Below are positions 1-64,000 of a stretch of DNA of 64,000 bases, in pieces (the first letter of the stretch is position 1; each line of letters opens with the position of its first letter). Origin of the DNA: Ulvibacter antarcticus (GTDB lineage Bacteria; Bacteroidota; Bacteroidia; Flavobacteriales; Flavobacteriaceae); NCBI RefSeq assembly GCF_003688405.1, contig NZ_REFC01000014.1:1-64000 (forward strand), in the 5' to 3' direction. A program made the position numbers and the translations under genes. Below the pieces are notes generated by a model. The model ran no database searches. It was not told where the DNA came from and saw only the letters and a list, made by a program, of their open reading frames with translations.

Positions 1-3000
1 TTAGATCCAAACGATGTTAGTTTAACACCAGTAACTACTGGACCATTGACAGTGAATGCTGATGGAACGGTAACAGTTGCAGCAGGAACCGACTCTGGAA
101 CCTATACAGTAGTGTATACTATTTGTGAAATTGCTGTTCCAACGAACTGTAATGATGCTACGGTAACGGTAGTAGTAGACGGAACGATGGATGCAGTAGA
201 TGATGATTACACTGCAACTGCTCAAGAAGGAGTTGATGGAATCACTTACACTGGCCTATTAGATAATGACACTTTAAACGGAGTAGCGGTTGATCCAAAT
301 GATATAACGATCACACCAAACACGAACGGACCCTTGACAGTCAATGCCAATGGAACGGTAGATGTAGCTCCTGGAACAGGACCTGGAACATACACAGTAA
401 CCTACACGATTTGTGAGATTGCAGTTCCAACGAACTGTGATACTGCAACAGTAACAGTTGTTGTTGGGAATCCTGATCCGATAGATGCTGTGGATGATGA
501 CTTTAGTGGGTCTCCTGTTAATGGAACCACAGGTGGAGTTGCAGGTGATATTACCTTAAACGATACCTTGAATGGTGTTCCTGTCTTGGATACAGAAATC
601 ACGATCACTTTAGATATTGATGGAGGTCTTACAGGAGTAACAATCGATTCCGACGGAAATGTTATTGTTCCTGCAGGCGCGACAGCAGGAACGTATACGC
701 TTACTTACACAATATGTGAGATTGCTGTTCCAACAAACTGTGATACTGCAACGATTATTGTTGTAGTTGAAGATCCAATTCTGGTGATTGATGCTGTAAA
801 CGATGACTTCAGTGGTACTCCAATAAATGGAACTACGGGAGGTGTTGCAGGCGATATTACTTTGAACGATACCTTGAACGGTGTTCCAGTATTGGATACT
901 GAAATCACGATCACTTTAGATAATAATGGAGGTCTGACTGGAGTAACAATTGATTCCGACGGAAATGTTATTGTTCCTGCAGGCGCGACAGCAGGAACTT
1001 ATACGCTTACTTACACAATATGTGAGATTGCTGTTCCAACGAACTGTGATACTGCAACGATTATTGTTGTAGTTGAAGATCCAATCCTGGTGATTGATGC
1101 TGTAAACGATGACTTCAGTGGTACTCCAATAAATGGAACTACGGGAGGTGTTGCAGGCGATATTACTTTGAACGATACCTTGAACGGTGTTCCAGTATTG
1201 GATACTGAAATCACGATCACTTTAGATAATAATGGAGGTCTGACTGGAGTAACAATTGATTCCGACGGAAATGTAATAGTACCAGCAGGTTCAACAGCTG
1301 GAACTTATACGCTGACATATACTATTTGTGAAATCGCAAATCCAACGAACTGTGATACTGCAACGATCATAGTAGTTGTAGGAGATTGTTTAGACTTCCC
1401 TACAAATGATTGTGACGGTGATGGAGTAACAAACGAACAGGAAATTATAGATGGAACAGATCCTAATGATCCTTGTGAATATTTAGTTACAAGTCAAACT
1501 GGAACTACAAGTGCAACATGGAATGCTCTTGATTGTGATGGAGACGGAACGCCAAATGGAACCGATCCAGATCCTCAAGATCCTTGTACTGATGATGGTA
1601 CAGCTGGTGATGAAGATCCTAATAACCCAGTTTGGGCTGATGCAGATTGTGACGGTGATGGAGTGACTAATGGACAAGAGGTTATTGATGGTACGAACCC
1701 ACTAGATCCTTGTGATCTTGAAGTTGGAAGTCAAACATTACCTCCTTCTAATGATTGGAATAATGCAGACTGTGACGGCGATGGAGTTACTAACGGTCAG
1801 GAAATAATTGATGGCACGAATCCATTAGATATTTGTGACTTTATCTTCGGAAGCCAAACAGTAACACCTTCAAATGAATGGAACACATTAGATTGTGACG
1901 GAGATGGTGTTGTGAATGGAGTGGAAATTGGAAACGGAACAGATCCTACCGATCCTTGTGATTACTTCACATTGAGTCAAACGGTAACGCCTTCATCTGA
2001 ATGGAACAATTTAGATTGTGACGGTGATGGAGTAACCAACGGACAAGAAGTAATAGATGGTACAGATCCACAAGATCCTTGTGATTATGAAGCAACAAGT
2101 CAGACACTACCTACAGGAGGTGACTGGGCGAATGCAGATTGTGATGGTGATGGTGTTACCAACGGACAAGAAGTTATTGATGGGACAGATCCACAAGATC
2201 CATGTGATTACCTAACAGGTAGTCAAACAACAACAACTAGTTCTGAATGGAATGATCTTGATTGTGATGGTGATGGAGTATCCAATGGTGATGAAATTGC
2301 CGATGGTACAGATCCAAATGATTCTTGTGATCTTGTAGTTGGAAGTCAGACTTTACCACCTTCTACCGATTGGGATAACGCCGATTGTGATGGTGATGGT
2401 GTGACAAACGAACAGGAAGTGATTGATGGAACAGATCCAGCAGACCCTTGTGATTTCGTTCTTGACAGCCAAACCCTGCCAGTAAATAATGATTGGGGAG
2501 ACCTTGATTGTGACGGTGATGGAGTACCTAACGGTGTTGAAATCATTGATGGAACAGATATTTTCGATCCATGTAATTATGTACCAACAAGTCAGAACAA
2601 TCCATTAACAACAAGTGAAGAATGGAATAATTTAGACTGTGACGGTGATGGTGTTACAAATGGTAATGAAGTTGATCCTGATGGTGATGGTACTGCCGGA
2701 CCGAATGGAACGAATCCTTTAGATCTTTGTGACTTCAATATTGAAGATCAAACGCTGGATCCTTCAAGTCAATGGAATGATATTGACTGCGATGGTGATG
2801 GTGTTCCTAACGGAGTTGAAGTTATCGACGGAACAGATCCTAATGCAGTTTGTGATTACCTTCTGGAGAGTCAAACTTCAGTGCCAACAGTAGCTTGGGA
2901 ACTGGCAGATTGTGATTGTGAAGACACCGATGGTGATGGTATCCCTGACGGGGATGGTATTCCAAACGGTGAGGAAACCGGAGATGTAAATAACAACGGT

Positions 3001-3354
3001 ATTCCTGATTATCTGGAATGTAACAATGTTGATACTACAGCCGATGACGGATTGGAGATATACGATATCATGACACCAAACGGTGATGGATTAAACGATG
3101 TGTTTGTTATTAGAGGACTTGATAAGTACCCTGATAACAGAGTTAAGATCTATAATAGATGGGGAGTTCTTGTATTCGATGCCCGAAGTTATGGTACTTC
3201 TGATAATTATTTCAGAGGAGTATCTAACGGGAGAGTTACCATTTCTGAAACCGAAAAACTACCGGTTGGAACCTATTATTACGTATTGAATTACGTGAAT
3301 GACGCTGGTAACGAAAAGCAAATGGCTGGTCCATTATACATCAATAGAAACTAA
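1..3354 (+). CDS. Giant T9SS-secreted repeat protein with gliding-motility-type C-terminal domain (5' end outside window)
   Basis: The frame is open from base 1, so this is the C-terminal ~1117 residues of a larger surface or secreted protein. Order seen: beta-sandwich-like repeats of about 102 residues sharing a conserved TYTxTYTICEIAxPTNCDTAT segment (three near-identical units at 484-1392, more divergent ones before), then twelve calcium-type thrombospondin-3-like units of about 41 residues built on DCDGDGVxNGxE (1408-2907), then a roughly 100-residue domain starting near 3055 with TPNGDGLNDVF and YNRWG, the signature of the type B / gliding-motility T9SS C-terminal domain. Such proteins cross the outer membrane through T9SS and act in adhesion or motility; that role is inferred from family. 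The PorP/SprF gene 54 bp downstream is the usual partner of type B cargo. An adhesin is most likely; ligand unknown. Confidence 0.9.
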   Translation, partial: LDPNDVSLTPVTTGPLTVNADGTVTVAAGTDSGTYTVVYTICEIAVPTNCNDATVTVVVDGTMDAVDDDYTATAQEGVDGITYTGLLDNDTLNGVAVDPNDITITPNTNGPLTVNANGTVDVAPGTGPGTYTVTYTICEIAVPTNCDTATVTVVVGNPDPIDAVDDDFSGSPVNGTTGGVAGDITLNDTLNGVPVLDTEITITLDIDGGLTGVTIDSDGNVIVPAGATAGTYTLTYTICEIAVPTNCDTATIIVVVEDPILVIDAVNDDFSGTPINGTTGGVAGDITLNDTLNGVPVLDTEITITLDNNGGLTGVTIDSDGNVIVPAGATAGTYTLTYTICEIAVPTNCDTATIIVVVEDPILVIDAVNDDFSGTPINGTTGGVAGDITLNDTLNGVPVLDTEITITLDNNGGLTGVTIDSDGNVIVPAGSTAGTYTLTYTICEIANPTNCDTATIIVVVGDCLDFPTNDCDGDGVTNEQEIIDGTDPNDPCEYLVTSQTGTTSATWNALDCDGDGTPNGTDPDPQDPCTDDGTAGDEDPNNPVWADADCDGDGVTNGQEVIDGTNPLDPCDLEVGSQTLPPSNDWNNADCDGDGVTNGQEIIDGTNPLDICDFIFGSQTVTPSNEWNTLDCDGDGVVNGVEIGNGTDPTDPCDYFTLSQTVTPSSEWNNLDCDGDGVTNGQEVIDGTDPQDPCDYEATSQTLPTGGDWANADCDGDGVTNGQEVIDGTDPQDPCDYLTGSQTTTTSSEWNDLDCDGDGVSNGDEIADGTDPNDSCDLVVGSQTLPPSTDWDNADCDGDGVTNEQEVIDGTDPADPCDFVLDSQTLPVNNDWGDLDCDGDGVPNGVEIIDGTDIFDPCNYVPTSQNNPLTTSEEWNNLDCDGDGVTNGNEVDPDGDGTAGPNGTNPLDLCDFNIEDQTLDPSSQWNDIDCDGDGVPNGVEVIDGTDPNAVCDYLLESQTSVPTVAWELADCDCEDTDGDGIPDGDGIPNGEETGDVNNNGIPDYLECNNVDTTADDGLEIYDIMTPNGDGLNDVFVIRGLDKYPDNRVKIYNRWGVLVFDARSYGTSDNYFRGVSNGRVTISETEKLPVGTYYYVLNYVNDAGNEKQMAGPLYINRN
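484..1392 (+). repeat. Three tandem 306-bp coding repeats
   Basis: Units begin at 484, 790 and 1096, a period of exactly 306 bp (102 codons). Units 2 and 3 are almost identical at the nucleotide level for about 180 bp from their starts, including synonymous positions, and then diverge. This suggests recent duplication or gene conversion within the adhesin gene. Confidence 0.9.
1408..2907 (+). repeat. Twelve tandem TSP3-like calcium-binding coding repeats, mostly 123 bp
   Basis: Repeat starts at 1408, 1531, 1645, 1768, 1891 and 2014 show a mostly 123-bp period. Each encodes an acidic DxDGDGVxNGxE loop followed by a DGTDPxDPCD segment with paired cysteines. Units 10 and 11 are slightly longer. 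A degenerate thirteenth unit follows at 2908. Unlike the 306-bp repeats, these units differ at many synonymous sites, so they are older. Calcium binding is inferred from the acidic loop pattern. Confidence 0.9.
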
Positions 3355-3366
3355 TAAATAAATATA

Positions 3367-3395
3367 TACCTGTCGGATTTCCGATTCGGCAGGTT
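3367..3395 (+). terminator. Hairpin after the T9SS cargo gene
   Basis: ACCTGTCGGAT pairs with ATTCGGCAGGT through G-U wobbles around a TTCCG loop, followed by a weak T-rich run. It sits between the cargo gene and the PorP-like gene and could be a leaky terminator or an mRNA-stabilising stem. Confidence 0.55.
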
Positions 3396-3408
3396 TAATA
3401 ATAAACGT

Positions 3409-4365
3409 ATGAAAAATAGTAAACTAACTGTTTTAGTATTATTGCTCCTCGCGTTATACTCTTATACCGCCAACGCACAGCAGGATGCGCAATACACGCA
3501 GTATATGTATAACACTCTAAGTGTTAATCCGGCATATGCAGGGTCGCGAGATGTTTTTAGTTTTCTTGGACTTTATAGAAATCAATGGTTCGGGAATAAC
3601 ATAAAAGGAACGCCAAAAACATATACAGCTTCCTTGCATTCCCCAATTGCTAAAAATGTGTCACTCGGACTTAACGCAACGCGTGATGAAATCTTTATTA
3701 CACAGGAAACCTATCTCGATCTTGATTTTAGCTATACGTTACATCTTTCAGAAAAAGGAAGATTAAACTTAGGTTTAAAAGGTGGAGCTCACCTTCTTGA
3801 TGTCGATAGTAAACGTGCATACGAAGGCGCGTACAACCAGGGAGATCCCGATGCTGAAGTGTTTATTGACAACAAGTTCTCGCCACAATTTGGTGCAGGA
3901 GCCTATTATTTTACCGATAAATTCTACTTGGGATTAAGTGCTCCGAACATTTTGGAAACAGAGCATTTTGATGAATCGTCTGTAGATCCTAATAGTACTT
4001 CGAGCGCAACAGCCAAGGAAAAAATTAACTTTTATCTTATGTCGGGTTATGCTTTCGACATTAATGAAGATTTAAAATTTAAGCCCGCCTTTATAACTAA
4101 ATTAGTTCAGGGTGCTCCTTTGCAAGTTGACATTTCTGCTAACTTCCTAATAAATAAAAAATTCACATTAGGAGCCGCTTACAGATGGAGTGCAGCTATA
4201 AGTGCAATGGCAGGATTTCAATTGTCTGATCAGTTAATGCTAGGAATCGCTTACGATCGTGAGACAACCGAATTATCCAGATATAACAACGGTTCCTTTG
4301 AAGTGTTTTTGAGATACGAGATCTTCAAACAAAATGAAAACATGGTATCCCCTAGATTCTTCTAA
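3409..4365 (+). CDS. PorP/SprF family type IX secretion membrane protein
   Basis: 318-residue outer-membrane protein. An N-terminal signal peptide ends at the ANAQ site near residue 24, followed by the family hallmark QYTQYMYNTLSVNPAYAGSR and alternating beta-strand sequence ending in an aromatic-rich C-terminus typical of a small beta-barrel. PorP/SprF proteins cooperate with T9SS to deliver or anchor cargo bearing type B C-terminal domains. That matches the upstream neighbour, whose C-terminal domain is of this type. The downstream OmpA/PD40 gene follows after 20 bp, so the trio is probably co-transcribed. Family assignment is secure; pairing with the upstream cargo is inferred from context. 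Confidence 0.93.
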   Translation: MKNSKLTVLVLLLLALYSYTANAQQDAQYTQYMYNTLSVNPAYAGSRDVFSFLGLYRNQWFGNNIKGTPKTYTASLHSPIAKNVSLGLNATRDEIFITQETYLDLDFSYTLHLSEKGRLNLGLKGGAHLLDVDSKRAYEGAYNQGDPDAEVFIDNKFSPQFGAGAYYFTDKFYLGLSAPNILETEHFDESSVDPNSTSSATAKEKINFYLMSGYAFDINEDLKFKPAFITKLVQGAPLQVDISANFLINKKFTLGAAYRWSAAISAMAGFQLSDQLMLGIAYDRETTELSRYNNGSFEVFLRYEIFKQNENMVSPRFF

Positions 4366-4385
4366 TCGAATAAACCTACTTAAAC

Positions 4386-6344
4386 ATGAAATTTACATTC
4401 AATTTAATTTTGGCTTTTGCTCTTCTTGGAACAACAACAATTTTTGCACAAGAAGGAAAGGTTAAAAAAGGAAATAAAAAATACGAACAGTATGCCTTTG
4501 TAGATGCGCAACAAGCGTACTTAAAAGTTATCGACAACGGATTTCATTCTGCCGATATCCTTCAAAAATTAGCCGATTCTTACTATTTCACCGCAAATTA
4601 CGAAAGTGCTGCTAAATGGTATGGAGCCCTATATGAGAATTATAAATCTGACATGAGTTCCGAATACTTATACAGATATGCTCAATCCCTAAAGAGTGTG
4701 AAACGTTATGAAACGTCCAACGAAATTATGGAACAGTTTTACGCTATCAATGGTAGTGATAATCGAACTGTTTTCTTTGCACAGGAAAGAGCATATTTAG
4801 ACAAGATAGCAGAGTTAGAGAGATTTGAAGTCAGTAAAGTCGACTTCAACTCTAAACTTTCAGATTTTGCGCCATCTTATTATATGGATAAGCTAGTGTT
4901 TGCTTCAAACGGAAGAGAAAATTCGGCCGGACAACGAACGCACGACTGGAATGAACAACCTTTTCTAGACCTATATATTATTTCCAATAAGTCTTCCGAA
5001 GGAAAAAAAAATATTGACGAATTAAGTGGAAAAATCAATACGAAATTCCACGAATCGACTGCGGTATTTACCAAAAGTGGAGATACTATTTACTTCACTC
5101 GAAATAATTATACCAAAGGAAAGTATAGAAAAGACGCCAACGGAACCAATAGATTAAAGCTTTATAGAGGTGTAAAAAAAGAGAATGGAAACTGGGAGAT
5201 TGAAGAATTACCTTTTAATAATAATCAGTATTCTGTTGCTCATCCTGCCTTAAGCCCAGACGGTAAAACCTTGTATTTTGCAAGTGATATGCCAGGTGGA
5301 AAAGGAGGGTCAGACCTGTATAAAGTGCAAATCCTAACTGAAGGTTTTAGTGAACCAATGAGCCTGGGAGATGCTGTTAATACGAAAGAACGTGAGACTT
5401 TTCCATTTGTGAGTGCCGACAATAAATTGTATTTTTCTTCAGATGGCCATGTTGGTCTTGGAGGATTAGATGTGTTCGTAATGGATTTGGATGAGAATGC
5501 CTCTGGCAAAGAAGTTTATAACCTCGGAAAACCAATTAACAGTTATATAGATGATTTTTCTTTAATCATAGATAGTAATGATGGAAGCGGTTATTTTGCT
5601 TCCAATCGCAAGGGAGGATTAGGTGATGATGATATTTATTCTTTTAAGAGATTAGCTCCTTTGGAAATCGAATGTGCACAGCAGCTTGAAGGTGTTGTAA
5701 TAGATAATAAAAGTAAGCAGCCAATAGAAAATGCTAAAGTATTGCTTCTGGATGAAGATAATATGATGCTTTCTGAAACGGTTTCAACAGCCAGTGGAGC
5801 ATTTAGCTTCGAATTGGACTGCAGTAAAGCCTACTCTGTACGGTCAACGAAGGATGGATATTCGACTGAAGAAAAAACGCTGGCCAGTAGCTCAGAGAAT
5901 AATATAAAACTGGAAAGAAAATTACAACTTAAGAAAGGCCAGGATCTTACTGTTAGCCCAATCAAAGTTGGAAGTGATCTTGCAAAAATATTGAATCTCA
6001 ATCCAATTTATTTTGATCTGGATCGCTACAATATTCGAAAAGATGCTGCCTTAGAATTACAAAAAGTAATTGCGGTTCTAAAAGAGTATCCGACCATGAA
6101 AATTGACGTAAGGTCACATACAGACAGTCGCGGAAAAGATTCGTATAATAAAATTCTTTCTGAAAGAAGAGCACATGCGACTATGAATTATATTGTTGAA
6201 ACAGGTGGAATAAACAGATCCCGTGTTACAGGTAATGGTTATGGTGAAACTGCTCTGGTTAATCAATGTTCAAATGGTGTACAATGTGCCGATTACGTAC
6301 ATGAAGAAAATCGTAGATCAGAATTTATAGTAGTTGCAAATTAG
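4386..6344 (+). CDS. OmpA-family protein with TPR, PD40 (WD40-like) and CarboxypepD-type domains
   Basis: 652 residues. Signal peptide at 1-21 (ends FAQ), TPR-like helices at about 25-130, PD40-type beta-propeller segments at about 160-420 (HPALSPDGKTLYFASDMPGG and related blades), a carboxypeptidase-regulatory-like beta domain at about 430-510, and a C-terminal OmpA peptidoglycan-binding domain at about 537-650 (YFDLDRYNIR, SHTDSRG, NRRSEF). This architecture matches the PorE-like/OmpA proteins that tether T9SS-associated complexes to peptidoglycan. It closes a three-gene unit with the T9SS cargo and PorP/SprF genes and ends before a strong terminator. The precise partner is inferred. Confidence 0.9.
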   Translation: MKFTFNLILAFALLGTTTIFAQEGKVKKGNKKYEQYAFVDAQQAYLKVIDNGFHSADILQKLADSYYFTANYESAAKWYGALYENYKSDMSSEYLYRYAQSLKSVKRYETSNEIMEQFYAINGSDNRTVFFAQERAYLDKIAELERFEVSKVDFNSKLSDFAPSYYMDKLVFASNGRENSAGQRTHDWNEQPFLDLYIISNKSSEGKKNIDELSGKINTKFHESTAVFTKSGDTIYFTRNNYTKGKYRKDANGTNRLKLYRGVKKENGNWEIEELPFNNNQYSVAHPALSPDGKTLYFASDMPGGKGGSDLYKVQILTEGFSEPMSLGDAVNTKERETFPFVSADNKLYFSSDGHVGLGGLDVFVMDLDENASGKEVYNLGKPINSYIDDFSLIIDSNDGSGYFASNRKGGLGDDDIYSFKRLAPLEIECAQQLEGVVIDNKSKQPIENAKVLLLDEDNMMLSETVSTASGAFSFELDCSKAYSVRSTKDGYSTEEKTLASSSENNIKLERKLQLKKGQDLTVSPIKVGSDLAKILNLNPIYFDLDRYNIRKDAALELQKVIAVLKEYPTMKIDVRSHTDSRGKDSYNKILSERRAHATMNYIVETGGINRSRVTGNGYGETALVNQCSNGVQCADYVHEENRRSEFIVVAN

Positions 6345-6361
6345 GCCTACATTTAAATAAT

Positions 6362-6396
6362 AAAAAAACCCCTTACAGTTAAGTAAGGGGTTTTTT
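6362..6396. terminator. Bidirectional rho-independent terminator
   Basis: CCCCTTAC pairs with GTAAGGGG, flanked by an A-run on one side and a T-run on the other, so it can end both the plus-strand OmpA gene and the convergent small lipoprotein gene. Confidence 0.9.
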
Positions 6397-6413
6397 ATTG
6401 TGCTTGAAAAATA

Positions 6414-6650
6414 TTAGTTGTCGTCGTTTCCTTCAACTTCGTCTTTAACTTCCTGTACGCCTTCTTCAATAGCGTCTCCTGTATCTTCGACTGCTTCTTC
6501 AATTGCATCACCAGCCTTTTCTAAGTTTGATTGAGTGTCTTCTACTGCATTCTCTAAAGCATCAGCTGCTTTTTCTTCAGTAGTTTCTCTACAAGAATAG
6601 ATCGAAAGCACTAAGCATAATGATGCAAGGGATAAAATTAATTTTTTCAT
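6414..6650 (-). CDS. Small acidic lipoprotein of the SCRE family (paralogue 1)
   Basis: 78 residues. MKK start, hydrophobic core and lipobox ending SIYSC (Cys about 20), so processing by signal peptidase II and lipidation are expected. The mature part starts C-R-E-T-T and consists of repeated short amphipathic acidic stretches (DALENAVEDT, DAIEEAVEDTGDAIEEG) ending in DDN. It resembles the three lipoproteins encoded at 9889-10631 in the lipobox context SC-R-E/D-x-K/T and in acidic composition. A TACTTTTG promoter element lies at 6683-6690 on the same strand. Function is unknown; an envelope location is inferred. Confidence 0.85.
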   Translation of the reverse strand: MKKLILSLASLCLVLSIYSCRETTEEKAADALENAVEDTQSNLEKAGDAIEEAVEDTGDAIEEGVQEVKDEVEGNDDN

Positions 6651-6682
6651 TGTTGATGTAAATTAGTGATTAATATTTCGCG

Positions 6683-6690
6683 CAAAAGTA
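6683..6690 (-). promoter_or_regulatory. Bacteroidota -7 promoter element TACTTTTG
   Basis: Reading the minus strand gives TACTTTTG, a full match to TAnnTTTG. Initiation a few bases downstream would leave a leader of about 25 nt before the lipoprotein start at 6650. No clear -33 TTG at ideal spacing was seen. Confidence 0.6.
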
Positions 6691-6919
6691 CTCTTTTTAA
6701 CGATATGATAATCTATGGTTCTTATTTTTTGTTACAAATAATACCCTTGTTTATTCTTACAAAGTTACATCGAGAGTCTTCGCGGAAATTTTAATTCGCT
6801 TCTGGTGTTTTTTAGAGTGCATTCTAATTAGTGTCGTTGTCATTTCAAGTTTTTTGTCCTTTAATGTCAATGACTTAGAATAATAATATTATAAATAAGA
6901 ATGCTGATTGGGGTTTTTC

Positions 6920-7687
6920 TTAGTACGCTTTTTCGCTTAAATATTTCCAATAGCGCTTCGGAACGTGACGTAAATGAAGTTTTGTGTTTTTTCGAGAAAC
7001 AATATTAGTACTCTTGAAATAATTCTTCCATAATTCTTCGTATTCGATTTCTTCTGAAGTAAAGAAAACCTGCTTATTACTATTTAGATTTACATCATCA
7101 GTAAGCTCAATCTCGATCGTATTTACATTTTCCAGGTCATAATACAATCCGTAATTTCTTTTCAAATCATAAATTATCCATTTTTGATCTGCATACCTGT
7201 TTTTAAAATGCTTGGCGTTTAAAGGCAGCACGTTGAAATCGGGTTCGATAGTGCTTAAATAGACTCCATCCTTGGTAAGTCTGAATCTAACAAAGGCATC
7301 CATACGGTGCTTTTCACGACTTACGCTTTTCGCAATTTTTGAAATCTTCAGTATATGTGGATCAGTAAAATTGCTTTCTATTTTTTGTTTCGCTGAAAAA
7401 GCCTTCCGAATTACATAAAGCATTGTGTCTTCTACTCCTGTTATTTCACTTAAAAAAGCTTTGTAGAGTTGCTGTCTTCCTTCCGAAGAGAAATAACGGC
7501 AAATTCCCTTCCATACACGTTCTGCCTTGATTCTATCTGTAAAAACGGTTTCGAGCGTATCGAAAAAATTTTCCGAAGCTATCCTTTTGGTCTGAATGCT
7601 CGCTAGCGGAATTTTCTCTTCATATATAGTAAAAACGGCAGTCAAAAATCCATCGAAACTTCCATCATAAACTAAAATTTTCTTCAT
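6920..7687 (-). CDS. TIGR03915-type (DUF4130) putative DNA metabolism protein
   Basis: 255 residues, start ATG at 7687. It opens with YDGSFDGFLTAVFTIYE, the conserved N-terminus of the family otherwise known as probable DNA metabolism protein, and ends with the conserved basic RHVPKRYWKYLSE block. The start codon overlaps the stop of the upstream radical SAM gene in an ATGA configuration, so the two are translationally coupled; the pair is conserved together in many bacteria. The biochemical activity of this protein has not been established to my knowledge. A partner role in repair or modification of DNA with the radical SAM enzyme is inferred from conserved linkage. Confidence 0.88.
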   Translation of the reverse strand: MKKILVYDGSFDGFLTAVFTIYEEKIPLASIQTKRIASENFFDTLETVFTDRIKAERVWKGICRYFSSEGRQQLYKAFLSEITGVEDTMLYVIRKAFSAKQKIESNFTDPHILKISKIAKSVSREKHRMDAFVRFRLTKDGVYLSTIEPDFNVLPLNAKHFKNRYADQKWIIYDLKRNYGLYYDLENVNTIEIELTDDVNLNSNKQVFFTSEEIEYEELWKNYFKSTNIVSRKNTKLHLRHVPKRYWKYLSEKAY

Positions 7688-8967
7688 GCAGATGTCAGCT
7701 TGTTGGTTTCAAACAAATTGAGTTGTTGACTGTACGCACCTCTAAACTTACTATTCGATTCTTGTAAAATAAGCCCCTTTATTTGCGCGGCAGTTCGATC
7801 CTTGATTTCAAAATCACGGGAGTTACAAACTATGAAATATTTCGCTCGGTTAAGGGCGATTCCAATAGCTTTTAAGTGTTCTAGTGTCAAGTTTCTGAAA
7901 CGTCGGGCCTGTATTATTTTATACACCGATTTCATGCCAATACCGGGAATTCTGGCTAACATTCTTTTATCGGCTTTATTAATGTCGATGGGAAATTGTT
8001 CCAAATTTCGCAACGCCCAACTTAGTTTCGGATCTATATCTGAATCTAAATTTGGATATTCTTTATTCAGCAATTCTCGTACATCAAAACCATAAAAGCG
8101 AAGTAACCAGTCGGTTTGATACAACCGATTTTCTCTGAGAAGCGGAACTTCTGTGCCGATGCTGGGTAAGCGTGTATCATAACTAATAGGAATATAGCCG
8201 GAATAGTAGACCCGCTTTAGATTAAAATTTTTATAAAAATAGGCAGACGTATACATGATTTCTGCATCGGTTTCACCACTTGCGCCAACGATCATTTGAG
8301 TGCTTTGGCCGGCGGGTGCATAGAGTGGTGTACTTTTTATAAGTTTCTTTTCACTTTTATACTGAAGAATTTCATTTTTCACCTTTTCCATAGGCTGGAT
8401 AAAATCCTTTCTGTTTTTCTCTGGCGCCAAGAGTTTTAGCCCTTTTTCTGAAGGTATTTCAATATTCACACTCAGTCTATCGGCGTACAAACCGGCTTCG
8501 CGCATGAGTTCATCACTAGCCCCGGGAATCGATTTCAGATGAATGTAGCCGTTAAAATTTTCTTCTTCCCTGAGCTTCTTAGCCACTGAAATCAAGCGCT
8601 CCATGGTATAATCTGCATTTTTAAAAATACCGCTGCTTAAAAAGAGCCCTTCAATGTAATTTCTTCGATAGAAATTTATGGTAAGATCAACTACTTCCTG
8701 AACTTTAAAGGCAGCTCTTTTAATATCATTACTTTTTCGCGTAACACAGTAAGCACAATCAAAAATACAATGGTTTGTAAGTAGTATTTTTAAAAGGGAA
8801 ACACAACGTCCATCTTCGGAATAAGTATGGCAAATACCCATACCACTACTATCTCCAAGACCTTTATTTTTATTAGCTCTTTTACTGCCACTGGAGGAGC
8901 AGGAAACATCGTATTTTGCAGCATCAGCAAGGATGTTTAATTTTTCTTTTATTCGTTCAAAATTCAT
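7684..8967 (-). CDS. Putative DNA modification/repair radical SAM protein (TIGR03916 type)
   Basis: 427 residues from ATG 8967. A longer frame to 9009 would begin inside the operator palindrome, so the shorter start MNFERIKEKLNIL is preferred. The 4Fe-4S cluster motif C-x3-C-x2-C is CIFDCAYC at residues 67-74, and a helix-hairpin-helix DNA-binding motif (LARIPGIGMKSVYKI) lies near residue 330. This combination matches the radical SAM family distantly related to spore photoproduct lyase that is always paired with TIGR03915 proteins. A TAATTTTG -7 element at 8988-8995 on this strand gives a short leader and is overlapped by the inverted repeat at 8993-9031. Substrate unknown; role in DNA lesion processing inferred. 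Confidence 0.9.
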   Translation of the reverse strand: MNFERIKEKLNILADAAKYDVSCSSSGSKRANKNKGLGDSSGMGICHTYSEDGRCVSLLKILLTNHCIFDCAYCVTRKSNDIKRAAFKVQEVVDLTINFYRRNYIEGLFLSSGIFKNADYTMERLISVAKKLREEENFNGYIHLKSIPGASDELMREAGLYADRLSVNIEIPSEKGLKLLAPEKNRKDFIQPMEKVKNEILQYKSEKKLIKSTPLYAPAGQSTQMIVGASGETDAEIMYTSAYFYKNFNLKRVYYSGYIPISYDTRLPSIGTEVPLLRENRLYQTDWLLRFYGFDVRELLNKEYPNLDSDIDPKLSWALRNLEQFPIDINKADKRMLARIPGIGMKSVYKIIQARRFRNLTLEHLKAIGIALNRAKYFIVCNSRDFEIKDRTAAQIKGLILQESNSKFRGAYSQQLNLFETNKLTSA

Positions 8968-8987
8968 AGCGTATATTGGAATAAATA

Positions 8988-8995
8988 CAAAATTA
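8988..8995 (-). promoter_or_regulatory. -7 promoter element TAATTTTG for the radical SAM operon
   Basis: The minus strand reads TAATTTTG, a full TAnnTTTG match, placing transcription start near 8981 and the ATG at 8967. The element overlaps the outer end of the 15-bp inverted repeat, so a bound repressor would block it. Confidence 0.65.
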
Positions 8996-9031
8996 TGGAT
9001 TATTTCCAATTAAAACGGAAATAATCCATAA
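8993..9031. promoter_or_regulatory. Candidate S24-repressor operator, perfect 15-bp inverted repeat
   Basis: TTATGGATTATTTCC (8993-9007) is the exact reverse complement of GGAAATAATCCATAA (9017-9031), with a 9-nt spacer. Further half-site-like sequences sit on both sides: GGAATAAA near 8978 and GGAACTATTCC at 9039-9049. The array lies between the divergent radical SAM operon and the XRE-S24 regulator and touches the radical SAM promoter. Repression of both genes by the S24 protein, relieved on DNA damage, is inferred. Confidence 0.75.
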
Positions 9032-9058
9032 AAAATTAGGAACTATTCCAAAAAATTG

Positions 9059-9066
9059 TATTTTTG
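9059..9066 (+). promoter_or_regulatory. -7 promoter element TATTTTTG of the S24 regulator, near-leaderless
   Basis: TATTTTTG is a full TAnnTTTG match ending only 3 nt before the ATG at 9070. Initiation at the usual distance would give a leaderless or almost leaderless mRNA. Confidence 0.5.
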
Positions 9067-9069
9067 AGT

Positions 9070-9840
9070 ATGGACACAAAGTTATCAATTGAGGCTAGAC
9101 GTTTTAAAAAACTACGTGAAGAATTGCATCATACGCAACAATCATTTGCAGAAATTTTGGGAATAAAAAGCGGTACGGCCGATATTGAACGAGGAAAGAC
9201 CAAGCTGTCTGGAAAAGTAGTAATGGAATTACTACGTCAATTCAATATTAATCCGTTGTGGCTCTTCGGAAAAAGTTTCACACAATTTGTAAATGTCAAT
9301 GGCGGAGATGTAAGTCCAAAAGTGATTAGTATTGACAAAGAAGATAAAGAGACTATTCTACTAGTAAACCAAAAAGCTGCTGCCGGATATCCACATAATA
9401 TACAGGATGTTGATTGGTATGAAAGCCTGCCCGCATTTAATATTCCTCTGCCAGAGTATAGAAATGCAACTTATAGAGGTTTTCAAGTGGAAGGGGATAG
9501 TATGCTTCCTAATATTCGTCCTAATGAGTGGGTACTTGGTAGAGCAGTACCTTCTATTTCTGAAGCCAGCGATAGTAAAATATACATTGTTGTATTACAT
9601 GATTCGGTACTTGTAAAGAAATTGCAAAAAGTGCCTAACGCACCGGATAAAGTTCGACTTATTTCCTTAAATGAAGATTACCTGCCAATAAATGTAGATA
9701 TCAACGATATTCAGGAACTGTGGATGGTTAATAGCAAACTCACTTTCGGAATCGATGAACCTACAGAAAGTGGTCTTTTACGACAGCTGCAACAATCCAT
9801 GGAAGAATTAAAAGGTCAAATTAATAACCTAAACACATAA
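9070..9840 (+). CDS. XRE-type HTH, S24 peptidase (LexA-like) autocleavable repressor
   Basis: 256 residues from ATG 9070 (an in-frame TTG at 9064 lies inside the promoter element). N-terminal helix-turn-helix at about 10-60 (RRFKKLREELHHTQQSFAEILGI) and C-terminal S24/LexA-type domain at about 95-225. The Ser-Lys dyad is present: Ser144 in EGDSMLP and Lys183 in SVLVKKLQ. An Ala105-Gly106 bond in KAAAGYP fits the self-cleavage site. All parts for RecA-stimulated autoproteolysis are therefore intact. It is divergent from the radical SAM/TIGR03915 pair with a large palindrome between them, so it probably represses that pair and itself as a local SOS-type switch. A short coiled tail (QQSMEELKGQINNL) may help oligomerise. 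Confidence 0.92.
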   Translation: MDTKLSIEARRFKKLREELHHTQQSFAEILGIKSGTADIERGKTKLSGKVVMELLRQFNINPLWLFGKSFTQFVNVNGGDVSPKVISIDKEDKETILLVNQKAAAGYPHNIQDVDWYESLPAFNIPLPEYRNATYRGFQVEGDSMLPNIRPNEWVLGRAVPSISEASDSKIYIVVLHDSVLVKKLQKVPNAPDKVRLISLNEDYLPINVDINDIQELWMVNSKLTFGIDEPTESGLLRQLQQSMEELKGQINNLNT

Positions 9841-9870
9841 AAAAAGCGACTCTTCTTAGAGTCGCTTTTT
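9841..9870. terminator. Bidirectional terminator between S24 regulator and lipoprotein cluster
   Basis: AAAAAGCGACTC pairs with GAGTCGCTTTTT around a 6-nt loop. It directly follows the S24 stop codon and can also end the convergent lipoprotein operon. Confidence 0.9.
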
Positions 9871-9888
9871 GTTTGATTGGATGACTGA

Positions 9889-10125
9889 TTAATCGTTATC
9901 GTCGACTTTGATCTTAACGTTTCCGTCGTCGTCAGTCTTTATTTTGACTTCCTTATCATCAGTTTCCATTTTTATTTTATCACCGCCATCTTTTATTTTA
10001 ATGTCGGCTCCATCTGCTTTCATTTCTTCAATGAGCGTTTCTTTCTCAGATTTTTGCTCTCTACAAGAAGTTAATGATGTTCCTAAAAATAATGCGGTTA
10101 AAGCAATAAATGCTATTTTTTTCAT
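9889..10125 (-). CDS. Small charged lipoprotein of the SCRE family (paralogue 2)
   Basis: 78 residues. Signal sequence with lipobox TSLTSC (Cys about 21), then R-E-Q-K. The mature chain is a strongly charged alternation of Lys and Asp/Glu with beta-like KIKMETDDKEVKIKTDDDG periods, ending in DDND. It is the last of three consecutive minus-strand lipoprotein genes (54 bp after the previous one) and ends at the shared terminator. Function unknown. The two-residue alternation suggests an extended or beta-hairpin segment rather than the helical pattern of paralogue 1. Confidence 0.82.
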   Translation of the reverse strand: MKKIAFIALTALFLGTSLTSCREQKSEKETLIEEMKADGADIKIKDGGDKIKMETDDKEVKIKTDDDGNVKIKVDDND

Positions 10126-10179
10126 ATCGATTGTTGATTTAATATTAATTATAGTAAAAGGATATTGATGGTTGCAACA

Positions 10180-10389
10180 TTAGTTGTCATCAGTTCCACC
10201 TGTACCTGTGTTCTCCTTTATTTCATCAACGCCTTCGTTAACAGCGTCTTCAACGTCGTCAATAACATCTTGTACATCGTCATTGTCGTCGATATTGATT
10301 TCTACTTCTTCTTTTTTCGTGTCTCTACAGGAAGTTAAAGTTGTTCCAAAAGCAAAAACCAATGCTAAACTTAAAATTAATTTCTTCAT
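10180..10389 (-). CDS. Small acidic lipoprotein of the SCRE family (paralogue 3)
   Basis: 69 residues. MKKLILSLALV signal and lipobox TTLTSC, then R-D-T-K-K. Very acidic mature part with VQDVIDDVEDAVNEGVDEI, closely resembling the DAIEEAVEDTGDAIEEG pattern of the lipoprotein at 6414, and a glycine-rich end TGTGGTDDN. Its signal sequence MKKLILSLA is identical to that of paralogue 1, supporting recent duplication. Lies 26 bp downstream of paralogue 4. Function unknown. Confidence 0.82.
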   Translation of the reverse strand: MKKLILSLALVFAFGTTLTSCRDTKKEEVEINIDDNDDVQDVIDDVEDAVNEGVDEIKENTGTGGTDDN

Positions 10390-10415
10390 GATATATATAG
10401 TGTTAGTGTTTATAA

Positions 10416-10631
10416 TTAATCGTCATTCCCTATTTTATCTATAGCCTTGTCCACTTCTTCGTTGACTTCCTTGTCAATTTCCTTCGCGGTTCTTTCAAGA
10501 ATGCTTCCTTTTTCTTTAGTTTCAACTTGCACTTCTTTTATTACTGTTTTAGTTTCCGTTTTGGTTTCTCTACAAGAACTAACAAAAAAGGTTGAAAATA
10601 CTAAAGTAAGAATGATTATTGTGTTTTTCAT
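10416..10631 (-). CDS. Small lipoprotein of the SCRE family (paralogue 4)
   Basis: 71 residues. Lipobox FFVSSC then R-E-T-K. The mature part is mixed-charge and predicted helical (KEIDKEVNEEVDKAIDKIG), ending in NDD. First gene of the three-gene lipoprotein operon, with a TAGATTTG promoter element upstream at 10660-10667. The leader between promoter and ATG is about 22 nt. Function unknown; a shared origin with the other three is inferred from the SCR(E/D) junction, size and acidic C-termini. Confidence 0.82.
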   Translation of the reverse strand: MKNTIIILTLVFSTFFVSSCRETKTETKTVIKEVQVETKEKGSILERTAKEIDKEVNEEVDKAIDKIGNDD

Positions 10632-10659
10632 ATTTGATTGAAAATGTTAATTATTTGAG

Positions 10660-10667
10660 CAAATCTA
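10660..10667 (-). promoter_or_regulatory. -7 promoter element TAGATTTG of the lipoprotein operon
   Basis: The minus strand reads TAGATTTG, a full match to TAnnTTTG, about 29 nt upstream of the ATG at 10631. Confidence 0.55.
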
Positions 10668-10714
10668 CAAATTTTAACATTTAGAGATGATAAAATTTTA
10701 TTAAAGTTTACTTA

Positions 10715-10722
10715 TATATTTG
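10715..10722 (+). promoter_or_regulatory. -7 promoter element TATATTTG of the DUF2461 gene
   Basis: TATATTTG matches TAnnTTTG and lies 28 nt before ATG 10750. An in-frame TTG at 10720 falls inside this element, which argues for the ATG as start. Confidence 0.55.
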
Positions 10723-10749
10723 CCAATACAAAACCTGAAATTTCTTTTT

Positions 10750-11403
10750 ATGTCCTTCCATCAATTACGTGATTTCCTTGCTACACTTCAATTGAATAAC
10801 AATAAAGAATGGATGGATCTTCATAGAAAGGAGTATTATGATGTTAGAGATTTTTATATTGAATGGCTAGAAGCTATGAACGATAAATTGGCAGCGATCG
10901 ATCCTAATTATTTCGATACTCCGGGAAAGAAGGCAATCAACCGCATCAATAACAATCTCATGTTCCATCCCACTAAACCTATTTATAAAGATCATTTTGG
11001 TGCTGGTTTGGATCAACAAAGTAAAGAAGGGGATTTTTATATAGAAATAGGTTTAAATGGCGCTTACATTGGTGGAGGTTATTGGCATCCATCTTCCAAA
11101 AAGCTTAAAAGTATTCGTGAAGCGATCGATTATAACGGGGATGATTTTTTTAAGATATTGAATAAAAAAAGTTTCAAGAAGATGTTTGGTGATATGATCG
11201 AGGGTGTTGTGTTGAAAACAGCTCCAAGAGGATACGCTCAAGATCATAAACATATTGAGCTATTGAGACGGAAGTCGTTTGCTGTGAGTTGTTCTTTTTC
11301 TGAAAAAGAAGTGGCTAACTCTAATTTCGACGATAGAGTAATAGAGGTTTATAAAGAAATGTTGCCTTTCCGAAGATATTTAAATAAGGCCGTCTCGGTG
11401 TAA
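10750..11403 (+). CDS. DUF2461 (TIGR02453) family protein
   Basis: 217 residues from ATG 10750 (MSFHQLRDFLATLQLNNNKEWMD). It carries the family features: an N-terminal NNNKEWMDLHRKEY block, a central RINNNLMFHPTKPIYKDHFGA block with the conserved Arg/Asn and F-x-K-P-x-Y-K signatures, and a central GGYWHPS motif. Members are about 210-230 residues, so this is full length. No biochemical function is established for the family. The 3' end overlaps the convergent waaA gene by 24 bp, so the two mRNAs are complementary at their tails. Confidence 0.88.
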   Translation: MSFHQLRDFLATLQLNNNKEWMDLHRKEYYDVRDFYIEWLEAMNDKLAAIDPNYFDTPGKKAINRINNNLMFHPTKPIYKDHFGAGLDQQSKEGDFYIEIGLNGAYIGGGYWHPSSKKLKSIREAIDYNGDDFFKILNKKSFKKMFGDMIEGVVLKTAPRGYAQDHKHIELLRRKSFAVSCSFSEKEVANSNFDDRVIEVYKEMLPFRRYLNKAVSV

Positions 11404-12651
11404 ATTTTCAATATGTGCTAGTACCTTTTTGGTAGCTCCTGTATTGTTATTAATAAAATGACCGGCTATCATTCCTGTTTTACTTCGGAAGGAATTATCC
11501 TTTACAAGTTTGCTTAGAACTTGAGTGCATTCTTCAGAATTAGAAACAGAAAAAAGCCCTGCTAGTTGCTGCAATCGTTTGGCTTCAGGAAAATCATCAA
11601 AATTCTTTCCAATAATTACCGGTATTCCGAAGGTGGCCGGTTCAAGGATATTATGCAAGCCCGTTTTCCCCATGGCCCCACCTACATAGGCAATATCTGC
11701 ATAACTGTAAATCTTAGTGAGTAAGCCAATAATGTCAATAATAAATACAGCTGCCGACTCTAAAACGGATGCTTCCGAAAGAGCTCCTTCCGACTTTAAT
11801 TCGGAATAAAGAATGACGTTTTTATTGATCTTACTTCGGAAAGCTTCGATTTTTCTCTCATCAATCTTGTGTGGCGCGATCACGAATTTAACTCCTTCCG
11901 AAGCGTTTATATAATCCAATAACACCGCCTCATCCTTTGGCCAGGTACTCCCGCAGACAATACAGAGAGTATCGCCTTTAAAAATTTGCAGCCATTCAAT
12001 AGTATTATCCTGCTCGATCTGATGAGAAACCCTATCAAATCTAGTGTCTCCACTCATAGTAGTTTTAGTAATATCGAGCTTCGCTAACAAATCTTTTGAG
12101 CTCTCATTCTGAATAAAAATATGGTCGAAACTCCCTAGTGCTTTTCGCATAAAGCTACCGTAGGATTTAAAAAACACCTGCTCAGGTCTGAATAATCCCG
12201 ATACTAACAATGTTGGAATATTAGCTTTTTCGAGTTCAAAAAGGTAGTTTGGCCAGAATTCATATTTCACAAATACAGCAAGTGAAGGATGAACAGCTTC
12301 TATAAATTTTTTCGCATTTGAACGAGTGTCTAGAGGTAAGTAGACTACTACATCAGCAAGAGAGGTGTTTTTTTTCACTTCAAAACCTGAGGGTGAAAAA
12401 AATGAGATTACGATCTTGTACTTCGGCAGTAAAACCTTAACGGCTTCAATAATAGGGACCCCTTGTTCAAATTCTCCCAATGAAGCACAATGAAACCAGA
12501 TAGTCTTGTCATTTTCGTCGATTTGCTTGAGAAGTGTTTCGAAAACGCCCTTTCTTCCTTGCATAAAAAGTCTCATCTTCGGGCTAATTAACCCGGCACC
12601 GTAAAGAAAAATGTAACTTATTTTGGTTAAATAATTGTATAAAATTCGCAT
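11380..12651 (-). CDS. waaA: 3-deoxy-D-manno-octulosonic acid (Kdo) transferase
   Basis: 423 residues, the usual size for WaaA/KdtA. N-terminal membrane-proximal segment, then the conserved FHCASLGEFEQG motif near residue 55 containing the catalytic Glu of the glycosyltransferase N domain, and a C-terminal GT-B nucleotide-binding half with YVGGAMGKTGLHNILEPATFGIPV. It transfers Kdo from CMP-Kdo to the lipid A precursor at the cytoplasmic face of the inner membrane. Divergent from the DegT aminotransferase gene, which may also serve surface polysaccharide synthesis. Stop region overlaps the convergent DUF2461 gene. Confidence 0.94.
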   Translation of the reverse strand: MRILYNYLTKISYIFLYGAGLISPKMRLFMQGRKGVFETLLKQIDENDKTIWFHCASLGEFEQGVPIIEAVKVLLPKYKIVISFFSPSGFEVKKNTSLADVVVYLPLDTRSNAKKFIEAVHPSLAVFVKYEFWPNYLFELEKANIPTLLVSGLFRPEQVFFKSYGSFMRKALGSFDHIFIQNESSKDLLAKLDITKTTMSGDTRFDRVSHQIEQDNTIEWLQIFKGDTLCIVCGSTWPKDEAVLLDYINASEGVKFVIAPHKIDERKIEAFRSKINKNVILYSELKSEGALSEASVLESAAVFIIDIIGLLTKIYSYADIAYVGGAMGKTGLHNILEPATFGIPVIIGKNFDDFPEAKRLQQLAGLFSVSNSEECTQVLSKLVKDNSFRSKTGMIAGHFINNNTGATKKVLAHIENLHRDGLI

Positions 12652-12758
12652 GAGCTATAACTGAAAAGCTAAAATACGCTTCTTTGATTAATTACATTGG
12701 CTACCGTTTTCTATTTTCGTAATTTTACGGCATTGTAACGAATTTTTTCAGAAAACCT

Positions 12759-13916
12759 ATGCGAAAAATACAAATGGTTGACCTAAAAGGTCAATATCAA
12801 AGCATAAAAGAGCGAGTAGATCGATCGATCAGTGAAGTTATTGAAAGCACTGCTTTCATCAATGGTCCTGAAGTGCATAATTTCCAAAAAGAACTAGAGG
12901 ATTATTTAGGTGTGAAACATGTCATTCCATGTGCTAATGGTACCGATGCGTTGCAAATTGCAATGATGGGCCTCGGTTTAAAGCCCGGAGATGAGGTGAT
13001 CACAGCCGATTTCACTTTCGCCGCAACGGTTGAAGTGATTGCTTTATTACAGCTAACTCCTGTTTTGGTTGATGTGGATCCCGTAAATTTCAATATCGAT
13101 ATTGAAGCAATTAAAAGGGCCATAACGCCAAAAACGAAGGCGATTGTACCAGTTCATTTATTTGGCTTATCGGCCAATATGGATGAAATTATGGAAATCG
13201 CCGAACAACATAATTTGTTCGTAATAGAAGACAATGCACAAGGAATAGGAGCCGATTATACTTCAAAAGATGGTAGCAAGAAAAAGAGCGGAACTATTGG
13301 ACACATAGCGTCAACATCATTTTTCCCTTCAAAAAACCTAGGTTGTTATGGTGATGGAGGAGCTATTTTCACGAATGACGACGCTCTGGCACATTCCATT
13401 AGAGGTATTGTAAACCACGGAATGTACGAACGTTATCATCACGATGTGGTTGGTGTAAATTCCAGATTAGATTCTATTCAAGCAGCCGTGTTACGAGCGA
13501 AATTACCAAATTTGGATACTTATAACGAATCCAGAAGAAATGCAGCTAGACAATATACAGAGGCTTTCAAAGGAATTGAAAGCATAGTGACACCTACCGG
13601 TTTTTGCGATGCTGGAAATAGCATTTGTGACACCTGCGACTGTCATGTTTTTCATCAATATACGCTGCGCATTTTAACAGCTAACAGGGATGCACTGGTT
13701 AAACATTTAAGCGAACATAATATCCCTTGTGGAGTTTATTATCCCATTCCTTTACACAGTCAAAAGGCGTATGCCGATTCTCGTTACAAGGAGTCGGACT
13801 TTCCAGTAGCCAACCAATTAGTAAAAGAAGTGATTTCACTACCTATGCATACAGAACTCGATACTGAACAGATTGAGTTTATTACAAAAACGATTATCGA
13901 TTTTGTAACCAAATAG
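12759..13916 (+). CDS. DegT/DnrJ/EryC1/StrS family sugar aminotransferase
   Basis: 385 residues. PLP-dependent fold-type I enzyme of the nucleotide-sugar aminotransferase family: NGTDALQIAMMGLG near residue 60, DNAQGIGADY near 155, and SFFPSKNLGCYGDGGA near 190 containing the PLP-binding Lys. It would aminate a keto-sugar nucleotide for lipopolysaccharide or glycan synthesis. galE follows 23 bp downstream on the same strand, so a nucleotide-sugar operon is likely. A Cys-rich insertion (CDAGNSICDTCDCHVFHQ) before the C-terminal domain resembles that seen in some family members. Exact sugar substrate unknown. Confidence 0.92.
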   Translation: MRKIQMVDLKGQYQSIKERVDRSISEVIESTAFINGPEVHNFQKELEDYLGVKHVIPCANGTDALQIAMMGLGLKPGDEVITADFTFAATVEVIALLQLTPVLVDVDPVNFNIDIEAIKRAITPKTKAIVPVHLFGLSANMDEIMEIAEQHNLFVIEDNAQGIGADYTSKDGSKKKSGTIGHIASTSFFPSKNLGCYGDGGAIFTNDDALAHSIRGIVNHGMYERYHHDVVGVNSRLDSIQAAVLRAKLPNLDTYNESRRNAARQYTEAFKGIESIVTPTGFCDAGNSICDTCDCHVFHQYTLRILTANRDALVKHLSEHNIPCGVYYPIPLHSQKAYADSRYKESDFPVANQLVKEVISLPMHTELDTEQIEFITKTIIDFVTK

Positions 13917-13939
13917 GGTGTCAAAGTAATTTGAAAAAC

Positions 13940-14959
13940 ATGAAAAAAATACTTGTAACGGGCGGCTTGGGTTATATTGGTTCTCATACTGTTGTAGAAC
14001 TTCAAAACGCTGGATTCGAGGTGATAATTATCGATAACCTTTCCAATTCTACACTGGAAGTACTTGATGGTATAATAACGATAACAGGAGTGTCTCCAAC
14101 TTTCGCAAAACTTGACCTTAGAAATAAAGCGGATGTTTCCAAGTTTTTTAAAAAGCATACTTCAATAGATGGAATTATTCATTTTGCTGCGAGTAAAGCA
14201 GTCGGCGAAAGTGTTGAAAACCCATTATTGTATTACGAGAACAACCTACATACGCTTATATATTTGCTTCAGGAAAGCAAAGCACATCATATTAACAATT
14301 TTATTTTTAGTTCTTCTTGCACTGTTTACGGGGAGCCGGATTCATTACCTATTACCGAGAACGCACCGGTAAAGGTAGCCACTTCGCCTTATGGTAATAC
14401 CAAGCAGATAAGTGAAGAAATAATTGCCGACACCTGTGCTGTTACCGAAATGAAATCAATCGCTTTACGTTATTTTAATCCAATAGGTGCACACCATTCT
14501 ACTCAAATTGGTGAATTGCCCGTAGGTGTTCCTCAAAATTTGGTGCCATTTATTACGCAAACTGCAGCAAATTTAAGGGAGCAGTTAATGGTCTTCGGAA
14601 ATGATTACAATACAGATGATGGAACCTGTGTACGTGATTATATTCATGTAGTTGACCTTGCAAAGGCTCATGTAATTGCTCTGAAGCGATTGCTTAATGA
14701 TCAAAATACAGATGCTTTTGAAATATTCAATGTTGGAACAGGTCGAGGAAGCTCTGTGATGGAAGTGATTAATGCTTTTGAAAAAGTGACCAATCAATCC
14801 TTAAATTATAAAATAGTGGATCGGCGTCCAGGTGATGTGGAAGCTGTATTCGCGGATACGGAGAAAGCGAACAAAGAACTTGGCTGGAAATCGGAGAAAA
14901 CCATGGAAGATGCCTTGGCGTCCGCATGGAAATGGGAAAAAAAAGTCCGAAAAATCTAG
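13940..14959 (+). CDS. galE: UDP-glucose 4-epimerase
   Basis: 339 residues from ATG 13940 (MKKILVTGG; an upstream in-frame TTG at 13931 adds three residues). Rossmann GGLGYIGS at residues 7-14, DLRNKADV region, SSSCTVYGEP, and the catalytic Y-x3-K in SPYGNTKQISEE near residue 150, followed by RYFNPIGAHHSTQIGE, the specific GalE signature. It interconverts UDP-glucose and UDP-galactose with bound NAD+. Follows the sugar aminotransferase and ends at a perfect 16-bp stem. Confidence 0.95.
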   Translation: MKKILVTGGLGYIGSHTVVELQNAGFEVIIIDNLSNSTLEVLDGIITITGVSPTFAKLDLRNKADVSKFFKKHTSIDGIIHFAASKAVGESVENPLLYYENNLHTLIYLLQESKAHHINNFIFSSSCTVYGEPDSLPITENAPVKVATSPYGNTKQISEEIIADTCAVTEMKSIALRYFNPIGAHHSTQIGELPVGVPQNLVPFITQTAANLREQLMVFGNDYNTDDGTCVRDYIHVVDLAKAHVIALKRLLNDQNTDAFEIFNVGTGRGSSVMEVINAFEKVTNQSLNYKIVDRRPGDVEAVFADTEKANKELGWKSEKTMEDALASAWKWEKKVRKI

Positions 14960-14980
14960 GGATATAAGTCATAGGTATCC

Positions 14981-15030
14981 AAAAAGTGTGTAATAATTAT
15001 ACAATTATGTGTATTTATTACACACTTTTT
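14981..15030. terminator. Perfect 16-bp inverted repeat, probable galE terminator
   Basis: AAAAAGTGTGTAATAA (14981-14996) is the exact reverse complement of TTATTACACACTTTTT (15015-15030), with an 18-nt loop. T-run on both strands, 21 bp past the galE stop. Confidence 0.75.
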
Positions 15031-15202
15031 ACTTTGTATACAATTTGCTATTTATAGATAAAACAATAAACTAAGTTGTTTAAAGTGCTGTTATTGTGAG
15101 AGCTATAATTACTTGCGTTGTTTTTTTCAGAGATTTCATCATAAATGAAATTTAGGAATTGTTATTGAATACTAACTAACACAACCCTAATTTATATATA
15201 CC

Positions 15203-15260
15203 CCACCCTGCGGGGTGGAATTCCTCAGAAAAAATCTCCGTCCCACGGAGATTTTTTTTA
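15203..15260 (+). terminator. Two adjacent stem-loops, the second with a T-tract
   Basis: CCACCC-TGCG-GGGTGG is followed about 14 nt later by AAATCTCCG-TCCCA-CGGAGATTT and a run of T. The second is a good rho-independent terminator; the pair looks like the 3' end of a short transcript or an attenuator before the small ORF at 15359. Confidence 0.6.
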
Positions 15261-15358
15261 TTTGGTTCCTTATGTTAACATGGTTTAACGAAGGTTTAAC
15301 TCCCAGCTTTTGTATTTGCACCCTTCTTTTTCAACCTTTGCACCTGAAAGAAAAGGAC

Positions 15359-15550
15359 ATGAGATTGATATCAGTAAAGAGAAAAACGAAAAAGGAAAAG
15401 AGATTTACCGAAAATATGGGAATGCTCACTACGAAAGTGGTTTATATTAAAAAGACATTTTTAAGCATTCCATTTAAAACGCTTCATAAATATAGGGAAA
15501 CGTATTACGGGGAAACGAAAGACTGTGAACACTGTGTTCTAAATGCATAA
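15359..15550 (+). CDS. Small basic conserved-looking hypothetical protein
   Basis: 63 residues from ATG 15359; an A/G-rich AAAAGG lies just upstream. The frame extends to 15215 but that part overlaps hairpins and has no protein-like composition. Lys-rich N-terminus (KRKTKKEKRFTE), a central VVYIKKTFLSIPFKTLHKYRETYYGE and a C-terminal CEHC pair. Isolated between terminators, with its own probable promoter and a strong terminator right after the stop. I do not recognise the family; coding status rests on its position, start context and composition. Confidence 0.6.
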   Translation: MRLISVKRKTKKEKRFTENMGMLTTKVVYIKKTFLSIPFKTLHKYRETYYGETKDCEHCVLNA

Positions 15551-15580
15551 AAAAAAGCCCTCATCAGAGGGCTTTTTTTT
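15549..15580. terminator. Bidirectional terminator between small ORF and fabD
   Basis: AAAAAAAAGCCCTC pairs with GAGGGCTTTTTTTT around a short loop. It separates the convergent small gene and fabD. Confidence 0.92.
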
Positions 15581-16460
15581 ATAATTCTGCTTTAGATGTC
15601 TCGGCACTTTGATCGATTTTCTTCACCAATCCTTGAAGTACATTCCCGGGTCCTACCTCGGTAAAATGAGTGGCGCCGTCCTTAATCATATTTTGTATAC
15701 TCTGTGTCCATTTTACAGGCGCAGTAAGCTGATCAATAAGATTCTTTTTTATTATCTCTGCATTGGTCACCGCAATCGCACCTACATTTTGATAGATAGG
15801 GCATGCGGGAGCAGTAAAGATTGTTTGTTCTATGGCAGCGGCTAATTCCTCTCGGGCTGGTTCCATTAACGGACTATGAAAAGCACCTCCCACGGGTAGC
15901 ATCAATGCTCTTCTCGCGCCAGCTTCTTTCAATGATTCGCATGCGGTACTTACAGCTTGAATATCACCTGAGATCACCAATTGACCTGGACAGTTGTAAT
16001 TGGCGGCAACTACGATTCCTGGTGTTTTTGCACAAATTTCTTCAACGATATTATCATCCAGACCTAATACAGCTGCCATTGTGGATGGCGTAAGTTCGCA
16101 GGCTTTTTGCATAGCCAGTGCTCTTTTATAAACCAATTGAAGTCCGTCGCTAAATGCAAGAGTTCTATTTGCAACAAGTGCCGAGATTTCACCAAGTGAA
16201 TGACCTGCCACCATATCTGGTTGAAATGAATCACCCATTACTTCAGCAAAAATAGTAGAATGTAGAAAAATAGCTGGCTGTGTAACCTTAGTTTCTTTTA
16301 ATTCCTCTGCTGTTCCTTCGAACATAATTTTAGTGATGTCAAACCCTAAAATTTCATTCGCCTGATTAAAAAGAGCTCTTGCTTTTTGAGAATTATCGTA
16401 AAGGTCGAGCCCCATTCCTGTGAATTGAGCTCCTTGTCCTGGAAATATATATGCTTTCAT
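15579..16460 (-). CDS. fabD: Malonyl-CoA:ACP transacylase
   Basis: 293 residues, full length for FabD. GQGAQ at 8-12, nucleophile Ser88 in GHSLGE, and the C-terminal FHSPLM block carrying the catalytic His near residue 200. It loads malonyl groups onto ACP for fatty acid synthesis in the cytoplasm. A TATTTTTG element on the same strand at 16524-16531 could drive it from just beyond the stop of the kinase-like gene. The stop lies in a bidirectional terminator. Confidence 0.95.
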   Translation of the reverse strand: MKAYIFPGQGAQFTGMGLDLYDNSQKARALFNQANEILGFDITKIMFEGTAEELKETKVTQPAIFLHSTIFAEVMGDSFQPDMVAGHSLGEISALVANRTLAFSDGLQLVYKRALAMQKACELTPSTMAAVLGLDDNIVEEICAKTPGIVVAANYNCPGQLVISGDIQAVSTACESLKEAGARRALMLPVGGAFHSPLMEPAREELAAAIEQTIFTAPACPIYQNVGAIAVTNAEIIKKNLIDQLTAPVKWTQSIQNMIKDGATHFTEVGPGNVLQGLVKKIDQSAETSKAEL

Positions 16461-16523
16461 GAATTCTAGTTTAAAAAACCGGGAAGATATTTCTTTCTTT
16501 GGGTCTTATTGATTAGTTAATGA

Positions 16524-16531
16524 CAAAAATA
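16524..16531 (-). promoter_or_regulatory. -7 element TATTTTTG upstream of fabD
   Basis: Minus strand TATTTTTG is a full TAnnTTTG match, about 64 nt before the fabD ATG. Confidence 0.4.
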
Positions 16532-16540
16532 TAATTTATT

Positions 16541-17386
16541 CTATGAATATCTTTTTATAATGCTTTTTACTTGTGAATAATAGCCACTCCCAAACAGATT
16601 TAAATGCACCAGCAAGTAATACAATTGCCAGATTTGAATCCGATTTTCCCAATTTTCAACTAATGGAAATATGTTGTTATATTCTGAATAAATGGCTTCG
16701 GAAAAACCACCGAATAGCTTCATCATTCCTAGGTCCATCTCGCGAATCGCAAACGATACTGCTGGGTCAATCAATACCGGAGACCCTTCCGAAGCGATCA
16801 AAAAATTACCACTCCATAGATCACCATGAATTAAAGCCGGAGGCTCCTCTGGAATTTCATCAGTAATATTTCCGAAGAAAAGATCAATATTTGGAAATTG
16901 AAAGCCTAAATCATACGCGATTTCAAGTTGAGGTTGTAATCGTTGATCAATATAAAACCCTGTAGCTGTTGATTCTTCGCCGTTGTATTGCGGTAAACTT
17001 CCTATGTAATTGGAATATGGGAGTCCAAAATGTCGCTGCGTATTTTGATGAAGCATAACTAAATTGTTGGCAAATTTTAAATCGAAATCAGGTGAAGGGG
17101 TTCCATGGGGAATATATTCTAAAAGGAGATATGTTTCATCTACAAAATCACCTGTTCCAATCACCTTAGGTATTCGAAAACTTCTGGTAGATTGCAAAAG
17201 TTCTAAGCCTTTGGCTTCAGTTTCAAACATAGCATGGAACTCCGACTTGTTACTGAGTTTAATAACAACGTCTTCCGAAGCGCATTTCAGCTTAAAAACT
17301 TTATTGATATCACCGCCTGATAAGGGTGTTACAGATTTTATATCTAGCTTATATTTTGTTGCTATATGTTGAACAATGCGATCCAT
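16541..17386 (-). CDS. Fructosamine kinase family protein
   Basis: 281 residues from ATG 17386 (MDRIVQHIATKYKL). Aminoglycoside-phosphotransferase-like fold: LSGGDINKVFKL near residue 25, VVIKLSNKSEF, a hinge YLLLEYIPHG, catalytic loop HGDLWSGN near residue 190 and the IDPAVSFAIREMDLGMMKLFGG metal-binding region. These enzymes phosphorylate protein-bound fructosamines or ribulosamines as a deglycation repair step; bacterial members prefer ribulosamine/erythrulosamine. Length matches the family. Located 36 bp downstream of folA on the same strand. Confidence 0.92.
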   Translation of the reverse strand: MDRIVQHIATKYKLDIKSVTPLSGGDINKVFKLKCASEDVVIKLSNKSEFHAMFETEAKGLELLQSTRSFRIPKVIGTGDFVDETYLLLEYIPHGTPSPDFDLKFANNLVMLHQNTQRHFGLPYSNYIGSLPQYNGEESTATGFYIDQRLQPQLEIAYDLGFQFPNIDLFFGNITDEIPEEPPALIHGDLWSGNFLIASEGSPVLIDPAVSFAIREMDLGMMKLFGGFSEAIYSEYNNIFPLVENWENRIQIWQLYYLLVHLNLFGSGYYSQVKSIIKRYS

Positions 17387-17422
17387 TATAACCACTTAGA
17401 TAACAATTAGAAATTATTGATT

Positions 17423-17905
17423 TTATCGTCGTACCCAAGTCTGATAAGTAAACGCATACTTATGTCTTTCATCTTTTTCGTGAAAGGTTTCATTCACCAA
17501 TTGCCATTCTTCCGAAGGAATTTCAGGAAAAAATGTATCGGCATCGAAACTGTGATGTACTCTTGTCAATTCAATTTTATCACTTACTTCTATGGCAAGT
17601 TTGTAGATTTCACCGCCACCAATTATAAAAGCTTGTGTGTCTCCGGCTGCTTTTATAATAGCTTCGTCCAAACTATGAACTATAACAGCGCCCTCTTTTT
17701 TATAGGTTTTGTCTCTGGTGATCACCAAATGCACTCTGTTGGGTAATGGCTTAGGGAAGGATTCGAAGGTTTTTCTCCCCATTATGATAAAATGACCGGT
17801 TGTAAGTTGTTTAAAGCGTTTGAAATCATCTGGAAGATGCCATACGAGATCATTATCTTTGCCAAGTTCGTTGTTCTCGCCGGCGGCGGCTATCATTGTA
17901 ATCAT
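17423..17905 (-). CDS. folA: Dihydrofolate reductase
   Basis: 160 residues, typical for chromosomal DHFR. Shows MITMIAAAGENNELGKDNDLVWHLPDD with the substrate-binding Asp near residue 27, GRKTFESFPKPLPNR near 43 and FIIGGGEIYKLAI near 95. Reduces dihydrofolate with NADPH, supporting the thyA reaction encoded 2 kb away on the same strand. Its start overlaps the stop of the upstream 2TM-domain gene by 4 bp, so the pair is translationally coupled. Confidence 0.96.
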   Translation of the reverse strand: MITMIAAAGENNELGKDNDLVWHLPDDFKRFKQLTTGHFIIMGRKTFESFPKPLPNRVHLVITRDKTYKKEGAVIVHSLDEAIIKAAGDTQAFIIGGGEIYKLAIEVSDKIELTRVHHSFDADTFFPEIPSEEWQLVNETFHEKDERHKYAFTYQTWVRR

Positions 17906-18324
17906 ATTCTTTTTGGGGGTATGCTGTCGTTCTCTATCTTTTTTTTTACTTCTTCAGTTATTACTTCTTTGGTTACTTGCTTGTCTAATTCTGAAATGCG
18001 TTTTTCCTGTTTCGCTTTTAATAGCTCTAGTTGGCGGGATTCCCATTCTCTACCCATAAAACGGTTCATCACAAAGACATTAAAAAGATGAATCAGAAAC
18101 AAAAAGGCCCAGATTAAAATAGCCCATACAAACCAGTCTTTAATAAAAAATTCATTACCATATCCCAAAACAGGATTGATGATGATTAAAAATACAGATC
18201 CTGCGAGAAAGATAATAAAATGGCGCATCAGTTTTTTCTTTTGTCCAATGCGTGCACGGGCATACTCATACTGCTCTCTTTGCTGGGGATCGATTCTTTC
18301 TTGATTTTTAGATTTTGAAAACAT
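17902..18324 (-). CDS. 2TM domain-containing protein
   Basis: 140 residues. Short polar N-terminus, RARIGQKKKLMRHFIIFLAGSVFLIIINPVL (TM1, about 35-55) and WFVWAILIWAFLFLIHLFNVFV (TM2, about 65-87), then FMGREWESRQLELL and a charged coiled-coil tail. This is the bacteroidotal 2TM domain found alone or fused to histidine-kinase-like regulators. An inner-membrane helical hairpin; function unknown. Coupled to folA by a 4-bp overlap. Confidence 0.88.
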   Translation of the reverse strand: MFSKSKNQERIDPQQREQYEYARARIGQKKKLMRHFIIFLAGSVFLIIINPVLGYGNEFFIKDWFVWAILIWAFLFLIHLFNVFVMNRFMGREWESRQLELLKAKQEKRISELDKQVTKEVITEEVKKKIENDSIPPKRI

Positions 18325-18415
18325 AGTTGCGTATTTTTACGTTACTTCGTCGCGACTTGCTGAAGTGTCCTTTATTGTAAATTTACCTAAAATTCATTTA
18401 TTGCTTTCCATTTTT

Positions 18416-19492
18416 ATGACCGATTTAAAGAAAGAATTTCCCGTATTACAAGAATATACTTATCTCAACACAGCCTCTTGTGGTCTTCTATCCAAAACCC
18501 TTACCGAATGGCGTAGAGAGCAGGATGATCGTTTGCTAAAAGGAGGAAGTGTATTTAGGGATCTTCATAAACCACATATTGAAAGAATTCGTAGTACAGT
18601 GGCACGTTTTTTTAGTGCTTCGGAAATGGAAATCGCGCTGATTCCAAATTTCTCTTTTGGATTTAACACCCTATTAAATGGTCTTCCGAAGAACAAAAAA
18701 GTACTATTGTTAAAAACCGATTATCCATCAATTAATTGGCCTGTAGAGAATCGCGATTTTGATGTGTGCTACGCTGAGGTTGATACAAATCTTGAGCAAA
18801 ATATTGAAGAAGCGGTTCGTGAACATCAACCCGATGTATTTGCTTTTAGCATAGTTCAGTATCTCACAGGTATTAAGATTGATTTTGATTTTTTAAAACG
18901 ACTCAAAGCATATCATCCGGATTTATTATTAATTGGAGATGGTACTCAGTTTTTAGGCACAAGCGAGTTTAGTTTTTCTGAAAGTCCGTTAGATGTTGTG
19001 GCCGCAAGTACTTATAAATGGATGCTTTCGGGCTATGGAAATGGCCTGCTTATGATAAAAGAGGATGCACAAAGAAAGATATTACCAGAAACCATTGGGT
19101 TTAACTCGGCTGATGCTATTTTTAGTAAACGAAATGATTTTGCTTATGTAAAGCACTTCGAACCTGGTCATCAGGACACTTTAAATTATGGAAGTCTGGA
19201 ACAATCGATTTTGAATATGGAAAATATTGGGATGGATGTAATTTCAGAAAGGATAGCTTCATTGAGCACACTTGCAAAATTGCGATTTGCTGAATTAGAT
19301 TTGTTAGATGAGACTACCCTTAATCGTGAGCAGCATTCAAATATTTTCAGCCTAAAAGGAGGTGATGCGATTTTTCAGAAATTAAAAGAGAACAAGATAA
19401 TTTGTTCTCAACGCGGTAAAGGAATCAGAGTCGGATTTCATTTCTACAATACCGAGGAGGATTTGGAGAAATTGATTAAAGTCTTTAAATAA
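18416..19492 (+). CDS. Class V aminotransferase-fold PLP enzyme
   Basis: 358 residues from ATG 18416 (MTDLKKEFPVLQEYTYLNTASCG). The frame extends upstream to 18365 but without family similarity. YLNTASCGLLS near residue 15, GDGTQFLG near 180 and PLP-lysine AASTYKWMLSGYGNG near 200 place it with cysteine desulfurase/selenocysteine-lyase-like aminotransferases. No conserved active-site Cys loop of the IscS/SufS type was seen, so a dedicated Fe-S role is unlikely. Substrate unknown. It is the only plus-strand gene in this stretch and ends before an imperfect hairpin. Confidence 0.88.
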   Translation: MTDLKKEFPVLQEYTYLNTASCGLLSKTLTEWRREQDDRLLKGGSVFRDLHKPHIERIRSTVARFFSASEMEIALIPNFSFGFNTLLNGLPKNKKVLLLKTDYPSINWPVENRDFDVCYAEVDTNLEQNIEEAVREHQPDVFAFSIVQYLTGIKIDFDFLKRLKAYHPDLLLIGDGTQFLGTSEFSFSESPLDVVAASTYKWMLSGYGNGLLMIKEDAQRKILPETIGFNSADAIFSKRNDFAYVKHFEPGHQDTLNYGSLEQSILNMENIGMDVISERIASLSTLAKLRFAELDLLDETTLNREQHSNIFSLKGGDAIFQKLKENKIICSQRGKGIRVGFHFYNTEEDLEKLIKVFK

Positions 19493-19530
19493 AAAAAGCC
19501 ACTATCGAATAATAGTAGCTCATTTATTGT
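19493..19530. terminator. Imperfect hairpin between convergent genes
   Basis: AAAAAGCCACTAT and ATAGTAGCT form an interrupted stem after the aminotransferase stop. Weak but in the expected place. Confidence 0.45.
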
Positions 19531-19567
19531 AAAAGGATAAAAATTTCCTCTTTTGATAAATCTTAGT

Positions 19568-19999
19568 TTATTTTCCGGTCTTGAAATTAAAAGGCACCGT
19601 GTATTTGATAGCTCTTGGTTTTCCACCCAACAGACCAGGTTTCATTTTTGGAATTGCCATGATATTTCGTTTGGCTTCAGCTTGTAAACCAGCATTACCA
19701 CCAGTTACATTTTTAACATCTACCATTCCTTTCTCATTAATTATAAATTCAACAACCACCTTGCCTTGTACATTGTTTTTGTATTCAGTAGCAGGGTATT
19801 TAAAGTTTTTGATGATATGCTGAGTAAGTTTTTGATCGAAACAAGCATCTCTCTTGGCAGAATTATCAGCTTCACAACCTGGCCATACCGGTGCGATCTC
19901 TTTCATTGTAAGTTTGTTTTTGTTTACATCACCCCATTCCGATTGAGCTAAGAATGATGTTGAAACAAATAGGCAAGCGATGATAAATAGGTTTTTCAT
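19568..19999 (-). CDS. Energy transducer TonB-like periplasmic protein
   Basis: 143 residues. Signal peptide MKNLFIIACLFVSTSFLAQS instead of a TonB membrane anchor plus Pro-rich linker, then a Cys-containing segment (WPGCEADNSAKRDACFDQKL) and a TonB C-terminal domain (KVVVEFIINEKGMVDVKNV ... KMKPGLLGGKPRAIKYTVPFNF). Proteins of this kind are common in Flavobacteriia and lack the parts to harness the ExbBD proton motor, so the annotation reflects fold only. It follows thyA by 17 bp. Role unknown. Confidence 0.85.
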   Translation of the reverse strand: MKNLFIIACLFVSTSFLAQSEWGDVNKNKLTMKEIAPVWPGCEADNSAKRDACFDQKLTQHIIKNFKYPATEYKNNVQGKVVVEFIINEKGMVDVKNVTGGNAGLQAEAKRNIMAIPKMKPGLLGGKPRAIKYTVPFNFKTGK

Positions 20000-20016
20000 A
20001 AGTAGGTTTTAAAAAT

Positions 20017-20841
20017 TTAAATTGCCACAGCTCCTTTAATGTGAGGATGTGGATGATAATCGACTAAGGTAAAGTCTTCAAATTTGAAATCAAATATATC
20101 CTTTACTTCCGGATTTAGCAACATCTTAGGTAAAGACTTTGGTTCTCTGGACAATTGAAGTTCAATTTGTTCCAGATGGTTATTGTATATATGCGCATCA
20201 CCAAAAGTGTGGATAAAGTCACCGGCTTCCAGTCCGCAAACTTGTGCCATCATCATTGTAAATAATGCATAGGATGCAATATTGAAAGGTACGCCAAGGA
20301 ATATGTCGGCACTTCTTTGATACAATTGGCATGATAATTTTCCATTGGCTACATAAAACTGAAAAAATGCATGGCAGGGAGGGAGTGCAGCTTTTCCATT
20401 GGCAACATTTTCTGCAAATGGCTTACTCGTATCTGGCATTACACTTGGATTCCAGGCGCTAACCAACATCCGACGACTATCGGGATTTGTTTTTAAGGTT
20501 TGTATTATTTCTGAAATTTGATCAATCTCTTCGCTATTCCAATTTCTCCACTGATGCCCATATACCGGACCTAGATTTCCTTTTTCATCGGCCCATTCGT
20601 TCCAAATCCTCACCCCGTTCTCCTGAAGGTAATTAATGTTTGTATCACCATTTAAAAACCACAATAGTTCATAAATAATGGACTTCAGATGCAATTTTTT
20701 AGTGGTTACCATAGGGAATCCCTCACTTAGATCGAATCTCATTTGGTAGCCAAAAACGCTTTTAGTACCGGTTCCAGTACGGTCGTGTTTTTCAGTTCCG
20801 TATTCTACAACATGTTTTATTAGGTCGTGATATTGCTTCAT
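20017..20841 (-). CDS. thyA: Thymidylate synthase
   Basis: 274 residues. All ThyA signatures are present: [20 protein letters not shown] near 17, [14 protein letters not shown] near 55, GHQWRNW near 98, catalytic Cys in [13 protein letters not shown] near 150, and [25 protein letters not shown] near 165. Makes dTMP from dUMP using methylene-tetrahydrofolate; folA on the same strand regenerates the cofactor. Co-directional with the nucleoside transporter upstream and the TonB-like gene downstream. Confidence 0.97.
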
Positions 20842-21004
20842 AAATACTTAATAATTTTCGGTCTAAATGTAAAAAAGTGAACGCATATTTGTTGAAATGA
20901 TTGCCTTTCAGTTATCAATAGTTATTAACGACCTTAATTTTTGCTACAGAGAATCAAAGTTTCAGAGTTGCAAAGTTATTTTTTAATCCAACTATCCAAC
21001 ATTC

Positions 21005-22717
21005 CTATCCAATAATCATTCCAGCAATGGCAGCAGAGATTAAAGATGCGATTGTTCCACCTAATAAGGCACGCATACCAAATTTTGAAAGTGTTTTACG
21101 CTGTCCGGGAGCTAGCGATCCTATTCCTCCTATTTGAATTCCGATAGAGGCAAAATTAGCAAATCCACAAAGCATATACGTTGCCATAATGATTGATTTT
21201 TCATATTTCAAGTGAAGAAGATTGCCAACATCTTTTAGTTCTGCTAATTGAATATAGCCTACAAACTCACTTGCCGCTAGTTTTATTCCTAGTAATTGCC
21301 CCATCAACATCATATCTTCAGTAGCAACACCGACCAACCACATTAAAGGTGCAAAAATTGTTCCCAGCACTGCTTCAAGTGATAACGCAGGATACGATGA
21401 ATTGTCTGCCACCCAACCATTAATAGGGGTTACGCCACCAATATATCCTAAAATGCCATTTATCATAGCAATAAAAGCCACAAATACCAATAACATGGCT
21501 CCCACATTCACAGCCAGACGTAATCCCTCTGTAGTTCCATTCGCGATAGCATCGAGTATATTCGAGCCAATTTTTTCGGTAGAAACCCGTACATCGGTAT
21601 TCACTTCTTCGGTTTGCGGATATAGAATTTTGGAGATTACAATCGCTCCGGGTGCCGCCATTACAGATGCGGCCAGAAGGTGTTTTGCAAAAATAAGTCT
21701 TAATTCAGGATCTTCTCCTCCCAGGAAACCAATATAGGCAGCAAGTACAGCACCTGCCACAGTTGCCATCCCACCAATCATAACAAGTAACATTTCGGAC
21801 TTGTTCATTTTTTCGAGATAAGCCTTTATCAATAGTGGGGCTTCAGTTTGACCTAAAAAAATGTTTCCTGCTACACTTAGACTTTCAGCACCCGAAATTT
21901 TTAGAGTTTTCGTTAAGAGCCATCCCATCGCTTTTACCACTTTCTGAATGATGCCCAGATAAAACAATACCGAAGTTAATGCCGAAAAGAAGATAATTGT
22001 AGGTAACACCTGAAAGGCAAAAATGAACCCGAAGGTATCCATATCGACTACTAAACCTTCGAATAAAAACTTACTTCCTGCACGGGTAAAATCGAGAATA
22101 TTGATAAATACTTTCCCAATGCCTTCAAAAATACTTTTTATTAGCGGCACTTTTAAAACTCCAATGGCAATGATGAGTTGAAATGTGAGTCCGATTCCAA
22201 CCGTTTTCCAATTAATGGCCTTTCGGTTATTACTAAATAAGAAAGCAATAAATATAAGCGTGATCATCCCTAATACTCCACGCCACAAGCTATTTATTGA
22301 AAATCCTTGAACAGGTATTATATCAGCGTTCTCAGGAGTTGTGGTTATTGGAAGAGCTTCGGAAGTATTTGCTGCTTTAAAAAGATACTTTACATTATTT
22401 TCTGAAAACACCAAGCTGCTATCTGTCACTTCGGTAACACGGTATCTCCGAATGGTATCTGTGGGTTTATTGAAGAAAAGTACTAGAAGGTTGTTCTGAT
22501 AGATATAATCTCCTGAGGCTTTTAAATTATTCTTTGCTTCAAGAGTATATTCGAAGGCGCCATCTTTCAGATTAAAATGATCGGTTTCAGAATTAACAGG
22601 GAACAAAGCCTCACCATTTTGATTTTCGACCTTCGAAAAATTCCAATTCTTATCTAGTGTTTGCCCAAAACTTCCGAAGAAAATAAAACAAAAGGCAACT
22701 AATAAAATTCTCTTCAT
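21005..22717 (-). CDS. CNT/NupC-family nucleoside transporter with N-terminal periplasmic lipocalin-like domain
   Basis: 570 residues from ATG 22717. Unlike typical 400-residue CNTs, it begins with a signal peptide (MKRILLVAFCFIFFGSFGQ) and about 110 residues of beta-rich sequence (GAFEYTLEAKNNLKASGDYIYQNNLLVLFF), then a TM anchor near 145 and the CNT core (FVFQ/LPTIIFFSALTSVLFYLGI, QTEAPLLIKAYL, nucleoside recognition repeats, and C-terminal GFANFASIGIQIGGIGSLAPGQR). Imports nucleosides with Na+ or H+; proximity to thyA and nucleotide genes fits. The N-terminal domain resembles a lipocalin-like fold by strand pattern only; its role is unknown. Confidence 0.92.
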   Translation of the reverse strand: MKRILLVAFCFIFFGSFGQTLDKNWNFSKVENQNGEALFPVNSETDHFNLKDGAFEYTLEAKNNLKASGDYIYQNNLLVLFFNKPTDTIRRYRVTEVTDSSLVFSENNVKYLFKAANTSEALPITTTPENADIIPVQGFSINSLWRGVLGMITLIFIAFLFSNNRKAINWKTVGIGLTFQLIIAIGVLKVPLIKSIFEGIGKVFINILDFTRAGSKFLFEGLVVDMDTFGFIFAFQVLPTIIFFSALTSVLFYLGIIQKVVKAMGWLLTKTLKISGAESLSVAGNIFLGQTEAPLLIKAYLEKMNKSEMLLVMIGGMATVAGAVLAAYIGFLGGEDPELRLIFAKHLLAASVMAAPGAIVISKILYPQTEEVNTDVRVSTEKIGSNILDAIANGTTEGLRLAVNVGAMLLVFVAFIAMINGILGYIGGVTPINGWVADNSSYPALSLEAVLGTIFAPLMWLVGVATEDMMLMGQLLGIKLAASEFVGYIQLAELKDVGNLLHLKYEKSIIMATYMLCGFANFASIGIQIGGIGSLAPGQRKTLSKFGMRALLGGTIASLISAAIAGMIIG

Positions 22718-22780
22718 AATATAAAGGGTCAATTTTTTAAAAAACCGAGAACCATTAACGATAACCGGAATATTTTGAAT

Positions 22781-23407
22781 CTATCTTTTTGAAATTTCAT
22801 CTCTTATTCTGGCAGCTGTTTCGTAATCTTCATTTGCTACTGCCTGATCGAGCATTTGATTAAGTTCTTTTAGATTGTGCTTGCTATAATCTACCCCTGT
22901 GGATTTTACAGATTCTTTGTCTGTCCCTAAAATAAGTTCGTCGATCACAGCATCTTCTTTTTCAGAAATATTCTGAGATTTCTTCTTTGGAGATGTTTTT
23001 AGGTAAATACCAGCTTTATCGAGAATGTTTTTATAAGTGAAAATGGGTGCTTTAAAACGAAGTGCCAATGCAATAGCATCGCTGGTTCTGGCATCGATAA
23101 TTTCCTCTATTTTGTCGCGCTCACAGATAATGCTGGAATAGAAAACTCCATCAACTAACTTATGTATAATTACTTGCTTTACAACGATCTCAAAACGGTC
23201 TGAGAAGTTTTTGAAAAGATCGTGAGTAAGTGGTCGGGGAGGTTTGATTTCTTTCTCGAGGGCTATTGCTATAGATTGTGCTTCAAATGCACCAATAACG
23301 ATTGGAAGTTTTCTTTCACCACCAACCTCACTCAATATTAAAGCATAAGCTCCATTTTGAGTTTGACTATAAGAAATTCCTTTTATATTTAATCTAACGA
23401 GACTCAT
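22781..23407 (-). CDS. Bifunctional nuclease family protein (DUF151 plus UVR motif)
   Basis: 208 residues. N-terminal DUF151/BFN domain (ALILSEVGGERKLPIVIGAFEAQSIAIAL near 23, PRPLTHDLF, and RTSDAIALALRF near 108) followed by a linker and a C-terminal UVR motif (LDQAVANEDYETAARIRDEI at about 185-205) as in UvrB/UvrC and McsA. The BFN fold has reported RNase/DNase activity in plants; in Bacteroidota the function is untested. Located 63 bp upstream of the transporter gene on the same strand, so likely co-transcribed. Confidence 0.92.
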   Translation of the reverse strand: MSLVRLNIKGISYSQTQNGAYALILSEVGGERKLPIVIGAFEAQSIAIALEKEIKPPRPLTHDLFKNFSDRFEIVVKQVIIHKLVDGVFYSSIICERDKIEEIIDARTSDAIALALRFKAPIFTYKNILDKAGIYLKTSPKKKSQNISEKEDAVIDELILGTDKESVKSTGVDYSKHNLKELNQMLDQAVANEDYETAARIRDEISKR

Positions 23408-23568
23408 CTATGATCTTTTCGTTGCGCAAATATTCCCCTAAATTTCCCTTCAAAATGAAAGCCTAAAAACTTAAATGTGAATTGCATAATTGGTTAAAGC
23501 GTTTTTCTTTTAATAAAAATGTGATGAAAAATACTCACATAAACCATTAAAATTACAAAATTTTAAAT

Positions 23569-23611
23569 AAAAAAAGCTGTTTAAAGTAGGACGTGTCCTA
23601 CTTTAAACAGC
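23569..23611 (-). terminator. Strong terminator of the etfBA operon
   Basis: Two perfectly complementary 17-bp arms, left GCTGTTTAAAGTAGGAC (23576-23592) and right GTCCTACTTTAAACAGC (23595-23611), with an A-run on the plus strand that becomes the U-tract of the minus-strand transcript. Confidence 0.92.
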
Positions 23612-23640
23612 CCTTGTATTTAGGCACAAAGTAACAAAAA

Positions 23641-24609
23641 TTATGCGTTCTGAGCCTTAAACTCTTTTAATTTTTCATTGAGTTGCGGGATCACTTCAAA
23701 CGCATCTCCAACGATACCGTAGTCTGCTGCTTTAAAGAAAGGCGCCTCGGGATCATTATTAATTACAACTTTTACCTTCGATGAGTTAATTCCGGCTAGA
23801 TGTTGTATCGCTCCTGAAATACCGATCGCGATGTACAAAGTAGCAGCTACTGGCTTTCCAGTTTGTCCAACATGCTCACTATGAGGTCTCCACCCCATAT
23901 CACTAACGGGTTTAGAACAAGCCGTTGCAGCTCCAAGTATTCCTGCAAGCTCTTCGATCATTCCCCAGTTTTCCGGACCTTTTAATCCTCTTCCACCAGA
24001 AACTACAATTTCTGCATCTGCAATTGTGACTTTATCGGTCGCCTTATCAACAGATACAATTTTCATATCGAAATCATGTGCATCAAGATTAGGTGCAAAA
24101 TTTTCGCTTGCACCTGCAGCCGAAGCTTCTTTAAGTCCGTATGCATTTTTAGCCAAACCGACTAGTTTTATGTCTGTCGTAATCTCTGTAAAAGAGAATG
24201 CTTTATTTGTGAAAACACTATGCTTTACCTTAAAAGGCGAAGTGCTTACTGGTAAACCTGTGACGTTTGGAACGTATCCGGCTTCCAGATTAACGGCAAC
24301 CAAAGGTGCCATAAATTTACTATTAGCACTGGCTGTTAAAATCACCACTTTTGCATCTTCTTTCTTTGCTGCCTGAGCCACTACATCTGCGTAAGCTTCG
24401 GCATTGAAATTCGTTAAAGAGTCATTTGAAACTTCAAGAATCTTAGCAGCACCATAGGTTGCCAATTCACTTGCATTTCCACCATTGATGGCAACTGCGG
24501 TTACCGATGTTCCCATCGCGTCTGCAATCCCTTTTGCATAAGAAACTGCTTCTAAAGCTATCTTCTTAAACTTCCCTTCTTCTGATTCTGTATATACTAA
24601 AACACTCAT
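23641..24609 (-). CDS. etfA: Electron transfer flavoprotein alpha subunit
   Basis: 322 residues. C-terminal FAD-binding signature VVSGGRGLKGPENW near residue 203, GWRPHSEHVGQTGKPVAATLYIAIGISGAIQHLAGI near 245-280, and NNDPEAPFFKAADYGIVGD near 285. Heterodimer with EtfB passes electrons from acyl-CoA dehydrogenases to the quinone pool. It is separated from etfB by 129 bp containing a palindromic repeat, which is longer than usual for this pair. Confidence 0.96.
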   Translation of the reverse strand: MSVLVYTESEEGKFKKIALEAVSYAKGIADAMGTSVTAVAINGGNASELATYGAAKILEVSNDSLTNFNAEAYADVVAQAAKKEDAKVVILTASANSKFMAPLVAVNLEAGYVPNVTGLPVSTSPFKVKHSVFTNKAFSFTEITTDIKLVGLAKNAYGLKEASAAGASENFAPNLDAHDFDMKIVSVDKATDKVTIADAEIVVSGGRGLKGPENWGMIEELAGILGAATACSKPVSDMGWRPHSEHVGQTGKPVAATLYIAIGISGAIQHLAGINSSKVKVVINNDPEAPFFKAADYGIVGDAFEVIPQLNEKLKEFKAQNA

Positions 24610-24680
24610 ATTGTATTATTTATTAGGCTCTCCGTTTAGAGGAAAAACGAGGGTATTATGCGTTTATGATTCGGCTAAAA

Positions 24681-24726
24681 CATCCTCACCCTCAACCCCT
24701 CTCCTTCGAGGGAGAGGGGAGAGATG
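24681..24726 (-). repeat. CTCTCCC/GGGAGAG palindromic repeat (family 1) between etfB and etfA
   Basis: CCCCTCTCC and GGAGAGGGG form a stem, preceded on the plus strand by CCTCACCCTCAA. Read on the minus strand it follows the same order as the copies at 46427, 47461, 49982, 51028, 51480 and 53744. This copy lies inside the etfBA transcript. Confidence 0.8.
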
Positions 24727-24738
24727 GTTAATAATTAT

Positions 24739-25479
24739 TTATATCACTTTAGCTTCGTTGTGTAAAAGATTGATTAAGTCATCTACATTATCTACCAGTT
24801 TTACCGCTCCTTTAGGTGCTGGTTTTTCGAAGCTCACAGCTACCGTCTCTGATGTCGCATCAGCGGGTTCTTTAACTGTCAATGGTTTGCTTCTTGCTTG
24901 CATAATTCCACGCATATTTGGGATGCGTAAATCACTTTCTTCTACCAATCCTTTTTGACCACCAACTACCAATGGAAGTGATGTTTTTAAAGTTTCTTTA
25001 CCACCGTCAATCTCACGAATCGCAGTAGCTTCATTTCCATTTACTTCCAGACTAATACAAGTATTTACAAAATTTGCACCAATTAGCTTCGCTAACATTC
25101 CGGGAACCATTCCTCCATTGTAATCGATCGATTCACGTCCGCCAATGATTAAATCGTATGCGCCTTCCTTAGCAACATTTGCCAATTGTTTGGCGACAGA
25201 AAATCCGTCGGTTGCTGGTGTATTAACACGAATAGCTTCGTCTGCACCAATTGCCAATGCTTTACGCAATGTTGGCTCTGTTTCCGGCCCTCCTACATTT
25301 ATTACATGCACTGTGGCACCTTGTTTTTCCTTAAACCACATAGCTCTGGTCAATCCAAATTCATCGTTGGGATTGATTACAAATTGCACGCCATTGGTGT
25401 CGAATTTGGTATCCCCATCGGTAAAGTTAATCTTTGAAGTTGTGTCCGGTACGTGACTTATACACACTAATATTTTCAT
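24739..25479 (-). CDS. etfB: Electron transfer flavoprotein beta subunit
   Basis: 246 residues. MKILVCISHVPDTTSKI start, INPNDEFGLTRAMWFKE near 36 and DLIIGGRESIDYNGGMVPGMLAKLIGANFVNTC near 110-140 with the AMP-binding region. First gene of the etfBA operon. Supplies the nucleotide-binding half of ETF, which would service beta-oxidation, including the paa pathway encoded later in the window. Confidence 0.96.
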   Translation of the reverse strand: MKILVCISHVPDTTSKINFTDGDTKFDTNGVQFVINPNDEFGLTRAMWFKEKQGATVHVINVGGPETEPTLRKALAIGADEAIRVNTPATDGFSVAKQLANVAKEGAYDLIIGGRESIDYNGGMVPGMLAKLIGANFVNTCISLEVNGNEATAIREIDGGKETLKTSLPLVVGGQKGLVEESDLRIPNMRGIMQARSKPLTVKEPADATSETVAVSFEKPAPKGAVKLVDNVDDLINLLHNEAKVI

Positions 25480-25963
25480 ATTTGAAGTATTTTTTTATTT
25501 ATGAAATTTTTAGAAAAACCGAGTCTGACATCTGCTTCGGTTTTATCGCTAAACATTCACTTAAAAAGTTACTGTTTAACAGTGTGCGAAGATACTAATA
25601 TATTCTGAATTTTACTATGCGTGCATAATAAAAAATTTTGTTCTTTTCTGAAAGAATTTCAATTTCGCTGAATGTTATAACAGCTCTTACTGAAGCTTGC
25701 GATTCTGATTTTATTTCACTTTCCCTCTTCCGTGTATTCACCTTGCAAGTGGTTAAAATGGACTTTATAGCAAATAAAAAGCTTCAGAAAGAACTAACTG
25801 ACGGCAATATATTATGAAGAACATTGCATCAATTTGTAATTTCTTCGGCTGAAACAAATAAATAATATTATTTTTGTTGTTCTGTCTCTGCGAATTTTTC
25901 GGATATCAGAAGCCATAAAAATAAATCATAACTAAAAGCTATCCGCCATAGGTGGACACAGAT
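25480..25963. other. 484-bp intergenic region between divergent etfB and pdhB
   Basis: AT-rich divergent control region with no ORF of note. A TATTTTTG -7 element at 25869-25876 points toward pdhB. No clear match to TAnnTTTG was found for etfB within 120 bp. No RNA gene recognised. Confidence 0.6.
25869..25876 (+). promoter_or_regulatory. -7 element TATTTTTG upstream of pdhB
   Basis: Full TAnnTTTG match 87 bp before the ATG at 25964. Confidence 0.45.
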
Positions 25964-26941
25964 ATGAAGACCTTACAATTTAGAGAAGCCATTTGCGAAG
26001 CGATGAGCGAAGAAATGCGTCGTGACGAAAGTATATATTTAATGGGTGAAGAAGTTGCCGAATACAACGGAGCTTATAAAGCCAGTAAAGGGATGCTGGA
26101 CGAATTTGGTGCCAAACGTGTTATCGACACACCTATTGCTGAACTTGGATTCTCAGGAATTGCTATCGGTTCTGCCATGAATGGAAATCGACCAATTGTT
26201 GAGTATATGACCTTTAATTTCTCGTTGGTCGGAATCGATCAAATCATAAATAATGCGGCAAAAATACGACAGATGTCTGGCGGACAGTTCAATTGTCCAA
26301 TTGTATTTAGAGGTCCAACTGCTTCTGCTGGTCAATTAGGGGCCACACATTCTCAGGCTTTTGAGAGTTGGTTTGCAAATTGCCCCGGGCTTAAAGTAGT
26401 TGTGCCAAGTAATCCGGCCGACGCTAAAGGGTTGCTTAAAAGTGCGATCAGAGATAACGATCCAGTAATTTTTATGGAAAGTGAGCAGATGTATGGAGAT
26501 AAAGGTGAAGTACCGGAAGGAGAGTATTTAATTCCCTTGGGAGTAGCAGAAATTAAAAGAAAAGGAAATGATGTTACTATTGTTTCCTTCGGAAAAATAA
26601 TAAAAGAAGCTTACAAAGCAGCCGAAACATTAGCGGAAGAAGGAATAGATTGTGAAATCATCGACCTTAGAACTGTTCGTCCAATGGATACCAATACTAT
26701 ACTTGAATCGGTAAAGAAAACCAACCGACTCGTAATATTAGAAGAAGCATGGCCCTTTGGTAATGTTGCTACAGAAATTACGTATCAAGTTCAAAGTCAG
26801 ATATTCGATTATCTAGATGCGCCGATAGTAAAAATAAACACGGCAGATACGCCTACTCCATATTCGCCGGGTCTTTTGGCAGAATGGTTGCCGAATAGTG
26901 AAGATGTAGTGAAGGCTGTGAAAAAAGTGATGTACAAGTAA
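25964..26941 (+). CDS. pdhB: Pyruvate dehydrogenase E1 component beta subunit
   Basis: 325 residues from ATG 25964 (MKTLQFREAICEAMSEEM); an in-frame GTG at 25952 is possible. GEEVAEYNGAYKASKGMLDEFG near 28, RVIDTPIAELGFSGIAIG near 52, EYMTFNFSLVGIDQIINNAAK and PRP-type C-terminal transketolase half with RTVRPMDTNTI. Length and sequence match the beta subunit that pairs with PdhA to decarboxylate pyruvate with thiamine diphosphate. No pdhA or pdhC is adjacent, which is common in Flavobacteriia, where pdhA-pdhC lie elsewhere. Confidence 0.93.
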   Translation: MKTLQFREAICEAMSEEMRRDESIYLMGEEVAEYNGAYKASKGMLDEFGAKRVIDTPIAELGFSGIAIGSAMNGNRPIVEYMTFNFSLVGIDQIINNAAKIRQMSGGQFNCPIVFRGPTASAGQLGATHSQAFESWFANCPGLKVVVPSNPADAKGLLKSAIRDNDPVIFMESEQMYGDKGEVPEGEYLIPLGVAEIKRKGNDVTIVSFGKIIKEAYKAAETLAEEGIDCEIIDLRTVRPMDTNTILESVKKTNRLVILEEAWPFGNVATEITYQVQSQIFDYLDAPIVKINTADTPTPYSPGLLAEWLPNSEDVVKAVKKVMYK

Positions 26942-27034
26942 GTTATTGTACTTTTTCCTGTCTAAGATTTTTTTCTATTGAACACACCTTTTGTGTGCAA
27001 AAACAAAACCCCCGAATTAGCGTTTATAATAATT

Positions 27035-29527
27035 ATGAAGCAATCCCTACTCTTTCTCTTTATTTTACTGACTTATAACACGATAGCTCAAACTAAAGTC
27101 AGTGGTGAAGTTAAGGATGCGTTTGGTGAACCTGTAGCATTCGCAAATGTTATCTTCAAAGATTCGTATGAGGGAACAATAAGTAATGAGGAAGGTAGAT
27201 TTTATTTAGAGAGCGATGCAAGTTATAGTACGGTAACTTTTTCCTTTATTGGTTATAAAACCCAAGAGCTGGAATTAACACAAAAAAGTACTTATAAGAT
27301 TGAAATAGTCCTCGAGGAAGAGGCTGATGCTTTGAGTGAAGTGGTGATTTATAGTGGAAAACAGTCTAAAAAGAACAATCCTGCTATCGATATTCTTCGA
27401 AAAATATGGGAAAACAGACGTGAGAACGGAGTTAAGAAGTTTAAGCAATACAGCTACGATAAATACGAAAAACTAGAATTCGATCTTAATACCATAGATA
27501 GTTCCTTGACAAAAAGTAAAATTTTCAAGGGGATGGAGTTTATTTTTGATCAGACAGATACTTCCAATATTACCGGAAATACCTATTTACCTATTTTTAT
27601 TAATGAGGCGTCGTCTAAAATATATGGGGACAATCTACTTAATGAAGAAAAAGAAGTTTTGGAAGGGAATAAAAATTCAGGTTTTAGTAATAATAATACC
27701 CTCATTGCTTTTCTAAAAGATCTTTACAGCGAATACGATGTGTACGATAATTACCTTAAATTTTTTGATAAAGCCTTTACCAGTCCCTTATCCCGTACGG
27801 GAGTTGATGTGTATAATTATGTTCTTCTAGATAGTGCCTTCAGGGATAATAAGTGGTGCTATAACATTGTGTATTATCCAAGAAGAAAGAATGAACTTAC
27901 ATTTAAAGGTGACTTTTGGGTAAATGATTCTACCTGGGCCATCAAGGAAATTAACCTTCAGGCGTCTAAGAGCGCCAATCTAAACTGGGTGCGTGAGGTG
28001 TATATCGAACAGGAATTCGACGTTTTAAATGATTCTATTTTTCTTATTACTCGTGATTATTTTATGAGCGACTTTAGCTTCAGAAAAAAAGAAGAGGCAC
28101 AGGGAATTTATGGAAAGAGGACCACTTTATATAATGATTATGTGTTTGACATTCCGAAGGATAAAAAATTCTATAAAGGTCAAGTAGATCCTTATCAATA
28201 CGAAGTTTATAATCGCCCGGATGATTTTTGGGAAAACAAGCGGCTTGAGCAATTAAGTAAGGATGAGAAAGGAGTGTATAAAATGCTTGACACTCTAAAA
28301 ACGGTGAGAAGGTTTAAAACCTTATATAATTTGGGTTCGGTATTAGCTTCGGGTTATTATGAGGTAGATAATTTTGACATAGGACCCGTATTTTCAATAT
28401 TTGGGTTTAATGAAGCTGAAGGCATGCGAATCCGCTTGGGTGGACGAACTTACTTTAGTCAGAACGATCGATGGCGACTGGAAGGCTTTGGTGCCTACGG
28501 GTTTAAAGATCGGCGTTTTAAATATGGAATTTCAGGAAAATACTTATTAGATCGAACTTCAAGACTAACCGTTTATGGAGGTAATCGAAGGGATGTAGAA
28601 CAGACAGGAGCTAGTCTAACCAATAGTACGGATGTATTGGGTCGTAGTCTTGCGTCGTCTTCCTTGATATCGGTGGGAGCAAATGATCGGCTTACACGGA
28701 TCAATCTAAGTACCGCGGGCTTTAGTATAGAACCGAGCAAAAATTTTAATATCAGACTTACAGGTTCTTACAGGACTCTTAAATCGGCAACAGAGACCTT
28801 TAGCATAGATTATAAAGTGTTTGAAGATGGTATAGATACTGGTGTCGTTAAAAGTGAAATTAAACAACCGGAGATTGAATTAAGTTTTAATTATACGCCG
28901 GGTAGAAAGACTTCCGGATATGGAGTTGAAAGAACATTGATAAATAGTGGAGAGTACCCTAATTTCTTTTTAGGTTATACCAAAGGTTTAAAGAGTATAA
29001 TGGATGGAGATTTTGATTACGAGCGACTTCAGGCATTATATACCCAGCCATGGAATATTGGCGGTATAGGTAGATTGTACTCTACAGTAGAGGTAGGTAA
29101 AACTTTTGGAGATGTACCATTAAGTTTGTTGAATCCAATTCCTGGGAATCAAACATACTTTAGTATTTACAATAGTTTTTCACAGTTGGATTATTATGAA
29201 TTTGTGAGCGATTCTTATGCTTCACTTCATTTACAGCATAACTTTGGAGGTCGCATTTTTTCTCGAATTCCTTTTCTTCGGAAGTTAAACTTAAGAGAAG
29301 TAATAGGGTTTAGAGCTGTTTACGGCGAAATCTCGCAAGGAAACATTGATATAAATGCCTCTAATATTGTTTATCAAGCACCAGAAGATATCTATTGGGA
29401 ATATAGTGTAGGTGTGGGTAATATTTTTAAAATATTCCGTTTGGACTTTAATTTTAGAGGAAACTACCTCGATAATCCCAATGCCAGACGTTTTGGCGTA
29501 ACAGGCGTTTTTGGCTTCGAATTTTAA
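27035..29527 (+). CDS. DUF5686 outer-membrane protein with carboxypeptidase-regulatory-like domain
   Basis: 830 residues from ATG 27035. Signal peptide to about residue 18 (TIAQ), CarboxypepD_reg-like beta-sandwich at 20-100 (SGEVKDAFGEPVAFANVIFKDSYEGTISNEEGRF), then the long DUF5686 region rich in aromatic beta strands and ending in a C-terminal Phe (GVTGVFGFEF) typical of outer-membrane barrels. Family function unknown; a TonB-receptor-like surface protein without plug motif. Stands alone downstream of pdhB. Confidence 0.9.
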   Translation: MKQSLLFLFILLTYNTIAQTKVSGEVKDAFGEPVAFANVIFKDSYEGTISNEEGRFYLESDASYSTVTFSFIGYKTQELELTQKSTYKIEIVLEEEADALSEVVIYSGKQSKKNNPAIDILRKIWENRRENGVKKFKQYSYDKYEKLEFDLNTIDSSLTKSKIFKGMEFIFDQTDTSNITGNTYLPIFINEASSKIYGDNLLNEEKEVLEGNKNSGFSNNNTLIAFLKDLYSEYDVYDNYLKFFDKAFTSPLSRTGVDVYNYVLLDSAFRDNKWCYNIVYYPRRKNELTFKGDFWVNDSTWAIKEINLQASKSANLNWVREVYIEQEFDVLNDSIFLITRDYFMSDFSFRKKEEAQGIYGKRTTLYNDYVFDIPKDKKFYKGQVDPYQYEVYNRPDDFWENKRLEQLSKDEKGVYKMLDTLKTVRRFKTLYNLGSVLASGYYEVDNFDIGPVFSIFGFNEAEGMRIRLGGRTYFSQNDRWRLEGFGAYGFKDRRFKYGISGKYLLDRTSRLTVYGGNRRDVEQTGASLTNSTDVLGRSLASSSLISVGANDRLTRINLSTAGFSIEPSKNFNIRLTGSYRTLKSATETFSIDYKVFEDGIDTGVVKSEIKQPEIELSFNYTPGRKTSGYGVERTLINSGEYPNFFLGYTKGLKSIMDGDFDYERLQALYTQPWNIGGIGRLYSTVEVGKTFGDVPLSLLNPIPGNQTYFSIYNSFSQLDYYEFVSDSYASLHLQHNFGGRIFSRIPFLRKLNLREVIGFRAVYGEISQGNIDINASNIVYQAPEDIYWEYSVGVGNIFKIFRLDFNFRGNYLDNPNARRFGVTGVFGFEF

Positions 29528-29710
29528 CTTCTACATTTTTAAAATTATTACTGATTTGGCAAGGTAGTTGTGTTTTTTTATTATGCTTAAAAAAGTTACT
29601 GACTAGGCCGTAGAAATCTATTTGAATTCTACTATCTTTTTTTATATCTTTATGTCTTCCCCAAATGCGACTAAGCCTTAGTCAGTTACTACTTGTAAAT
29701 TACATAAGCT

Positions 29711-31522
29711 ATGAAATTATTATTTTTTTCCTTTTTCTGTCTATTGACAGTATCACTTGTCGCAGCACCTCAGGTGACGTTGTATTATGAATATACAGCA
29801 GAAGGGTATTCGTTGTACGCGGATAATGAAGAATCTTTTCCCGTCGTTATCGAACTCGAATTTGAACTACAAAATCTGAAAATAGTACCTGAAGACTTTC
29901 AGAAAATAACAGTACCACCAAATAGTACCAAGTATAAACTAGTAGATTTAATAGCAATTAGTGTGCTTAAAGGCTATGATTTTGAATATACCTATAAAGC
30001 AGAAAAAGGTATTGAATTGTCTATTTCACAAGAGGCTGTGGTTGATATTAAAGAGGTAAAAAGTAAGGAGCCCAAGACTGATGTTTTAATTGAAAATCCA
30101 ACGTCTAAGCCTGTAATTGATAGCGAAACCAAATTTGAGAAACCAGATGATAGAATCGCCAAGGTTGAGGTAAAAGTACCTGAAATTAAGCAAGTCGTTG
30201 TTACTCCAATAAAAGAAGTAGAACCTCAAGTAACTCCACCAGTCAAGAAACAAGAAGTCATAGTGATATCGGAACCGGTAGCTAAGGTGCCAACGCCCAA
30301 AGTTAAAAAACCTTCTGAAACCATTAAAACACCTAAGAAAATAATTACTCCTGTGGTCAAAGTCGATACTCCACCGGTTGCAATTGCTGTCCCCGTTGAA
30401 GTTACTAAATCGGTAATACCTAAAGTGGACAAGGTTGATGTACCGGTAGTCGTGAAAAAGCCGGAAATTATTGAACAACCAACTATTGTTTCTAAACCAA
30501 TCGCTGCTGAAGCTATTCCTGTTTCAACACCTGAACCGGTTGCAATTGCTAAAGTCGAAACTCCTAAAGTGAATTTGGAAGTGAAAAAACAGCAGAATGA
30601 GGTCACTGAAAAAATAGGGGTGAATTCTAAAGTAACCGTAGTTCCGCGTAAGGAGGATCAGCCGTCTACTCCAATGACAGACCAACCTGATATTAGGATT
30701 TTGTCTCCAACTGTTAGCAAGCCTACAGTTACTGAAAAAACCGAGCTTGTTAAGCCTGCTGAGGTTGTTATAACACCTGAAGTTGTGAAAGCACCAATTA
30801 TAGTGAAAACGCCTGAGGTGGAAAAAGCTCCCGTAGTTGTGAAAGCACCAGTTGTAGTGAAAACGCCTGAAGTGGAAAAAGTACCTGTAGTTGTCAAGAC
30901 TCCTGTAGTTGCGAAAGCACCGGAAGTTACCCGTAAATCAACAATACTTGACAAACCAATTGCCGTTGAAAAACCAGCTCAGGAAATTGAAAAAACTCCT
31001 ATAGCTACGTTTGACACATCCGGTAAATTTGATGCGGCCTTTAAATATCATCTGCCATTTAGCAAGGGGCAAGGCTTTAATATCTCTCAAGGTTATCAAG
31101 GGTCCACATCTCATAAAAACAAATTCGCTCTCGATTTTTCAATGCCACATGGAACTGGAATTTATGCCGCCAGAGAAGGAATTGTGGAGAAAGTTGTTCA
31201 GAGTAATTTACAAGGGTGTGCTACTTCAAATTGTGCTGCATCCGACAATTATATAATAGTACACCATGCAGATGGAAGTTTTGCTAAATATGGACATATT
31301 CAAAAAGAAAGTTCGGTTGTAGCGGAAGGAGTAATCGTAAAAGCAGGTCAGTTAATTGGTTATAGCGGTGCTACCGGATGGACCAGCGGCCCAGCCTTGC
31401 ATTTTGAAGTATATCGTATTAAAGATGGAGCGGAGAAAACTGTGAAAACCAATTTCTTAACTGGTGATGGTAGTGATTATGGTATTTTAATGGAACTTCA
31501 ACGTTACGAAAAAGGTTATTAG
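29711..31522 (+). CDS. M23-like (LytM) peptidase-domain protein with Pro/Val/Lys repeat linker
   Basis: 603 residues. Signal peptide at 1-19 (LVAAP), beta-rich N-terminal domain to about 120, a long low-complexity linker (about 130-440) rich in Pro, Val, Lys and Thr with KTPEVEKAPVVVKAPVV units near 355-410, and a C-terminal LytM domain (about 450-590). Zinc ligands His in HKNKFALDF and the paired Asp are present, as is YGH, but the usual H-x-H motif reads ALHFEV, so the first His is Ala. It may be a non-catalytic or altered amidase activator or an envelope scaffold. The linker probably spans the periplasm. Confidence 0.88.
   Translation: MKLLFFSFFCLLTVSLVAAPQVTLYYEYTAEGYSLYADNEESFPVVIELEFELQNLKIVPEDFQKITVPPNSTKYKLVDLIAISVLKGYDFEYTYKAEKGIELSISQEAVVDIKEVKSKEPKTDVLIENPTSKPVIDSETKFEKPDDRIAKVEVKVPEIKQVVVTPIKEVEPQVTPPVKKQEVIVISEPVAKVPTPKVKKPSETIKTPKKIITPVVKVDTPPVAIAVPVEVTKSVIPKVDKVDVPVVVKKPEIIEQPTIVSKPIAAEAIPVSTPEPVAIAKVETPKVNLEVKKQQNEVTEKIGVNSKVTVVPRKEDQPSTPMTDQPDIRILSPTVSKPTVTEKTELVKPAEVVITPEVVKAPIIVKTPEVEKAPVVVKAPVVVKTPEVEKVPVVVKTPVVAKAPEVTRKSTILDKPIAVEKPAQEIEKTPIATFDTSGKFDAAFKYHLPFSKGQGFNISQGYQGSTSHKNKFALDFSMPHGTGIYAAREGIVEKVVQSNLQGCATSNCAASDNYIIVHHADGSFAKYGHIQKESSVVAEGVIVKAGQLIGYSGATGWTSGPALHFEVYRIKDGAEKTVKTNFLTGDGSDYGILMELQRYEKGY
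30760..30930 (+). repeat. In-gene low-complexity repeat encoding KxPEVxKAPVVVK units
   Basis: Short units of about 30-45 bp encode alternating KAP/KTP and VVV/EVE motifs within the M23-like gene. Such units are prone to length change by slippage. Confidence 0.75.
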
Positions 31523-31845
31523 GTCTCATAATTACAGTTTCGTCATTGACTGCTAAGTACTTAAGGTGAGCGACTCTTTTTGCTCCACTTTGAATGGAAA
31601 GGTCACGCGACTTCTTTTTATCTTTAATTTAGGTAACTAGTGGCACTTTTATTTTTACAATTTTTTTTGCTTCGGAAGCCAAACAATTTCAGTACTTTTG
31701 CACCCTCTTAAAACGAGGTTGGATTGGCCTTGCTTTTTGAATGAATTCTGAAGTTGGTAAAAGCTTCTAGATTCACCCAAAATCACGTTTCAGATAGTTC
31801 TGAAGCATTTTGTAAATTGAATATTATTCAGAAATTAAAAAGATT
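31523..31845. other. 323-bp intergenic region upstream of ppa
   Basis: No ORF or RNA gene recognised. A TACTTTTG element at 31693-31700 leaves a leader of about 140 nt before the pyrophosphatase start, long enough for regulatory structure, but no known riboswitch pattern was seen. Confidence 0.55.
31693..31700 (+). promoter_or_regulatory. -7 promoter element TACTTTTG of ppa, with upstream TTG
   Basis: Full match to TAnnTTTG followed by CACC, with a TTG at 31667-31669 as a possible -33 element. Identical core to the element upstream of hppA at 32460. Confidence 0.6.
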
Positions 31846-32373
31846 ATGACAGCCGATAAAATAAATACTTTCGATGTATTAATTGAAATTCCGAAAGGAA
31901 GTCGAAACAAATACGAATACGATTTCGAATTAAAAAAACTACGCTATGATCGTATGATTTTTTCTTCCATGATGTATCCAGCAGACTACGGATTTATTCC
32001 GGAGACATTGGCATTAGATGGAGATCCGTTAGATGTTCTTGTTTTGGTTACTGAGCCAACTTTTCCGGGATGTGTTATTGAAGTAAAGCCTATCGGTGTT
32101 TTTCATATGGCAGACGAAAAAGGACCAGACGAAAAAGTGATCTGTGTACCAGTTAGTGATCCTATTGCGAATACTGTAATGGATCTTTCAGAATTAAATC
32201 CTCACCTTATTAAAGAGATCGAACATTTCTTTCAGGTTTATAAAGATCTTGAAGAAAAGAGAGTTGATGTTGGTGGTTGGGGCGATGTTTCCGAGGCTAA
32301 AGAAATCGTAGCTAAATGTTTAGATCGCTTTAGAGCTAGTGATGTTCCTTTTAAAGAAGTGAGTATCCGATAG
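31846..32373 (+). CDS. ppa: Inorganic diphosphatase (soluble, family I)
   Basis: 175 residues, the standard bacterial family I size. EIPKGSRNKYEYD near 14-26, DYGFIPETLALDGDPLDVLVL near 45-66 with the metal-binding Asp triad D-x-D-P-L-D, and a later Asp-Lys patch (ADEKGPDEKVI). Hydrolyses PPi to phosphate in the cytoplasm, pulling biosynthetic reactions. Followed by a terminator and then the membrane pyrophosphatase gene. Confidence 0.96.
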   Translation: MTADKINTFDVLIEIPKGSRNKYEYDFELKKLRYDRMIFSSMMYPADYGFIPETLALDGDPLDVLVLVTEPTFPGCVIEVKPIGVFHMADEKGPDEKVICVPVSDPIANTVMDLSELNPHLIKEIEHFFQVYKDLEEKRVDVGGWGDVSEAKEIVAKCLDRFRASDVPFKEVSIR

Positions 32374-32405
32374 TTTCAAAAATAAATTAATAAGATTGCC
32401 CTATT

Positions 32406-32441
32406 AAAAGCCCTTCCAAAGTAGATTTGGAAGGGCTTTTT
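32406..32441. terminator. Rho-independent terminator after ppa
   Basis: AAAAGCCCTTCCAAA and TTTGGAAGGGCTTTTT form a perfect 15-bp stem with a 5-nt loop and T-tract. Confidence 0.95.
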
Positions 32442-32459
32442 AATTTACTAGGATTTACC

Positions 32460-32467
32460 TACTTTTG
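32460..32467 (+). promoter_or_regulatory. -7 promoter element TACTTTTG of hppA
   Basis: TACTTTTG followed by CCC, 36 bp before the ATG at 32503. Same core as the ppa promoter. Confidence 0.6.
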
Positions 32468-32502
32468 CCCAGCTAAATAACAAATCAATCTAAAATATAT
32501 AT

Positions 32503-34956
32503 ATGGAATCAATGATGATTTATATGCCAATCGCAATGGCTTTAATAGGATTACTTTACATGGTAGTTAAAAAATCATGGGTAATGAAGCAAGACGCCGG
32601 AGATGGAAAGATGAAAGAAATTTCTGATCACATCTATGAAGGTGCCCTAGCGTTCTTAAATGCAGAGTACAGATTGCTAGCTATTTTTGTTGTAATTGTG
32701 AGTGTACTATTAGCGATCGTATCCTTTGTAGTACCAACGACGCATTGGCTTATTGTAATTGCGTTCATTTTTGGAGCTGTCTTTTCTGCATTTGCCGGAA
32801 ATATAGGGATGAAAATAGCAACCAAAACAAATGTTAGAACAACACAAGCTGCTCGTACAAGTTTGCCAAATGCGCTAAAAGTATCATTTGGTGGAGGTAC
32901 AGTAATGGGGCTTGGTGTAGCTGGATTAGCTGTATTAGGTTTAACAGCATTCTTTATATTTTTCTACAACTTCTTTATGGGTGGAGTTTGGACTTCAACC
33001 GCAGATATGACCATTGTTCTTGAAACCTTAGCAGGATTCTCTCTTGGAGCAGAGTCTATTGCTTTGTTCGCCCGTGTTGGTGGTGGTATTTACACTAAGG
33101 CAGCCGATGTTGGAGCCGATTTAGTAGGTAAAGTAGAAGCAGGTATTCCTGAAGATGATCCAAGAAACCCTGCAACTATTGCAGATAATGTTGGAGACAA
33201 CGTTGGAGATGTTGCAGGAATGGGAGCCGATTTATTCGGATCTTATGTTGCAACTGTATTGGCCGCAATGGTATTGGGTAATTACGTAATTAAAGATATG
33301 GGTGGGAATATAGGTGAAGCCTTTGGTGGAATTGGACCTATCTTACTTCCAATGGCAATTGCCGGAGCCGGAATTATTATTTCAATTATAGGAACCTTAC
33401 TTGTAAAGATTAATAGCAACGACGCTAAAGAATCTCAGGTAATGGGAGCGTTAAATAAAGGTAACTGGACTTCTATTATTTTAGTTGCTGCAGCATGTTT
33501 TGGATTAGTAACTTGGATGTTACCTGAAACAATGCAAATGAATTTCTTTGGTGAAGGATTACAAGAAATATCTTCAATGAGAGTTTTCTATGCTACTTTA
33601 GTAGGATTAGTTGTTGGAGCAGTGATTTCATCTGTGACAGAATATTATACAGGCTTAGGTAAAAAACCTATTCTTAAAATCGTGCAACAGTCAAGCACTG
33701 GTGCAGGAACCAATATTATTGCAGGTTTAGCAACGGGAATGATTTCAACTTTTCCTTCTGTACTTTTATTTGCAGGTGCTATTTGGGCATCTTATGCATT
33801 CGCAGGATTTTATGGAGTTGCATTAGCGGCTTCAGCAATGATGGCAACGACTGCTATGCAATTGGCAATTGATGCATTTGGACCAATTAGTGATAATGCT
33901 GGTGGAATTGCTGAAATGAGCGAGCAGGAACCAATCGTAAGAGAACGTACAGATATATTAGACTCGGTTGGAAATACTACCGCAGCAACAGGAAAAGGAT
34001 TCGCAATTGCTTCTGCTGCATTGACTTCATTAGCTTTATTCGCTGCTTATGTAACTTTTACCGGTATCGACGGTATTAATATCTTTAAAGCACCGGTATT
34101 AGCTATGCTTTTCGTGGGTGGGATGGTACCGGTGGTATTTTCTGCCTTAGCAATGAATGCAGTTGGAAAAGCTGCAATGGAAATGGTTCAGGAAGTAAGA
34201 CGACAGTTTAGAGAAATTCCAGGTATTATGGAAGGTACCGGGAAACCGGAATATGATAAATGTGTTGCTATTTCAACTGAAGCTTCTTTAAAAGAAATGA
34301 TGCTTCCAGGTTTACTTACTATTGGATTTCCACTCGTTATTGCCTTCGTCCCAATGATTTTTGGAATGGATAACTTGGCAATCGCTGAGATGTTAGGAGG
34401 TTATATGGCAGGAGTTACCGTAAGTGGTGTTCTTTGGGCAATCTTCCAAAACAATGCAGGAGGTGCTTGGGATAATGCTAAGAAATCTTTTGAAGCTGGT
34501 GTTGAAATTGATGGAGAGATGACATATAAAGGTTCAGAAGCACACAAGGCTGCGGTTACCGGAGATACAGTTGGTGATCCATTTAAAGATACATCAGGAC
34601 CATCTATGAATATCTTAATTAAACTTACCTGTTTAATCGGATTAGTTATTGCTCCTATCTTAGGAGGTCATGGATCAACGACTCATTCTGAAAATGCTTC
34701 CGAAGAAATGATGTTTATCGATGAAGATGGTAATAAAACTATTCTTACAGATAAAGAAGCGATGCAGGTAGAAGGTAATGCATTAGTGGCGAAAGAAGTA
34801 ATGGTAAAAATGTCTGTTGCTGGTGATCTTACCACTGCCGATGTTACAATTAAAACTACCAAAGACGGAAAAACTACTACCGAAACTAAACAATTCACAG
34901 GTACAGAAACGGAAGTTCAAGCACAGCTAGATGCTTTGAGTGATGTAGAGATGTAA
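32503..34956 (+). CDS. hppA: Membrane-bound K+-dependent ion-translocating pyrophosphatase
   Basis: 817 residues with about 16 membrane segments. Catalytic motifs [18 protein letters not shown] and DNVGDNVGD at about 202-237, plus the conserved cytoplasmic [15 protein letters not shown] near 690. [10 protein letters not shown] near residue 489 has Ala at the position that is Lys in K+-independent enzymes, so this is a K+-dependent type; Na+ or H+ as the pumped ion is not settled by what I read. A hydrophilic C-terminal extension of about 85 residues (after [13 protein letters not shown]) is unusual. Couples PPi hydrolysis to ion export across the inner membrane. Neighbours ppa, App1-like and ppk1 share the phosphate theme. 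Confidence 0.95.
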
Positions 34957-35004
34957 TAGGAAAAGCATTAATAATTTACAGCTTAAATTCGTTAAAATAC
35001 AATT

Positions 35005-35035
35005 AAACCCTGCCTCTTTCGGTAGGGTTTTTTTA
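35005..35035 (+). terminator. Rho-independent terminator after hppA
   Basis: AAACCCTGCC pairs with GGTAGGGTTT (one wobble) around a short loop and is followed by a T-run. Confidence 0.85.
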
Positions 35036-35106
35036 TTATTTCTGTATCTTGGTTCTTGACTGTGGTTCAAGGTTTAGTTGGCTTCAGAAATGGAATTAAT
35101 ATTAAA

Positions 35107-36114
35107 ATGATGAAATTTTTTAAAAAAGATCCTTTGCAGATTATTTGCTTTCAAAGTTATGGGAACGATTCACATTTTTACATCCGTGGACGTGGCCTGG
35201 AGGACGAGCAAATCGATCTTGAAAAAAGTGGTTTCTTTTCACTTCTGAAGAATACCTGGAAACGATTTGAAACAGATGAAATAGCAAATAGTGGGCTCAC
35301 GGTAAAACTTCCGGATAACACTTTTTATTACACTGAAACAGATTCAAAAGGGTACTTTAAGCTTAAAATAGATCTTGAAAACCTGAAGCAATTGACCAAT
35401 GAAGAAGGTTGGCTTTTGTATGAAGTAGCCTACAAGGATAAACACCTTGGTCGTGTCATTAACAACGATAATCGTTTTCCGGGAGAGATGTTAATCCCTT
35501 CTCAAAAGACTAGGTTCGGAGTTATTAGCGATATTGATGATACTATTTTAAACACAGGTGTCACCTCTTTTCTCAAACTAAAATTAGTATTTAATACCTT
35601 CTTCAAAAACGTTCGTAAACGCAGTCCGTTAGAAGGTGCTTCCAAATTTTACCATCTTTTGCATCGAGGCATTTCAGGTGATGAAGCCAATCCTGTGTTT
35701 TATGTGAGTCATAGTCCGTGGAATCTATATCGCTATCTGGAACTCTTTCTAAAAGCCAATGATTTTCCTAAAGGTCCAATATTACTACGTGACTTTCCGA
35801 AGCCATTCTCAAAAAAAGATCCTTCAGAAAAACCTCAGAAACAAAAAGAAATAATCGATCTGCTAAACACCTATCCAAATATGGAATTTATACTAATTGG
35901 TGACAGTGGGGAACATGATCCGGATATTTATATTGAGATAGCGGAAGCTTTTCCTGACAGGATTTTGGCGATTTATTTACGAAGTGTAAATCATAAGAAA
36001 AAGATGCTCCGAGTTCGCGGCCTTTTTGAAAGTTACAAAACGACACCAGTATTACTCGTGGAAAGCTCAGAACTTGCGATTGAGCATGCTAGAATAAACG
36101 GGTTTATTCAGTAA
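35107..36114 (+). CDS. App1-like phosphatidate phosphatase domain protein (DUF2183)
   Basis: 335 residues from ATG 35107; the frame extends to 35056 but that part overlaps a likely promoter. Contains an N-terminal beta-sandwich-like region with the extended substrate segment (NSGLTVKLPDNTFYYTETDSKGYFKLKID) and a HAD-like C-terminal DUF2183 domain with catalytic SDIDDTILNTG near residue 141, VFYVSHSPWNLY near 200 and LIGDSGEHDPDIY near 270. Yeast App1 dephosphorylates phosphatidate; bacterial relatives are assumed to act on a phospho-substrate of similar type. 11-bp overlap with the convergent ppk1. Confidence 0.88.
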   Translation: MMKFFKKDPLQIICFQSYGNDSHFYIRGRGLEDEQIDLEKSGFFSLLKNTWKRFETDEIANSGLTVKLPDNTFYYTETDSKGYFKLKIDLENLKQLTNEEGWLLYEVAYKDKHLGRVINNDNRFPGEMLIPSQKTRFGVISDIDDTILNTGVTSFLKLKLVFNTFFKNVRKRSPLEGASKFYHLLHRGISGDEANPVFYVSHSPWNLYRYLELFLKANDFPKGPILLRDFPKPFSKKDPSEKPQKQKEIIDLLNTYPNMEFILIGDSGEHDPDIYIEIAEAFPDRILAIYLRSVNHKKKMLRVRGLFESYKTTPVLLVESSELAIEHARINGFIQ

Positions 36115-38137
36115 GTTTCTTAAAGAACTCGTAGGTGGCGTATTGTGAACGAAGCTTTTTCTTTTTATCAACTACGTAGGTGTTTGATTGTTCAGCATCA
36201 ACAAGCCTAGCCTTCACATTGTCGGCTAACTGTAAATTGATTAAAGACCTAATCATTTCACAATGATCCTTATCGAGAATTGGAGTTACTACTTCTATTC
36301 GATGACTTAAATTTCGCGTCATCCAATCTGCTGAACCAATATAAATTTTTTCATCTTCACCTTTTCCAAAAATATACACACGACCATGTTCTAAAAAACG
36401 ATCTACTACGCTTGTTGTGTATATATTTTCACTTTGTCCCTTGATTCCTGGAATTAGTGAACATATACCACGAATTAACAAACGAATCTTCACACCCGCA
36501 TTGCTAGCCTTATACAGCAATTTTATCATGTTCTTATCTTGCAGGCTGTTCATTTTAAGTATAATCGATCCGCCAATACCACTTTCGGCTTTATCGATTT
36601 CGTTCTCCACCAAGTCAACAAAGGCATTTCTGGTGGAAAATGGTGATACAATAAGTTTTTTAGTCTTAGGAAAGATTATAATCCCTTCTAATACGAGAAA
36701 TACCTTGTTGATTTCATCAGTAAGTTTTGGATGTGCCGTCATTAATCCAAAATCTGTGTACAAAGTTGATGTTTTCTCGTTAAAGTTGCCGGTTGCAATG
36801 TAGGCGTAACTATGTGTTTTTTCATCGATCTCTCTTTCGATGTAAAGTATCTTTGAATGGACCTTAATCCCGGGATAACTATAAATAACTGTTGCGCCGT
36901 TCTTTTTAAATATATCCCCCCATTTAAGATTGTTATGCTCATCGAAGCGTGCTTTTGCTTCTATAAAAACAATTACTTTTTTACCGTTTTTGGCTGCTTT
37001 TGCAATTCCTTCATTGAGTCTGGATTCTTCAGCAATACGATATAGGGTAATTTTAATAGTCGTGACTTTAGGATCTGTCGCAGCTTCTTCCATTAAACGA
37101 ATAACCGATTCAAATGACTGATACGGATAATGAAGTAGTTGATCTTTTTGATCAATAGCGTCGAATATAGATCCGGTTTCTTTTTCTAACGGATGTGCGA
37201 GTGGAGGTAATTTAGTTATGCTGAGTTGTTTATCTGTAGGATTCGGAAATCCAAAAAAGTCTTTAAAATTATGATAGGTGCCGCCTAAAATAACGTCGGT
37301 ATAGTTTACATCCAATGCCTTGTTTAACAACTGCTGCAATGGTAATGGCATTGTTTGATCCATTAACACCCTTGTTGCTTGGCCTGTATTTCTTTTTGGA
37401 AGTGAAGCCTTTATTTTCTCCATTAAATTACCGGAAAATTCATCTTCAATATATAACTCTGCATCTCTGGAAATCTTCAACGCATAAAAGGTGGTTGGTA
37501 GCTCCCGCTGCGGAGTTTGTTTCAGATTGTATTTTAAAATATCGTCTAGAAATGTGATGTAGTATTTTCCGTTATGCTTCGGAAAAATAAAAAATCGTGG
37601 TAATTCATTAGGTATTTCAACAATTTGAAAAGAATCATCCTGAAGTCCTGCAAGGTATAAAGATTCGTTTTCAACAAATACTTCATTCTGTGCCGAAAGT
37701 GGGAATGTCTTTACCGTTAGCTTGTCCGAAATTTCCTCTTTAAAGTAATTTTTGGCGACAAGTTTTTGTGTTTCAGAAAACATCTGGTAATCGATCAAAT
37801 GAATTCCTTCACTTTTTAATTCCGGGATAATGGATTCTTTGAAAATCTTTCCGAAGGTATTTTGCTGAATATCCACCTGATTCTTAATCTCCTTCAAAAC
37901 CTTGTTTGGTTTGGAAATCAATTTCTTCCGAAGCGGTTTTTCAAGATTCTTTATTTGTCGGATATCAGATACACGAACCCTGAAGAACTCATCAAGATTT
38001 GAAGAAAAAATGGCGAGAAATTTTATACGTTCGTAGAGCGGATTTCGCTCATCGGCAGCTTCCTGAAGGACTCTGTGATTAAATCGCAACCATGATAAAT
38101 CGCGATGATAGTATTTTGAATTATATAATGAAGCCAT
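36104..38137 (-). CDS. ppk1: Polyphosphate kinase 1
   Basis: 677 residues, typical PPK1. N-terminal YYHRDLSWLRFNHRVLQEA, FSSNLDEFFRVRVSD near 45-60 and the phosphorylated His in IKVHSKILYIERE near residue 425, with the second PLD-like half IYIGSADWMTRNLSHRIEV near 600. Polymerises the gamma phosphate of ATP into polyphosphate. Convergent with, and overlapping, the App1-like gene. With ppa and hppA it makes a local phosphate/pyrophosphate group. Confidence 0.96.
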   Translation of the reverse strand: MASLYNSKYYHRDLSWLRFNHRVLQEAADERNPLYERIKFLAIFSSNLDEFFRVRVSDIRQIKNLEKPLRKKLISKPNKVLKEIKNQVDIQQNTFGKIFKESIIPELKSEGIHLIDYQMFSETQKLVAKNYFKEEISDKLTVKTFPLSAQNEVFVENESLYLAGLQDDSFQIVEIPNELPRFFIFPKHNGKYYITFLDDILKYNLKQTPQRELPTTFYALKISRDAELYIEDEFSGNLMEKIKASLPKRNTGQATRVLMDQTMPLPLQQLLNKALDVNYTDVILGGTYHNFKDFFGFPNPTDKQLSITKLPPLAHPLEKETGSIFDAIDQKDQLLHYPYQSFESVIRLMEEAATDPKVTTIKITLYRIAEESRLNEGIAKAAKNGKKVIVFIEAKARFDEHNNLKWGDIFKKNGATVIYSYPGIKVHSKILYIEREIDEKTHSYAYIATGNFNEKTSTLYTDFGLMTAHPKLTDEINKVFLVLEGIIIFPKTKKLIVSPFSTRNAFVDLVENEIDKAESGIGGSIILKMNSLQDKNMIKLLYKASNAGVKIRLLIRGICSLIPGIKGQSENIYTTSVVDRFLEHGRVYIFGKGEDEKIYIGSADWMTRNLSHRIEVVTPILDKDHCEMIRSLINLQLADNVKARLVDAEQSNTYVVDKKKKLRSQYATYEFFKKLTE

Positions 38138-38260
38138 TCGCCCTCTTAGGGTAATTAATCAGTTATTAGTAGCGCAAAGAACGATATAACTTAACAAAGT
38201 GTATGTTTTGAAAACGTTAAGATTTAAGTAATAAAAATATAAATAATAGGTAGGGCTTTT

Positions 38261-38875
38261 CTAAAACAAGCCGTGTAATTCGGCATCGATTCTATTAATC
38301 ACTTCCCCAAGATGTTCAGGGTTATCTACAAAATCAAGGTTATCTACATCCAAAATGATAATATTTCCTTTATCGTAGTCATGCACCCAGGCTTCATAAC
38401 GTTCATTAAGTCTGCTGAGATAATCAATGCTTATAGAATTTTCGTAATCCCTTCCACGTTTGTGAATTTGATTCACAAGGTTTGGAATAGAACTTCGTAA
38501 GTAAATTAAAAGATCAGGACCTTCTGTGACACTTTCCATAAGATCAAAAAGTGATTTGTAATTTTCAAAATCCCGATTGGTCATAAGACCCATTGCATGT
38601 AAGTTGGGAGCAAAAATATACGCATCCTCATAAATCGTTCTGTCCTGGATAACTTTTTTGCCAGATTCGCGAATTTCGAGAATTTGACGGAATCGACTGT
38701 TCAAAAAATAGATTTGTAAATTAAAGGACCAGCGTTCCATCTGATTGTAAAAATCGTCCAGATAAGGGTTGTCTTCTACATCTTCAAAATGAGGTTGCCA
38801 TTTATAATGCTTTGCCAATAAACGTGTTAAAGTAGTTTTTCCTGAGCCAATATTTCCAGCAATAGCAACGTGCAT
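38261..38875 (-). CDS. Deoxynucleoside kinase family protein
   Basis: 204 residues. P-loop AGNIGSGKTTL at 5-15, EDVEDNPYLDDFY near 36, DRTIYEDAYIFA near 82 (the DRS-like motif of dNKs) and a lid with HKRGRDYENSIS near 138. Phosphorylates deoxynucleosides for salvage; dAK/dGK-type substrate preference cannot be set from sequence. The start is 5 bp from the stop of the upstream beta-propeller-like gene on the same strand, so the two are an operon. Confidence 0.92.
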   Translation of the reverse strand: MHVAIAGNIGSGKTTLTRLLAKHYKWQPHFEDVEDNPYLDDFYNQMERWSFNLQIYFLNSRFRQILEIRESGKKVIQDRTIYEDAYIFAPNLHAMGLMTNRDFENYKSLFDLMESVTEGPDLLIYLRSSIPNLVNQIHKRGRDYENSISIDYLSRLNERYEAWVHDYDKGNIIILDVDNLDFVDNPEHLGEVINRIDAELHGLF

Positions 38876-38880
38876 AAATC

Positions 38881-39657
38881 TTACTTCTTTGGGAGGGTTA
38901 GTGTATAAGTGTGTAAATAAAATCCGTCATAAATATACAGGAATTCCTTGGTAAGGAACAAGTCTTTTATTGTGTTTTCGGAGACTGGAAGTTTAATTGG
39001 TTCAATTGCATTTTCAGTTAACAGAAAGAGTTGGTTGTTTTTGAGGCCTATCAACAATTTATCGTGTAAAAGAATTTTATTAAACCCTTCCAGAACAGTT
39101 TCAGAAAGAAGACTTCCATAACTATTAAAAGACCTTAGTTTTTGCTCTGTAAGTGTATAGCAATAGTTGAAATTACTGGCTTGTGAAACTAATTTTCCGG
39201 CAAATGGCTGCGAAATGGTAGTTTTTAATTTGTCGCGATAATTATATAATTCTAATTGTTGAGTATCTACGTTAAAGATCCATAATCTATTGCTGCCAGC
39301 ATTTGTAGCAGTACTCAGATTTAAGAAATCGGGAAGATTATTAAAATTTACACGCTCTATCTCGCTTAATTTATTGTCTAAAAGCACTACTGTGTTGGTG
39401 TCTTCGTAAAAAACTACCAATTTTAACGGATTGATAATGTCTACCGAAGAAATCTGTCCTAGTTGAAAATCGTTATATACGAAATCTCCTTCCGGACCTT
39501 TTTTCTGAAGTGCAAGATCTTTCACCCAATAATTGTTTTTATAGGCATCAGTTCCTACGTAGCGGGAAGCTTGGAATTCTTTGGAATCTACAGCTGTAAG
39601 TGCCTGTCCGAATAATTCGAAAGAGCAAAGAAATAGTACTATCAAGATGCGAATCAT
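38881..39657 (-). CDS. Secreted hypothetical protein, possible beta-propeller
   Basis: 258 residues from ATG 39657 (MIRILIVLFLCSFELFGQ, a good signal peptide); the upstream extension to 39711 has no support. Beta-strand periodicity with repeated blade-like phrases (LVVFYEDTNTVVLLDNKLSEIERV, RLWIFNVDTQQLELYNYRDKL, KILLHDKLLIGLKNNQLFLLTENAI). No catalytic motif recognised. Short overlapping spacing to the deoxynucleoside kinase suggests co-transcription, though an exported propeller and a cytosolic kinase have no obvious shared task. Confidence 0.75.
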   Translation of the reverse strand: MIRILIVLFLCSFELFGQALTAVDSKEFQASRYVGTDAYKNNYWVKDLALQKKGPEGDFVYNDFQLGQISSVDIINPLKLVVFYEDTNTVVLLDNKLSEIERVNFNNLPDFLNLSTATNAGSNRLWIFNVDTQQLELYNYRDKLKTTISQPFAGKLVSQASNFNYCYTLTEQKLRSFNSYGSLLSETVLEGFNKILLHDKLLIGLKNNQLFLLTENAIEPIKLPVSENTIKDLFLTKEFLYIYDGFYLHTYTLTLPKK

Positions 39658-39817
39658 ACCCCTGCAATATACAAAAAGCGTGCTAGCATTGTAAGTCTGA
39701 TTTCGATTCATTTTTTAGATAGATCATAAGTTGTATTTCGCTCGTTAAGCCTTGTTAACCAGAATTATCGTGAAAATTTTACATCTTTGTGAGGTGTAAC
39801 TTTTAAATGTAAACTTG

Positions 39818-40690
39818 ATGAAATCAGCAATTATTTTTAGTGTTTTCTTTTTATTTCACTTCGTAAATCTTTTTGCTCAGAATTTTGAGGGAACCGCATA
39901 TTATAAGACCGACCACATTGTTAAATTAGATTTAGATTCTACTTCAACAAGTACGAATGTATTTGATCAGGAAATAGCAAAGGCGATTGGAAATATTAGT
40001 GCCGAAAGGCAGAATCAAATTGAAGAACTGATGGCTCAGGAGCTTCAGAAAGAATATATTTTAAAATTTAATATGAACGAATCCATATACAAGGAAGTTG
40101 CGAAGCTTAATAAACCAAAAGCGGCTACAGGGGGAATGAATTTTAATTTCGACTCCTCTTCTGAAGTTCTGTATCATAATATAAAGGAGGAAAGATTCGT
40201 GAAGGAGTCTGAAATTTTGGATAAGCCTTTTCTTATTATAGATAAATTAACTAGTAGAAACTGGGCGCTGGAAGAGAAGAGCAAAATGATTGGAGAATAT
40301 CCCTGTTTTAAAGCAATCTTTTCCGAAGAAATAAACCTTGAAACCTTTAACTGGGAAAGCACCGATACTGAGGTGATTACAAAAACTCATACGATTACGG
40401 TCTGGTACACTCCTTTAATACCCGTAAAACATGGTCCAGATGATTACTTCGGATTGCCGGGTTTGGTGCTCGAAGTTGAAGATGGAGAAAAGTCGATAGT
40501 GTGCACCAAGATCGTTCTAAATCCCGAAGTTGGTGTTAAAATTGAAGTGCCTACCAAAGGAAAAATCGTTTCCGAAGTAGAGTTTAAGGAAATTTGGAGA
40601 AAGAAAGATGAGGAAATGATGGAACTCTATTTGAATAAAAATCAGATAAAAAATAAAAGAAACAGTACGAATATCAAAATCGGAGGATAA
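39818..40690 (+). CDS. GLPGLI family protein (copy 1)
   Basis: 290 residues from ATG 39818 (TTG 39815 also in frame). Signal peptide at 1-21 (LFAQ), beta-rich body, and the naming motif FGLPGLVLEV near residue 210, preceded by VWYTPLIPVKHGPDDY. GLPGLI proteins are restricted mainly to Bacteroidota and usually sit beside TonB-dependent receptors, as here. Function not established; periplasmic or outer-membrane partner of the receptor is inferred. About 35-40% similar by eye to copy 2, so an old duplication. Confidence 0.92.
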   Translation: MKSAIIFSVFFLFHFVNLFAQNFEGTAYYKTDHIVKLDLDSTSTSTNVFDQEIAKAIGNISAERQNQIEELMAQELQKEYILKFNMNESIYKEVAKLNKPKAATGGMNFNFDSSSEVLYHNIKEERFVKESEILDKPFLIIDKLTSRNWALEEKSKMIGEYPCFKAIFSEEINLETFNWESTDTEVITKTHTITVWYTPLIPVKHGPDDYFGLPGLVLEVEDGEKSIVCTKIVLNPEVGVKIEVPTKGKIVSEVEFKEIWRKKDEEMMELYLNKNQIKNKRNSTNIKIGG

Positions 40691-40805
40691 AAGCGTTAGA
40701 GTTACGTTAAGTAGTGGGCGCGTTAAACTATTTGGTGTTATTATTGTCTAAAGATGGCGTCTGGAACTATCAAATTCTCGCTAGATTAAATAAAAAATTC
40801 GCAAT

Positions 40806-41690
40806 ATGAAACTGTTTACTTTGCTTTTCCTACTATTATTCACAACTCTTATTTATTCACAAAATATAAGTGGAAAGGCCTATTATGAGTCTAAAACTAC
40901 TGTAGATCTGGATGCCTTTGGAGGAGGTAGGGAAATCACGCCAGAGATGAAAAATATGATTGCTGAGCGAATGAAAAGTATGCTTGAGAAAACATATATT
41001 CTTACATTTTCAAACAAGGAATCTATCTATAAAGAGGAAGAGAAATTAGAAACTGGACAAGGAAATCCAGGTTTTAAAATGATGATGGGTAGTTTTACAC
41101 CCGGACCTCAGTATAAAAATATAGAAACTAATATACTTGTTGAGGAGAATGAATTCTTCGGAAAACAGTTTCTGGTGAAAGATACCATTCAAACCCTGAA
41201 ATGGGAATTAGGAAAAGAATCAAAAACAATTGGTAACTATATAGTGTTCAAAGCTACAGCCATAAAAATGGTAAATCCGAATGATTTTTCCATGGCACGT
41301 CCACGGGGAGGTAAACGTAACGCAGGCGATAAGGGGGAATCGGAAGTAAAAAAAGACAGTACAGATATTGTAGACCCTATGGATGAGATCGAGATCCCAA
41401 AAGAAGTAGTGGTCACCGCATGGTATACTCCGCAGATTCCTGTTGGACAAGGTCCAGGAGAGTATTCAGGATTGCCTGGATTGATTTTAGAGTTAAATGT
41501 TTACAGAACGACCTTGTTATGTTCTAAAATTGTTATGAATCCGAAAGAATCAGAAAAAATAGAAGCTCCGACCAAAGGAAAGGAAGTTACTCGTGAAGAA
41601 TACACGAAAATAGTAAAAGAAAAAACTGAGGAGATGCGCGAAAATTTTAAAGGCGGTCGCGGCGGCGGAAGAAGATTTGGAGGTCAATAA
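40806..41690 (+). CDS. GLPGLI family protein (copy 2)
   Basis: 294 residues. Signal peptide at 1-18 (LIYSQ), body with AWYTPQIPVGQGPGEYSGLPGLILELN near residue 200-225 and a basic glycine-rich tail FKGGRGGGRRFGGQ not seen in copy 1. It also has a charged insert (RPRGGKRNAGDKGESEVKKD) near 165. Lies between copy 1 and the receptor gene. Function unknown; partner of the downstream receptor by linkage. Confidence 0.92.
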   Translation: MKLFTLLFLLLFTTLIYSQNISGKAYYESKTTVDLDAFGGGREITPEMKNMIAERMKSMLEKTYILTFSNKESIYKEEEKLETGQGNPGFKMMMGSFTPGPQYKNIETNILVEENEFFGKQFLVKDTIQTLKWELGKESKTIGNYIVFKATAIKMVNPNDFSMARPRGGKRNAGDKGESEVKKDSTDIVDPMDEIEIPKEVVVTAWYTPQIPVGQGPGEYSGLPGLILELNVYRTTLLCSKIVMNPKESEKIEAPTKGKEVTREEYTKIVKEKTEEMRENFKGGRGGGRRFGGQ

Positions 41691-41794
41691 TCACTTAATA
41701 ATAAAATATAAATTATTAGTCTATTCTTTCAAAAGCTCGTAGAGTAACGTTATTAAACATAAGGAATTCGAGCCTTTTTTGCTGATTTATAACT

Positions 41795-44536
41795 ATGAAA
41801 AAACTACTTGTTGCAGTCTTACTTCTCACTACTTATTTTGCTTCAGCCCAATCAATTAAGCTAAGAGGAGCCATAAAAGACAGTATTGGAATTCCTCTTG
41901 AACTTGCTAATGTTATTGCGACTGTGACATCTTCCGGTGCGATTGAGTCTTATGCAATTACAAACCATGAAGGCCGTTTCCAGTTAAATCTTCCGAAGAA
42001 TAATAGCTACACTTTACAAGCTAGTTTTTTAGGATATGAATCTAAAGCTAGGGCGATCGTGGTTCCAGAAGATGCAGAGGATATGGAAATTACTTTCGTG
42101 TTAAATTCACAGGCAGCCGAACTAGACGGAGTGGAAATTGTCTATGAAATGCCAGTAACTGTTAGAGGAGATACCATTATTTACAACGCCGATTCGTTTA
42201 CTACAGGAGATGAGCGTAAGCTTGGGGACGTGATGAAAAAATTACCTGGGGTGGAAGTAAATGAAGATGGGGAAATTGAGGTTGAAGGTAAAAAAGTGTC
42301 TAAAGTCATGGTCGAAGGAAAAGATTTCTTTGATGGTGATTCAAAATTAGCAACAAAAAATATTCCTGCCGATGCAGTAGATAAGATAGAAGTGCTTCGA
42401 AATTATAATGAAGTAGATCAGATGCGCGGATTAGGATATGATGGCGATAATGTCGCGGTTAACATCAAACTAAAAGAAGGAAAAAAGAATTTCTGGTTCG
42501 GGGAAATGACCGCAGGAGGAGGCGTTGCCGATGAGGAAGGGAAATATTTAGTACATCCCAAGTTATTCTATTACAGTCCGAAATACAGCATCAACCTTAT
42601 CACCGATTTTAATAACATAGGAGAAGTGCCATTTACTTTCAGGGATTACTTCAGCTTTACTGGCGGATTTAGAAATTTTAATCGAGGCGGAGGTACAAAT
42701 TTTAATATACAGGATAGCGATCTTGGATTTGCTGTGGCGCAGAACGATAAGGCTAGTGAATTAGATACGAAATTTTTAGCCGGGAATTTTAGTTATGCAG
42801 TTACTGATAATCTTGATGTGAGCGGCTTTGCCATACTATCTGATAATAAAACAGGAATTGTCAATAATTCTATACGTCAATTTATTGCTACCGGAGCTAC
42901 CGAAAACACCTCTAGCACGAATGATCAACGGAGCCAATTAGGAATGTTCAAGCTAAGCAGTGTGTATAAGCCAAGTAAAGATTTTCAGATGGATTACGAT
43001 GCCTTGGTGAAATTTTCAAAACAGACAGAGGATGCTACTACCTTGTCTGTCGTTCAATCCTTTGAAAATAACATTTCCGAAGAGAAAGAAATAACCCCCT
43101 TTTCTATTAATCAGAATGTGAATGCTTATTATACGCTCAATGATAAGAATATTTTTGCGGGGCAAGCACAATACTTGTATCAGGATGAAGATCCATTTTA
43201 CAGTGCGGCACAAGATATAGTTCCGTTTAGAGGAGTATTTACCACCGTAATAGATGAGACCAATCCGACATTAGATATTTACGATCCTCTCGAGCAGTCG
43301 GAGCGGTATTCGATCAATCAAAATAAAAATATCAAGACGAGTAAATTGGATGCTAAAATTGATTACTACTATATTTTGAATAATACAAGTAACCTTAATT
43401 TTACCGTCGGAAGTACTTTTAGTAGCCAAAAATTTAATTCGGGAATTTTTCAAATTCTTGATAATGGAAATGAAAATTCATTCGATGAACAGGATTTCAA
43501 CAACGATGTTCAGTATAGTTTAACTGATGCCTTCTTCGGGTTGCATTACAAGCTAAAAACGGGAAAATTTACACTTACACCTGGAGTAACGCTCCATAAT
43601 TATAGCCTGAAAAATGAACCATTAGGAAGCAGTGCCAATCAGAATGATTGGGCAGTTTTGCCGGAAGTAAATATAATTCTGGATTTAAAAAAGAGCGAAA
43701 ATATCCGATTTAATTACGCAATATCTTCAGAATATACTGATGTTAACGATTATGCCCGGGGCTATGTATTTAACGATTATAACCGACTTTTTCGAGGTAA
43801 TAGAGAGTTGGAGAATTCCTTATCACAGACATACAGCCTTTCCTACTTCAGTTTTAATCTATTTAATAATATCAACATATTTGGAAACATAAACTACGCC
43901 AGAAAGATAGACGCAATTAAAACTATTTCTCAAATTGAAGGGATAAGTCAGGTGAGTAGTCCTTTTAACATCAATAGTAATTTCCCAGATGAAACTTTTT
44001 CAATATCCGGTCGCTTCAGTAAAAGAATAAAGAAATTACAGTTTACCTTAAATGCAAATCTGGCTTCGACGAATACTTTTAATACAGTCAATTCAACCAT
44101 ATTGGAAAGTAAAAGTTTAACCCAAAACTATCGTGCCAGCGTGATATCTAATTTTAAAGACTGGCCTAATTTTGAGCTAGGATACAGATATCTGGCCAGT
44201 GAATATGATAATGGCGGATTAACACAGACATTTTTTACAAACAGACCCTTTGCTAGTATAAATGTTCGCTTTCTAAAAGACTTTAATTTTCAAGCCGAAT
44301 GGGATTACTATAAGTACACCAATAATGCCAAGACAGTTGAAAATAGTTACTCTTTCGTGAATGCAGATCTATTTTACCGTAAGGGCGAAAGTCCATGGGA
44401 GTTTGCTGTTCAAGCAACGAATATTTTAGACACCTCTTCCATAAATAATGATAGTTTTAATGACCAATATAATACCACCTCACAGTATTTCGTACTCCCC
44501 AGAATCGTGATGCTTGTGGTGAAGTATGATCTTTAA
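41795..44536 (+). CDS. TonB-dependent-receptor-like outer membrane protein
   Basis: 913 residues. Signal peptide at 1-19 (FASAQ), CarboxypepD_reg-like domain at about 25-105 (LRGAIKDSIGIPLELANVIATVTSS), a plug-like region (VMKKLPGVEVNEDGEIEVEGKKVSKVMVEGKDFFDGDSKLATKNIPADAVDKIEVL at about 145-205) and a long aromatic beta-barrel ending VMLVVKYDL. The receptor family annotated as outer-membrane beta-barrel protein in Flavobacteriia. Upstream GLPGLI genes and downstream DUF4230 gene are co-directional, suggesting one transport module. Ligand unknown. Confidence 0.92.
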   Translation: MKKLLVAVLLLTTYFASAQSIKLRGAIKDSIGIPLELANVIATVTSSGAIESYAITNHEGRFQLNLPKNNSYTLQASFLGYESKARAIVVPEDAEDMEITFVLNSQAAELDGVEIVYEMPVTVRGDTIIYNADSFTTGDERKLGDVMKKLPGVEVNEDGEIEVEGKKVSKVMVEGKDFFDGDSKLATKNIPADAVDKIEVLRNYNEVDQMRGLGYDGDNVAVNIKLKEGKKNFWFGEMTAGGGVADEEGKYLVHPKLFYYSPKYSINLITDFNNIGEVPFTFRDYFSFTGGFRNFNRGGGTNFNIQDSDLGFAVAQNDKASELDTKFLAGNFSYAVTDNLDVSGFAILSDNKTGIVNNSIRQFIATGATENTSSTNDQRSQLGMFKLSSVYKPSKDFQMDYDALVKFSKQTEDATTLSVVQSFENNISEEKEITPFSINQNVNAYYTLNDKNIFAGQAQYLYQDEDPFYSAAQDIVPFRGVFTTVIDETNPTLDIYDPLEQSERYSINQNKNIKTSKLDAKIDYYYILNNTSNLNFTVGSTFSSQKFNSGIFQILDNGNENSFDEQDFNNDVQYSLTDAFFGLHYKLKTGKFTLTPGVTLHNYSLKNEPLGSSANQNDWAVLPEVNIILDLKKSENIRFNYAISSEYTDVNDYARGYVFNDYNRLFRGNRELENSLSQTYSLSYFSFNLFNNINIFGNINYARKIDAIKTISQIEGISQVSSPFNINSNFPDETFSISGRFSKRIKKLQFTLNANLASTNTFNTVNSTILESKSLTQNYRASVISNFKDWPNFELGYRYLASEYDNGGLTQTFFTNRPFASINVRFLKDFNFQAEWDYYKYTNNAKTVENSYSFVNADLFYRKGESPWEFAVQATNILDTSSINNDSFNDQYNTTSQYFVLPRIVMLVVKYDL

Positions 44537-44591
44537 ATTGCTTATCTTTCTAAGGTCTAACATCTAGTGTCTTAAATCTAATTTCTATAAA

Positions 44592-45206
44592 ATGCGTAAT
44601 ATTCTCTTCGGAATTGTGATTACATTGGTTCTGGTTTTCGGACTTCGATATTGTGAACACAACAAGGACGAAAGGGAACGGCTGGAAGCCAACACGGCAC
44701 TTATCCAGAAAGAAATAAAAAACGTTGGAAAATTAGTGGTGACCGAAGGATCCTATGCTCAGGTATTTAGCTACGAAGACTCAAAAAAATTCTATTTCGA
44801 CGTTTTGTCGGCCCGCAAAAAAGCTTTGGTAGTAGTGAATGCTAAAGCAACAATTGCATATGATCTAAGCAAGATAGAAATCGAGGTTGATGAAGCAACA
44901 AAAACTGTAACTATCCTAAAAATCCCGGAACCGGAATTAACAATTAACCCGAATATCGAATACTATGATGTGACTCAGGATTATCTCAATCAGTTTGACG
45001 CATCCGATTATAATAAAATTAAAAAGCGAGTTGAAGCTTCATTGCAAAAAAAGATTGAAGCTTCAGAATTAACTTCAAACGCACAGAACCGTCTTATTTC
45101 AGAATTGCAAAAAATTTACATCCTCACCAATTCTATGGGTTGGAAGTTGCAATATCAAGGCGAATCCATTTCCGAAGAAAACGACCTTCAGAAAATAAAA
45201 ATGTAA
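44592..45206 (+). CDS. DUF4230 domain-containing protein
   Basis: 204 residues. N-terminal signal anchor (ILFGIVITLVLVFGLRYCEH), then the DUF4230 region: GKLVVTEGSYAQVFSYED, ALVVVNAKATIAYDLSKIEIEVDEATKTVTILKIPEPELTINPNIEYYDV. Membrane-anchored envelope protein of unknown function found widely in Bacteroidota. Follows the receptor by 55 bp and is followed by a small hairpin (CTTCCATT/AATGGAAG, 45211-45229) and a block of palindromic repeats. Confidence 0.88.
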   Translation: MRNILFGIVITLVLVFGLRYCEHNKDERERLEANTALIQKEIKNVGKLVVTEGSYAQVFSYEDSKKFYFDVLSARKKALVVVNAKATIAYDLSKIEIEVDEATKTVTILKIPEPELTINPNIEYYDVTQDYLNQFDASDYNKIKKRVEASLQKKIEASELTSNAQNRLISELQKIYILTNSMGWKLQYQGESISEENDLQKIKM

Positions 45207-45240
45207 AGCAACTTCCATTTTAATGGAAGAAAAGAGCTTT

Positions 45241-45290
45241 CCCCTCCTTTTTTTAAGGAGGGGTGCCGAAGGCGGGGTGGTTAAAAATCA
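45241..45290 (+). repeat. Family 3 repeat (CCCCTCC/GGAGGGG ... GAAGGCGGGGTGG), copy 1
   Basis: CCCCTCCTT and AAGGAGGGG form a stem, then GTGCCGAAGGCGGGGTGG and GTTAAAAATCACGAA. Shares the module GAAGGCGGGGTGGT with copy 2 at 45384 and, inverted, copy 3 at 45818. Confidence 0.85.
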
Positions 45291-45383
45291 CGAAATGAAA
45301 TCTAATTCTCTTTTTTCTATCCAGTTCGAGTAGAATTTTAAATTACAATTATTTAAAGGGTAATACCGTTTCACAAATGATTT

Positions 45384-45430
45384 CCCCCTCCTAAACTAGG
45401 AGAATCTCGTCTGAGAAGGCGGGGTGGTCA
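45384..45430 (+). repeat. Family 3 repeat, copy 2, abutting the DUF559 gene's 3' end
   Basis: CCCCTCCTAAACTAGGAG, a variable segment, then GAAGGCGGGGTGGTC. The stop codon of the minus-strand DUF559 gene (45428-45430) falls in the last bases of the repeat. Confidence 0.85.
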
Positions 45431-45799
45431 AGAATCACTATCTGAAAACTCAAACTTTATTCTTTCTAAAACTAAATCAATAGAGTTTTTCACTTCTTCA
45501 TTTTGAAAACGTAGTACCGTATGATTTAGCGACTCTAAGTAAGTAGTACGTTTAAAATCATAATCTTGATTCACGCTATTATTATGAACTTCTCCATCCA
45601 ATTCTATGATAAGGCGCTCTGTCGGACAATAAAAATCAACAATATAATTTCCGATACTTTGTTGTCTTCGGAATTTTTTTCCTTCCAATTGAGATTTTTG
45701 CAAGGCTTTCCATAATTTCTTTTCAGAAGTAGTTGCGTTGTTGCGTAATTCTTTTCTAAAAGATTCGAGCTGTTTCCGATTATGGATCTTCTTTTTCAT
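45428..45799 (-). CDS. DUF559 domain protein (Vsr/PD-(D/E)XK-type nuclease fold), flanked by inverted repeats
   Basis: 123 residues. RNNATTSEKKLWKALQKSQLEGKKFRRQQSIGNYIVDFYCPTERLIIELDGEVH is the DUF559 signature. The IVDF and ELDGxxH residues correspond to the PD-(D/E)XK active site of Vsr-like endonucleases. Family members are short, stand-alone and scattered in Bacteroidota genomes; no confirmed function. This one is bracketed by inverted copies of the family 3 repeat (45384 and 45818) and its stop codon lies within a repeat, which ties gene and repeat together. Mobile or repeat-processing role is inferred. Confidence 0.88.
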   Translation of the reverse strand: MKKKIHNRKQLESFRKELRNNATTSEKKLWKALQKSQLEGKKFRRQQSIGNYIVDFYCPTERLIIELDGEVHNNSVNQDYDFKRTTYLESLNHTVLRFQNEEVKNSIDLVLERIKFEFSDSDS

Positions 45800-45817
45800 G
45801 AGTGTTTTGTGCTTCTA

Positions 45818-45855
45818 CCACCCCGCCTTCGGCACCCCTCCTAAACTAGGAGGGG
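45818..45855 (-). repeat. Family 3 repeat, copy 3 (inverted) upstream of the DUF559 start
   Basis: CCACCCCGCCTTCGGCACCCCTCCTAAACTAGGAGGGG is the reverse complement arrangement of copies 1 and 2; the segment CCTCCTAAACTAGGAG is shared exactly with copy 2. It lies 19 bp before the DUF559 ATG. Confidence 0.88.
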
Positions 45856-45874
45856 AAAGCTAATTATTTAAATT

Positions 45875-46183
45875 CTAACCAAGTTTCTGGCTCAAACTAA
45901 ACCATCCACCGCCATTCATGGCTTCAATACCACTACCTTTTAAGATTGCGGTAGCACTGCCACTTCGCATTCCGCTGGCACAACAAAGAATTACCGGTTT
46001 ATTCCATTTCTTTATCTCATTAAGCTTTGCGCTTATGGTGGGCAACGGAATGTTCTTCGATCCGGGAATAGCACCACCGGCATATTCTCCTTTAGAGCGG
46101 ACATCCACTACTATTGCACCCCTGTCTTGAAAGTCTTTAATTTTTGCACTCTTATTTCCAAATAAAAAATCTAATAATCCCAT
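45875..46183 (-). CDS. Single-domain rhodanese-like protein
   Basis: 102 residues from ATG 46183 (MGLLDFLFGNKSAKIKDF). VVDVRSKGEYAGGAIPGSKNIPL near 25-47 and active loop VILCCASGMRSGSA near 66, with a persulfide-capable Cys followed by the x-x-G-x-R-S arrangement. Short rhodaneses transfer sulfane sulfur; partner unknown. 42 bp downstream of the hydroxylase gene. Confidence 0.9.
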   Translation of the reverse strand: MGLLDFLFGNKSAKIKDFQDRGAIVVDVRSKGEYAGGAIPGSKNIPLPTISAKLNEIKKWNKPVILCCASGMRSGSATAILKGSGIEAMNGGGWFSLSQKLG

Positions 46184-46225
46184 AGTGTGTGCCGCCATCA
46201 AGCGGATATTTTTTAAGTAAGTAAA

Positions 46226-48037
46226 TTATTTAATTAGCGTGTTTTGTTTTTCAATCAACAACAGTCCGTTATCTATTAAATGAGCCACTTTAGGCCTACG
46301 AATCTTTAAATCCATCAAATATTTTAAAACTTCATCGGCCTTAGTTAACTCATAAATCTCCAAAGGCAAAAGCCAATCGTTAGTGTGATTCCTTTCAACC
46401 AACTCATAAATCTCAAGAAGCGCATTCCTCTCCCTCTGGGAGAGGTTAGGTGAGGGTTCTTCCCGAATCTCCCTCACTTTTCGATACATCTCATTCAGCT
46501 CATTTTCTTTTTCTGAAGGCTTTGTCCGTAATGTCTTAGAACTACTTACATGATTCACGAGATCGAATGAAAGATAATCGGCTGCTCCAGCAAATGCCGA
46601 AACAATTTCTTTTCCTACGGCCATATCAAAATCACCCATTTCCGGCGTGAACAAAACTTCATCCTTATAGGTCACGGTACAATTCGTAAACTGAATTAGC
46701 ATCAGTTCTCCTCTAAGATTCCTCATTCCTGTAACGTTCAATCCTTTTACAGTAATGCCACTTTCAAATTCAAAACCAATTGACTTTCCATCGTAAAAAT
46801 CGTAGGCTTGCAGGTCTCTCGGACCCATATTTTCAATTGCTAGATTTATACCTTTCAGTTTGCCCAAAGGCGACCGGAATCCATTTTGATGACGGCTTAC
46901 TCCATGACCTATAACTTCCTTTTCTCTATAAGAAAGTGCTGTTTCCCCTTCAGTTTCGAAATAAACAACTTCGTTGTCCTCATTTTGTATCATTCGTTTA
47001 AAATGCCCACTAATCTGAAGTCCGGTACTTAATTCAATTGTTCCTAACTGCTTAGATTGTATCAATTTTTTTAATCCGCGCCATCCACCTTTTCGCACTG
47101 CCATTGTATTGGCGAATTCTTCAAGCACCTCTTGTAAGTAGGCGAAATCTGGAGTTACATAAAGTTGAGGCTGAGGTTTTGTAATATCAAAGTCCTGATA
47201 AGCCGCATTGATAGAATATGCTATTTTTTTAACCTCCGGTTTCATGCACCAGGTACTTTCGCCAATTGAAGAAAGTAGTCCTGCGCCATAGATTTTCGGT
47301 TCTTTTACTGTACCTACCATTCCATATTCTACAGTCCACCAATGTAAATTTCTAATTAAAGATATTTCAGAAGCTTCTGTTTTTTTGTTCTGAAGATCAG
47401 TGACACGATTTTCTGCATCTTCTATACGTTTTAAATATTCTTTCAGTGAATCAGATAATTTCCCCTCTCCCTCTGGGAGGGGGCTAGGGGGAGGGCTCTC
47501 CTTCAAAATAGAAAGTTCCCGAACAGCCTCATACATCTCAATATCGTGTGCACTTGAAATTGCCTTGGCACCCACTTCTCCGAAACGTCTCAAATATTCA
47601 GCATAATCTGGACTGGCGATGATGGGTGCGTGTCCTGCGCCTTCATGAATGATATCCGGTGCCGGCGTGTATTCAATATTTTCAAGTTGTCTAATATCGC
47701 TCGCAATCACCAAAACTTTATACGCCTGAAACTCCATAAAAGCATTAGGCGGTATAAATCCGTCAACTGCAACCGCTGCCCAACCAATTTCTTTCAAGAT
47801 TCGGTTCATGCCATACATCGACGGAATTTCATCGATGGAAATCCCGGTTTTCCGAAGCCCCTCCATATAGCTTTCATGAGCAACCCGACTCAGGTAATCC
47901 ACATTTTTACGCATCACATAGCGCCAAACTGCCTGGTTTATCGGACTATATTGTTCGTAATTTTGCGGTTTTATGTACTGCTTTAAATGCGGAGGTAACC
48001 TGTCCAGTAATTCGTTGGTTACAATCTTGTCTTCCAT
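46226..48037 (-). CDS. Aromatic amino acid (phenylalanine-type) hydroxylase with in-frame repeat-encoded inserts
   Basis: 603 residues from ATG 48037. Catalytic domain with iron site HEGAGHAP (His131 and His136) and the downstream WTVEYGMVG pterin-dependent hydroxylase motif near 240; C-terminal extension of unknown role beyond the catalytic core. Uses tetrahydropterin and O2 to make tyrosine from phenylalanine. Two copies of the family 1 palindromic repeat are read in frame: 47461-47502 encodes PPPSPLPEGEG near residue 185 and 46427-46457 encodes PSPNLSQRER near 530. These inserts sit in hydrophilic loops away from the iron site. Promoter TATTTTTG at 48044-48051 gives a near-leaderless start. 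Confidence 0.9.
   Translation of the reverse strand: MEDKIVTNELLDRLPPHLKQYIKPQNYEQYSPINQAVWRYVMRKNVDYLSRVAHESYMEGLRKTGISIDEIPSMYGMNRILKEIGWAAVAVDGFIPPNAFMEFQAYKVLVIASDIRQLENIEYTPAPDIIHEGAGHAPIIASPDYAEYLRRFGEVGAKAISSAHDIEMYEAVRELSILKESPPPSPLPEGEGKLSDSLKEYLKRIEDAENRVTDLQNKKTEASEISLIRNLHWWTVEYGMVGTVKEPKIYGAGLLSSIGESTWCMKPEVKKIAYSINAAYQDFDITKPQPQLYVTPDFAYLQEVLEEFANTMAVRKGGWRGLKKLIQSKQLGTIELSTGLQISGHFKRMIQNEDNEVVYFETEGETALSYREKEVIGHGVSRHQNGFRSPLGKLKGINLAIENMGPRDLQAYDFYDGKSIGFEFESGITVKGLNVTGMRNLRGELMLIQFTNCTVTYKDEVLFTPEMGDFDMAVGKEIVSAFAGAADYLSFDLVNHVSSSKTLRTKPSEKENELNEMYRKVREIREEPSPNLSQRERNALLEIYELVERNHTNDWLLPLEIYELTKADEVLKYLMDLKIRRPKVAHLIDNGLLLIEKQNTLIK
46427..46457 (+). repeat. Family 1 palindromic repeat inside the hydroxylase gene (copy a)
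   Basis: CCTCTCCCTCTGGGAGAGG stem followed by TTAGGTGAGGG. On the minus strand it is translated as part of SPNLSQRERN. Confidence 0.88.
47461..47502 (+). repeat. Family 1 palindromic repeat inside the hydroxylase gene (copy b)
   Basis: CCCCTCTCCCTCTGGGAGG plus GGGCTAGGGGGAGGG. Translated on the minus strand as PPPSPLPEGEG. A 42-bp in-frame insertion without stop codons. Confidence 0.88.
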
Positions 48038-48043
48038 AGACTT

Positions 48044-48051
48044 CAAAAATA
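48044..48051 (-). promoter_or_regulatory. -7 element TATTTTTG just before the hydroxylase ATG
   Basis: Minus strand TATTTTTG ends 6 nt before ATG 48037, parallel to the arrangement at the S24 regulator, predicting a leaderless or very short-leader mRNA. Confidence 0.45.
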
Positions 48052-48061
48052 ATACTTTTTT

Positions 48062-48181
48062 GGGCGTTACCCTCTATCGCTTTTTACAAAAGCAAAAGAG
48101 GGTCGGGCTTTCAGCACTACACGCCTGTCATTTCACATCCATCGCACAGGCGGGGTAGATTGCCTCTATCCCTAACGCAAC
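48062..48181 (+). repeat. ~115-bp double-hairpin dispersed element (family 4), copy 1
   Basis: Bounded by GGGCGTTA and CTATCCCTAACGC (terminal inverted GCGTTA/TAACGC). Internally ACCCTCT pairs with AGAGGGT around a variable loop, then TCGGGCTTTCAGCA, then a second stem CGCCTGT/ACAGGCG. Shares the frame GGGCGTT-CCCTCT-AGAGGGTCGGGCTTTC-GCCTCTATCCCTAACGC with the copy at 52811, while the two hairpin loops differ completely. Confidence 0.85.
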
Positions 48182-48212
48182 TATCAATCAAGATTTAGTA
48201 TCTTGCATCTAC

Positions 48213-48782
48213 ATGAAAACTATGACCCGAAAGGAAGAAATTGTTAGTGTAGCATCCCAACTATTTAAAGAGAAAGGGTATAATGCTGTCTCGATGCGAG
48301 ATATTGCACAGGCAATGGGAATTAAGGCGGCAAGTTTATATAATCATATAACAGGGAAGCAGGAAATTCTTTCAACATTAATACTAAAGGTAGCTTATGA
48401 ATTTACATCTGGAATGAGTTCTGTGCTAGATAAGCCCACTCGTCCGCTTCAGAAGATTGAGGATTTAATAATACTGCATATTGATGTTACTGTAAATTAT
48501 TCCGAAGGCCTAGCTGCTTTAAACAACGATTGGATGCATCTAGAAAACCAAGATTTAGATGCTTTTGTAAAGATGAGAGAGGATTATGAAGCAAATTTCC
48601 GAAGTATCATAAAAGAAGGTATTGAAGTAGGAGAGTTTAAGCCAAGACATCCGGAGGTTATCTTGTTTTCTATACTTTCAACTTTAAGAACCTTACATCT
48701 ATGGTTTCAGAAAAGAGGAAAACTGGATGTGAATGTGCTTAAAAAAGACATGGTGGAAGTGCTTATAAAAGGGATGATATAG
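48213..48782 (+). CDS. TetR/AcrR family regulator of the paa operon
   Basis: 189 residues. N-terminal HTH: RKEEIVSVASQLFKEKGYNAVSMRDIAQAMGIKAASLYNHITGKQEIL, full TetR pattern, with a ligand-binding helical C-terminal half. Immediately upstream of paaE and in the same direction. A perfect palindrome ACTAAC-AATC-GTTAGT overlaps the paaE promoter. PaaR repressors of this family sense phenylacetyl-CoA; identity as PaaR is inferred from position. Confidence 0.9.
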   Translation: MKTMTRKEEIVSVASQLFKEKGYNAVSMRDIAQAMGIKAASLYNHITGKQEILSTLILKVAYEFTSGMSSVLDKPTRPLQKIEDLIILHIDVTVNYSEGLAALNNDWMHLENQDLDAFVKMREDYEANFRSIIKEGIEVGEFKPRHPEVILFSILSTLRTLHLWFQKRGKLDVNVLKKDMVEVLIKGMI

Positions 48783-48854
48783 CAAATATAAATGCTAATT
48801 CATTTCAGAAACTATAAGGCTCAATTGACAATTAGATAAATTTTTGCAAAATCA

Positions 48855-48870
48855 ACTAACAATCGTTAGT
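48855..48870. promoter_or_regulatory. Candidate PaaR/TetR operator palindrome
   Basis: ACTAAC (48855-48860) and GTTAGT (48865-48870) are exact inverted arms with AATC between. It is close to the CNAACG-NN-CGTTNG palindrome I recall for Thermus PaaR. It overlaps the -7 element TAGTTTTG at 48867-48874, so binding would block initiation. Confidence 0.8.
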
Positions 48871-48874
48871 TTTG
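48867..48874 (+). promoter_or_regulatory. -7 promoter element TAGTTTTG of the paa operon
   Basis: Full match to TAnnTTTG, followed by CA. It shares 4 bp with the operator palindrome and lies 22 nt before the GTG start of paaE. This argues against the TTG at 48872 as start. Confidence 0.7.
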
Positions 48875-48895
48875 CAGCTAATAACGACAAACAAA

Positions 48896-49969
48896 GTGGC
48901 GAAATTTCACAATATAAAAGTTAAGGATATTTATAAGGAGACTGGCGATTGTTCGGTAATTTCTTTTGAAATCCCAGAGGAGCTTAAGTCAGATTTTAAA
49001 TACAGGCAAGGGCAGCACCTAACGCTTAAGGCAGATATAAATGGAGAAGATGTAAGAAGATCCTATAGCTTGTGTTCGAGTCCTTTGGAGGATGATTGGA
49101 AAGTTGCAGTAAAACTAATTCCGGAAGGGAAGTTTTCGACCTATGTAAATGATACTTTACAGACAGGTGATATACTGGAGATAATGGCACCAAGTGGTAC
49201 TTTTGGAGTAGATACGGAGCCAGAAAATGCCAAGAATTATTTGTTTTTTGCCGCGGGTAGTGGAATTACTCCTGTTTTATCAATGGTTAAAACGCATTTA
49301 GCCTCGGAACCACAGGCAACTTGCAAATTGTTTTATGTGAATAGGACAGCGAAATCCATTATCTTTAAAGAGGAATTGGAGCAGCTTCGGAACGCCTACT
49401 TCGGTCGTTTTGAAATCTATTATTTCTTAACGAAAGAGCGACGAGATATCGAACTCTTCAACGGTAGATTCGATGATGAAAAAATGAAAGTATTATCCAA
49501 AACCTTCATTGATGTCCCGGATACCAGTGAAGTGTTTTTATGTGGTCCTGAAGAAATGGTAAATTATGTGAGTGATTACCTTATAAAGGCAGGGCTTCCG
49601 AAACATTTAATTCATTTTGAATTATTTGTAACGGGGCTTTCCGAAGAAGACAAAAAAAGAGCTGAACGCCTTGCGCAACAAAACGTAGAAGGAGTAGAAG
49701 TCACTATAGTTGATGGTGGAAAGGAATTTCAGTTTACCATGACTAAAGATTACGACAATATCCTGGATGCCGCATTAGGAGCAGGGGCCGATTTGCCATT
49801 TGCATGTAAAGGAGGAGTCTGTAGTACTTGTAAATGTCGAGTTTTGGAAGGCAGTGTAGAAATGAAGGTAAATTATGCTTTGGAAGAAAAAGAAGTAGCA
49901 CAGAATTTGGTGTTAAGCTGCCAATCAGTACCTACTTCATACAAAGTAAAAGTAGACTTCGACGTATAG
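48896..49969 (+). CDS. paaE: Phenylacetyl-CoA epoxidase reductase subunit PaaE
   Basis: 357 residues from GTG 48896 (MAKFHNIKVKDIYKETGDCSVISFEIP); an in-frame TTG at 48872 lies within the promoter element. FAD-binding RxYSLCSSP near 61, NAD-binding GSGITPVLSM near 125, and plant-type 2Fe-2S ferredoxin domain CKGGVCSTCKCRV near 303 with a distal Cys in VLSCQS near 341. Passes electrons from NADPH to the PaaAC di-iron monooxygenase. First gene of the operon, which places paaE ahead of paaABCD. Confidence 0.95.
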   Translation: MAKFHNIKVKDIYKETGDCSVISFEIPEELKSDFKYRQGQHLTLKADINGEDVRRSYSLCSSPLEDDWKVAVKLIPEGKFSTYVNDTLQTGDILEIMAPSGTFGVDTEPENAKNYLFFAAGSGITPVLSMVKTHLASEPQATCKLFYVNRTAKSIIFKEELEQLRNAYFGRFEIYYFLTKERRDIELFNGRFDDEKMKVLSKTFIDVPDTSEVFLCGPEEMVNYVSDYLIKAGLPKHLIHFELFVTGLSEEDKKRAERLAQQNVEGVEVTIVDGGKEFQFTMTKDYDNILDAALGAGADLPFACKGGVCSTCKCRVLEGSVEMKVNYALEEKEVAQNLVLSCQSVPTSYKVKVDFDV

Positions 49970-49981
49970 TGTCATAAACAG

Positions 49982-50025
49982 TTCTCTCCCTCTGGGAGAG
50001 ATGTCCGAATGACTGAGAGGGCTTT
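49982..50025 (+). repeat. Family 1 palindromic repeat between paaE and paaA
   Basis: TTCTCTCCCTCTGGGAGAG stem, then ATGTCCGAATGACTGAGAGGG. Same stem core as other family 1 copies. Confidence 0.85.
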
Positions 50026-50052
50026 TATTGCCTAATCTTAAAATTTATTATT

Positions 50053-51009
50053 ATGAGCGAGAAAGAAATTAAGAATCTGGAAGAAATTTTCGAAGCACGT
50101 ATAGCGCGGGATGAGAAGATTGAACCTAAGGATTGGATGCCGGAAAAATATCGGAAAACACACATCCGACAAATGTCGCAACATGCACATTCCGAAATTG
50201 TAGGAATGCTGCCGGAAGGAAATTGGATTACCCGAGCTCCTTCATTAAGACGAAAAGCTGCCTTATTAGCAAAAGTTCAGGACGAGGCCGGTCACGGATT
50301 ATATTTATACTCAGCCTGTGAAACCTTAGGGATTACTCGTGATGAATTGTACGAGCAATTACATACTGGGAAGGCGAAGTATTCTTCAATTTTTAACTAT
50401 CCAACAGTAACTTGGGCAGATATGGGGGCCATAGGCTGGTTGGTTGATGGTGCTGCAATTATCAATCAGGTGCCTCTGTGTAATACTTCTTTCGGACCTT
50501 ATGCACGTGCCATGGTACGTGTTTGTAAGGAAGAAAGTTTTCACCAACGTCAAGGATTTGAAATAATGCTTACCCTTTCTAAAGGATCTGAAGAGCAAAT
50601 AGCAATGGCGCAGGATGCATTAAATCGTTGGTGGTGGCCTAGTTTAATGATGTTAGGACCTACAGATGCAGAGTCTGTTCATACCGAACAATCGATGAAA
50701 TGGAAGTTAAAACGAAAGTCGAACGACGAATTGCGTCAGCAGTTTATAGACCAAACAGTGCCGCAAGCCGATTTGTTAGGACTTACAGTTCCAGATCCTG
50801 ATTTAAAATTCAACGAAGCCACGGGTCATTATGATTTTGGCGAAATTGATTGGGATGAATTCTGGCAAGTTGTAAAAGGTCATGGTCCTTGTAATAAAGA
50901 GCGTATGAATGCGCGTGTAAACGCATGGGATAACGGAGAATGGGTGCGAGATGCCGCAATGGCACATGCCGAAAAGAAAGAAAAAAAGAAATTAAAAAAA
51001 GTAAGCTAA
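50053..51009 (+). CDS. paaA: Phenylacetyl-CoA 1,2-epoxidase catalytic subunit PaaA
   Basis: 318 residues. Di-iron ferritin-like subunit: [35 protein letters not shown] near 22-55 (Glu/His ligands), [17 protein letters not shown] near 75, [14 protein letters not shown] near 160. Forms the ring-1,2-epoxide of phenylacetyl-CoA with PaaC and reductase PaaE. Followed at 51028 by a family 1 repeat before paaB. Lysine-rich tail ([13 protein letters not shown]) is normal for Flavobacteriia. Confidence 0.97.
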
Positions 51010-51027
51010 AAAAAATCCTTGCTACTT

Positions 51028-51062
51028 CCTTCTCCCTCTGGGAGAGGGACAGAGGGTGAGGG
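51028..51062 (+). repeat. Family 1 palindromic repeat between paaA and paaB
   Basis: CTTCTCCCTCTGGGAGAGGG followed by ACAGAGGGTGAGGG. It lengthens the open frame upstream of paaB without being part of the protein. Confidence 0.88.
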
Positions 51063-51072
51063 AATAATAATT

Positions 51073-51357
51073 ATGAAAAAAAACTGGCCACTTTGGGAAA
51101 TATTTGTTCGATCAAAAAACGGACTCGAACACCGTCACTTTGGAAGTCTACATGCAGCAGATGCTGATATGGCTATGGAAAATGCACGTGATGTTTATAC
51201 CCGCCGTAATGAAGGAGTAAGCATATGGGTAGTAGAAAGTAGCAATATCACTGCTTCAAACCCAGAACATAATGGTGAATTATTTGAACCTGCCCAGGAT
51301 AAAATTTACCGTCATCCTACATTCTATGACTTACCCGATGAGGTGAAGCATATGTAA
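51073..51357 (+). CDS. paaB: Phenylacetyl-CoA epoxidase subunit PaaB
   Basis: 94 residues from ATG 51073 (MKKNWPLWEIFVRSKNG). The open frame continues upstream through the family 1 repeat to 51019, but those codons (LLPSPSGRGTEGEG) are repeat-derived. RSKNGLEHRHFGSLHAADADMAMENARDVYTRRNEGVSIWVVES is the conserved PaaB body. PaaB bridges the PaaAC heterodimers. Size matches the family. Confidence 0.96.
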   Translation: MKKNWPLWEIFVRSKNGLEHRHFGSLHAADADMAMENARDVYTRRNEGVSIWVVESSNITASNPEHNGELFEPAQDKIYRHPTFYDLPDEVKHM

Positions 51358-51358
51358 T

Positions 51359-51384
51359 TCCTGCGCAGGCAGGAATCTCATGAT
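51359..51384 (+). repeat. Family 2 repeat (CAGGAATCTCATGA) between paaB and paaC
   Basis: TTCCTGC and GCAGGAA form a stem, followed by TCTCATGA. Same layout at 52265 and 61968, where the stem is followed by ATCTCATGAA. Confidence 0.85.
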
Positions 51385-51452
51385 AACTCAATGAAATTTG
51401 ATCAAAAAACTAAGGTGATAATTTCAGGATAATTACATCAAAAGAATTACAA

Positions 51453-52262
51453 ATGAACAGCACCAAAAATGATAATAATTCTCTCCCTATGGGAGAGATG
51501 TCTGGAGGACAGAGAGGAAATCTATACAATTACATCCTCGGCATCGCCGATAACTCGCTAATCCTTGCACAGCGATTAGGAGAACTTTGCGGTCATGGTC
51601 CGAATTTGGAAACAGATATTGCACTTACCAATATATCATTGGATTTGTTGGGACAAACGCGAAGCTATTATCAATATGCAGCAAAAGTTGAAGGAGCTGG
51701 TAAATCGGAAGATGATATTGCCTTTTTACGTTTAGAAAGGGAATACAAAAATATATTGTTGGTAGAGCAACCTAACACCCACTTTGGTTATGTTATGGCG
51801 AGACAATTTTTGTTTGATATTTATCATTTAATGATGATGAAAGAGCTTCAGAAAAGCAAGGATGAAACGCTACGTGCTGTTGCTAACAAAGGAATTAAAG
51901 AAGTGAGTTACCATAAACGTTTCTCTTCAGACTGGATAAAAAGACTTGGAGATGGTACAGAAGAAAGTCACGGAAAAATGCAGGAAGCCATTGATGATCT
52001 TTGGCGATATACGAACGAGATGTTTCAGATGACAGCCGCAGATACAGAAATGGCTGAAGCTGGTATTGGAGTGGATGTTTCAAAATTCAAAGAAGCATAT
52101 TATAAAGAAGTTTCCGAAGTGCTAAAAGAAGCGACACTAACCGTTCCCGAAAGTAAGTATTTTGCTAAAGGAGGAAAAGAAGGAATTCACACAGAACATA
52201 TGGGATATATATTGGCCGATTTGCAATATATGCAGAAGACCTTCCCAAATATGACGTGGTAA
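51453..52262 (+). CDS. paaC: Phenylacetyl-CoA epoxidase structural subunit PaaC with repeat-derived N-terminus
   Basis: 269 residues from ATG 51453. The PaaC core starts at about residue 25 (LYNYILGIADNSLILAQRLGELCGHGPNLETDIALTNISLDLLGQTR) and continues to the C-terminal GYILADLQYMQKTFPNMTW. PaaC lacks full di-iron ligands and stabilises PaaA. The first ~24 residues, including SLPMGEMSGGQRG, are translated from a family 1 repeat at 51480-51517. No other in-frame ATG precedes the core within the repeat-free sequence, so the extension is probably made unless a non-ATG start is used. Confidence 0.95.
   Translation: MNSTKNDNNSLPMGEMSGGQRGNLYNYILGIADNSLILAQRLGELCGHGPNLETDIALTNISLDLLGQTRSYYQYAAKVEGAGKSEDDIAFLRLEREYKNILLVEQPNTHFGYVMARQFLFDIYHLMMMKELQKSKDETLRAVANKGIKEVSYHKRFSSDWIKRLGDGTEESHGKMQEAIDDLWRYTNEMFQMTAADTEMAEAGIGVDVSKFKEAYYKEVSEVLKEATLTVPESKYFAKGGKEGIHTEHMGYILADLQYMQKTFPNMTW
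51480..51517 (+). repeat. Family 1 palindromic repeat inside the 5' end of paaC
   Basis: TCTCTCCCTATGGGAGAG stem then ATGTCTGGAGGACAGAGAGG. Read in frame as SLPMGEMSGGQRG. Confidence 0.88.
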
Positions 52263-52264
52263 TA

Positions 52265-52291
52265 AAGTCCTGCGAAGGCAGGAATCTCATG
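52265..52291 (+). repeat. Family 2 repeat between paaC and paaD
   Basis: GTCCTGCGAAGGCAGGAATCTCATGAA; stem TCCTGC/GCAGGA, then the ATCTCATGAA tail shared with the copies at 51359 and 61968. Confidence 0.85.
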
Positions 52292-52307
52292 AAATAAACC
52301 AAGCATC

Positions 52308-52808
52308 TTGTTAACTCAAACAGTACATATCGAAAAACATCTAATTCCGATCCTGGAGTCCGTTTCAGATCCTGAGATACCTGTATTGTCTGTATTAGAT
52401 CTAGGAGTGATTCGGGAAGCTTTTGAAGAAAATGGTGTAGTTAAGATCAAACTAACGCCAACATATTCTGGCTGCCCAGCCATGGATGTAATTAGCGATG
52501 ATCTAAAAAAGGCTTTTTCGGAAATTGGAAAAGAAATTGAGGTAGAATTAGTATTGGCACCAGCCTGGTCTACCGATTGGATTAGTGAGAAAGGGCTTCA
52601 AAAGATGGAGGCATATGGAATCGCGAGACCGCTTTCAGAAACGCATGACAAAGATGTGTTGTTAGGAGATAAAAAACTTGTAAAATGTCCGCAATGTGCC
52701 AGTACCAATACACATTTGGTGAGTCAGTTTGGTTCTACAGCTTGTAAAGCACTTTTTAAGTGTGATGATTGCCTGGAACCTTTCGACTATTTTAAATGTT
52801 TAAAATAA
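52308..52808 (+). CDS. paaD: PaaD (PaaJ) assembly factor of phenylacetyl-CoA epoxidase
   Basis: 166 residues from TTG 52308 (LTQTVHIEKHLIPILESVSDPEIPVLSVLDLGVIRE); no ATG precedes it after the family 2 repeat. N-terminal MIP18/DUF59 domain with LTPTYSGCPAMDVI near 50 and C-terminal Cys-rich CPQCASTNTHLVSQFGSTACKALFKCDDCLEPFDYFKC. Needed for assembling the Fe centre of the epoxidase in known systems. The TTG start may limit its translation. Confidence 0.95.
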   Translation: MLTQTVHIEKHLIPILESVSDPEIPVLSVLDLGVIREAFEENGVVKIKLTPTYSGCPAMDVISDDLKKAFSEIGKEIEVELVLAPAWSTDWISEKGLQKMEAYGIARPLSETHDKDVLLGDKKLVKCPQCASTNTHLVSQFGSTACKALFKCDDCLEPFDYFKCLK

Positions 52809-52810
52809 TT

Positions 52811-52922
52811 TGGGCGTTCCCCTCTTTATCCGCAGCAGGCGGCATCAGAGGGTCGGGCTTTCGGCAGTCGCTTCCCGATCGCAATCGGGAGAGCTTCAAC
52901 AAAGCCTCTATCCCTAACGCGG
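52811..52922 (+). repeat. ~112-bp double-hairpin dispersed element (family 4), copy 2
   Basis: GGGCGTTCCCCTCT ... AGAGGGTCGGGCTTTCGGCA ... second stem TCCCGAT/ATCGGGA ... GCCTCTATCCCTAACGC. Same conserved ends and central block as the copy at 48062, but both hairpin loops and the second stem sequence are different. Confidence 0.88.
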
Positions 52923-52959
52923 ACAGATGGAAGTAAGAAGATAAAAACAAAATTAAACA

Positions 52960-53742
52960 ATGAATAAAAGCATAATCACTAAAATTGTAAATAACATAGC
53001 AATCTTAACGCTTAATCGCCCTGAAGTTTTTAATAGCTTCAATAAGGAAATGGCATTTCTACTTCAAGATGAACTGGATGCCTGCGAAAAAAACCCTGAA
53101 GTAAGAGCTATCGTAATTACAGGAGAAGGGAAAGCCTTTTGTGCGGGACAAGATATTCAGGAGATTACAAATCCGGAGCTTAATCCTGGATTCAAAAGTA
53201 TATTGGATGATCATTACAATCCAATTGTAAAGCGAATTCGATCTATAGAAAAACCAATAATTGGAGCTGTGAACGGGGTGGCTGCCGGTGCTGGTGCTAA
53301 TATCGCATTAGCTTGTGATGTGGTGGTTGCTTCGGAAAGAGCCAGTTTTATACAAGCTTTCAGCAAAATTGGATTGATCCCTGATAGTGCTGGAACATTC
53401 TTTTTACCACGTCTTATTGGTTTTCAGAAAGCATCAGCATTAATGATGTTAGGTGATAAGGTGTCAGCTCATGATGCGGAAAAAATGGGGATGGTTTATA
53501 AGGTGTTTTCTTCGGAAGACTTTAGCGCCGAGTATTTTGTACTTGCTGAAACGCTATCAAAAATGCCGACAAAAGCACTCGGATTAACAAAGCGATTGTT
53601 GAATCAGTCGATGAATAATGATCTCAACGAGCAACTCAAATTAGAATCTAAGTTACAAATAGAATCTGCTCAAAGTGAAGATTATGCAGAAGGTGTAAAT
53701 GCTTTTGTGGAAAAGAGAAAACCGAATTTTAAAGGAAAATAA
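52960..53742 (+). CDS. paaG: Enoyl-CoA hydratase/isomerase PaaG-type
   Basis: 260 residues. Crotonase fold: ILTLNRPEVFNSFN near 13, GEGKAFCAGQDIQEI near 57, IGAVNGVAAGAGANIALACDVVVASE near 100 with the oxyanion-hole residues, and IGLIPDSAGTFFLPRLIG near 132 with catalytic Asp. Family members in this position catalyse isomerisation of the epoxide to the oxepin-CoA. The Asp in PDSAG favours PaaG-type isomerase over a hydratase. Confidence 0.93.
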   Translation: MNKSIITKIVNNIAILTLNRPEVFNSFNKEMAFLLQDELDACEKNPEVRAIVITGEGKAFCAGQDIQEITNPELNPGFKSILDDHYNPIVKRIRSIEKPIIGAVNGVAAGAGANIALACDVVVASERASFIQAFSKIGLIPDSAGTFFLPRLIGFQKASALMMLGDKVSAHDAEKMGMVYKVFSSEDFSAEYFVLAETLSKMPTKALGLTKRLLNQSMNNDLNEQLKLESKLQIESAQSEDYAEGVNAFVEKRKPNFKGK

Positions 53743-53743
53743 A

Positions 53744-53780
53744 CTTCTCCCTCTCCTAGGGGAGAGGGTTGAGGTGAGGG
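53744..53780 (+). repeat. Family 1 palindromic repeat between paaG and paaH
   Basis: CTTCTCCCTCTCCTAGGGGAGAGGG then TTGAGGTGAGGG; it matches the other family 1 copies in layout and falls 8 bp before the paaH ATG. Confidence 0.88.
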
Positions 53781-53787
53781 AAAAATT

Positions 53788-54969
53788 ATGATTAAAAATA
53801 TAGGAATTATAGGAGGAGGAACCATGGGAAGCGGCATTGCACAAGTGGCCGCCGCCGCCGGATGCAGTGTTAAATTATTCGACACAAATTCGGAAGCTTT
53901 GGGTAAGGCTAAGGCAAGTCTGGAAAAAATAATGAATCGGTTGGTGGAGAAAGGGCGTATTGATGCTTCGGAAAAGAGCAGAATAGAGGAAAACATTCAG
54001 TACGTGAATACCTTAAAAGATTTGGCAGATTCCGATCTTACGATTGAAGCGATCATTGAAAATTTGGAGATTAAAAAGAAGGTGTTTCAGGAGCTTGAAA
54101 GCTTTGTTTCTGAAAAATGCATCATTGCTTCCAACACATCTTCATTATCAATTGCTTCGATTGCAGCATCACTAAAAGATCCAAGTCGCTGTGTTGGAAT
54201 TCACTTTTTCAATCCGGCACCCCTCATGAAACTTGTTGAGGTTATTCCGGCGATACAAACTTCCAAAGCAACCTTAAAGACTTCCGAAGAAACTATAAAA
54301 AACTGGGGGAAAGTAGTAGCAATTGCCAAAGACACACCCGGATTTATTGTTAATAGAGTTGCTCGACCGTTCTATGGAGAATCCCTTAGAATTTATGAAG
54401 AAGGAATTGCCGATTTTATCACGATAGATTCGGCATTGAAAACAAAAGGCGGATTTAGAATGGGACCTTTCGAGCTAATGGATTTTATAGGAAATGACGT
54501 AAATTACACAGTGACCGAAACTGTATTTGAAGCCTTTTATTACGATCCAAGATATAAGCCGGCATTCACTCAGAAACGGTTTGCAGAGGCGGGTTATTTA
54601 GGAAGAAAATCGGGAAAAGGGTATTATGAATATGATGAATCGGGACAAATGTCAGTTCGAGCGGAGTCGAGAACCAATCCTGAAAATGATACTTTATCAC
54701 AAACAATATTTGACCGGGTATTAATAATGCTTATCAATGAGGCGGCAGATGCATTATTTTGGAATATTGCATCTGCAGAGGATATTGACAATGCAATGAC
54801 AAAAGGGGTGAATTATCCCAAAGGATTATTGGCTTGGGCAGATGAAAAAGGAATCGATTGGTGTGTTGCTAAAATGGATGAATTATATGAAATGTATCAT
54901 GAAGATAGATATCGAAGCAGTCCTTTATTACGAAAAATGAAGAAAGAAAATAAGAAGTTTTTTAGTTAG
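53788..54969 (+). CDS. paaH: 3-hydroxyacyl-CoA dehydrogenase PaaH-type
   Basis: 393 residues. GxGxxG GIIGGGTMGSGIAQVAAAAG at 6-24, TSSLSIASIA near 130, HFFNPAPLMKLVEVI near 145 with catalytic His, and RPFYGESLRIYEEG near 196, then an additional C-terminal 3HCDH domain. NAD+-dependent oxidation in the lower paa pathway. Longer than fadB-type single domains (about 280), as usual for PaaH-like enzymes with a duplicated C-terminal domain. Confidence 0.94.
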   Translation: MIKNIGIIGGGTMGSGIAQVAAAAGCSVKLFDTNSEALGKAKASLEKIMNRLVEKGRIDASEKSRIEENIQYVNTLKDLADSDLTIEAIIENLEIKKKVFQELESFVSEKCIIASNTSSLSIASIAASLKDPSRCVGIHFFNPAPLMKLVEVIPAIQTSKATLKTSEETIKNWGKVVAIAKDTPGFIVNRVARPFYGESLRIYEEGIADFITIDSALKTKGGFRMGPFELMDFIGNDVNYTVTETVFEAFYYDPRYKPAFTQKRFAEAGYLGRKSGKGYYEYDESGQMSVRAESRTNPENDTLSQTIFDRVLIMLINEAADALFWNIASAEDIDNAMTKGVNYPKGLLAWADEKGIDWCVAKMDELYEMYHEDRYRSSPLLRKMKKENKKFFS

Positions 54970-54989
54970 TGAGTTAGTGAGTATTAATA

Positions 54990-55367
54990 ATGAAAAGTAC
55001 ATATTATTTCAAGTTTGAAGATTTAAAGATATATCAGAAGGCGATAACTTTTGGTGAGTCTGTAAATGGCCAAATTAATATTTTTCCAAAAGAGGAAACT
55101 TATCGATTGGCGTCTCAATTTATTAGAGCCGCAGACTCGATTGCGAATAATATTGCTGAAGGTTCGGCATCTTCAGACGCGAATTTTAATAGGTATTTAC
55201 AAATTGCTTGGGATAGTGCACATGAATGTGTAGTTTGTAGTACAAAAGCGAGATTAAGAGGGTTTATTTCAATTGAACAGGATGAACATAACAGAGAAAA
55301 TATAACTGAGTTATCCAAGATGATATCTTCTTATAAGAAGTACTTAAAAACAAAACTAAATAAGTAG
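54990..55367 (+). CDS. Four-helix-bundle protein (23S rRNA intervening-sequence family)
   Basis: 125 residues. FEDLKIYQKAITFGESVNGQ, FPKEETYRLASQFIRAADSIANNIAEGSA and NFNRYLQIAWDSAHECVVC are the family signature. Such proteins are encoded in rRNA intervening sequences, near diversity-generating retroelements and as strays in Bacteroidota; function unclear. It splits paaH from paaI. It is preceded by a short tandem GTTAGTGA GTTAGTGA (about 54966) and followed by GGAACTCAAAAACTCC-type low complexity, suggesting insertion. Confidence 0.93.
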   Translation: MKSTYYFKFEDLKIYQKAITFGESVNGQINIFPKEETYRLASQFIRAADSIANNIAEGSASSDANFNRYLQIAWDSAHECVVCSTKARLRGFISIEQDEHNRENITELSKMISSYKKYLKTKLNK

Positions 55368-55389
55368 GAACTCAAAAACTCCAAGACCT

Positions 55390-55794
55390 ATGGACTCAAA
55401 GGCTATTCCATATAAAATGCTAAGTCAGGACGCCTTTAGTCAATGGCTGGGTATTGAAATTCTGGAATGTGAATTAGGCAGATGTAAAGTGGCTATGACA
55501 GTCCGAAAAGAGATGTTGAATAGTATGGGGAAAGCTCATGGTGGTATTAGTTATAGTTTGGCAGATACGGCTTTTGGATTTTCAGCGAATACCCATGGTA
55601 AGTATGCCGTTTCTATTGAGACTTCGATAAACCATATTGAAGCGCTTAATGAAGGTGATTATTTAATCGCCGAATCTGTAATAGAGAAGGTAAATAACAA
55701 ACTCGGATTTAATGTAGTAGAAGTAAAGAGAGGCGACGAATTGGTGGCGCTGTTTAAAGGCGTCGTGTACAGAACCTCGAAAGATTGGGAATAA
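55390..55794 (+). CDS. paaI: Hydroxyphenylacetyl-CoA thioesterase PaaI-type
   Basis: 134 residues, hotdog fold. MLNSMGKAHGGISYSLADTAFGFSANTHGKYAVSIETSINHIE contains the conserved HGG and the catalytic Asp of the PaaI family. Hydrolyses CoA thioesters that block the pathway and frees CoA. Length fits PaaI exactly. Confidence 0.95.
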   Translation: MDSKAIPYKMLSQDAFSQWLGIEILECELGRCKVAMTVRKEMLNSMGKAHGGISYSLADTAFGFSANTHGKYAVSIETSINHIEALNEGDYLIAESVIEKVNNKLGFNVVEVKRGDELVALFKGVVYRTSKDWE

Positions 55795-55823
55795 AAAAGT
55801 GAAACGCGCCACTTGCTATTTTC

Positions 55824-55838
55824 AAGGCGGGTTGGTTA
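55824..55838 (+). repeat. Fragment resembling family 3 repeat core
   Basis: AAGGCGGGTTGGTTA differs by one base from AAGGCGGGGTGGTTA of the family 3 copy at 45241. No stem arm is visible beside it, so it may be a decayed remnant. Confidence 0.45.
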
Positions 55839-55882
55839 CTTTTAAGCATAAAATATAATTATCAACTATAATTTTTTAAAAT

Positions 55883-56743
55883 ATGAAATGGCAAGGTAGA
55901 AGACAAAGTGATAATTTAGATGACCGGAGAGGAATGGGCACAAAAGGAAAGCTCGTTGCAGGCGGTGGAGCAGTGGCAGTAATAGTACTGTTGTTACAGG
56001 TTTTTGGCGGTGAAACGGGGCAACAACTTGCACCTATAGTCGAACAAATAGGAAATAGTCAATCAACACAACAAGTCGATCAAAGAGAGCTTACCGCTCA
56101 AGAAAAAGAAGTAGGAAGTTTTGTTTCGACAGTTCTAGCAGATACTGAAGATGTATGGAATACGATCTTTAGAGAAAATAATTTGGGACAATATGAAGAA
56201 CCTACCATGGTCTTATTTACTGATGCCGTAAGCTCCGCATGTGGAAATGCCACTTCAGCTTCCGGTCCGTTTTATTGTCCGGGCGATCATAATCTATATA
56301 TGGATTTGACATTTTTTGATGAATTAAAAACTCGTTTTGGCGCTCAGGGAGGAGATTTCGCAATCGCCTATGTAACTGCTCATGAAATAGGACATCACGT
56401 TCAAACCTTACTTGGTACTAACCAAAAAGTGAGTCAATTGAAACGTCAAACCAATGAAACAGAAGCGAACAAGCTTTCAGTAGCACTTGAACTTCAGGCA
56501 GATTTTTATGCAGGACTTTGGGCATTTTATAACAAAGATTATTTGGAAGAAGGCGATATTCAGGAAGCGTTAAGTGCCGCAAATGCTGTAGGGGATGATG
56601 CGATTCAAAAAAGAACGCGGGGAGACGTCGTGCCAGATAGTTTTACGCACGGAACTTCCCAGCAACGTATGGAGTGGTTTATGAAAGGATATAAATCTGG
56701 TAACATACAACTAGGAGATACGTTTTCAGCAATTTTAAACTAG
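55883..56743 (+). CDS. Neutral zinc metallopeptidase (YpfJ family)
   Basis: 286 residues. MKWQGRRQSDNLDDRRGMG start, one TM segment near 30-48 (LVAGGGAVAVIVLLLQVFG), zinc-binding HEIGHHVQ near 172 and ELQADFYAGLWAF near 205 with the third ligand. Predicted membrane-anchored metallopeptidase. Not known as part of the paa pathway; its position between paaI and paaJ is probably incidental. Confidence 0.95.
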   Translation: MKWQGRRQSDNLDDRRGMGTKGKLVAGGGAVAVIVLLLQVFGGETGQQLAPIVEQIGNSQSTQQVDQRELTAQEKEVGSFVSTVLADTEDVWNTIFRENNLGQYEEPTMVLFTDAVSSACGNATSASGPFYCPGDHNLYMDLTFFDELKTRFGAQGGDFAIAYVTAHEIGHHVQTLLGTNQKVSQLKRQTNETEANKLSVALELQADFYAGLWAFYNKDYLEEGDIQEALSAANAVGDDAIQKRTRGDVVPDSFTHGTSQQRMEWFMKGYKSGNIQLGDTFSAILN

Positions 56744-56756
56744 AACAATTAAAAAT

Positions 56757-56842
56757 GTAAAACCGAAAAATGTAAAATATTAAACTTAAAAGTGTATTTC
56801 AATTGCACTTTTGCATTTTACATTTATCATTTAAAATTTATA
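56757..56842 (+). repeat. AT-rich palindromic element (family 5), copy upstream of paaJ
   Basis: AAAACCGAAAAATGTAAAAT ... AAAAGTG/CACTTTT ... ATTTTACATTT with nested inverted arms. Related in order and wording to the region at 59362-59455 (ACCGAAAAAT, AATGTAAA, TTTTACATTTAAAATTTA). Confidence 0.6.
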
Positions 56843-56844
56843 CT

Positions 56845-58059
56845 TTGAAAGAAGCATACATTATAGACGGAGTGCGAACTCCAATTGGAAACTACAAAGG
56901 AACACTTAGCGCCTTGCGAACAGACGATTTAGGGGCTTTAGTGATTTCAGAAGTTGTAAAAAGAAACCCGAACATTCCAAAAGAAGCATACGATGATGTA
57001 ATCATGGGATGTGCCAACCAAGCGGGAGAGGATAACCGAAATGTTGCTCGTATGTCACTTTTGTTGGCAGGACTTCCATTTACTGTTCCTGGAGAAACCG
57101 TGAACCGACTTTGTAGCAGCGGACTGTCAGCAATTATTCACGCCAATCGGGCGATAAAAGCTGGGGACGGAGATTTGTTTATTTCCGGTGGTGTAGAGAA
57201 TATGACTCGTGGGCCATATGTAATTGCGAAAGCTTCTTCTGCCTTCGGAAATGATTCCAAAATGTACGATTCGAGTTTTGGCTGGCGATTTATAAACCCG
57301 AAAATGCAAGAGCTTTACGGCACGGAAGGCATGGGGAATACTGCTGAAAATCTTGTGGAAAAGTATAATATTTCTCGTGAAGATCAAGATGCCTTTGCTT
57401 ACAATAGTCAAATGAAAGCTACTAAGGCACAAAAAAATGGAAGACTCGCAAAAGAGATAGTTCCGGTAGAAATTCCGCAGAGAAAAAAAGACCCGATTAT
57501 CTTTAAAGATGATGAGTTCATTCGCCCGGAAACAACGATTGAAGTCTTGGCAAAATTAAGAGGTGCTTTCAAAAAAGAAGGTGGAAGTGTCACTGCCGGA
57601 AACAGTTCCGGATTAAATGACGGTGCCGCAGCTACAATCATCGCTTCCGAAGCCGCTGTAAAAAAATACAATTTAAAACCCCTCGCTAGAATAGTAAGTT
57701 CGGCTGTGGTTGGAGTAGAGCCCAGAATCATGGGAATAGGTCCTGTTCAAGCTTCGAACAAAGCTTTGGAGAAAGCAGGTCTGAAAATGAAAGATATGGA
57801 CATCATCGAGCTAAATGAAGCCTTTGCATCTCAAGCCTTAGCATGTATTCGCGAATGGGGATTGAAAGATAACGACCCGAGAATAAACCCGAATGGAGGC
57901 TCAATTGCTATTGGACATCCATTGGGAGTTACAGGTGCCAGATTAGCCTATACTGCGGCTTTAGAGCTGCAAGAACAAAAGAAAAGGTATGCCTTGATTA
58001 CCATGTGTATTGGCGTGGGACAAGGGTATGCGGCGATAATAGAAAATGTCAATATATAA
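56845..58059 (+). CDS. paaJ: 3-oxoadipyl-CoA/3-oxo-5,6-dehydrosuberyl-CoA thiolase
   Basis: 404 residues from TTG 56845 (KEAYIIDGVRTPIGNYKGTLS); the frame upstream to 56803 is an AT-rich repeat. Thiolase signatures: active Cys in NRLCSSGLSAI near 90, SGGVENMTRGPYV near 115, NEAFASQAL near 330, GGSIAIGHPLGVTGAR with catalytic His near 357 and MCIGVGQG with catalytic Cys near 390. Cleaves the two thiolytic steps of the paa pathway. Length matches PaaJ/PcaF. Confidence 0.95.
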   Translation: MKEAYIIDGVRTPIGNYKGTLSALRTDDLGALVISEVVKRNPNIPKEAYDDVIMGCANQAGEDNRNVARMSLLLAGLPFTVPGETVNRLCSSGLSAIIHANRAIKAGDGDLFISGGVENMTRGPYVIAKASSAFGNDSKMYDSSFGWRFINPKMQELYGTEGMGNTAENLVEKYNISREDQDAFAYNSQMKATKAQKNGRLAKEIVPVEIPQRKKDPIIFKDDEFIRPETTIEVLAKLRGAFKKEGGSVTAGNSSGLNDGAAATIIASEAAVKKYNLKPLARIVSSAVVGVEPRIMGIGPVQASNKALEKAGLKMKDMDIIELNEAFASQALACIREWGLKDNDPRINPNGGSIAIGHPLGVTGARLAYTAALELQEQKKRYALITMCIGVGQGYAAIIENVNI

Positions 58060-58069
58060 AAGTTTTAAT

Positions 58070-58750
58070 ATGACGAGGGTAATTAGTTTTCTAATTCTAT
58101 TGGTCTTAATCAGTGCCTTCCAGGCGCCTGAAAGGAAGGATTTTTTTGAAGGGAAAGTGACATATCAATTAGAGTATGACCCTATCCATAAAAATGCGAC
58201 TGTTGAGTTCCTTGAAGAGAATTATGGTGTGACCGAAATTATGTACTACAAGAATGGTTTTTATAAAAAAGTTACTTTGAATAGAGAGGGAGATACGGTT
58301 AAAACGATCATTCACAATCCGATCGAAAAAAGGCTTTATGGAACGCATATTTCGACTGGTGATACCATAATGACGTATTCTTCATTAGATGAAGTCATGG
58401 CGGATTATAAGTCAACAAAAGTAGAGAAGGAGACAATTTTGAATTTAAAGACCTTCGGTATTCGATATGACTTTAAAATGAAAACGGAGTTTGTCACATA
58501 TGGAGTTGAAAAGAGTAGCATTACATACTATTTTACAAAGAAATTTAAAATAAACCCGGAGAATCATAAGAATCAAAAAGATGGTTTTTATGATGAGATT
58601 GTAGAACAAAACCCTTTTTTAATTTTGAAAACTATCTCTAATGATAATTTTATAAAAGAGGAAACTAAAACAGCAACAGAGATTAAAGAGTACAAGATTG
58701 ACGATTCTATATTCAAAGTGGATTCCACAAAACCAATAAAAGATATTTAG
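58070..58750 (+). CDS. Secreted hypothetical protein inside the paa operon
   Basis: 226 residues from ATG 58070 (MTRVISFLILLVLISAFQAPERKDFFEGKVTYQLEYDP). Signal peptide then beta-rich sequence; FFEGKVTYQLEY and MKTEFVTYGVEKSSITYYFTKKF recall the opening of GLPGLI-type proteins, but the GLPGLI motif is absent. Its first codons overlap no gene, but the start is 10 bp from paaJ's stop and its stop is followed after 1 bp by the SDR gene, so it is embedded in the transcript. Function unknown. Confidence 0.8.
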   Translation: MTRVISFLILLVLISAFQAPERKDFFEGKVTYQLEYDPIHKNATVEFLEENYGVTEIMYYKNGFYKKVTLNREGDTVKTIIHNPIEKRLYGTHISTGDTIMTYSSLDEVMADYKSTKVEKETILNLKTFGIRYDFKMKTEFVTYGVEKSSITYYFTKKFKINPENHKNQKDGFYDEIVEQNPFLILKTISNDNFIKEETKTATEIKEYKIDDSIFKVDSTKPIKDI

Positions 58751-58751
58751 A

Positions 58752-59354
58752 ATGAGGATACTTATCATAGGAGGAAATGGAACGATTGGAAAAAAATTAA
58801 CTGAACGTTTTTCTGAAAAGCATGACGTTATTGTTGCAGGCAGATCTTCAGGGGATGTAACGGTCGATATTGCTTCTTCGGAATCTATTCAAGCAATGTT
58901 TCATAAAATAGGAAAGATTGATGCTATAGTAAATGTTGCAGGTGATGCAAAATGGGATAAATTCGATAATCTTTCCGAAGAAGACTTTTATATTGGTATT
59001 AAAAGTAAGATGATGGGGCAAGTGAATTTAGTACGACTCGGGCGCAAGTTTTTAAATCCTAATGGATCCATAACATTAACCACAGGAATTTTGGCCGATG
59101 AGCCGGTGGATATGACAACAAGTGCAGCAATGGTCAATGGAGCGATTCAGAGTTTCACAAAAGCAGTGGCATTAGAACTGCAAAATGGAATACGTGTAAA
59201 CGTCGTTTCAGCCGATTTAGTAGAAGATGCTTACGAAAAATACAAAGATTATTTTCCGGGTAATACACCCGTTCCAATGCGTAAAATAACCGATGGTTAT
59301 GTGAAATGCGTAGAAGGTAAAATCAATGGCGAAATAATTAGAATTAGAGCGTAA
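58752..59354 (+). CDS. Short-chain dehydrogenase/reductase (short variant)
   Basis: 200 residues. Rossmann GGNGTIGKKL at 7-16, VNVAGDAKWDKF near 60, ITLTTGILAD near 103 and SAAMVNGAIQSFTKAVALEL near 118. The canonical YxxxK appears replaced (A-A-M-V-N-G around the usual position), so catalysis is uncertain. Similar short SDRs are often annotated near paaZ. Starts one base after the preceding stop. Confidence 0.85.
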   Translation: MRILIIGGNGTIGKKLTERFSEKHDVIVAGRSSGDVTVDIASSESIQAMFHKIGKIDAIVNVAGDAKWDKFDNLSEEDFYIGIKSKMMGQVNLVRLGRKFLNPNGSITLTTGILADEPVDMTTSAAMVNGAIQSFTKAVALELQNGIRVNVVSADLVEDAYEKYKDYFPGNTPVPMRKITDGYVKCVEGKINGEIIRIRA

Positions 59355-59361
59355 ACAATAT

Positions 59362-59455
59362 AAAACCGAAAAATCTAAAACTTCAAAATGTAAATCGATA
59401 AAGCCTAAAGACGCGTTACTTTTACATTTAAAATTTAAACTTTTTCATTTATTAA
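59362..59455 (+). repeat. AT-rich palindromic element (family 5), copy upstream of paaZ
   Basis: AAAACCGAAAAATCTAAAAC, AAATGTAAA ... TTTACATTT and TTAAAATTTAAAC; same arrangement as the element at 56757. Confidence 0.6.
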
Positions 59456-59461
59456 TTACCA

Positions 59462-61957
59462 ATGAAAACACAGCACTACATACAAGGACAATGGACGGAT
59501 GGCAAAGGCGAAGGGAGCCCAATTCTTGACTCGATTACTGGAGAACATTTTACAAGTGTCACTACCGAAGGATTGGATGTTGCATCTATTTTGCAGTATG
59601 GACGAGATAAGGGAAACACACTTCGGAAAATGACTTTTCAGGAGCGTGGAAATATGCTCAAAGCTTTGGCGATGTATCTTACCAAAAAGAAGCAGGCTTT
59701 TTATGAGCTGAGTTATAGAACCGGAGCTACAAAAATTGATAGCTGGATAGATATTGAAGGCGGATTTGGAAACTTATTTGCCAATGCTTCTCTTCGGAAA
59801 CTTTTCCCTAATCAGTCGTATCATGTTGAAGGCGATCCTATCGATCTTTCTAAAGGAGGTCGATTTATGGCGCATCATATTATGGTGCCTCGTGAAGGAG
59901 TTGCAGTTCATATCAATGCGTTCAATTTCCCGGTTTGGGGAATGTTAGAGAAATGTGCGGTAAACTGGATGGCAGGAATGCCGGCTGTTGTTTTGCCTGC
60001 ACCTCAGACGTCTTATTTAACGGAAGCTGTTGTACGTGAAATCATCGCATCTGGGATTCTTCCGGAAGGATCTTTACAGCTTATTAGCGGTACTGCAAGA
60101 AATATTTTAGATACGGTTCAATCGCAGGATGTCGTTACTTTTACGGGTTCTGCCGTTACTGGAAGAAAGCTTAAAAATCATCCACGGCTTATGGAAGAAT
60201 CAGTGCCTTTTACTATGGAAGCCGATTCATTAAATGCTTCGATTTTAGGAGAAGATGCTGTGCCAGGGACTCCCGAATTCGATCTATTTATTAAAGAAGT
60301 TAGAAATGAAATGACCGTTAAATGTGGTCAGAAATGTACTGCTATTCGACGTATTATCGTTCCGGAGAAATTAGTTGAAGATGTTCAGATTGCACTTGGA
60401 AAAGCATTAGATAAGGTAACGATTGGTGATCCTCGTTTGAAGGAAGTACGTATGGGCTCATTAGTAAATGATGCTCAACGTAAATCTGTAATCGAGCAAG
60501 TAAATAAAATCGCTAAAACGGCTGAAATTGTCTACGGAAATCTTTCCGAAGTAGAGACCATTGGAGCCGATTCTAAAAAAGGTGCGTTTCTTAAACCAAT
60601 ACTGCTCCGTGAAGACAATCCTTTAGTAAATGAAGCTGCTCACATTACTGAAGCGTTTGGTCCTGTAAGTACAATTATGCCGTACAAATCCTTGGAAGAA
60701 GCAATTACGCTTTCGAAAATGGGGAGAGGTTCTCTAGTGAGTTCGATTATTACAAACGATAATAAAATTGCAAAAGAATATACTATAAATGCAGCATCAC
60801 ATCATGGAAGAATCTTAATCCTGAATCGTGAGAGTGCCAAGCAGAGTACTGGACATGGTTCACCATTGCCAAATCTAATTCATGGCGGTCCGGGACGTGC
60901 CGGAGGTGGTGAAGAGATGGGCGGATTGCGAGGTGTAAAACATTATTTACAGCGTTGTGCGATTCAAGGTTCTCCAACAACCCTAACAGAAGTGACGGGT
61001 ATTTATCAGCCTATGGCAGATTATAAGGAGACTGAAAAGCATCCCTTTGCCTATCATTGGGAAGATATAGAGCCGGGAATGTCGTTAAAAACGCATAGAC
61101 GAACTATTACTGATACCGATATTATTAACTTTGGAAATATTACTTGGGATCATTTTTATGCCCATACTGATATCACGTCTCTTGAAGGAAGCATATTCGA
61201 AAAGCGAACCGCTCATGGGTATTTTATTATTTCTGCGGCGGCGGGATTGTTTGTTTATCCGAATAAAGGTCCAGTAGCAGCGAATTACGGACTGGAAGAA
61301 TGTAGATTCCTGCGTCCTATTTATCACAACGATACGGTTTACGTTCGTCTTACTTGTAAGCAAAAAATAGATCGTGACTCTCGAGGCACAGAACTTCCTA
61401 GTGGAATCGTAAAATGGTATGTTGAGGTTTTTGATACTGAAGATGAATTGGTAGCAATCGCAACTATTTTAACCATGGTTCAGAAAAAGCAAACTGTTTT
61501 TGTTGAAATGACTTCGGAAAATATCCCAGAATATTTGAGCAAACTAACTTCAGACACTAAACCGAAATGGGGAATCCTGACGCCACAGCATATGATAGAG
61601 CATTTGGAAATGACATATAAAATTGCTTCCGGTGAACTTCAGGATTTTGAAGTAGCAACGCCGGAGAAGTATTTGGAAAAGACTTTCGAATCCCTATACA
61701 ATTACGAGAAGTTTCCAAAGAACACAAATTTCCCGATGCTCGAAAAAGATACTTTGGATGCGCTAAGTCATCCCGATCTAGAAACAGCAAAAAGTAAATT
61801 ATTAGAAGCGAGAGAGGAATATATTGCGTTTTTCAAGGAAAATCCCGATGTGAAATTGAAAAACATTGTATTTGGTGATTTGAATAAGTTTGAATGGTAT
61901 TTACTAGAAAGAAAACATTTGAATCATCATTTTGAGCAATTTAATCTAAAAGATTAA
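59462..61957 (+). CDS. paaZ: PaaZ ring-opening aldehyde dehydrogenase/hydratase fused to a DinB/DUF1569-like domain
   Basis: 831 residues. N-terminal ALDH (1 to about 510) with FTGSAVTGRKLK near 220 and active Cys in VKCGQKCTAIRRIIVPE near 290; MaoC-type hotdog domain (about 530-675) with ITWDHFYAHTD; and a C-terminal extension (about 678-831) that begins TSENIPEYLSKL and includes TPQHMIEHLEMTYKIASG and LLERKHLNHHFEQF, the His pattern of DinB-like/DUF1569 domains. E. coli PaaZ is about 681 residues, so the last 150 are extra. Oxepin ring hydrolysis and aldehyde oxidation are known; the DinB-like part is unexplained. The last 10 codons form one arm of a 19-bp stem. Confidence 0.93.
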   Translation: MKTQHYIQGQWTDGKGEGSPILDSITGEHFTSVTTEGLDVASILQYGRDKGNTLRKMTFQERGNMLKALAMYLTKKKQAFYELSYRTGATKIDSWIDIEGGFGNLFANASLRKLFPNQSYHVEGDPIDLSKGGRFMAHHIMVPREGVAVHINAFNFPVWGMLEKCAVNWMAGMPAVVLPAPQTSYLTEAVVREIIASGILPEGSLQLISGTARNILDTVQSQDVVTFTGSAVTGRKLKNHPRLMEESVPFTMEADSLNASILGEDAVPGTPEFDLFIKEVRNEMTVKCGQKCTAIRRIIVPEKLVEDVQIALGKALDKVTIGDPRLKEVRMGSLVNDAQRKSVIEQVNKIAKTAEIVYGNLSEVETIGADSKKGAFLKPILLREDNPLVNEAAHITEAFGPVSTIMPYKSLEEAITLSKMGRGSLVSSIITNDNKIAKEYTINAASHHGRILILNRESAKQSTGHGSPLPNLIHGGPGRAGGGEEMGGLRGVKHYLQRCAIQGSPTTLTEVTGIYQPMADYKETEKHPFAYHWEDIEPGMSLKTHRRTITDTDIINFGNITWDHFYAHTDITSLEGSIFEKRTAHGYFIISAAAGLFVYPNKGPVAANYGLEECRFLRPIYHNDTVYVRLTCKQKIDRDSRGTELPSGIVKWYVEVFDTEDELVAIATILTMVQKKQTVFVEMTSENIPEYLSKLTSDTKPKWGILTPQHMIEHLEMTYKIASGELQDFEVATPEKYLEKTFESLYNYEKFPKNTNFPMLEKDTLDALSHPDLETAKSKLLEAREEYIAFFKENPDVKLKNIVFGDLNKFEWYLLERKHLNHHFEQFNLKD

Positions 61958-61969
61958 ATTGCTCAAAAT
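61929..61969. terminator. Perfect 19-bp inverted repeat straddling the paaZ stop
   Basis: ATTTTGAGCAATTTAATCT (61929-61947) and AGATTAAATTGCTCAAAAT (61951-61969) are exact reverse complements with a 3-nt AAA loop. The stop codon (61955-61957) is within the right arm. No long U-tract follows, so it may stabilise or process the mRNA rather than act as a classic terminator. Confidence 0.7.
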
Positions 61970-61996
61970 TCCCGCAAAAGCGGGAATCTCATGAAC
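61968..61996 (+). repeat. Family 2 repeat upstream of the GIY-YIG gene
   Basis: ATTCCCGC AAAA GCGGGAAT stem plus CTCATGAAC. Same tail as copies at 51359 and 52265. Confidence 0.88.
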
Positions 61997-62076
61997 TTTA
62001 ACGTAATTTAATAACATGAGTTTATAGTTTATTAGATTAAGTTCGAATAAATATTTTAATTATATCTAAAACAGAA

Positions 62077-62358
62077 ATGAAATGGAGCGTATGAATAATT
62101 ACAAACAAACCAGATGGAGTGCTGTACATCGGATCGACCAAAGATTTAAGAAGAAGAATAGATCAACATAAAAGGAAAGTCCATCCTTCAGCTTTTTCAG
62201 CTCGTTATAATTTAGACAAATTAGTGTTTTTTGAAAATTTTGAAACTAAAGAAGAATCATTAAAAAGAGAAGCTCAATTAAAGAAATGGAATCGTGATTG
62301 GAAAATTCGATTAATTGAAGAAATAAACCCAGAATGGAATGAATTACATTCAATATAA
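62077..62358 (+). pseudogene. GIY-YIG nuclease-family gene broken by an in-frame TGA
   Basis: Starting at ATG 62077, MKWSV is followed by TGA (62092-62094) and then in the same frame IITNKPDGVLYIGSTKDLRRRIDQHKRKV to a stop at 62358. In intact relatives this place reads VYIITNKPDGVLYIG, so the stop replaces the Tyr of the GIY half of the active site. The rest, YIGS, Arg in RRRI and the C-terminal KKWNRDWK block, is intact. Without readthrough only a fragment from GTG 62119 could be made, lacking the GIY strand. Flanked by family 2 repeats at 61968 and 62406/62442. Confidence 0.9.
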
Positions 62359-62405
62359 ATTATTTAATCTGAATAATACTAAATTCTAGTTTAACAATCA
62401 AAAGA

Positions 62406-62470
62406 TACCCGCCTGCGCGATAATTGAAATTTAGTTTATTAATCAAAAGATACCCGCCTGCGCGGGTAAT
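62406..62470 (+). repeat. Two tandem family 2-type repeats (ACCCGCCTGCGCG) downstream of the GIY-YIG gene
   Basis: AATCAAAAGATACCCGCCTGCGCG occurs at about 62396-62419 and again at about 62434-62464, the second completing the stem with GGGT. The tandem copy produces a direct repeat of about 39 bp. The open frame through it joins the next gene but is not protein-like. Confidence 0.85.
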
Positions 62471-62474
62471 AAAT

Positions 62475-63227
62475 ATGACACAACCTTACGTAAAACAAAA
62501 CATAGAAAAAGGAATTTCAACCATTGAATTCTTTCATCCGGCGCATAATAGTTTGCCAGGTGATATATTGGCTAAATTGGTGGATGAGATCAACAGTGCT
62601 GGAGAGAATGACGAAGTAAAAGTAATCATTTTAAAAAGTGGTGGAGAGCGCACTTTTTGTGCAGGAGCCAGCTTTAGTGAGTTGATCAATATCAACGATG
62701 CAGAAACAGGTCGCGTATTTTTTAGTGGCTTTGCCAATGTGATAAATGCGATGAGAAAATGCCCGAAATTCATAATCGGACGTATACAAGGAAAGACCGT
62801 GGGAGGTGGTGTAGGAGTAGCTTCCGCAACCGATTATTGTATGGCTTCGAAGTTTGCTGCTATTAAATTAAGTGAGTTGAATGTAGGCATCGGACCTTTC
62901 GTGGTTGGACCGGCTGTACAGAGAAAGTTAGGGTTAACAGGAATGTCGCAAATCGCGATTGACGCAAATACCTTCTATGATGCCGAATGGGCACGTCAGA
63001 AAGGATTATATGCGCAGGTTTTCGAATCGACCGAAGCGTTGGACGAAGGAGTTCAGGCTTTTGCAGAAAATTTATGCGATTATAACCCAGAAGCTATGAG
63101 AGAAATGAAAAAGATCATGTGGGAAGGCACTGAAGATTGGGATACCTTATTGGCTGAACGCGCCGTGATTAGTGGAAGATTGGTGCTTTCAGAATTTACG
63201 AAAGAAACACTGAAGAGATTTAAATAA
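62475..63227 (+). CDS. Enoyl-CoA hydratase/isomerase (second crotonase of the paa locus)
   Basis: 250 residues from ATG 62475 (MTQPYVKQNIEKGISTIEFFHP); the upstream frame from 62424 is repeat sequence. GERTFCAGASFSELI near 55, IIGRIQGKTVGGGVGVASATDYCMAS near 100 and LSELNVGIGPFVVGPAVQRKLG near 135. Glu/Asp positions differ from the paaG product, with GIGPFVVG in place of PDSAG. It probably covers the paaF hydratase step, by elimination and position; not certain. Confidence 0.9.
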   Translation: MTQPYVKQNIEKGISTIEFFHPAHNSLPGDILAKLVDEINSAGENDEVKVIILKSGGERTFCAGASFSELININDAETGRVFFSGFANVINAMRKCPKFIIGRIQGKTVGGGVGVASATDYCMASKFAAIKLSELNVGIGPFVVGPAVQRKLGLTGMSQIAIDANTFYDAEWARQKGLYAQVFESTEALDEGVQAFAENLCDYNPEAMREMKKIMWEGTEDWDTLLAERAVISGRLVLSEFTKETLKRFK

Positions 63228-63337
63228 CATTTGGTATTTGGTAGATATAGTGAGTAGAAATAGAAAATGATATTTGTATCAATTTAATACTCACAAAATT
63301 AACTAACAACTATTAACTAGAGACTAACAATTAAAAA

Positions 63338-63943
63338 ATGATTTATTCATTCAAAGGACATATACCTGTAATACACGAATCTAGTTTCGTGCATCCATTG
63401 GCAGCAGTGACCGGGAATGTGATCATTGGTAAAAACTGTTATATCGGACCCGGTGCAGCCATTCGTGGGGATTGGGGTGAGATTATTTTGGAAGATGGCG
63501 TGAACGTTCAGGAGAACTGCACGGTACATATGTTTCCGGGAAAATCGATCGTTTTGAAGGAAGGTGCGCATGTTGGACATGGAGCAGTAATTCACGGTGC
63601 TAATCTAGGTCGGAATTGTCTCGTCGGAATGAATAGCGTGATCATGGATGATGCAGAAATTGGAGATGAGTGTATCGTAGGTGCCATGGCATTCGTAAAG
63701 GCAGAAACGGTATTTTCGAAGCGAACATTGATTGTTGGAAACCCTGCAAAAGTGGTCAAGGAAATTTCAGATGAAATGATAGCCTGGAAAACAGCGGGAA
63801 CAAGATTATATCAGCAATTACCAACTGATTGCCATGAAAGTTTGAGGGAAGTAGAGCCATTACGTGAGATTCCGAAGCACAGACCAATTCAAGAGGATTT
63901 TTATAAGACATTGGAAGAATTCAGAATTCAGAATAAAGAATAA
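63338..63943 (+). CDS. paaY: PaaY, gamma-carbonic-anhydrase-like thioesterase
   Basis: 201 residues. Left-handed beta-helix hexapeptide repeats (VIIGKNCYIGPGAAIRGDWGEIILEDGVNVQENCTVHM) with His ligands in VHMFPG, HVGHGAVIH, typical of the gamma-CA family; the C-terminal helix HESLREVEPLREIP is typical of PaaY. PaaY hydrolyses pathway-blocking CoA esters in known systems. Last gene seen; sequence ends 57 bp later without another start. Confidence 0.93.
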   Translation: MIYSFKGHIPVIHESSFVHPLAAVTGNVIIGKNCYIGPGAAIRGDWGEIILEDGVNVQENCTVHMFPGKSIVLKEGAHVGHGAVIHGANLGRNCLVGMNSVIMDDAEIGDECIVGAMAFVKAETVFSKRTLIVGNPAKVVKEISDEMIAWKTAGTRLYQQLPTDCHESLREVEPLREIPKHRPIQEDFYKTLEEFRIQNKE

Positions 63944-64000
63944 AGAAGAAACACTATCACTTCGAGTGATTTCAAAAGGACTAAAAGGAGTTTTGAAATA

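Follow-up and report, generated by a model that had tools for sequence, protein, structure and literature searches.

Our results tie a family of small nuclease-like proteins, DUF559, to a known class of bacterial DNA repeats. We consider it probable, at roughly 60%, that DUF559 is the dedicated nuclease of the intrastrand-triplex repeats of the TM/BoxC type, and that the gene and its repeats together make up a mobile system. The association between DUF559 and the repeats is evident in the sequences we compared, and cleavage and mobilisation are inferred activities. The repeat itself was already known, and the new part is its tie to DUF559, a link that we did not find in the open-access literature. 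An earlier note on this DNA had suggested a self-propagating unit that relies on a nuclease-type protein instead of a transposase, and our analysis supports this core idea, with mobilisation as its conjectural part.

The window, i.e. the whole stretch of 64,000 nucleotides from Ulvibacter antarcticus that was analysed, contains an inserted block (45207..45874) between the stop codons of convergent DUF4230 and rhodanese genes. The block carries a gene for a protein of 123 amino acids on the minus strand (45428..45799) that matches PF04480 (DUF559) with 126 bits and an E value of 6.6e-37 in a Pfam profile search; the other Pfam match of its product, MTES_1575, scores below the family cut-off. 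No other ORF of at least 60 amino acids was found in the block. The gene does lie beside what the earlier note called family 3 repeats, with a complete unit on either side. Copy 1 (45241..45282, plus strand) reads CCCCTCCTT-TTTTT-AAGGAGGGG, followed by the linker TGCCGAAGGC and the mirror tail GGGGTGGTT; copy 3 (45816..45855, minus strand) reads CCCCTCCTA-GTT-TAGGAGGGG, followed by the same linker and by the tail GGGGTGGTA, which faces the gene. Copy 2 (45384..45429, plus strand), delineated by eye, has the hairpin CCTCCTAAACTAGGAG and an intact tail GGCGGGGTGG, but its linker is altered and its G-rich arm truncated; it is thus degenerate, which leaves copies 1 and 3 as the complete units, and the strict unit scan of the window did not pick it up. 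Copies 2 and 3 do have CCTCCTAAACTAGGAG and GAAGGCGGGGTGG in common, as previously noted. The proposed inversion of these two copies around the gene holds for copies 1 and 3, whose 29-nt arms are 97% complementary, and for copy 2 only in degenerate form. Similarly, the stop codon of the gene (TCA on the plus strand, 45428-45430) was thought to lie inside a repeat; it adjoins GGCGGGGTGG of copy 2, and therefore sits at the repeat's edge.

With at most one mismatch, GGCGGGGTGG occurs six times in the window against 0.64 expected, a number reached by none of 100 shuffles, and the exact 24-mer GGAGGGGTGCCGAAGGCGGGGTGG is found five times in the 3.84-Mb genome, twice at the window's DUF559 gene, with zero occurrences in the controls. 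Four more mirror-tailed units, some of them weak, were seen in the window at 49983-50021, 51033-51059, 51480-51517 and 53746-53780. Elsewhere in the window, 1408-2974 is a tandem repeat with a period of mostly 123 nt that encodes, by eye, a protein repeat of the DCDGDGV type.

The units follow one order: a C-rich arm, a short loop, a G-rich arm, a linker, and a tail that mirrors the G-rich arm (AAGGAGGGG then GGGGTGGTT in the window). Among the strand-specific hairpins with an asymmetric arm at 64 DUF559 loci of the family, 112 of 282 had a perfect mirror tail and 29 a tail in direct order, the mirror controls giving 16.1 +/- 3.3 when arms were shuffled and 4.2 +/- 2.0 when tails were shuffled. 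When we compared the two orders in hairpins with a perfect tail in either, leaving out symmetric arms (16 in the family set and 42 in the set from many phyla), mirror beat direct by 68 to 2 with 3 ties in the family, and by 68 to 7 with 10 ties in the second set. Both contests rule out our first idea, a direct-order tail that would form a second hairpin with the pyrimidine arm. A cruder scan of many phyla gave direct tails at 59 of 80 loci and mirror tails at 66 of 80, nearly equal counts because many arms are close to palindromic, and it was not used as evidence of the mirror order. The tail letter opposite an A of the arm was A in 126 cases, T in 149 and C in 7, which are the letters of an antiparallel purine triplex (A.AT, T.AT). 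Read in this way, each unit encodes a pyrimidine arm, a purine arm and a mirror purine tail, so that a single DNA strand could fold as a Y.R.R triplex hairpin. The order and the triplets found (pyrimidine arm, complementary purine arm, 3' mirror tail; G.GC, A.AT or T.AT) are those that define the class II intrastrand triplex motif, and on the evidence of its letters the window repeat is such a motif (TM/BoxC). The linker was 3 nt long in 53 of the 112 mirror-tailed units of the family survey, within the loop limit of 1-6 nt with which the ITxF database was searched for this motif, whereas the 10-nt hairpin linker of the window units exceeds it. Long linkers, including TGCCGAAGGC, are mostly small hairpins by eye, and the hairpin of copy 1 with its linker hairpin had a single-stranded DNA fold z-score of -3.14 in a folding program that has no triplex model. 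The sequence GGCGGGGTGG is the form that the unit takes in the window's own family; the trait shared among units is the mirror-tailed triplex design.

The motif (TM, BoxC or PIT; class II of the ITxF) is described by Holder et al. 2015 (PMC4666352), whose relevant passages report 23 copies in E. coli MG1655, folding of the E. coli motif as a triplex in vitro, and no stable triplex in vivo by DMS footprinting. One might suppose that the G-rich parts act as G-quadruplexes or as RNA hairpins, and not as triplexes, and the two G-runs in the arm with two in the tail would indeed allow a two-tetrad quadruplex in many units. We find this very improbable. The tail mirrors the arm and has A or T, hardly ever C, at A positions, and some families have G-runs of only two (e.g. 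AAGGAGGAG / GAGGTGGTT in L066); these traits fit the purine triplex code and are not demanded by a quadruplex. As for RNA hairpins, the same source states that RNA does not form purine-motif triplexes.

The predicted model of the window protein (pLDDT 90.2) matches a Neisseria protein (3hrl) with Z 15.8, a resemblance also found in sequence (E 1.5e-22), the homing endonuclease I-Bth0305I (3r3p) with Z 13.2 and an rmsd of 2.6 over 94 residues, and Vsr with Z 10.6; the score of a mitoribosomal protein is close to that of Vsr (Z 10.7). Residues E26, D55, E66, D68, H72 and D81 are invariant in alignments of 16 and 45 sequences. According to this model, the protein has the Vsr / I-Bth0305I fold. 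The strongest rival to our reading starts from this fold: DUF559 could be a nuclease of Vsr-type mismatch repair or of housekeeping, in which case the repeats next to it would regulate it, terminate its transcription or simply happen to lie there. In line with this, a DUF559 protein of Caulobacter, VsrA, induces the SOS response in a cytosine-methyltransferase mutant; the parts of that study on which we draw propose for it a role in very-short-patch repair (PMC12907096). We nevertheless hold this explanation to be unlikely, for it leaves the repeat association unexplained, and the E. coli motif lacks promoter and terminator activity, as cited in the text of Holder et al. (PMC4666352). Phages, which we considered as carriers, encode relatives of the window protein in 3 of 50,697 records, and PADLOC profiles gave only weak matches to it (best mREase_II, 24 bits).

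The association extends well beyond the window. The genome has four DUF559 genes, and every one of them lies between copies of its own unit variant, the downstream unit of the gene fused to hemD being recognised by eye. From 120 genomes of the family we studied 64 loci, namely these four and, with 4-kb flanks, the first 60 of 64 strong outside matches; the remaining four matches (G037:C310, G112, G113 and G002) fell outside this set, and the LeuS stretches of G112, G113 and G002 were examined. The density of units was 2.43 per kb within 400 nt of the DUF559 domain, 0.32 per kb in the next 400 nt and 0.00-0.08 per kb beyond 0.8 kb. The earlier note expected DUF559 homologues to be flanked by the repeat often, and so they are: in the window's family, one or more strict units lay within 700 nt at 38 of the 49 standalone loci and at 12 of the 15 fused ones, and 66 of 80 loci from many phyla had a unit within 600 nt, these being the best 80 of 540 and hence not a random sample. 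Within 500 nt, a unit was found at 50 of 64 DUF559 loci, compared with 1 of 26 GIY-YIG loci (30 loci, less 4 with short flanks) and none of the 64 DUF559 loci with their letters reversed. Strict units were absent from 11 of 49 standalone, 3 of 15 fused and 14 of 80 many-phyla loci, and most of the 11 standalone loci show, by eye, a shorter-stem version. Seven loci (L083, L088, L089, L092, L097, L101 and L106) have no strict unit, carry by eye the short stem CCCTAAAGGG next to a GGGG tail and have partly conserved neighbours; their DUF559 genes are perhaps a domesticated or differently folded branch. The E. coli DUF559 gene, ycjD, has one unit about 170-200 nt on its 3' side, with one mismatched stem pair, and no unit was seen on its other side (both by eye).

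The layout of gene and repeats varies. The order of repeat, gene and inverted repeat that the earlier note took as typical is that of the window, but not the rule, as among the 49 standalone genes of the family sample long direct repeats flank 31 and inverted repeats 13. Pairs of units often bracket standalone genes and produce these direct repeats, which are rare in mismatched (2 of 300) and shifted (2 of 118) controls. The tails of standalone genes face inward in 26 of 34 cases upstream and 25 of 31 downstream. Those of fused copies face outward upstream in 9 of the 11 loci with a unit, and are mixed downstream, 3 to 3, so that orientation is only partly consistent. A further proposal linked GIY-YIG genes to another repeat family, the ATTSC..GSAAT palindromes; we could not clearly support it, as a crude pattern was found at 5 of 26 GIY-YIG and 13 of 64 DUF559 loci. 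In the window, 62080-62307 is a GIY-YIG reading frame with an internal TGA, and the palindromes AATTCCTGCGCAGGCAGGAAT and their relatives lie at 51356, 52265 and 61967.

In the family examined, units are scattered through genomes mainly where a DUF559 gene is present, judging from pattern counts. One unit pattern matches 38 times in the genome to which the window belongs, at sites spread far from the gene, and not at all in a congener (G063) with no DUF559 match. Of the 40 genomes in which DUF559 has a strong match, 33 contained two or more units (median 8), as did 10 of the 76 without one (median 0; Fisher p 1.5e-13, in a comparison made without a species tree, the 120 genomes spanning 119 genera); the outcome raised at the outset, repeats that abound irrespective of the gene, was not seen. 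The 10 genomes are mostly at the level of the reversed-pattern control; an excess of at least 3 over control was found in 27 of 40 genomes with a strong match and in 1 of 76 without, and 7 of the 40 had fewer than two units by the single pattern used. Here, "strong" refers to the presence of a match and not to a check of residues (in G040 and G044, a single stop interrupts the sole strong match), and the 76 include 16 genomes whose only match is short, partial and no higher than 29 bits, 60 of the 120 passing the Pfam cut-off for DUF559. Four genomes where DUF559 is decayed or split (G002, G113, G110 and G013) were set apart from this comparison; in two of them, G113 and G002, the only DUF559 is a decayed copy in LeuS, and the pattern has zero matches.

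This distribution bears on a second alternative, in which DUF559, as a host or selfish nuclease, clears or resolves triplexes by cutting them so that replication can go on, and the units stay close to it through an unrelated cause, as recombination hot spots that capture the gene. Structure-specific binding is common to this explanation and to ours, the motif is linked with local genome instability in the account of Holder et al. (PMC4666352), and part of another study describes hot spots of recombination in Legionella, segments that carry both a transposase and DUF559 (PMC12308824). If DUF559 cleared triplexes, however, genomes lacking it should be richer in units, and we found the opposite. 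Such a role also explains neither the insertion of gene plus units into empty sites nor the cognate variants of the repeat, and we think it quite unlikely. These variants are visible in the DUF559 tree, built from the 102 of 144 loci with a clear linker class and with roughly every second fork open. On it, the class of the linker, short or long, requires 8 changes against 19.4 in shuffles, with none of 500 as low, and the window gene falls in a supported group of 16 sequences, of which 15 have long linkers. DUF559 clades differ in the linker type of their units.

Comparison with congeners shows that the gene with its units, and also single units, are insertions relative to them. Empty alleles of the target site had been suggested as something to look for, and two congeners (G063 and G120) provide them: the DUF4230 and rhodanese genes abut without the block, and the regions of 7.5 kb and 7.2 kb hold no unit. 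G120 also lacks a unit that stands alone at C1:881108. Inside a phenylalanine-hydroxylase-like ORF (46226-48046, minus strand; named by eye), a mirror-tailed unit (47462..47493, plus strand) lies within an in-frame insertion of 16 residues that both congeners lack. The same scan returned a second unit in this ORF (46427..46456, plus strand), which we did not retain as an insertion, the congeners' proteins showing no net difference in length here. We found no target-site duplication or defined element end, and for the window block the comparison was limited by congeners that are too diverged. E. coli strains lacking ycjD were considered as further empty sites, but they carry other genes there (sapF then efflux genes in H33 and H29; in H37, a regulator gene with an incomplete stretch of an efflux gene upstream of fabI), so that none is a clean empty site.

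Gene neighbourhoods also separate our reading from a housekeeping role. Where standalone genes with units were paired across genera at 65% identity or more, a flanking ORF within about 4 kb was common to both in 2 of 36 pairs; the surroundings of such close homologues mostly differ. A common flanking ORF is kept in 5 of 9 pairs of standalone genes without strict units, which speaks for a housekeeping role, although the pairs compared are not independent (L088 and L089, without units, are near-identical copies in one genome). The rarity of units in genomes without DUF559, their scatter far from the gene in the window's genome, their presence in frame inside proteins and their variation by nuclease clade all argue against repeats that are regulatory elements or mere neighbours.

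DUF559 also occurs in frame within other proteins: inside LeuS (5 loci), MetH (2) and RecG (2), as the first part of HemD (4 loci, one of them in the window's genome) or of a dehydratase gene (1), or as the last part of HisD (1). These host ORFs were named by eye, and one representative of each was compared with NCBIfam, where LeuS, MetH, RecG and HisD pass the curated cut-off and HemD and the dehydratase fall below theirs. No intein family was among the matches listed at E <= 1e-10 for six fused ORFs (for one of them, the best 25 of 32). The five LeuS insertions and two decayed ones share one linker, just before VFTTRPD, which in other LeuS proteins holds short other repeats or is plain. In several genera (L145-L164), this linker is an in-frame hot spot for the palindromic repeats CATTCCG..CGGAATCT and GTCATTGCGAGCGAAG..AAGCAATCT. 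At L019 (G000:C1:295365-296414), a DUF559 gene of the window's genome lies between hemC and hemD; it forms one reading frame with HemD (349 aa), and repeat-encoded residues are found where the two meet. Another locus of this genome, L014 (G000:C1:131453-133433), has two outward-pointing unit pairs of the window type that bracket aminotransferase-like and sulfotransferase-like ORFs (names by eye); the outer neighbours of this block are 183 nt (G063) and 109 nt (G121) apart where it is absent. The two-gene block is possibly cargo moved by the repeats.

A nuclease of the Vsr fold is expected on its own to hydrolyse DNA and not to join it, so an activity of the host or of a partner must be assumed. 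The units and DUF559 could, for this reason, be passengers moved together by another transposase or integrase. We judge this improbable: the window block holds DUF559 only, the linker type follows the nuclease, and Holder et al. (PMC4666352) saw no remnants of a transposase or integrase at E. coli sites. In the scenario that we hold to be the most likely, the folded repeat is cut by DUF559 and spread with the help of host repair. The strand bearing the unit would be exposed during replication or repair, making the triplex hairpin available; the nuclease would recognise the folded unit and cut beside it; and host repair or replication restart would copy the unit, or a pair of units with the gene between them, into another break. 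Units without a gene may be mobilised in trans, as REPINs are by RAYTs, and the whole would work like a REPtron with an unrelated enzyme and a triplex signal.

One may go further, to a view that we rate at even odds. DUF559 and its units would then be a separate and widespread kind of selfish DNA, in which a one-domain Vsr-fold nuclease reads the three-stranded fold of its own flanking repeats. It would seed the triplex/BoxC repeats of E. coli and of many phyla, coevolve with its repeat variant, move gene-less copies and possibly bracketed host genes in trans, settle in frame in essential enzymes (LeuS, MetH, RecG) and later decay to a protein domain. If so, a non-B DNA structure would serve a mobile system as its address label, and selfish nucleases would have a way of turning into domains of essential enzymes. 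The tie between repeats and nuclease is directly testable in E. coli K-12, which has both ycjD and BoxC copies.

How does this system relate to known ones? Like TM/BoxC, the window units have a pyrimidine arm, a purine arm and a 3' reverse-Hoogsteen tail, and the 3-nt linkers TTA and CCG of E. coli types A and B occur among DUF559 units, as do inverted pairs. Unlike TM/BoxC as described in the parts of Holder et al. (PMC4666352) that concern its contexts, where no dedicated gene is given and mobility genes were never found, the units studied here are tied to DUF559 and also form in-frame insertions in proteins; the words endonuclease, nuclease and DUF are absent from the main text of that paper. 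Many DUF559 units, including those of the window's clade, have a longer hairpin linker than the loops of 1-6 nt covered by that search. Like the REPtron, or REPIN-RAYT system, as portrayed in portions of Di Nocera 2013 (PMC3733652), the gene is bracketed by palindromic repeats, with many gene-less copies elsewhere, inverted repeat pairs and cognate repeat variants. Yet RAYTs are tyrosine (HUH) transposases and DUF559 is a predicted Vsr-fold nuclease, and the repeat is a mirror-tailed triplex unit unlike a REPIN, with the GTAG or CGTC tag absent from the two complete window units. The Vsr-like homing endonuclease I-Bth0305I shares the fold of the catalytic domain, and insertions of a selfish kind, in frame or next to genes, call homing to mind; in contrast, no intron or intein was recognised around the window gene, gene-less copies are many and dispersed, and the proposed recognition signal is a structured repeat instead of a long target sequence. 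Unlike an insertion sequence, the window block has no recognised transposase, DUF559 being its sole ORF of at least 60 amino acids. Rickettsia palindromic elements are short palindromic repeats placed in frame in protein genes; here, by contrast, what enters in frame includes the nuclease gene along with its repeats. The DUF559-unit system thus lacks the defining traits of RAYT/REPIN and of insertion sequences; of the traits of Vsr-like homing endonucleases, the fold is the one that it is seen to share.
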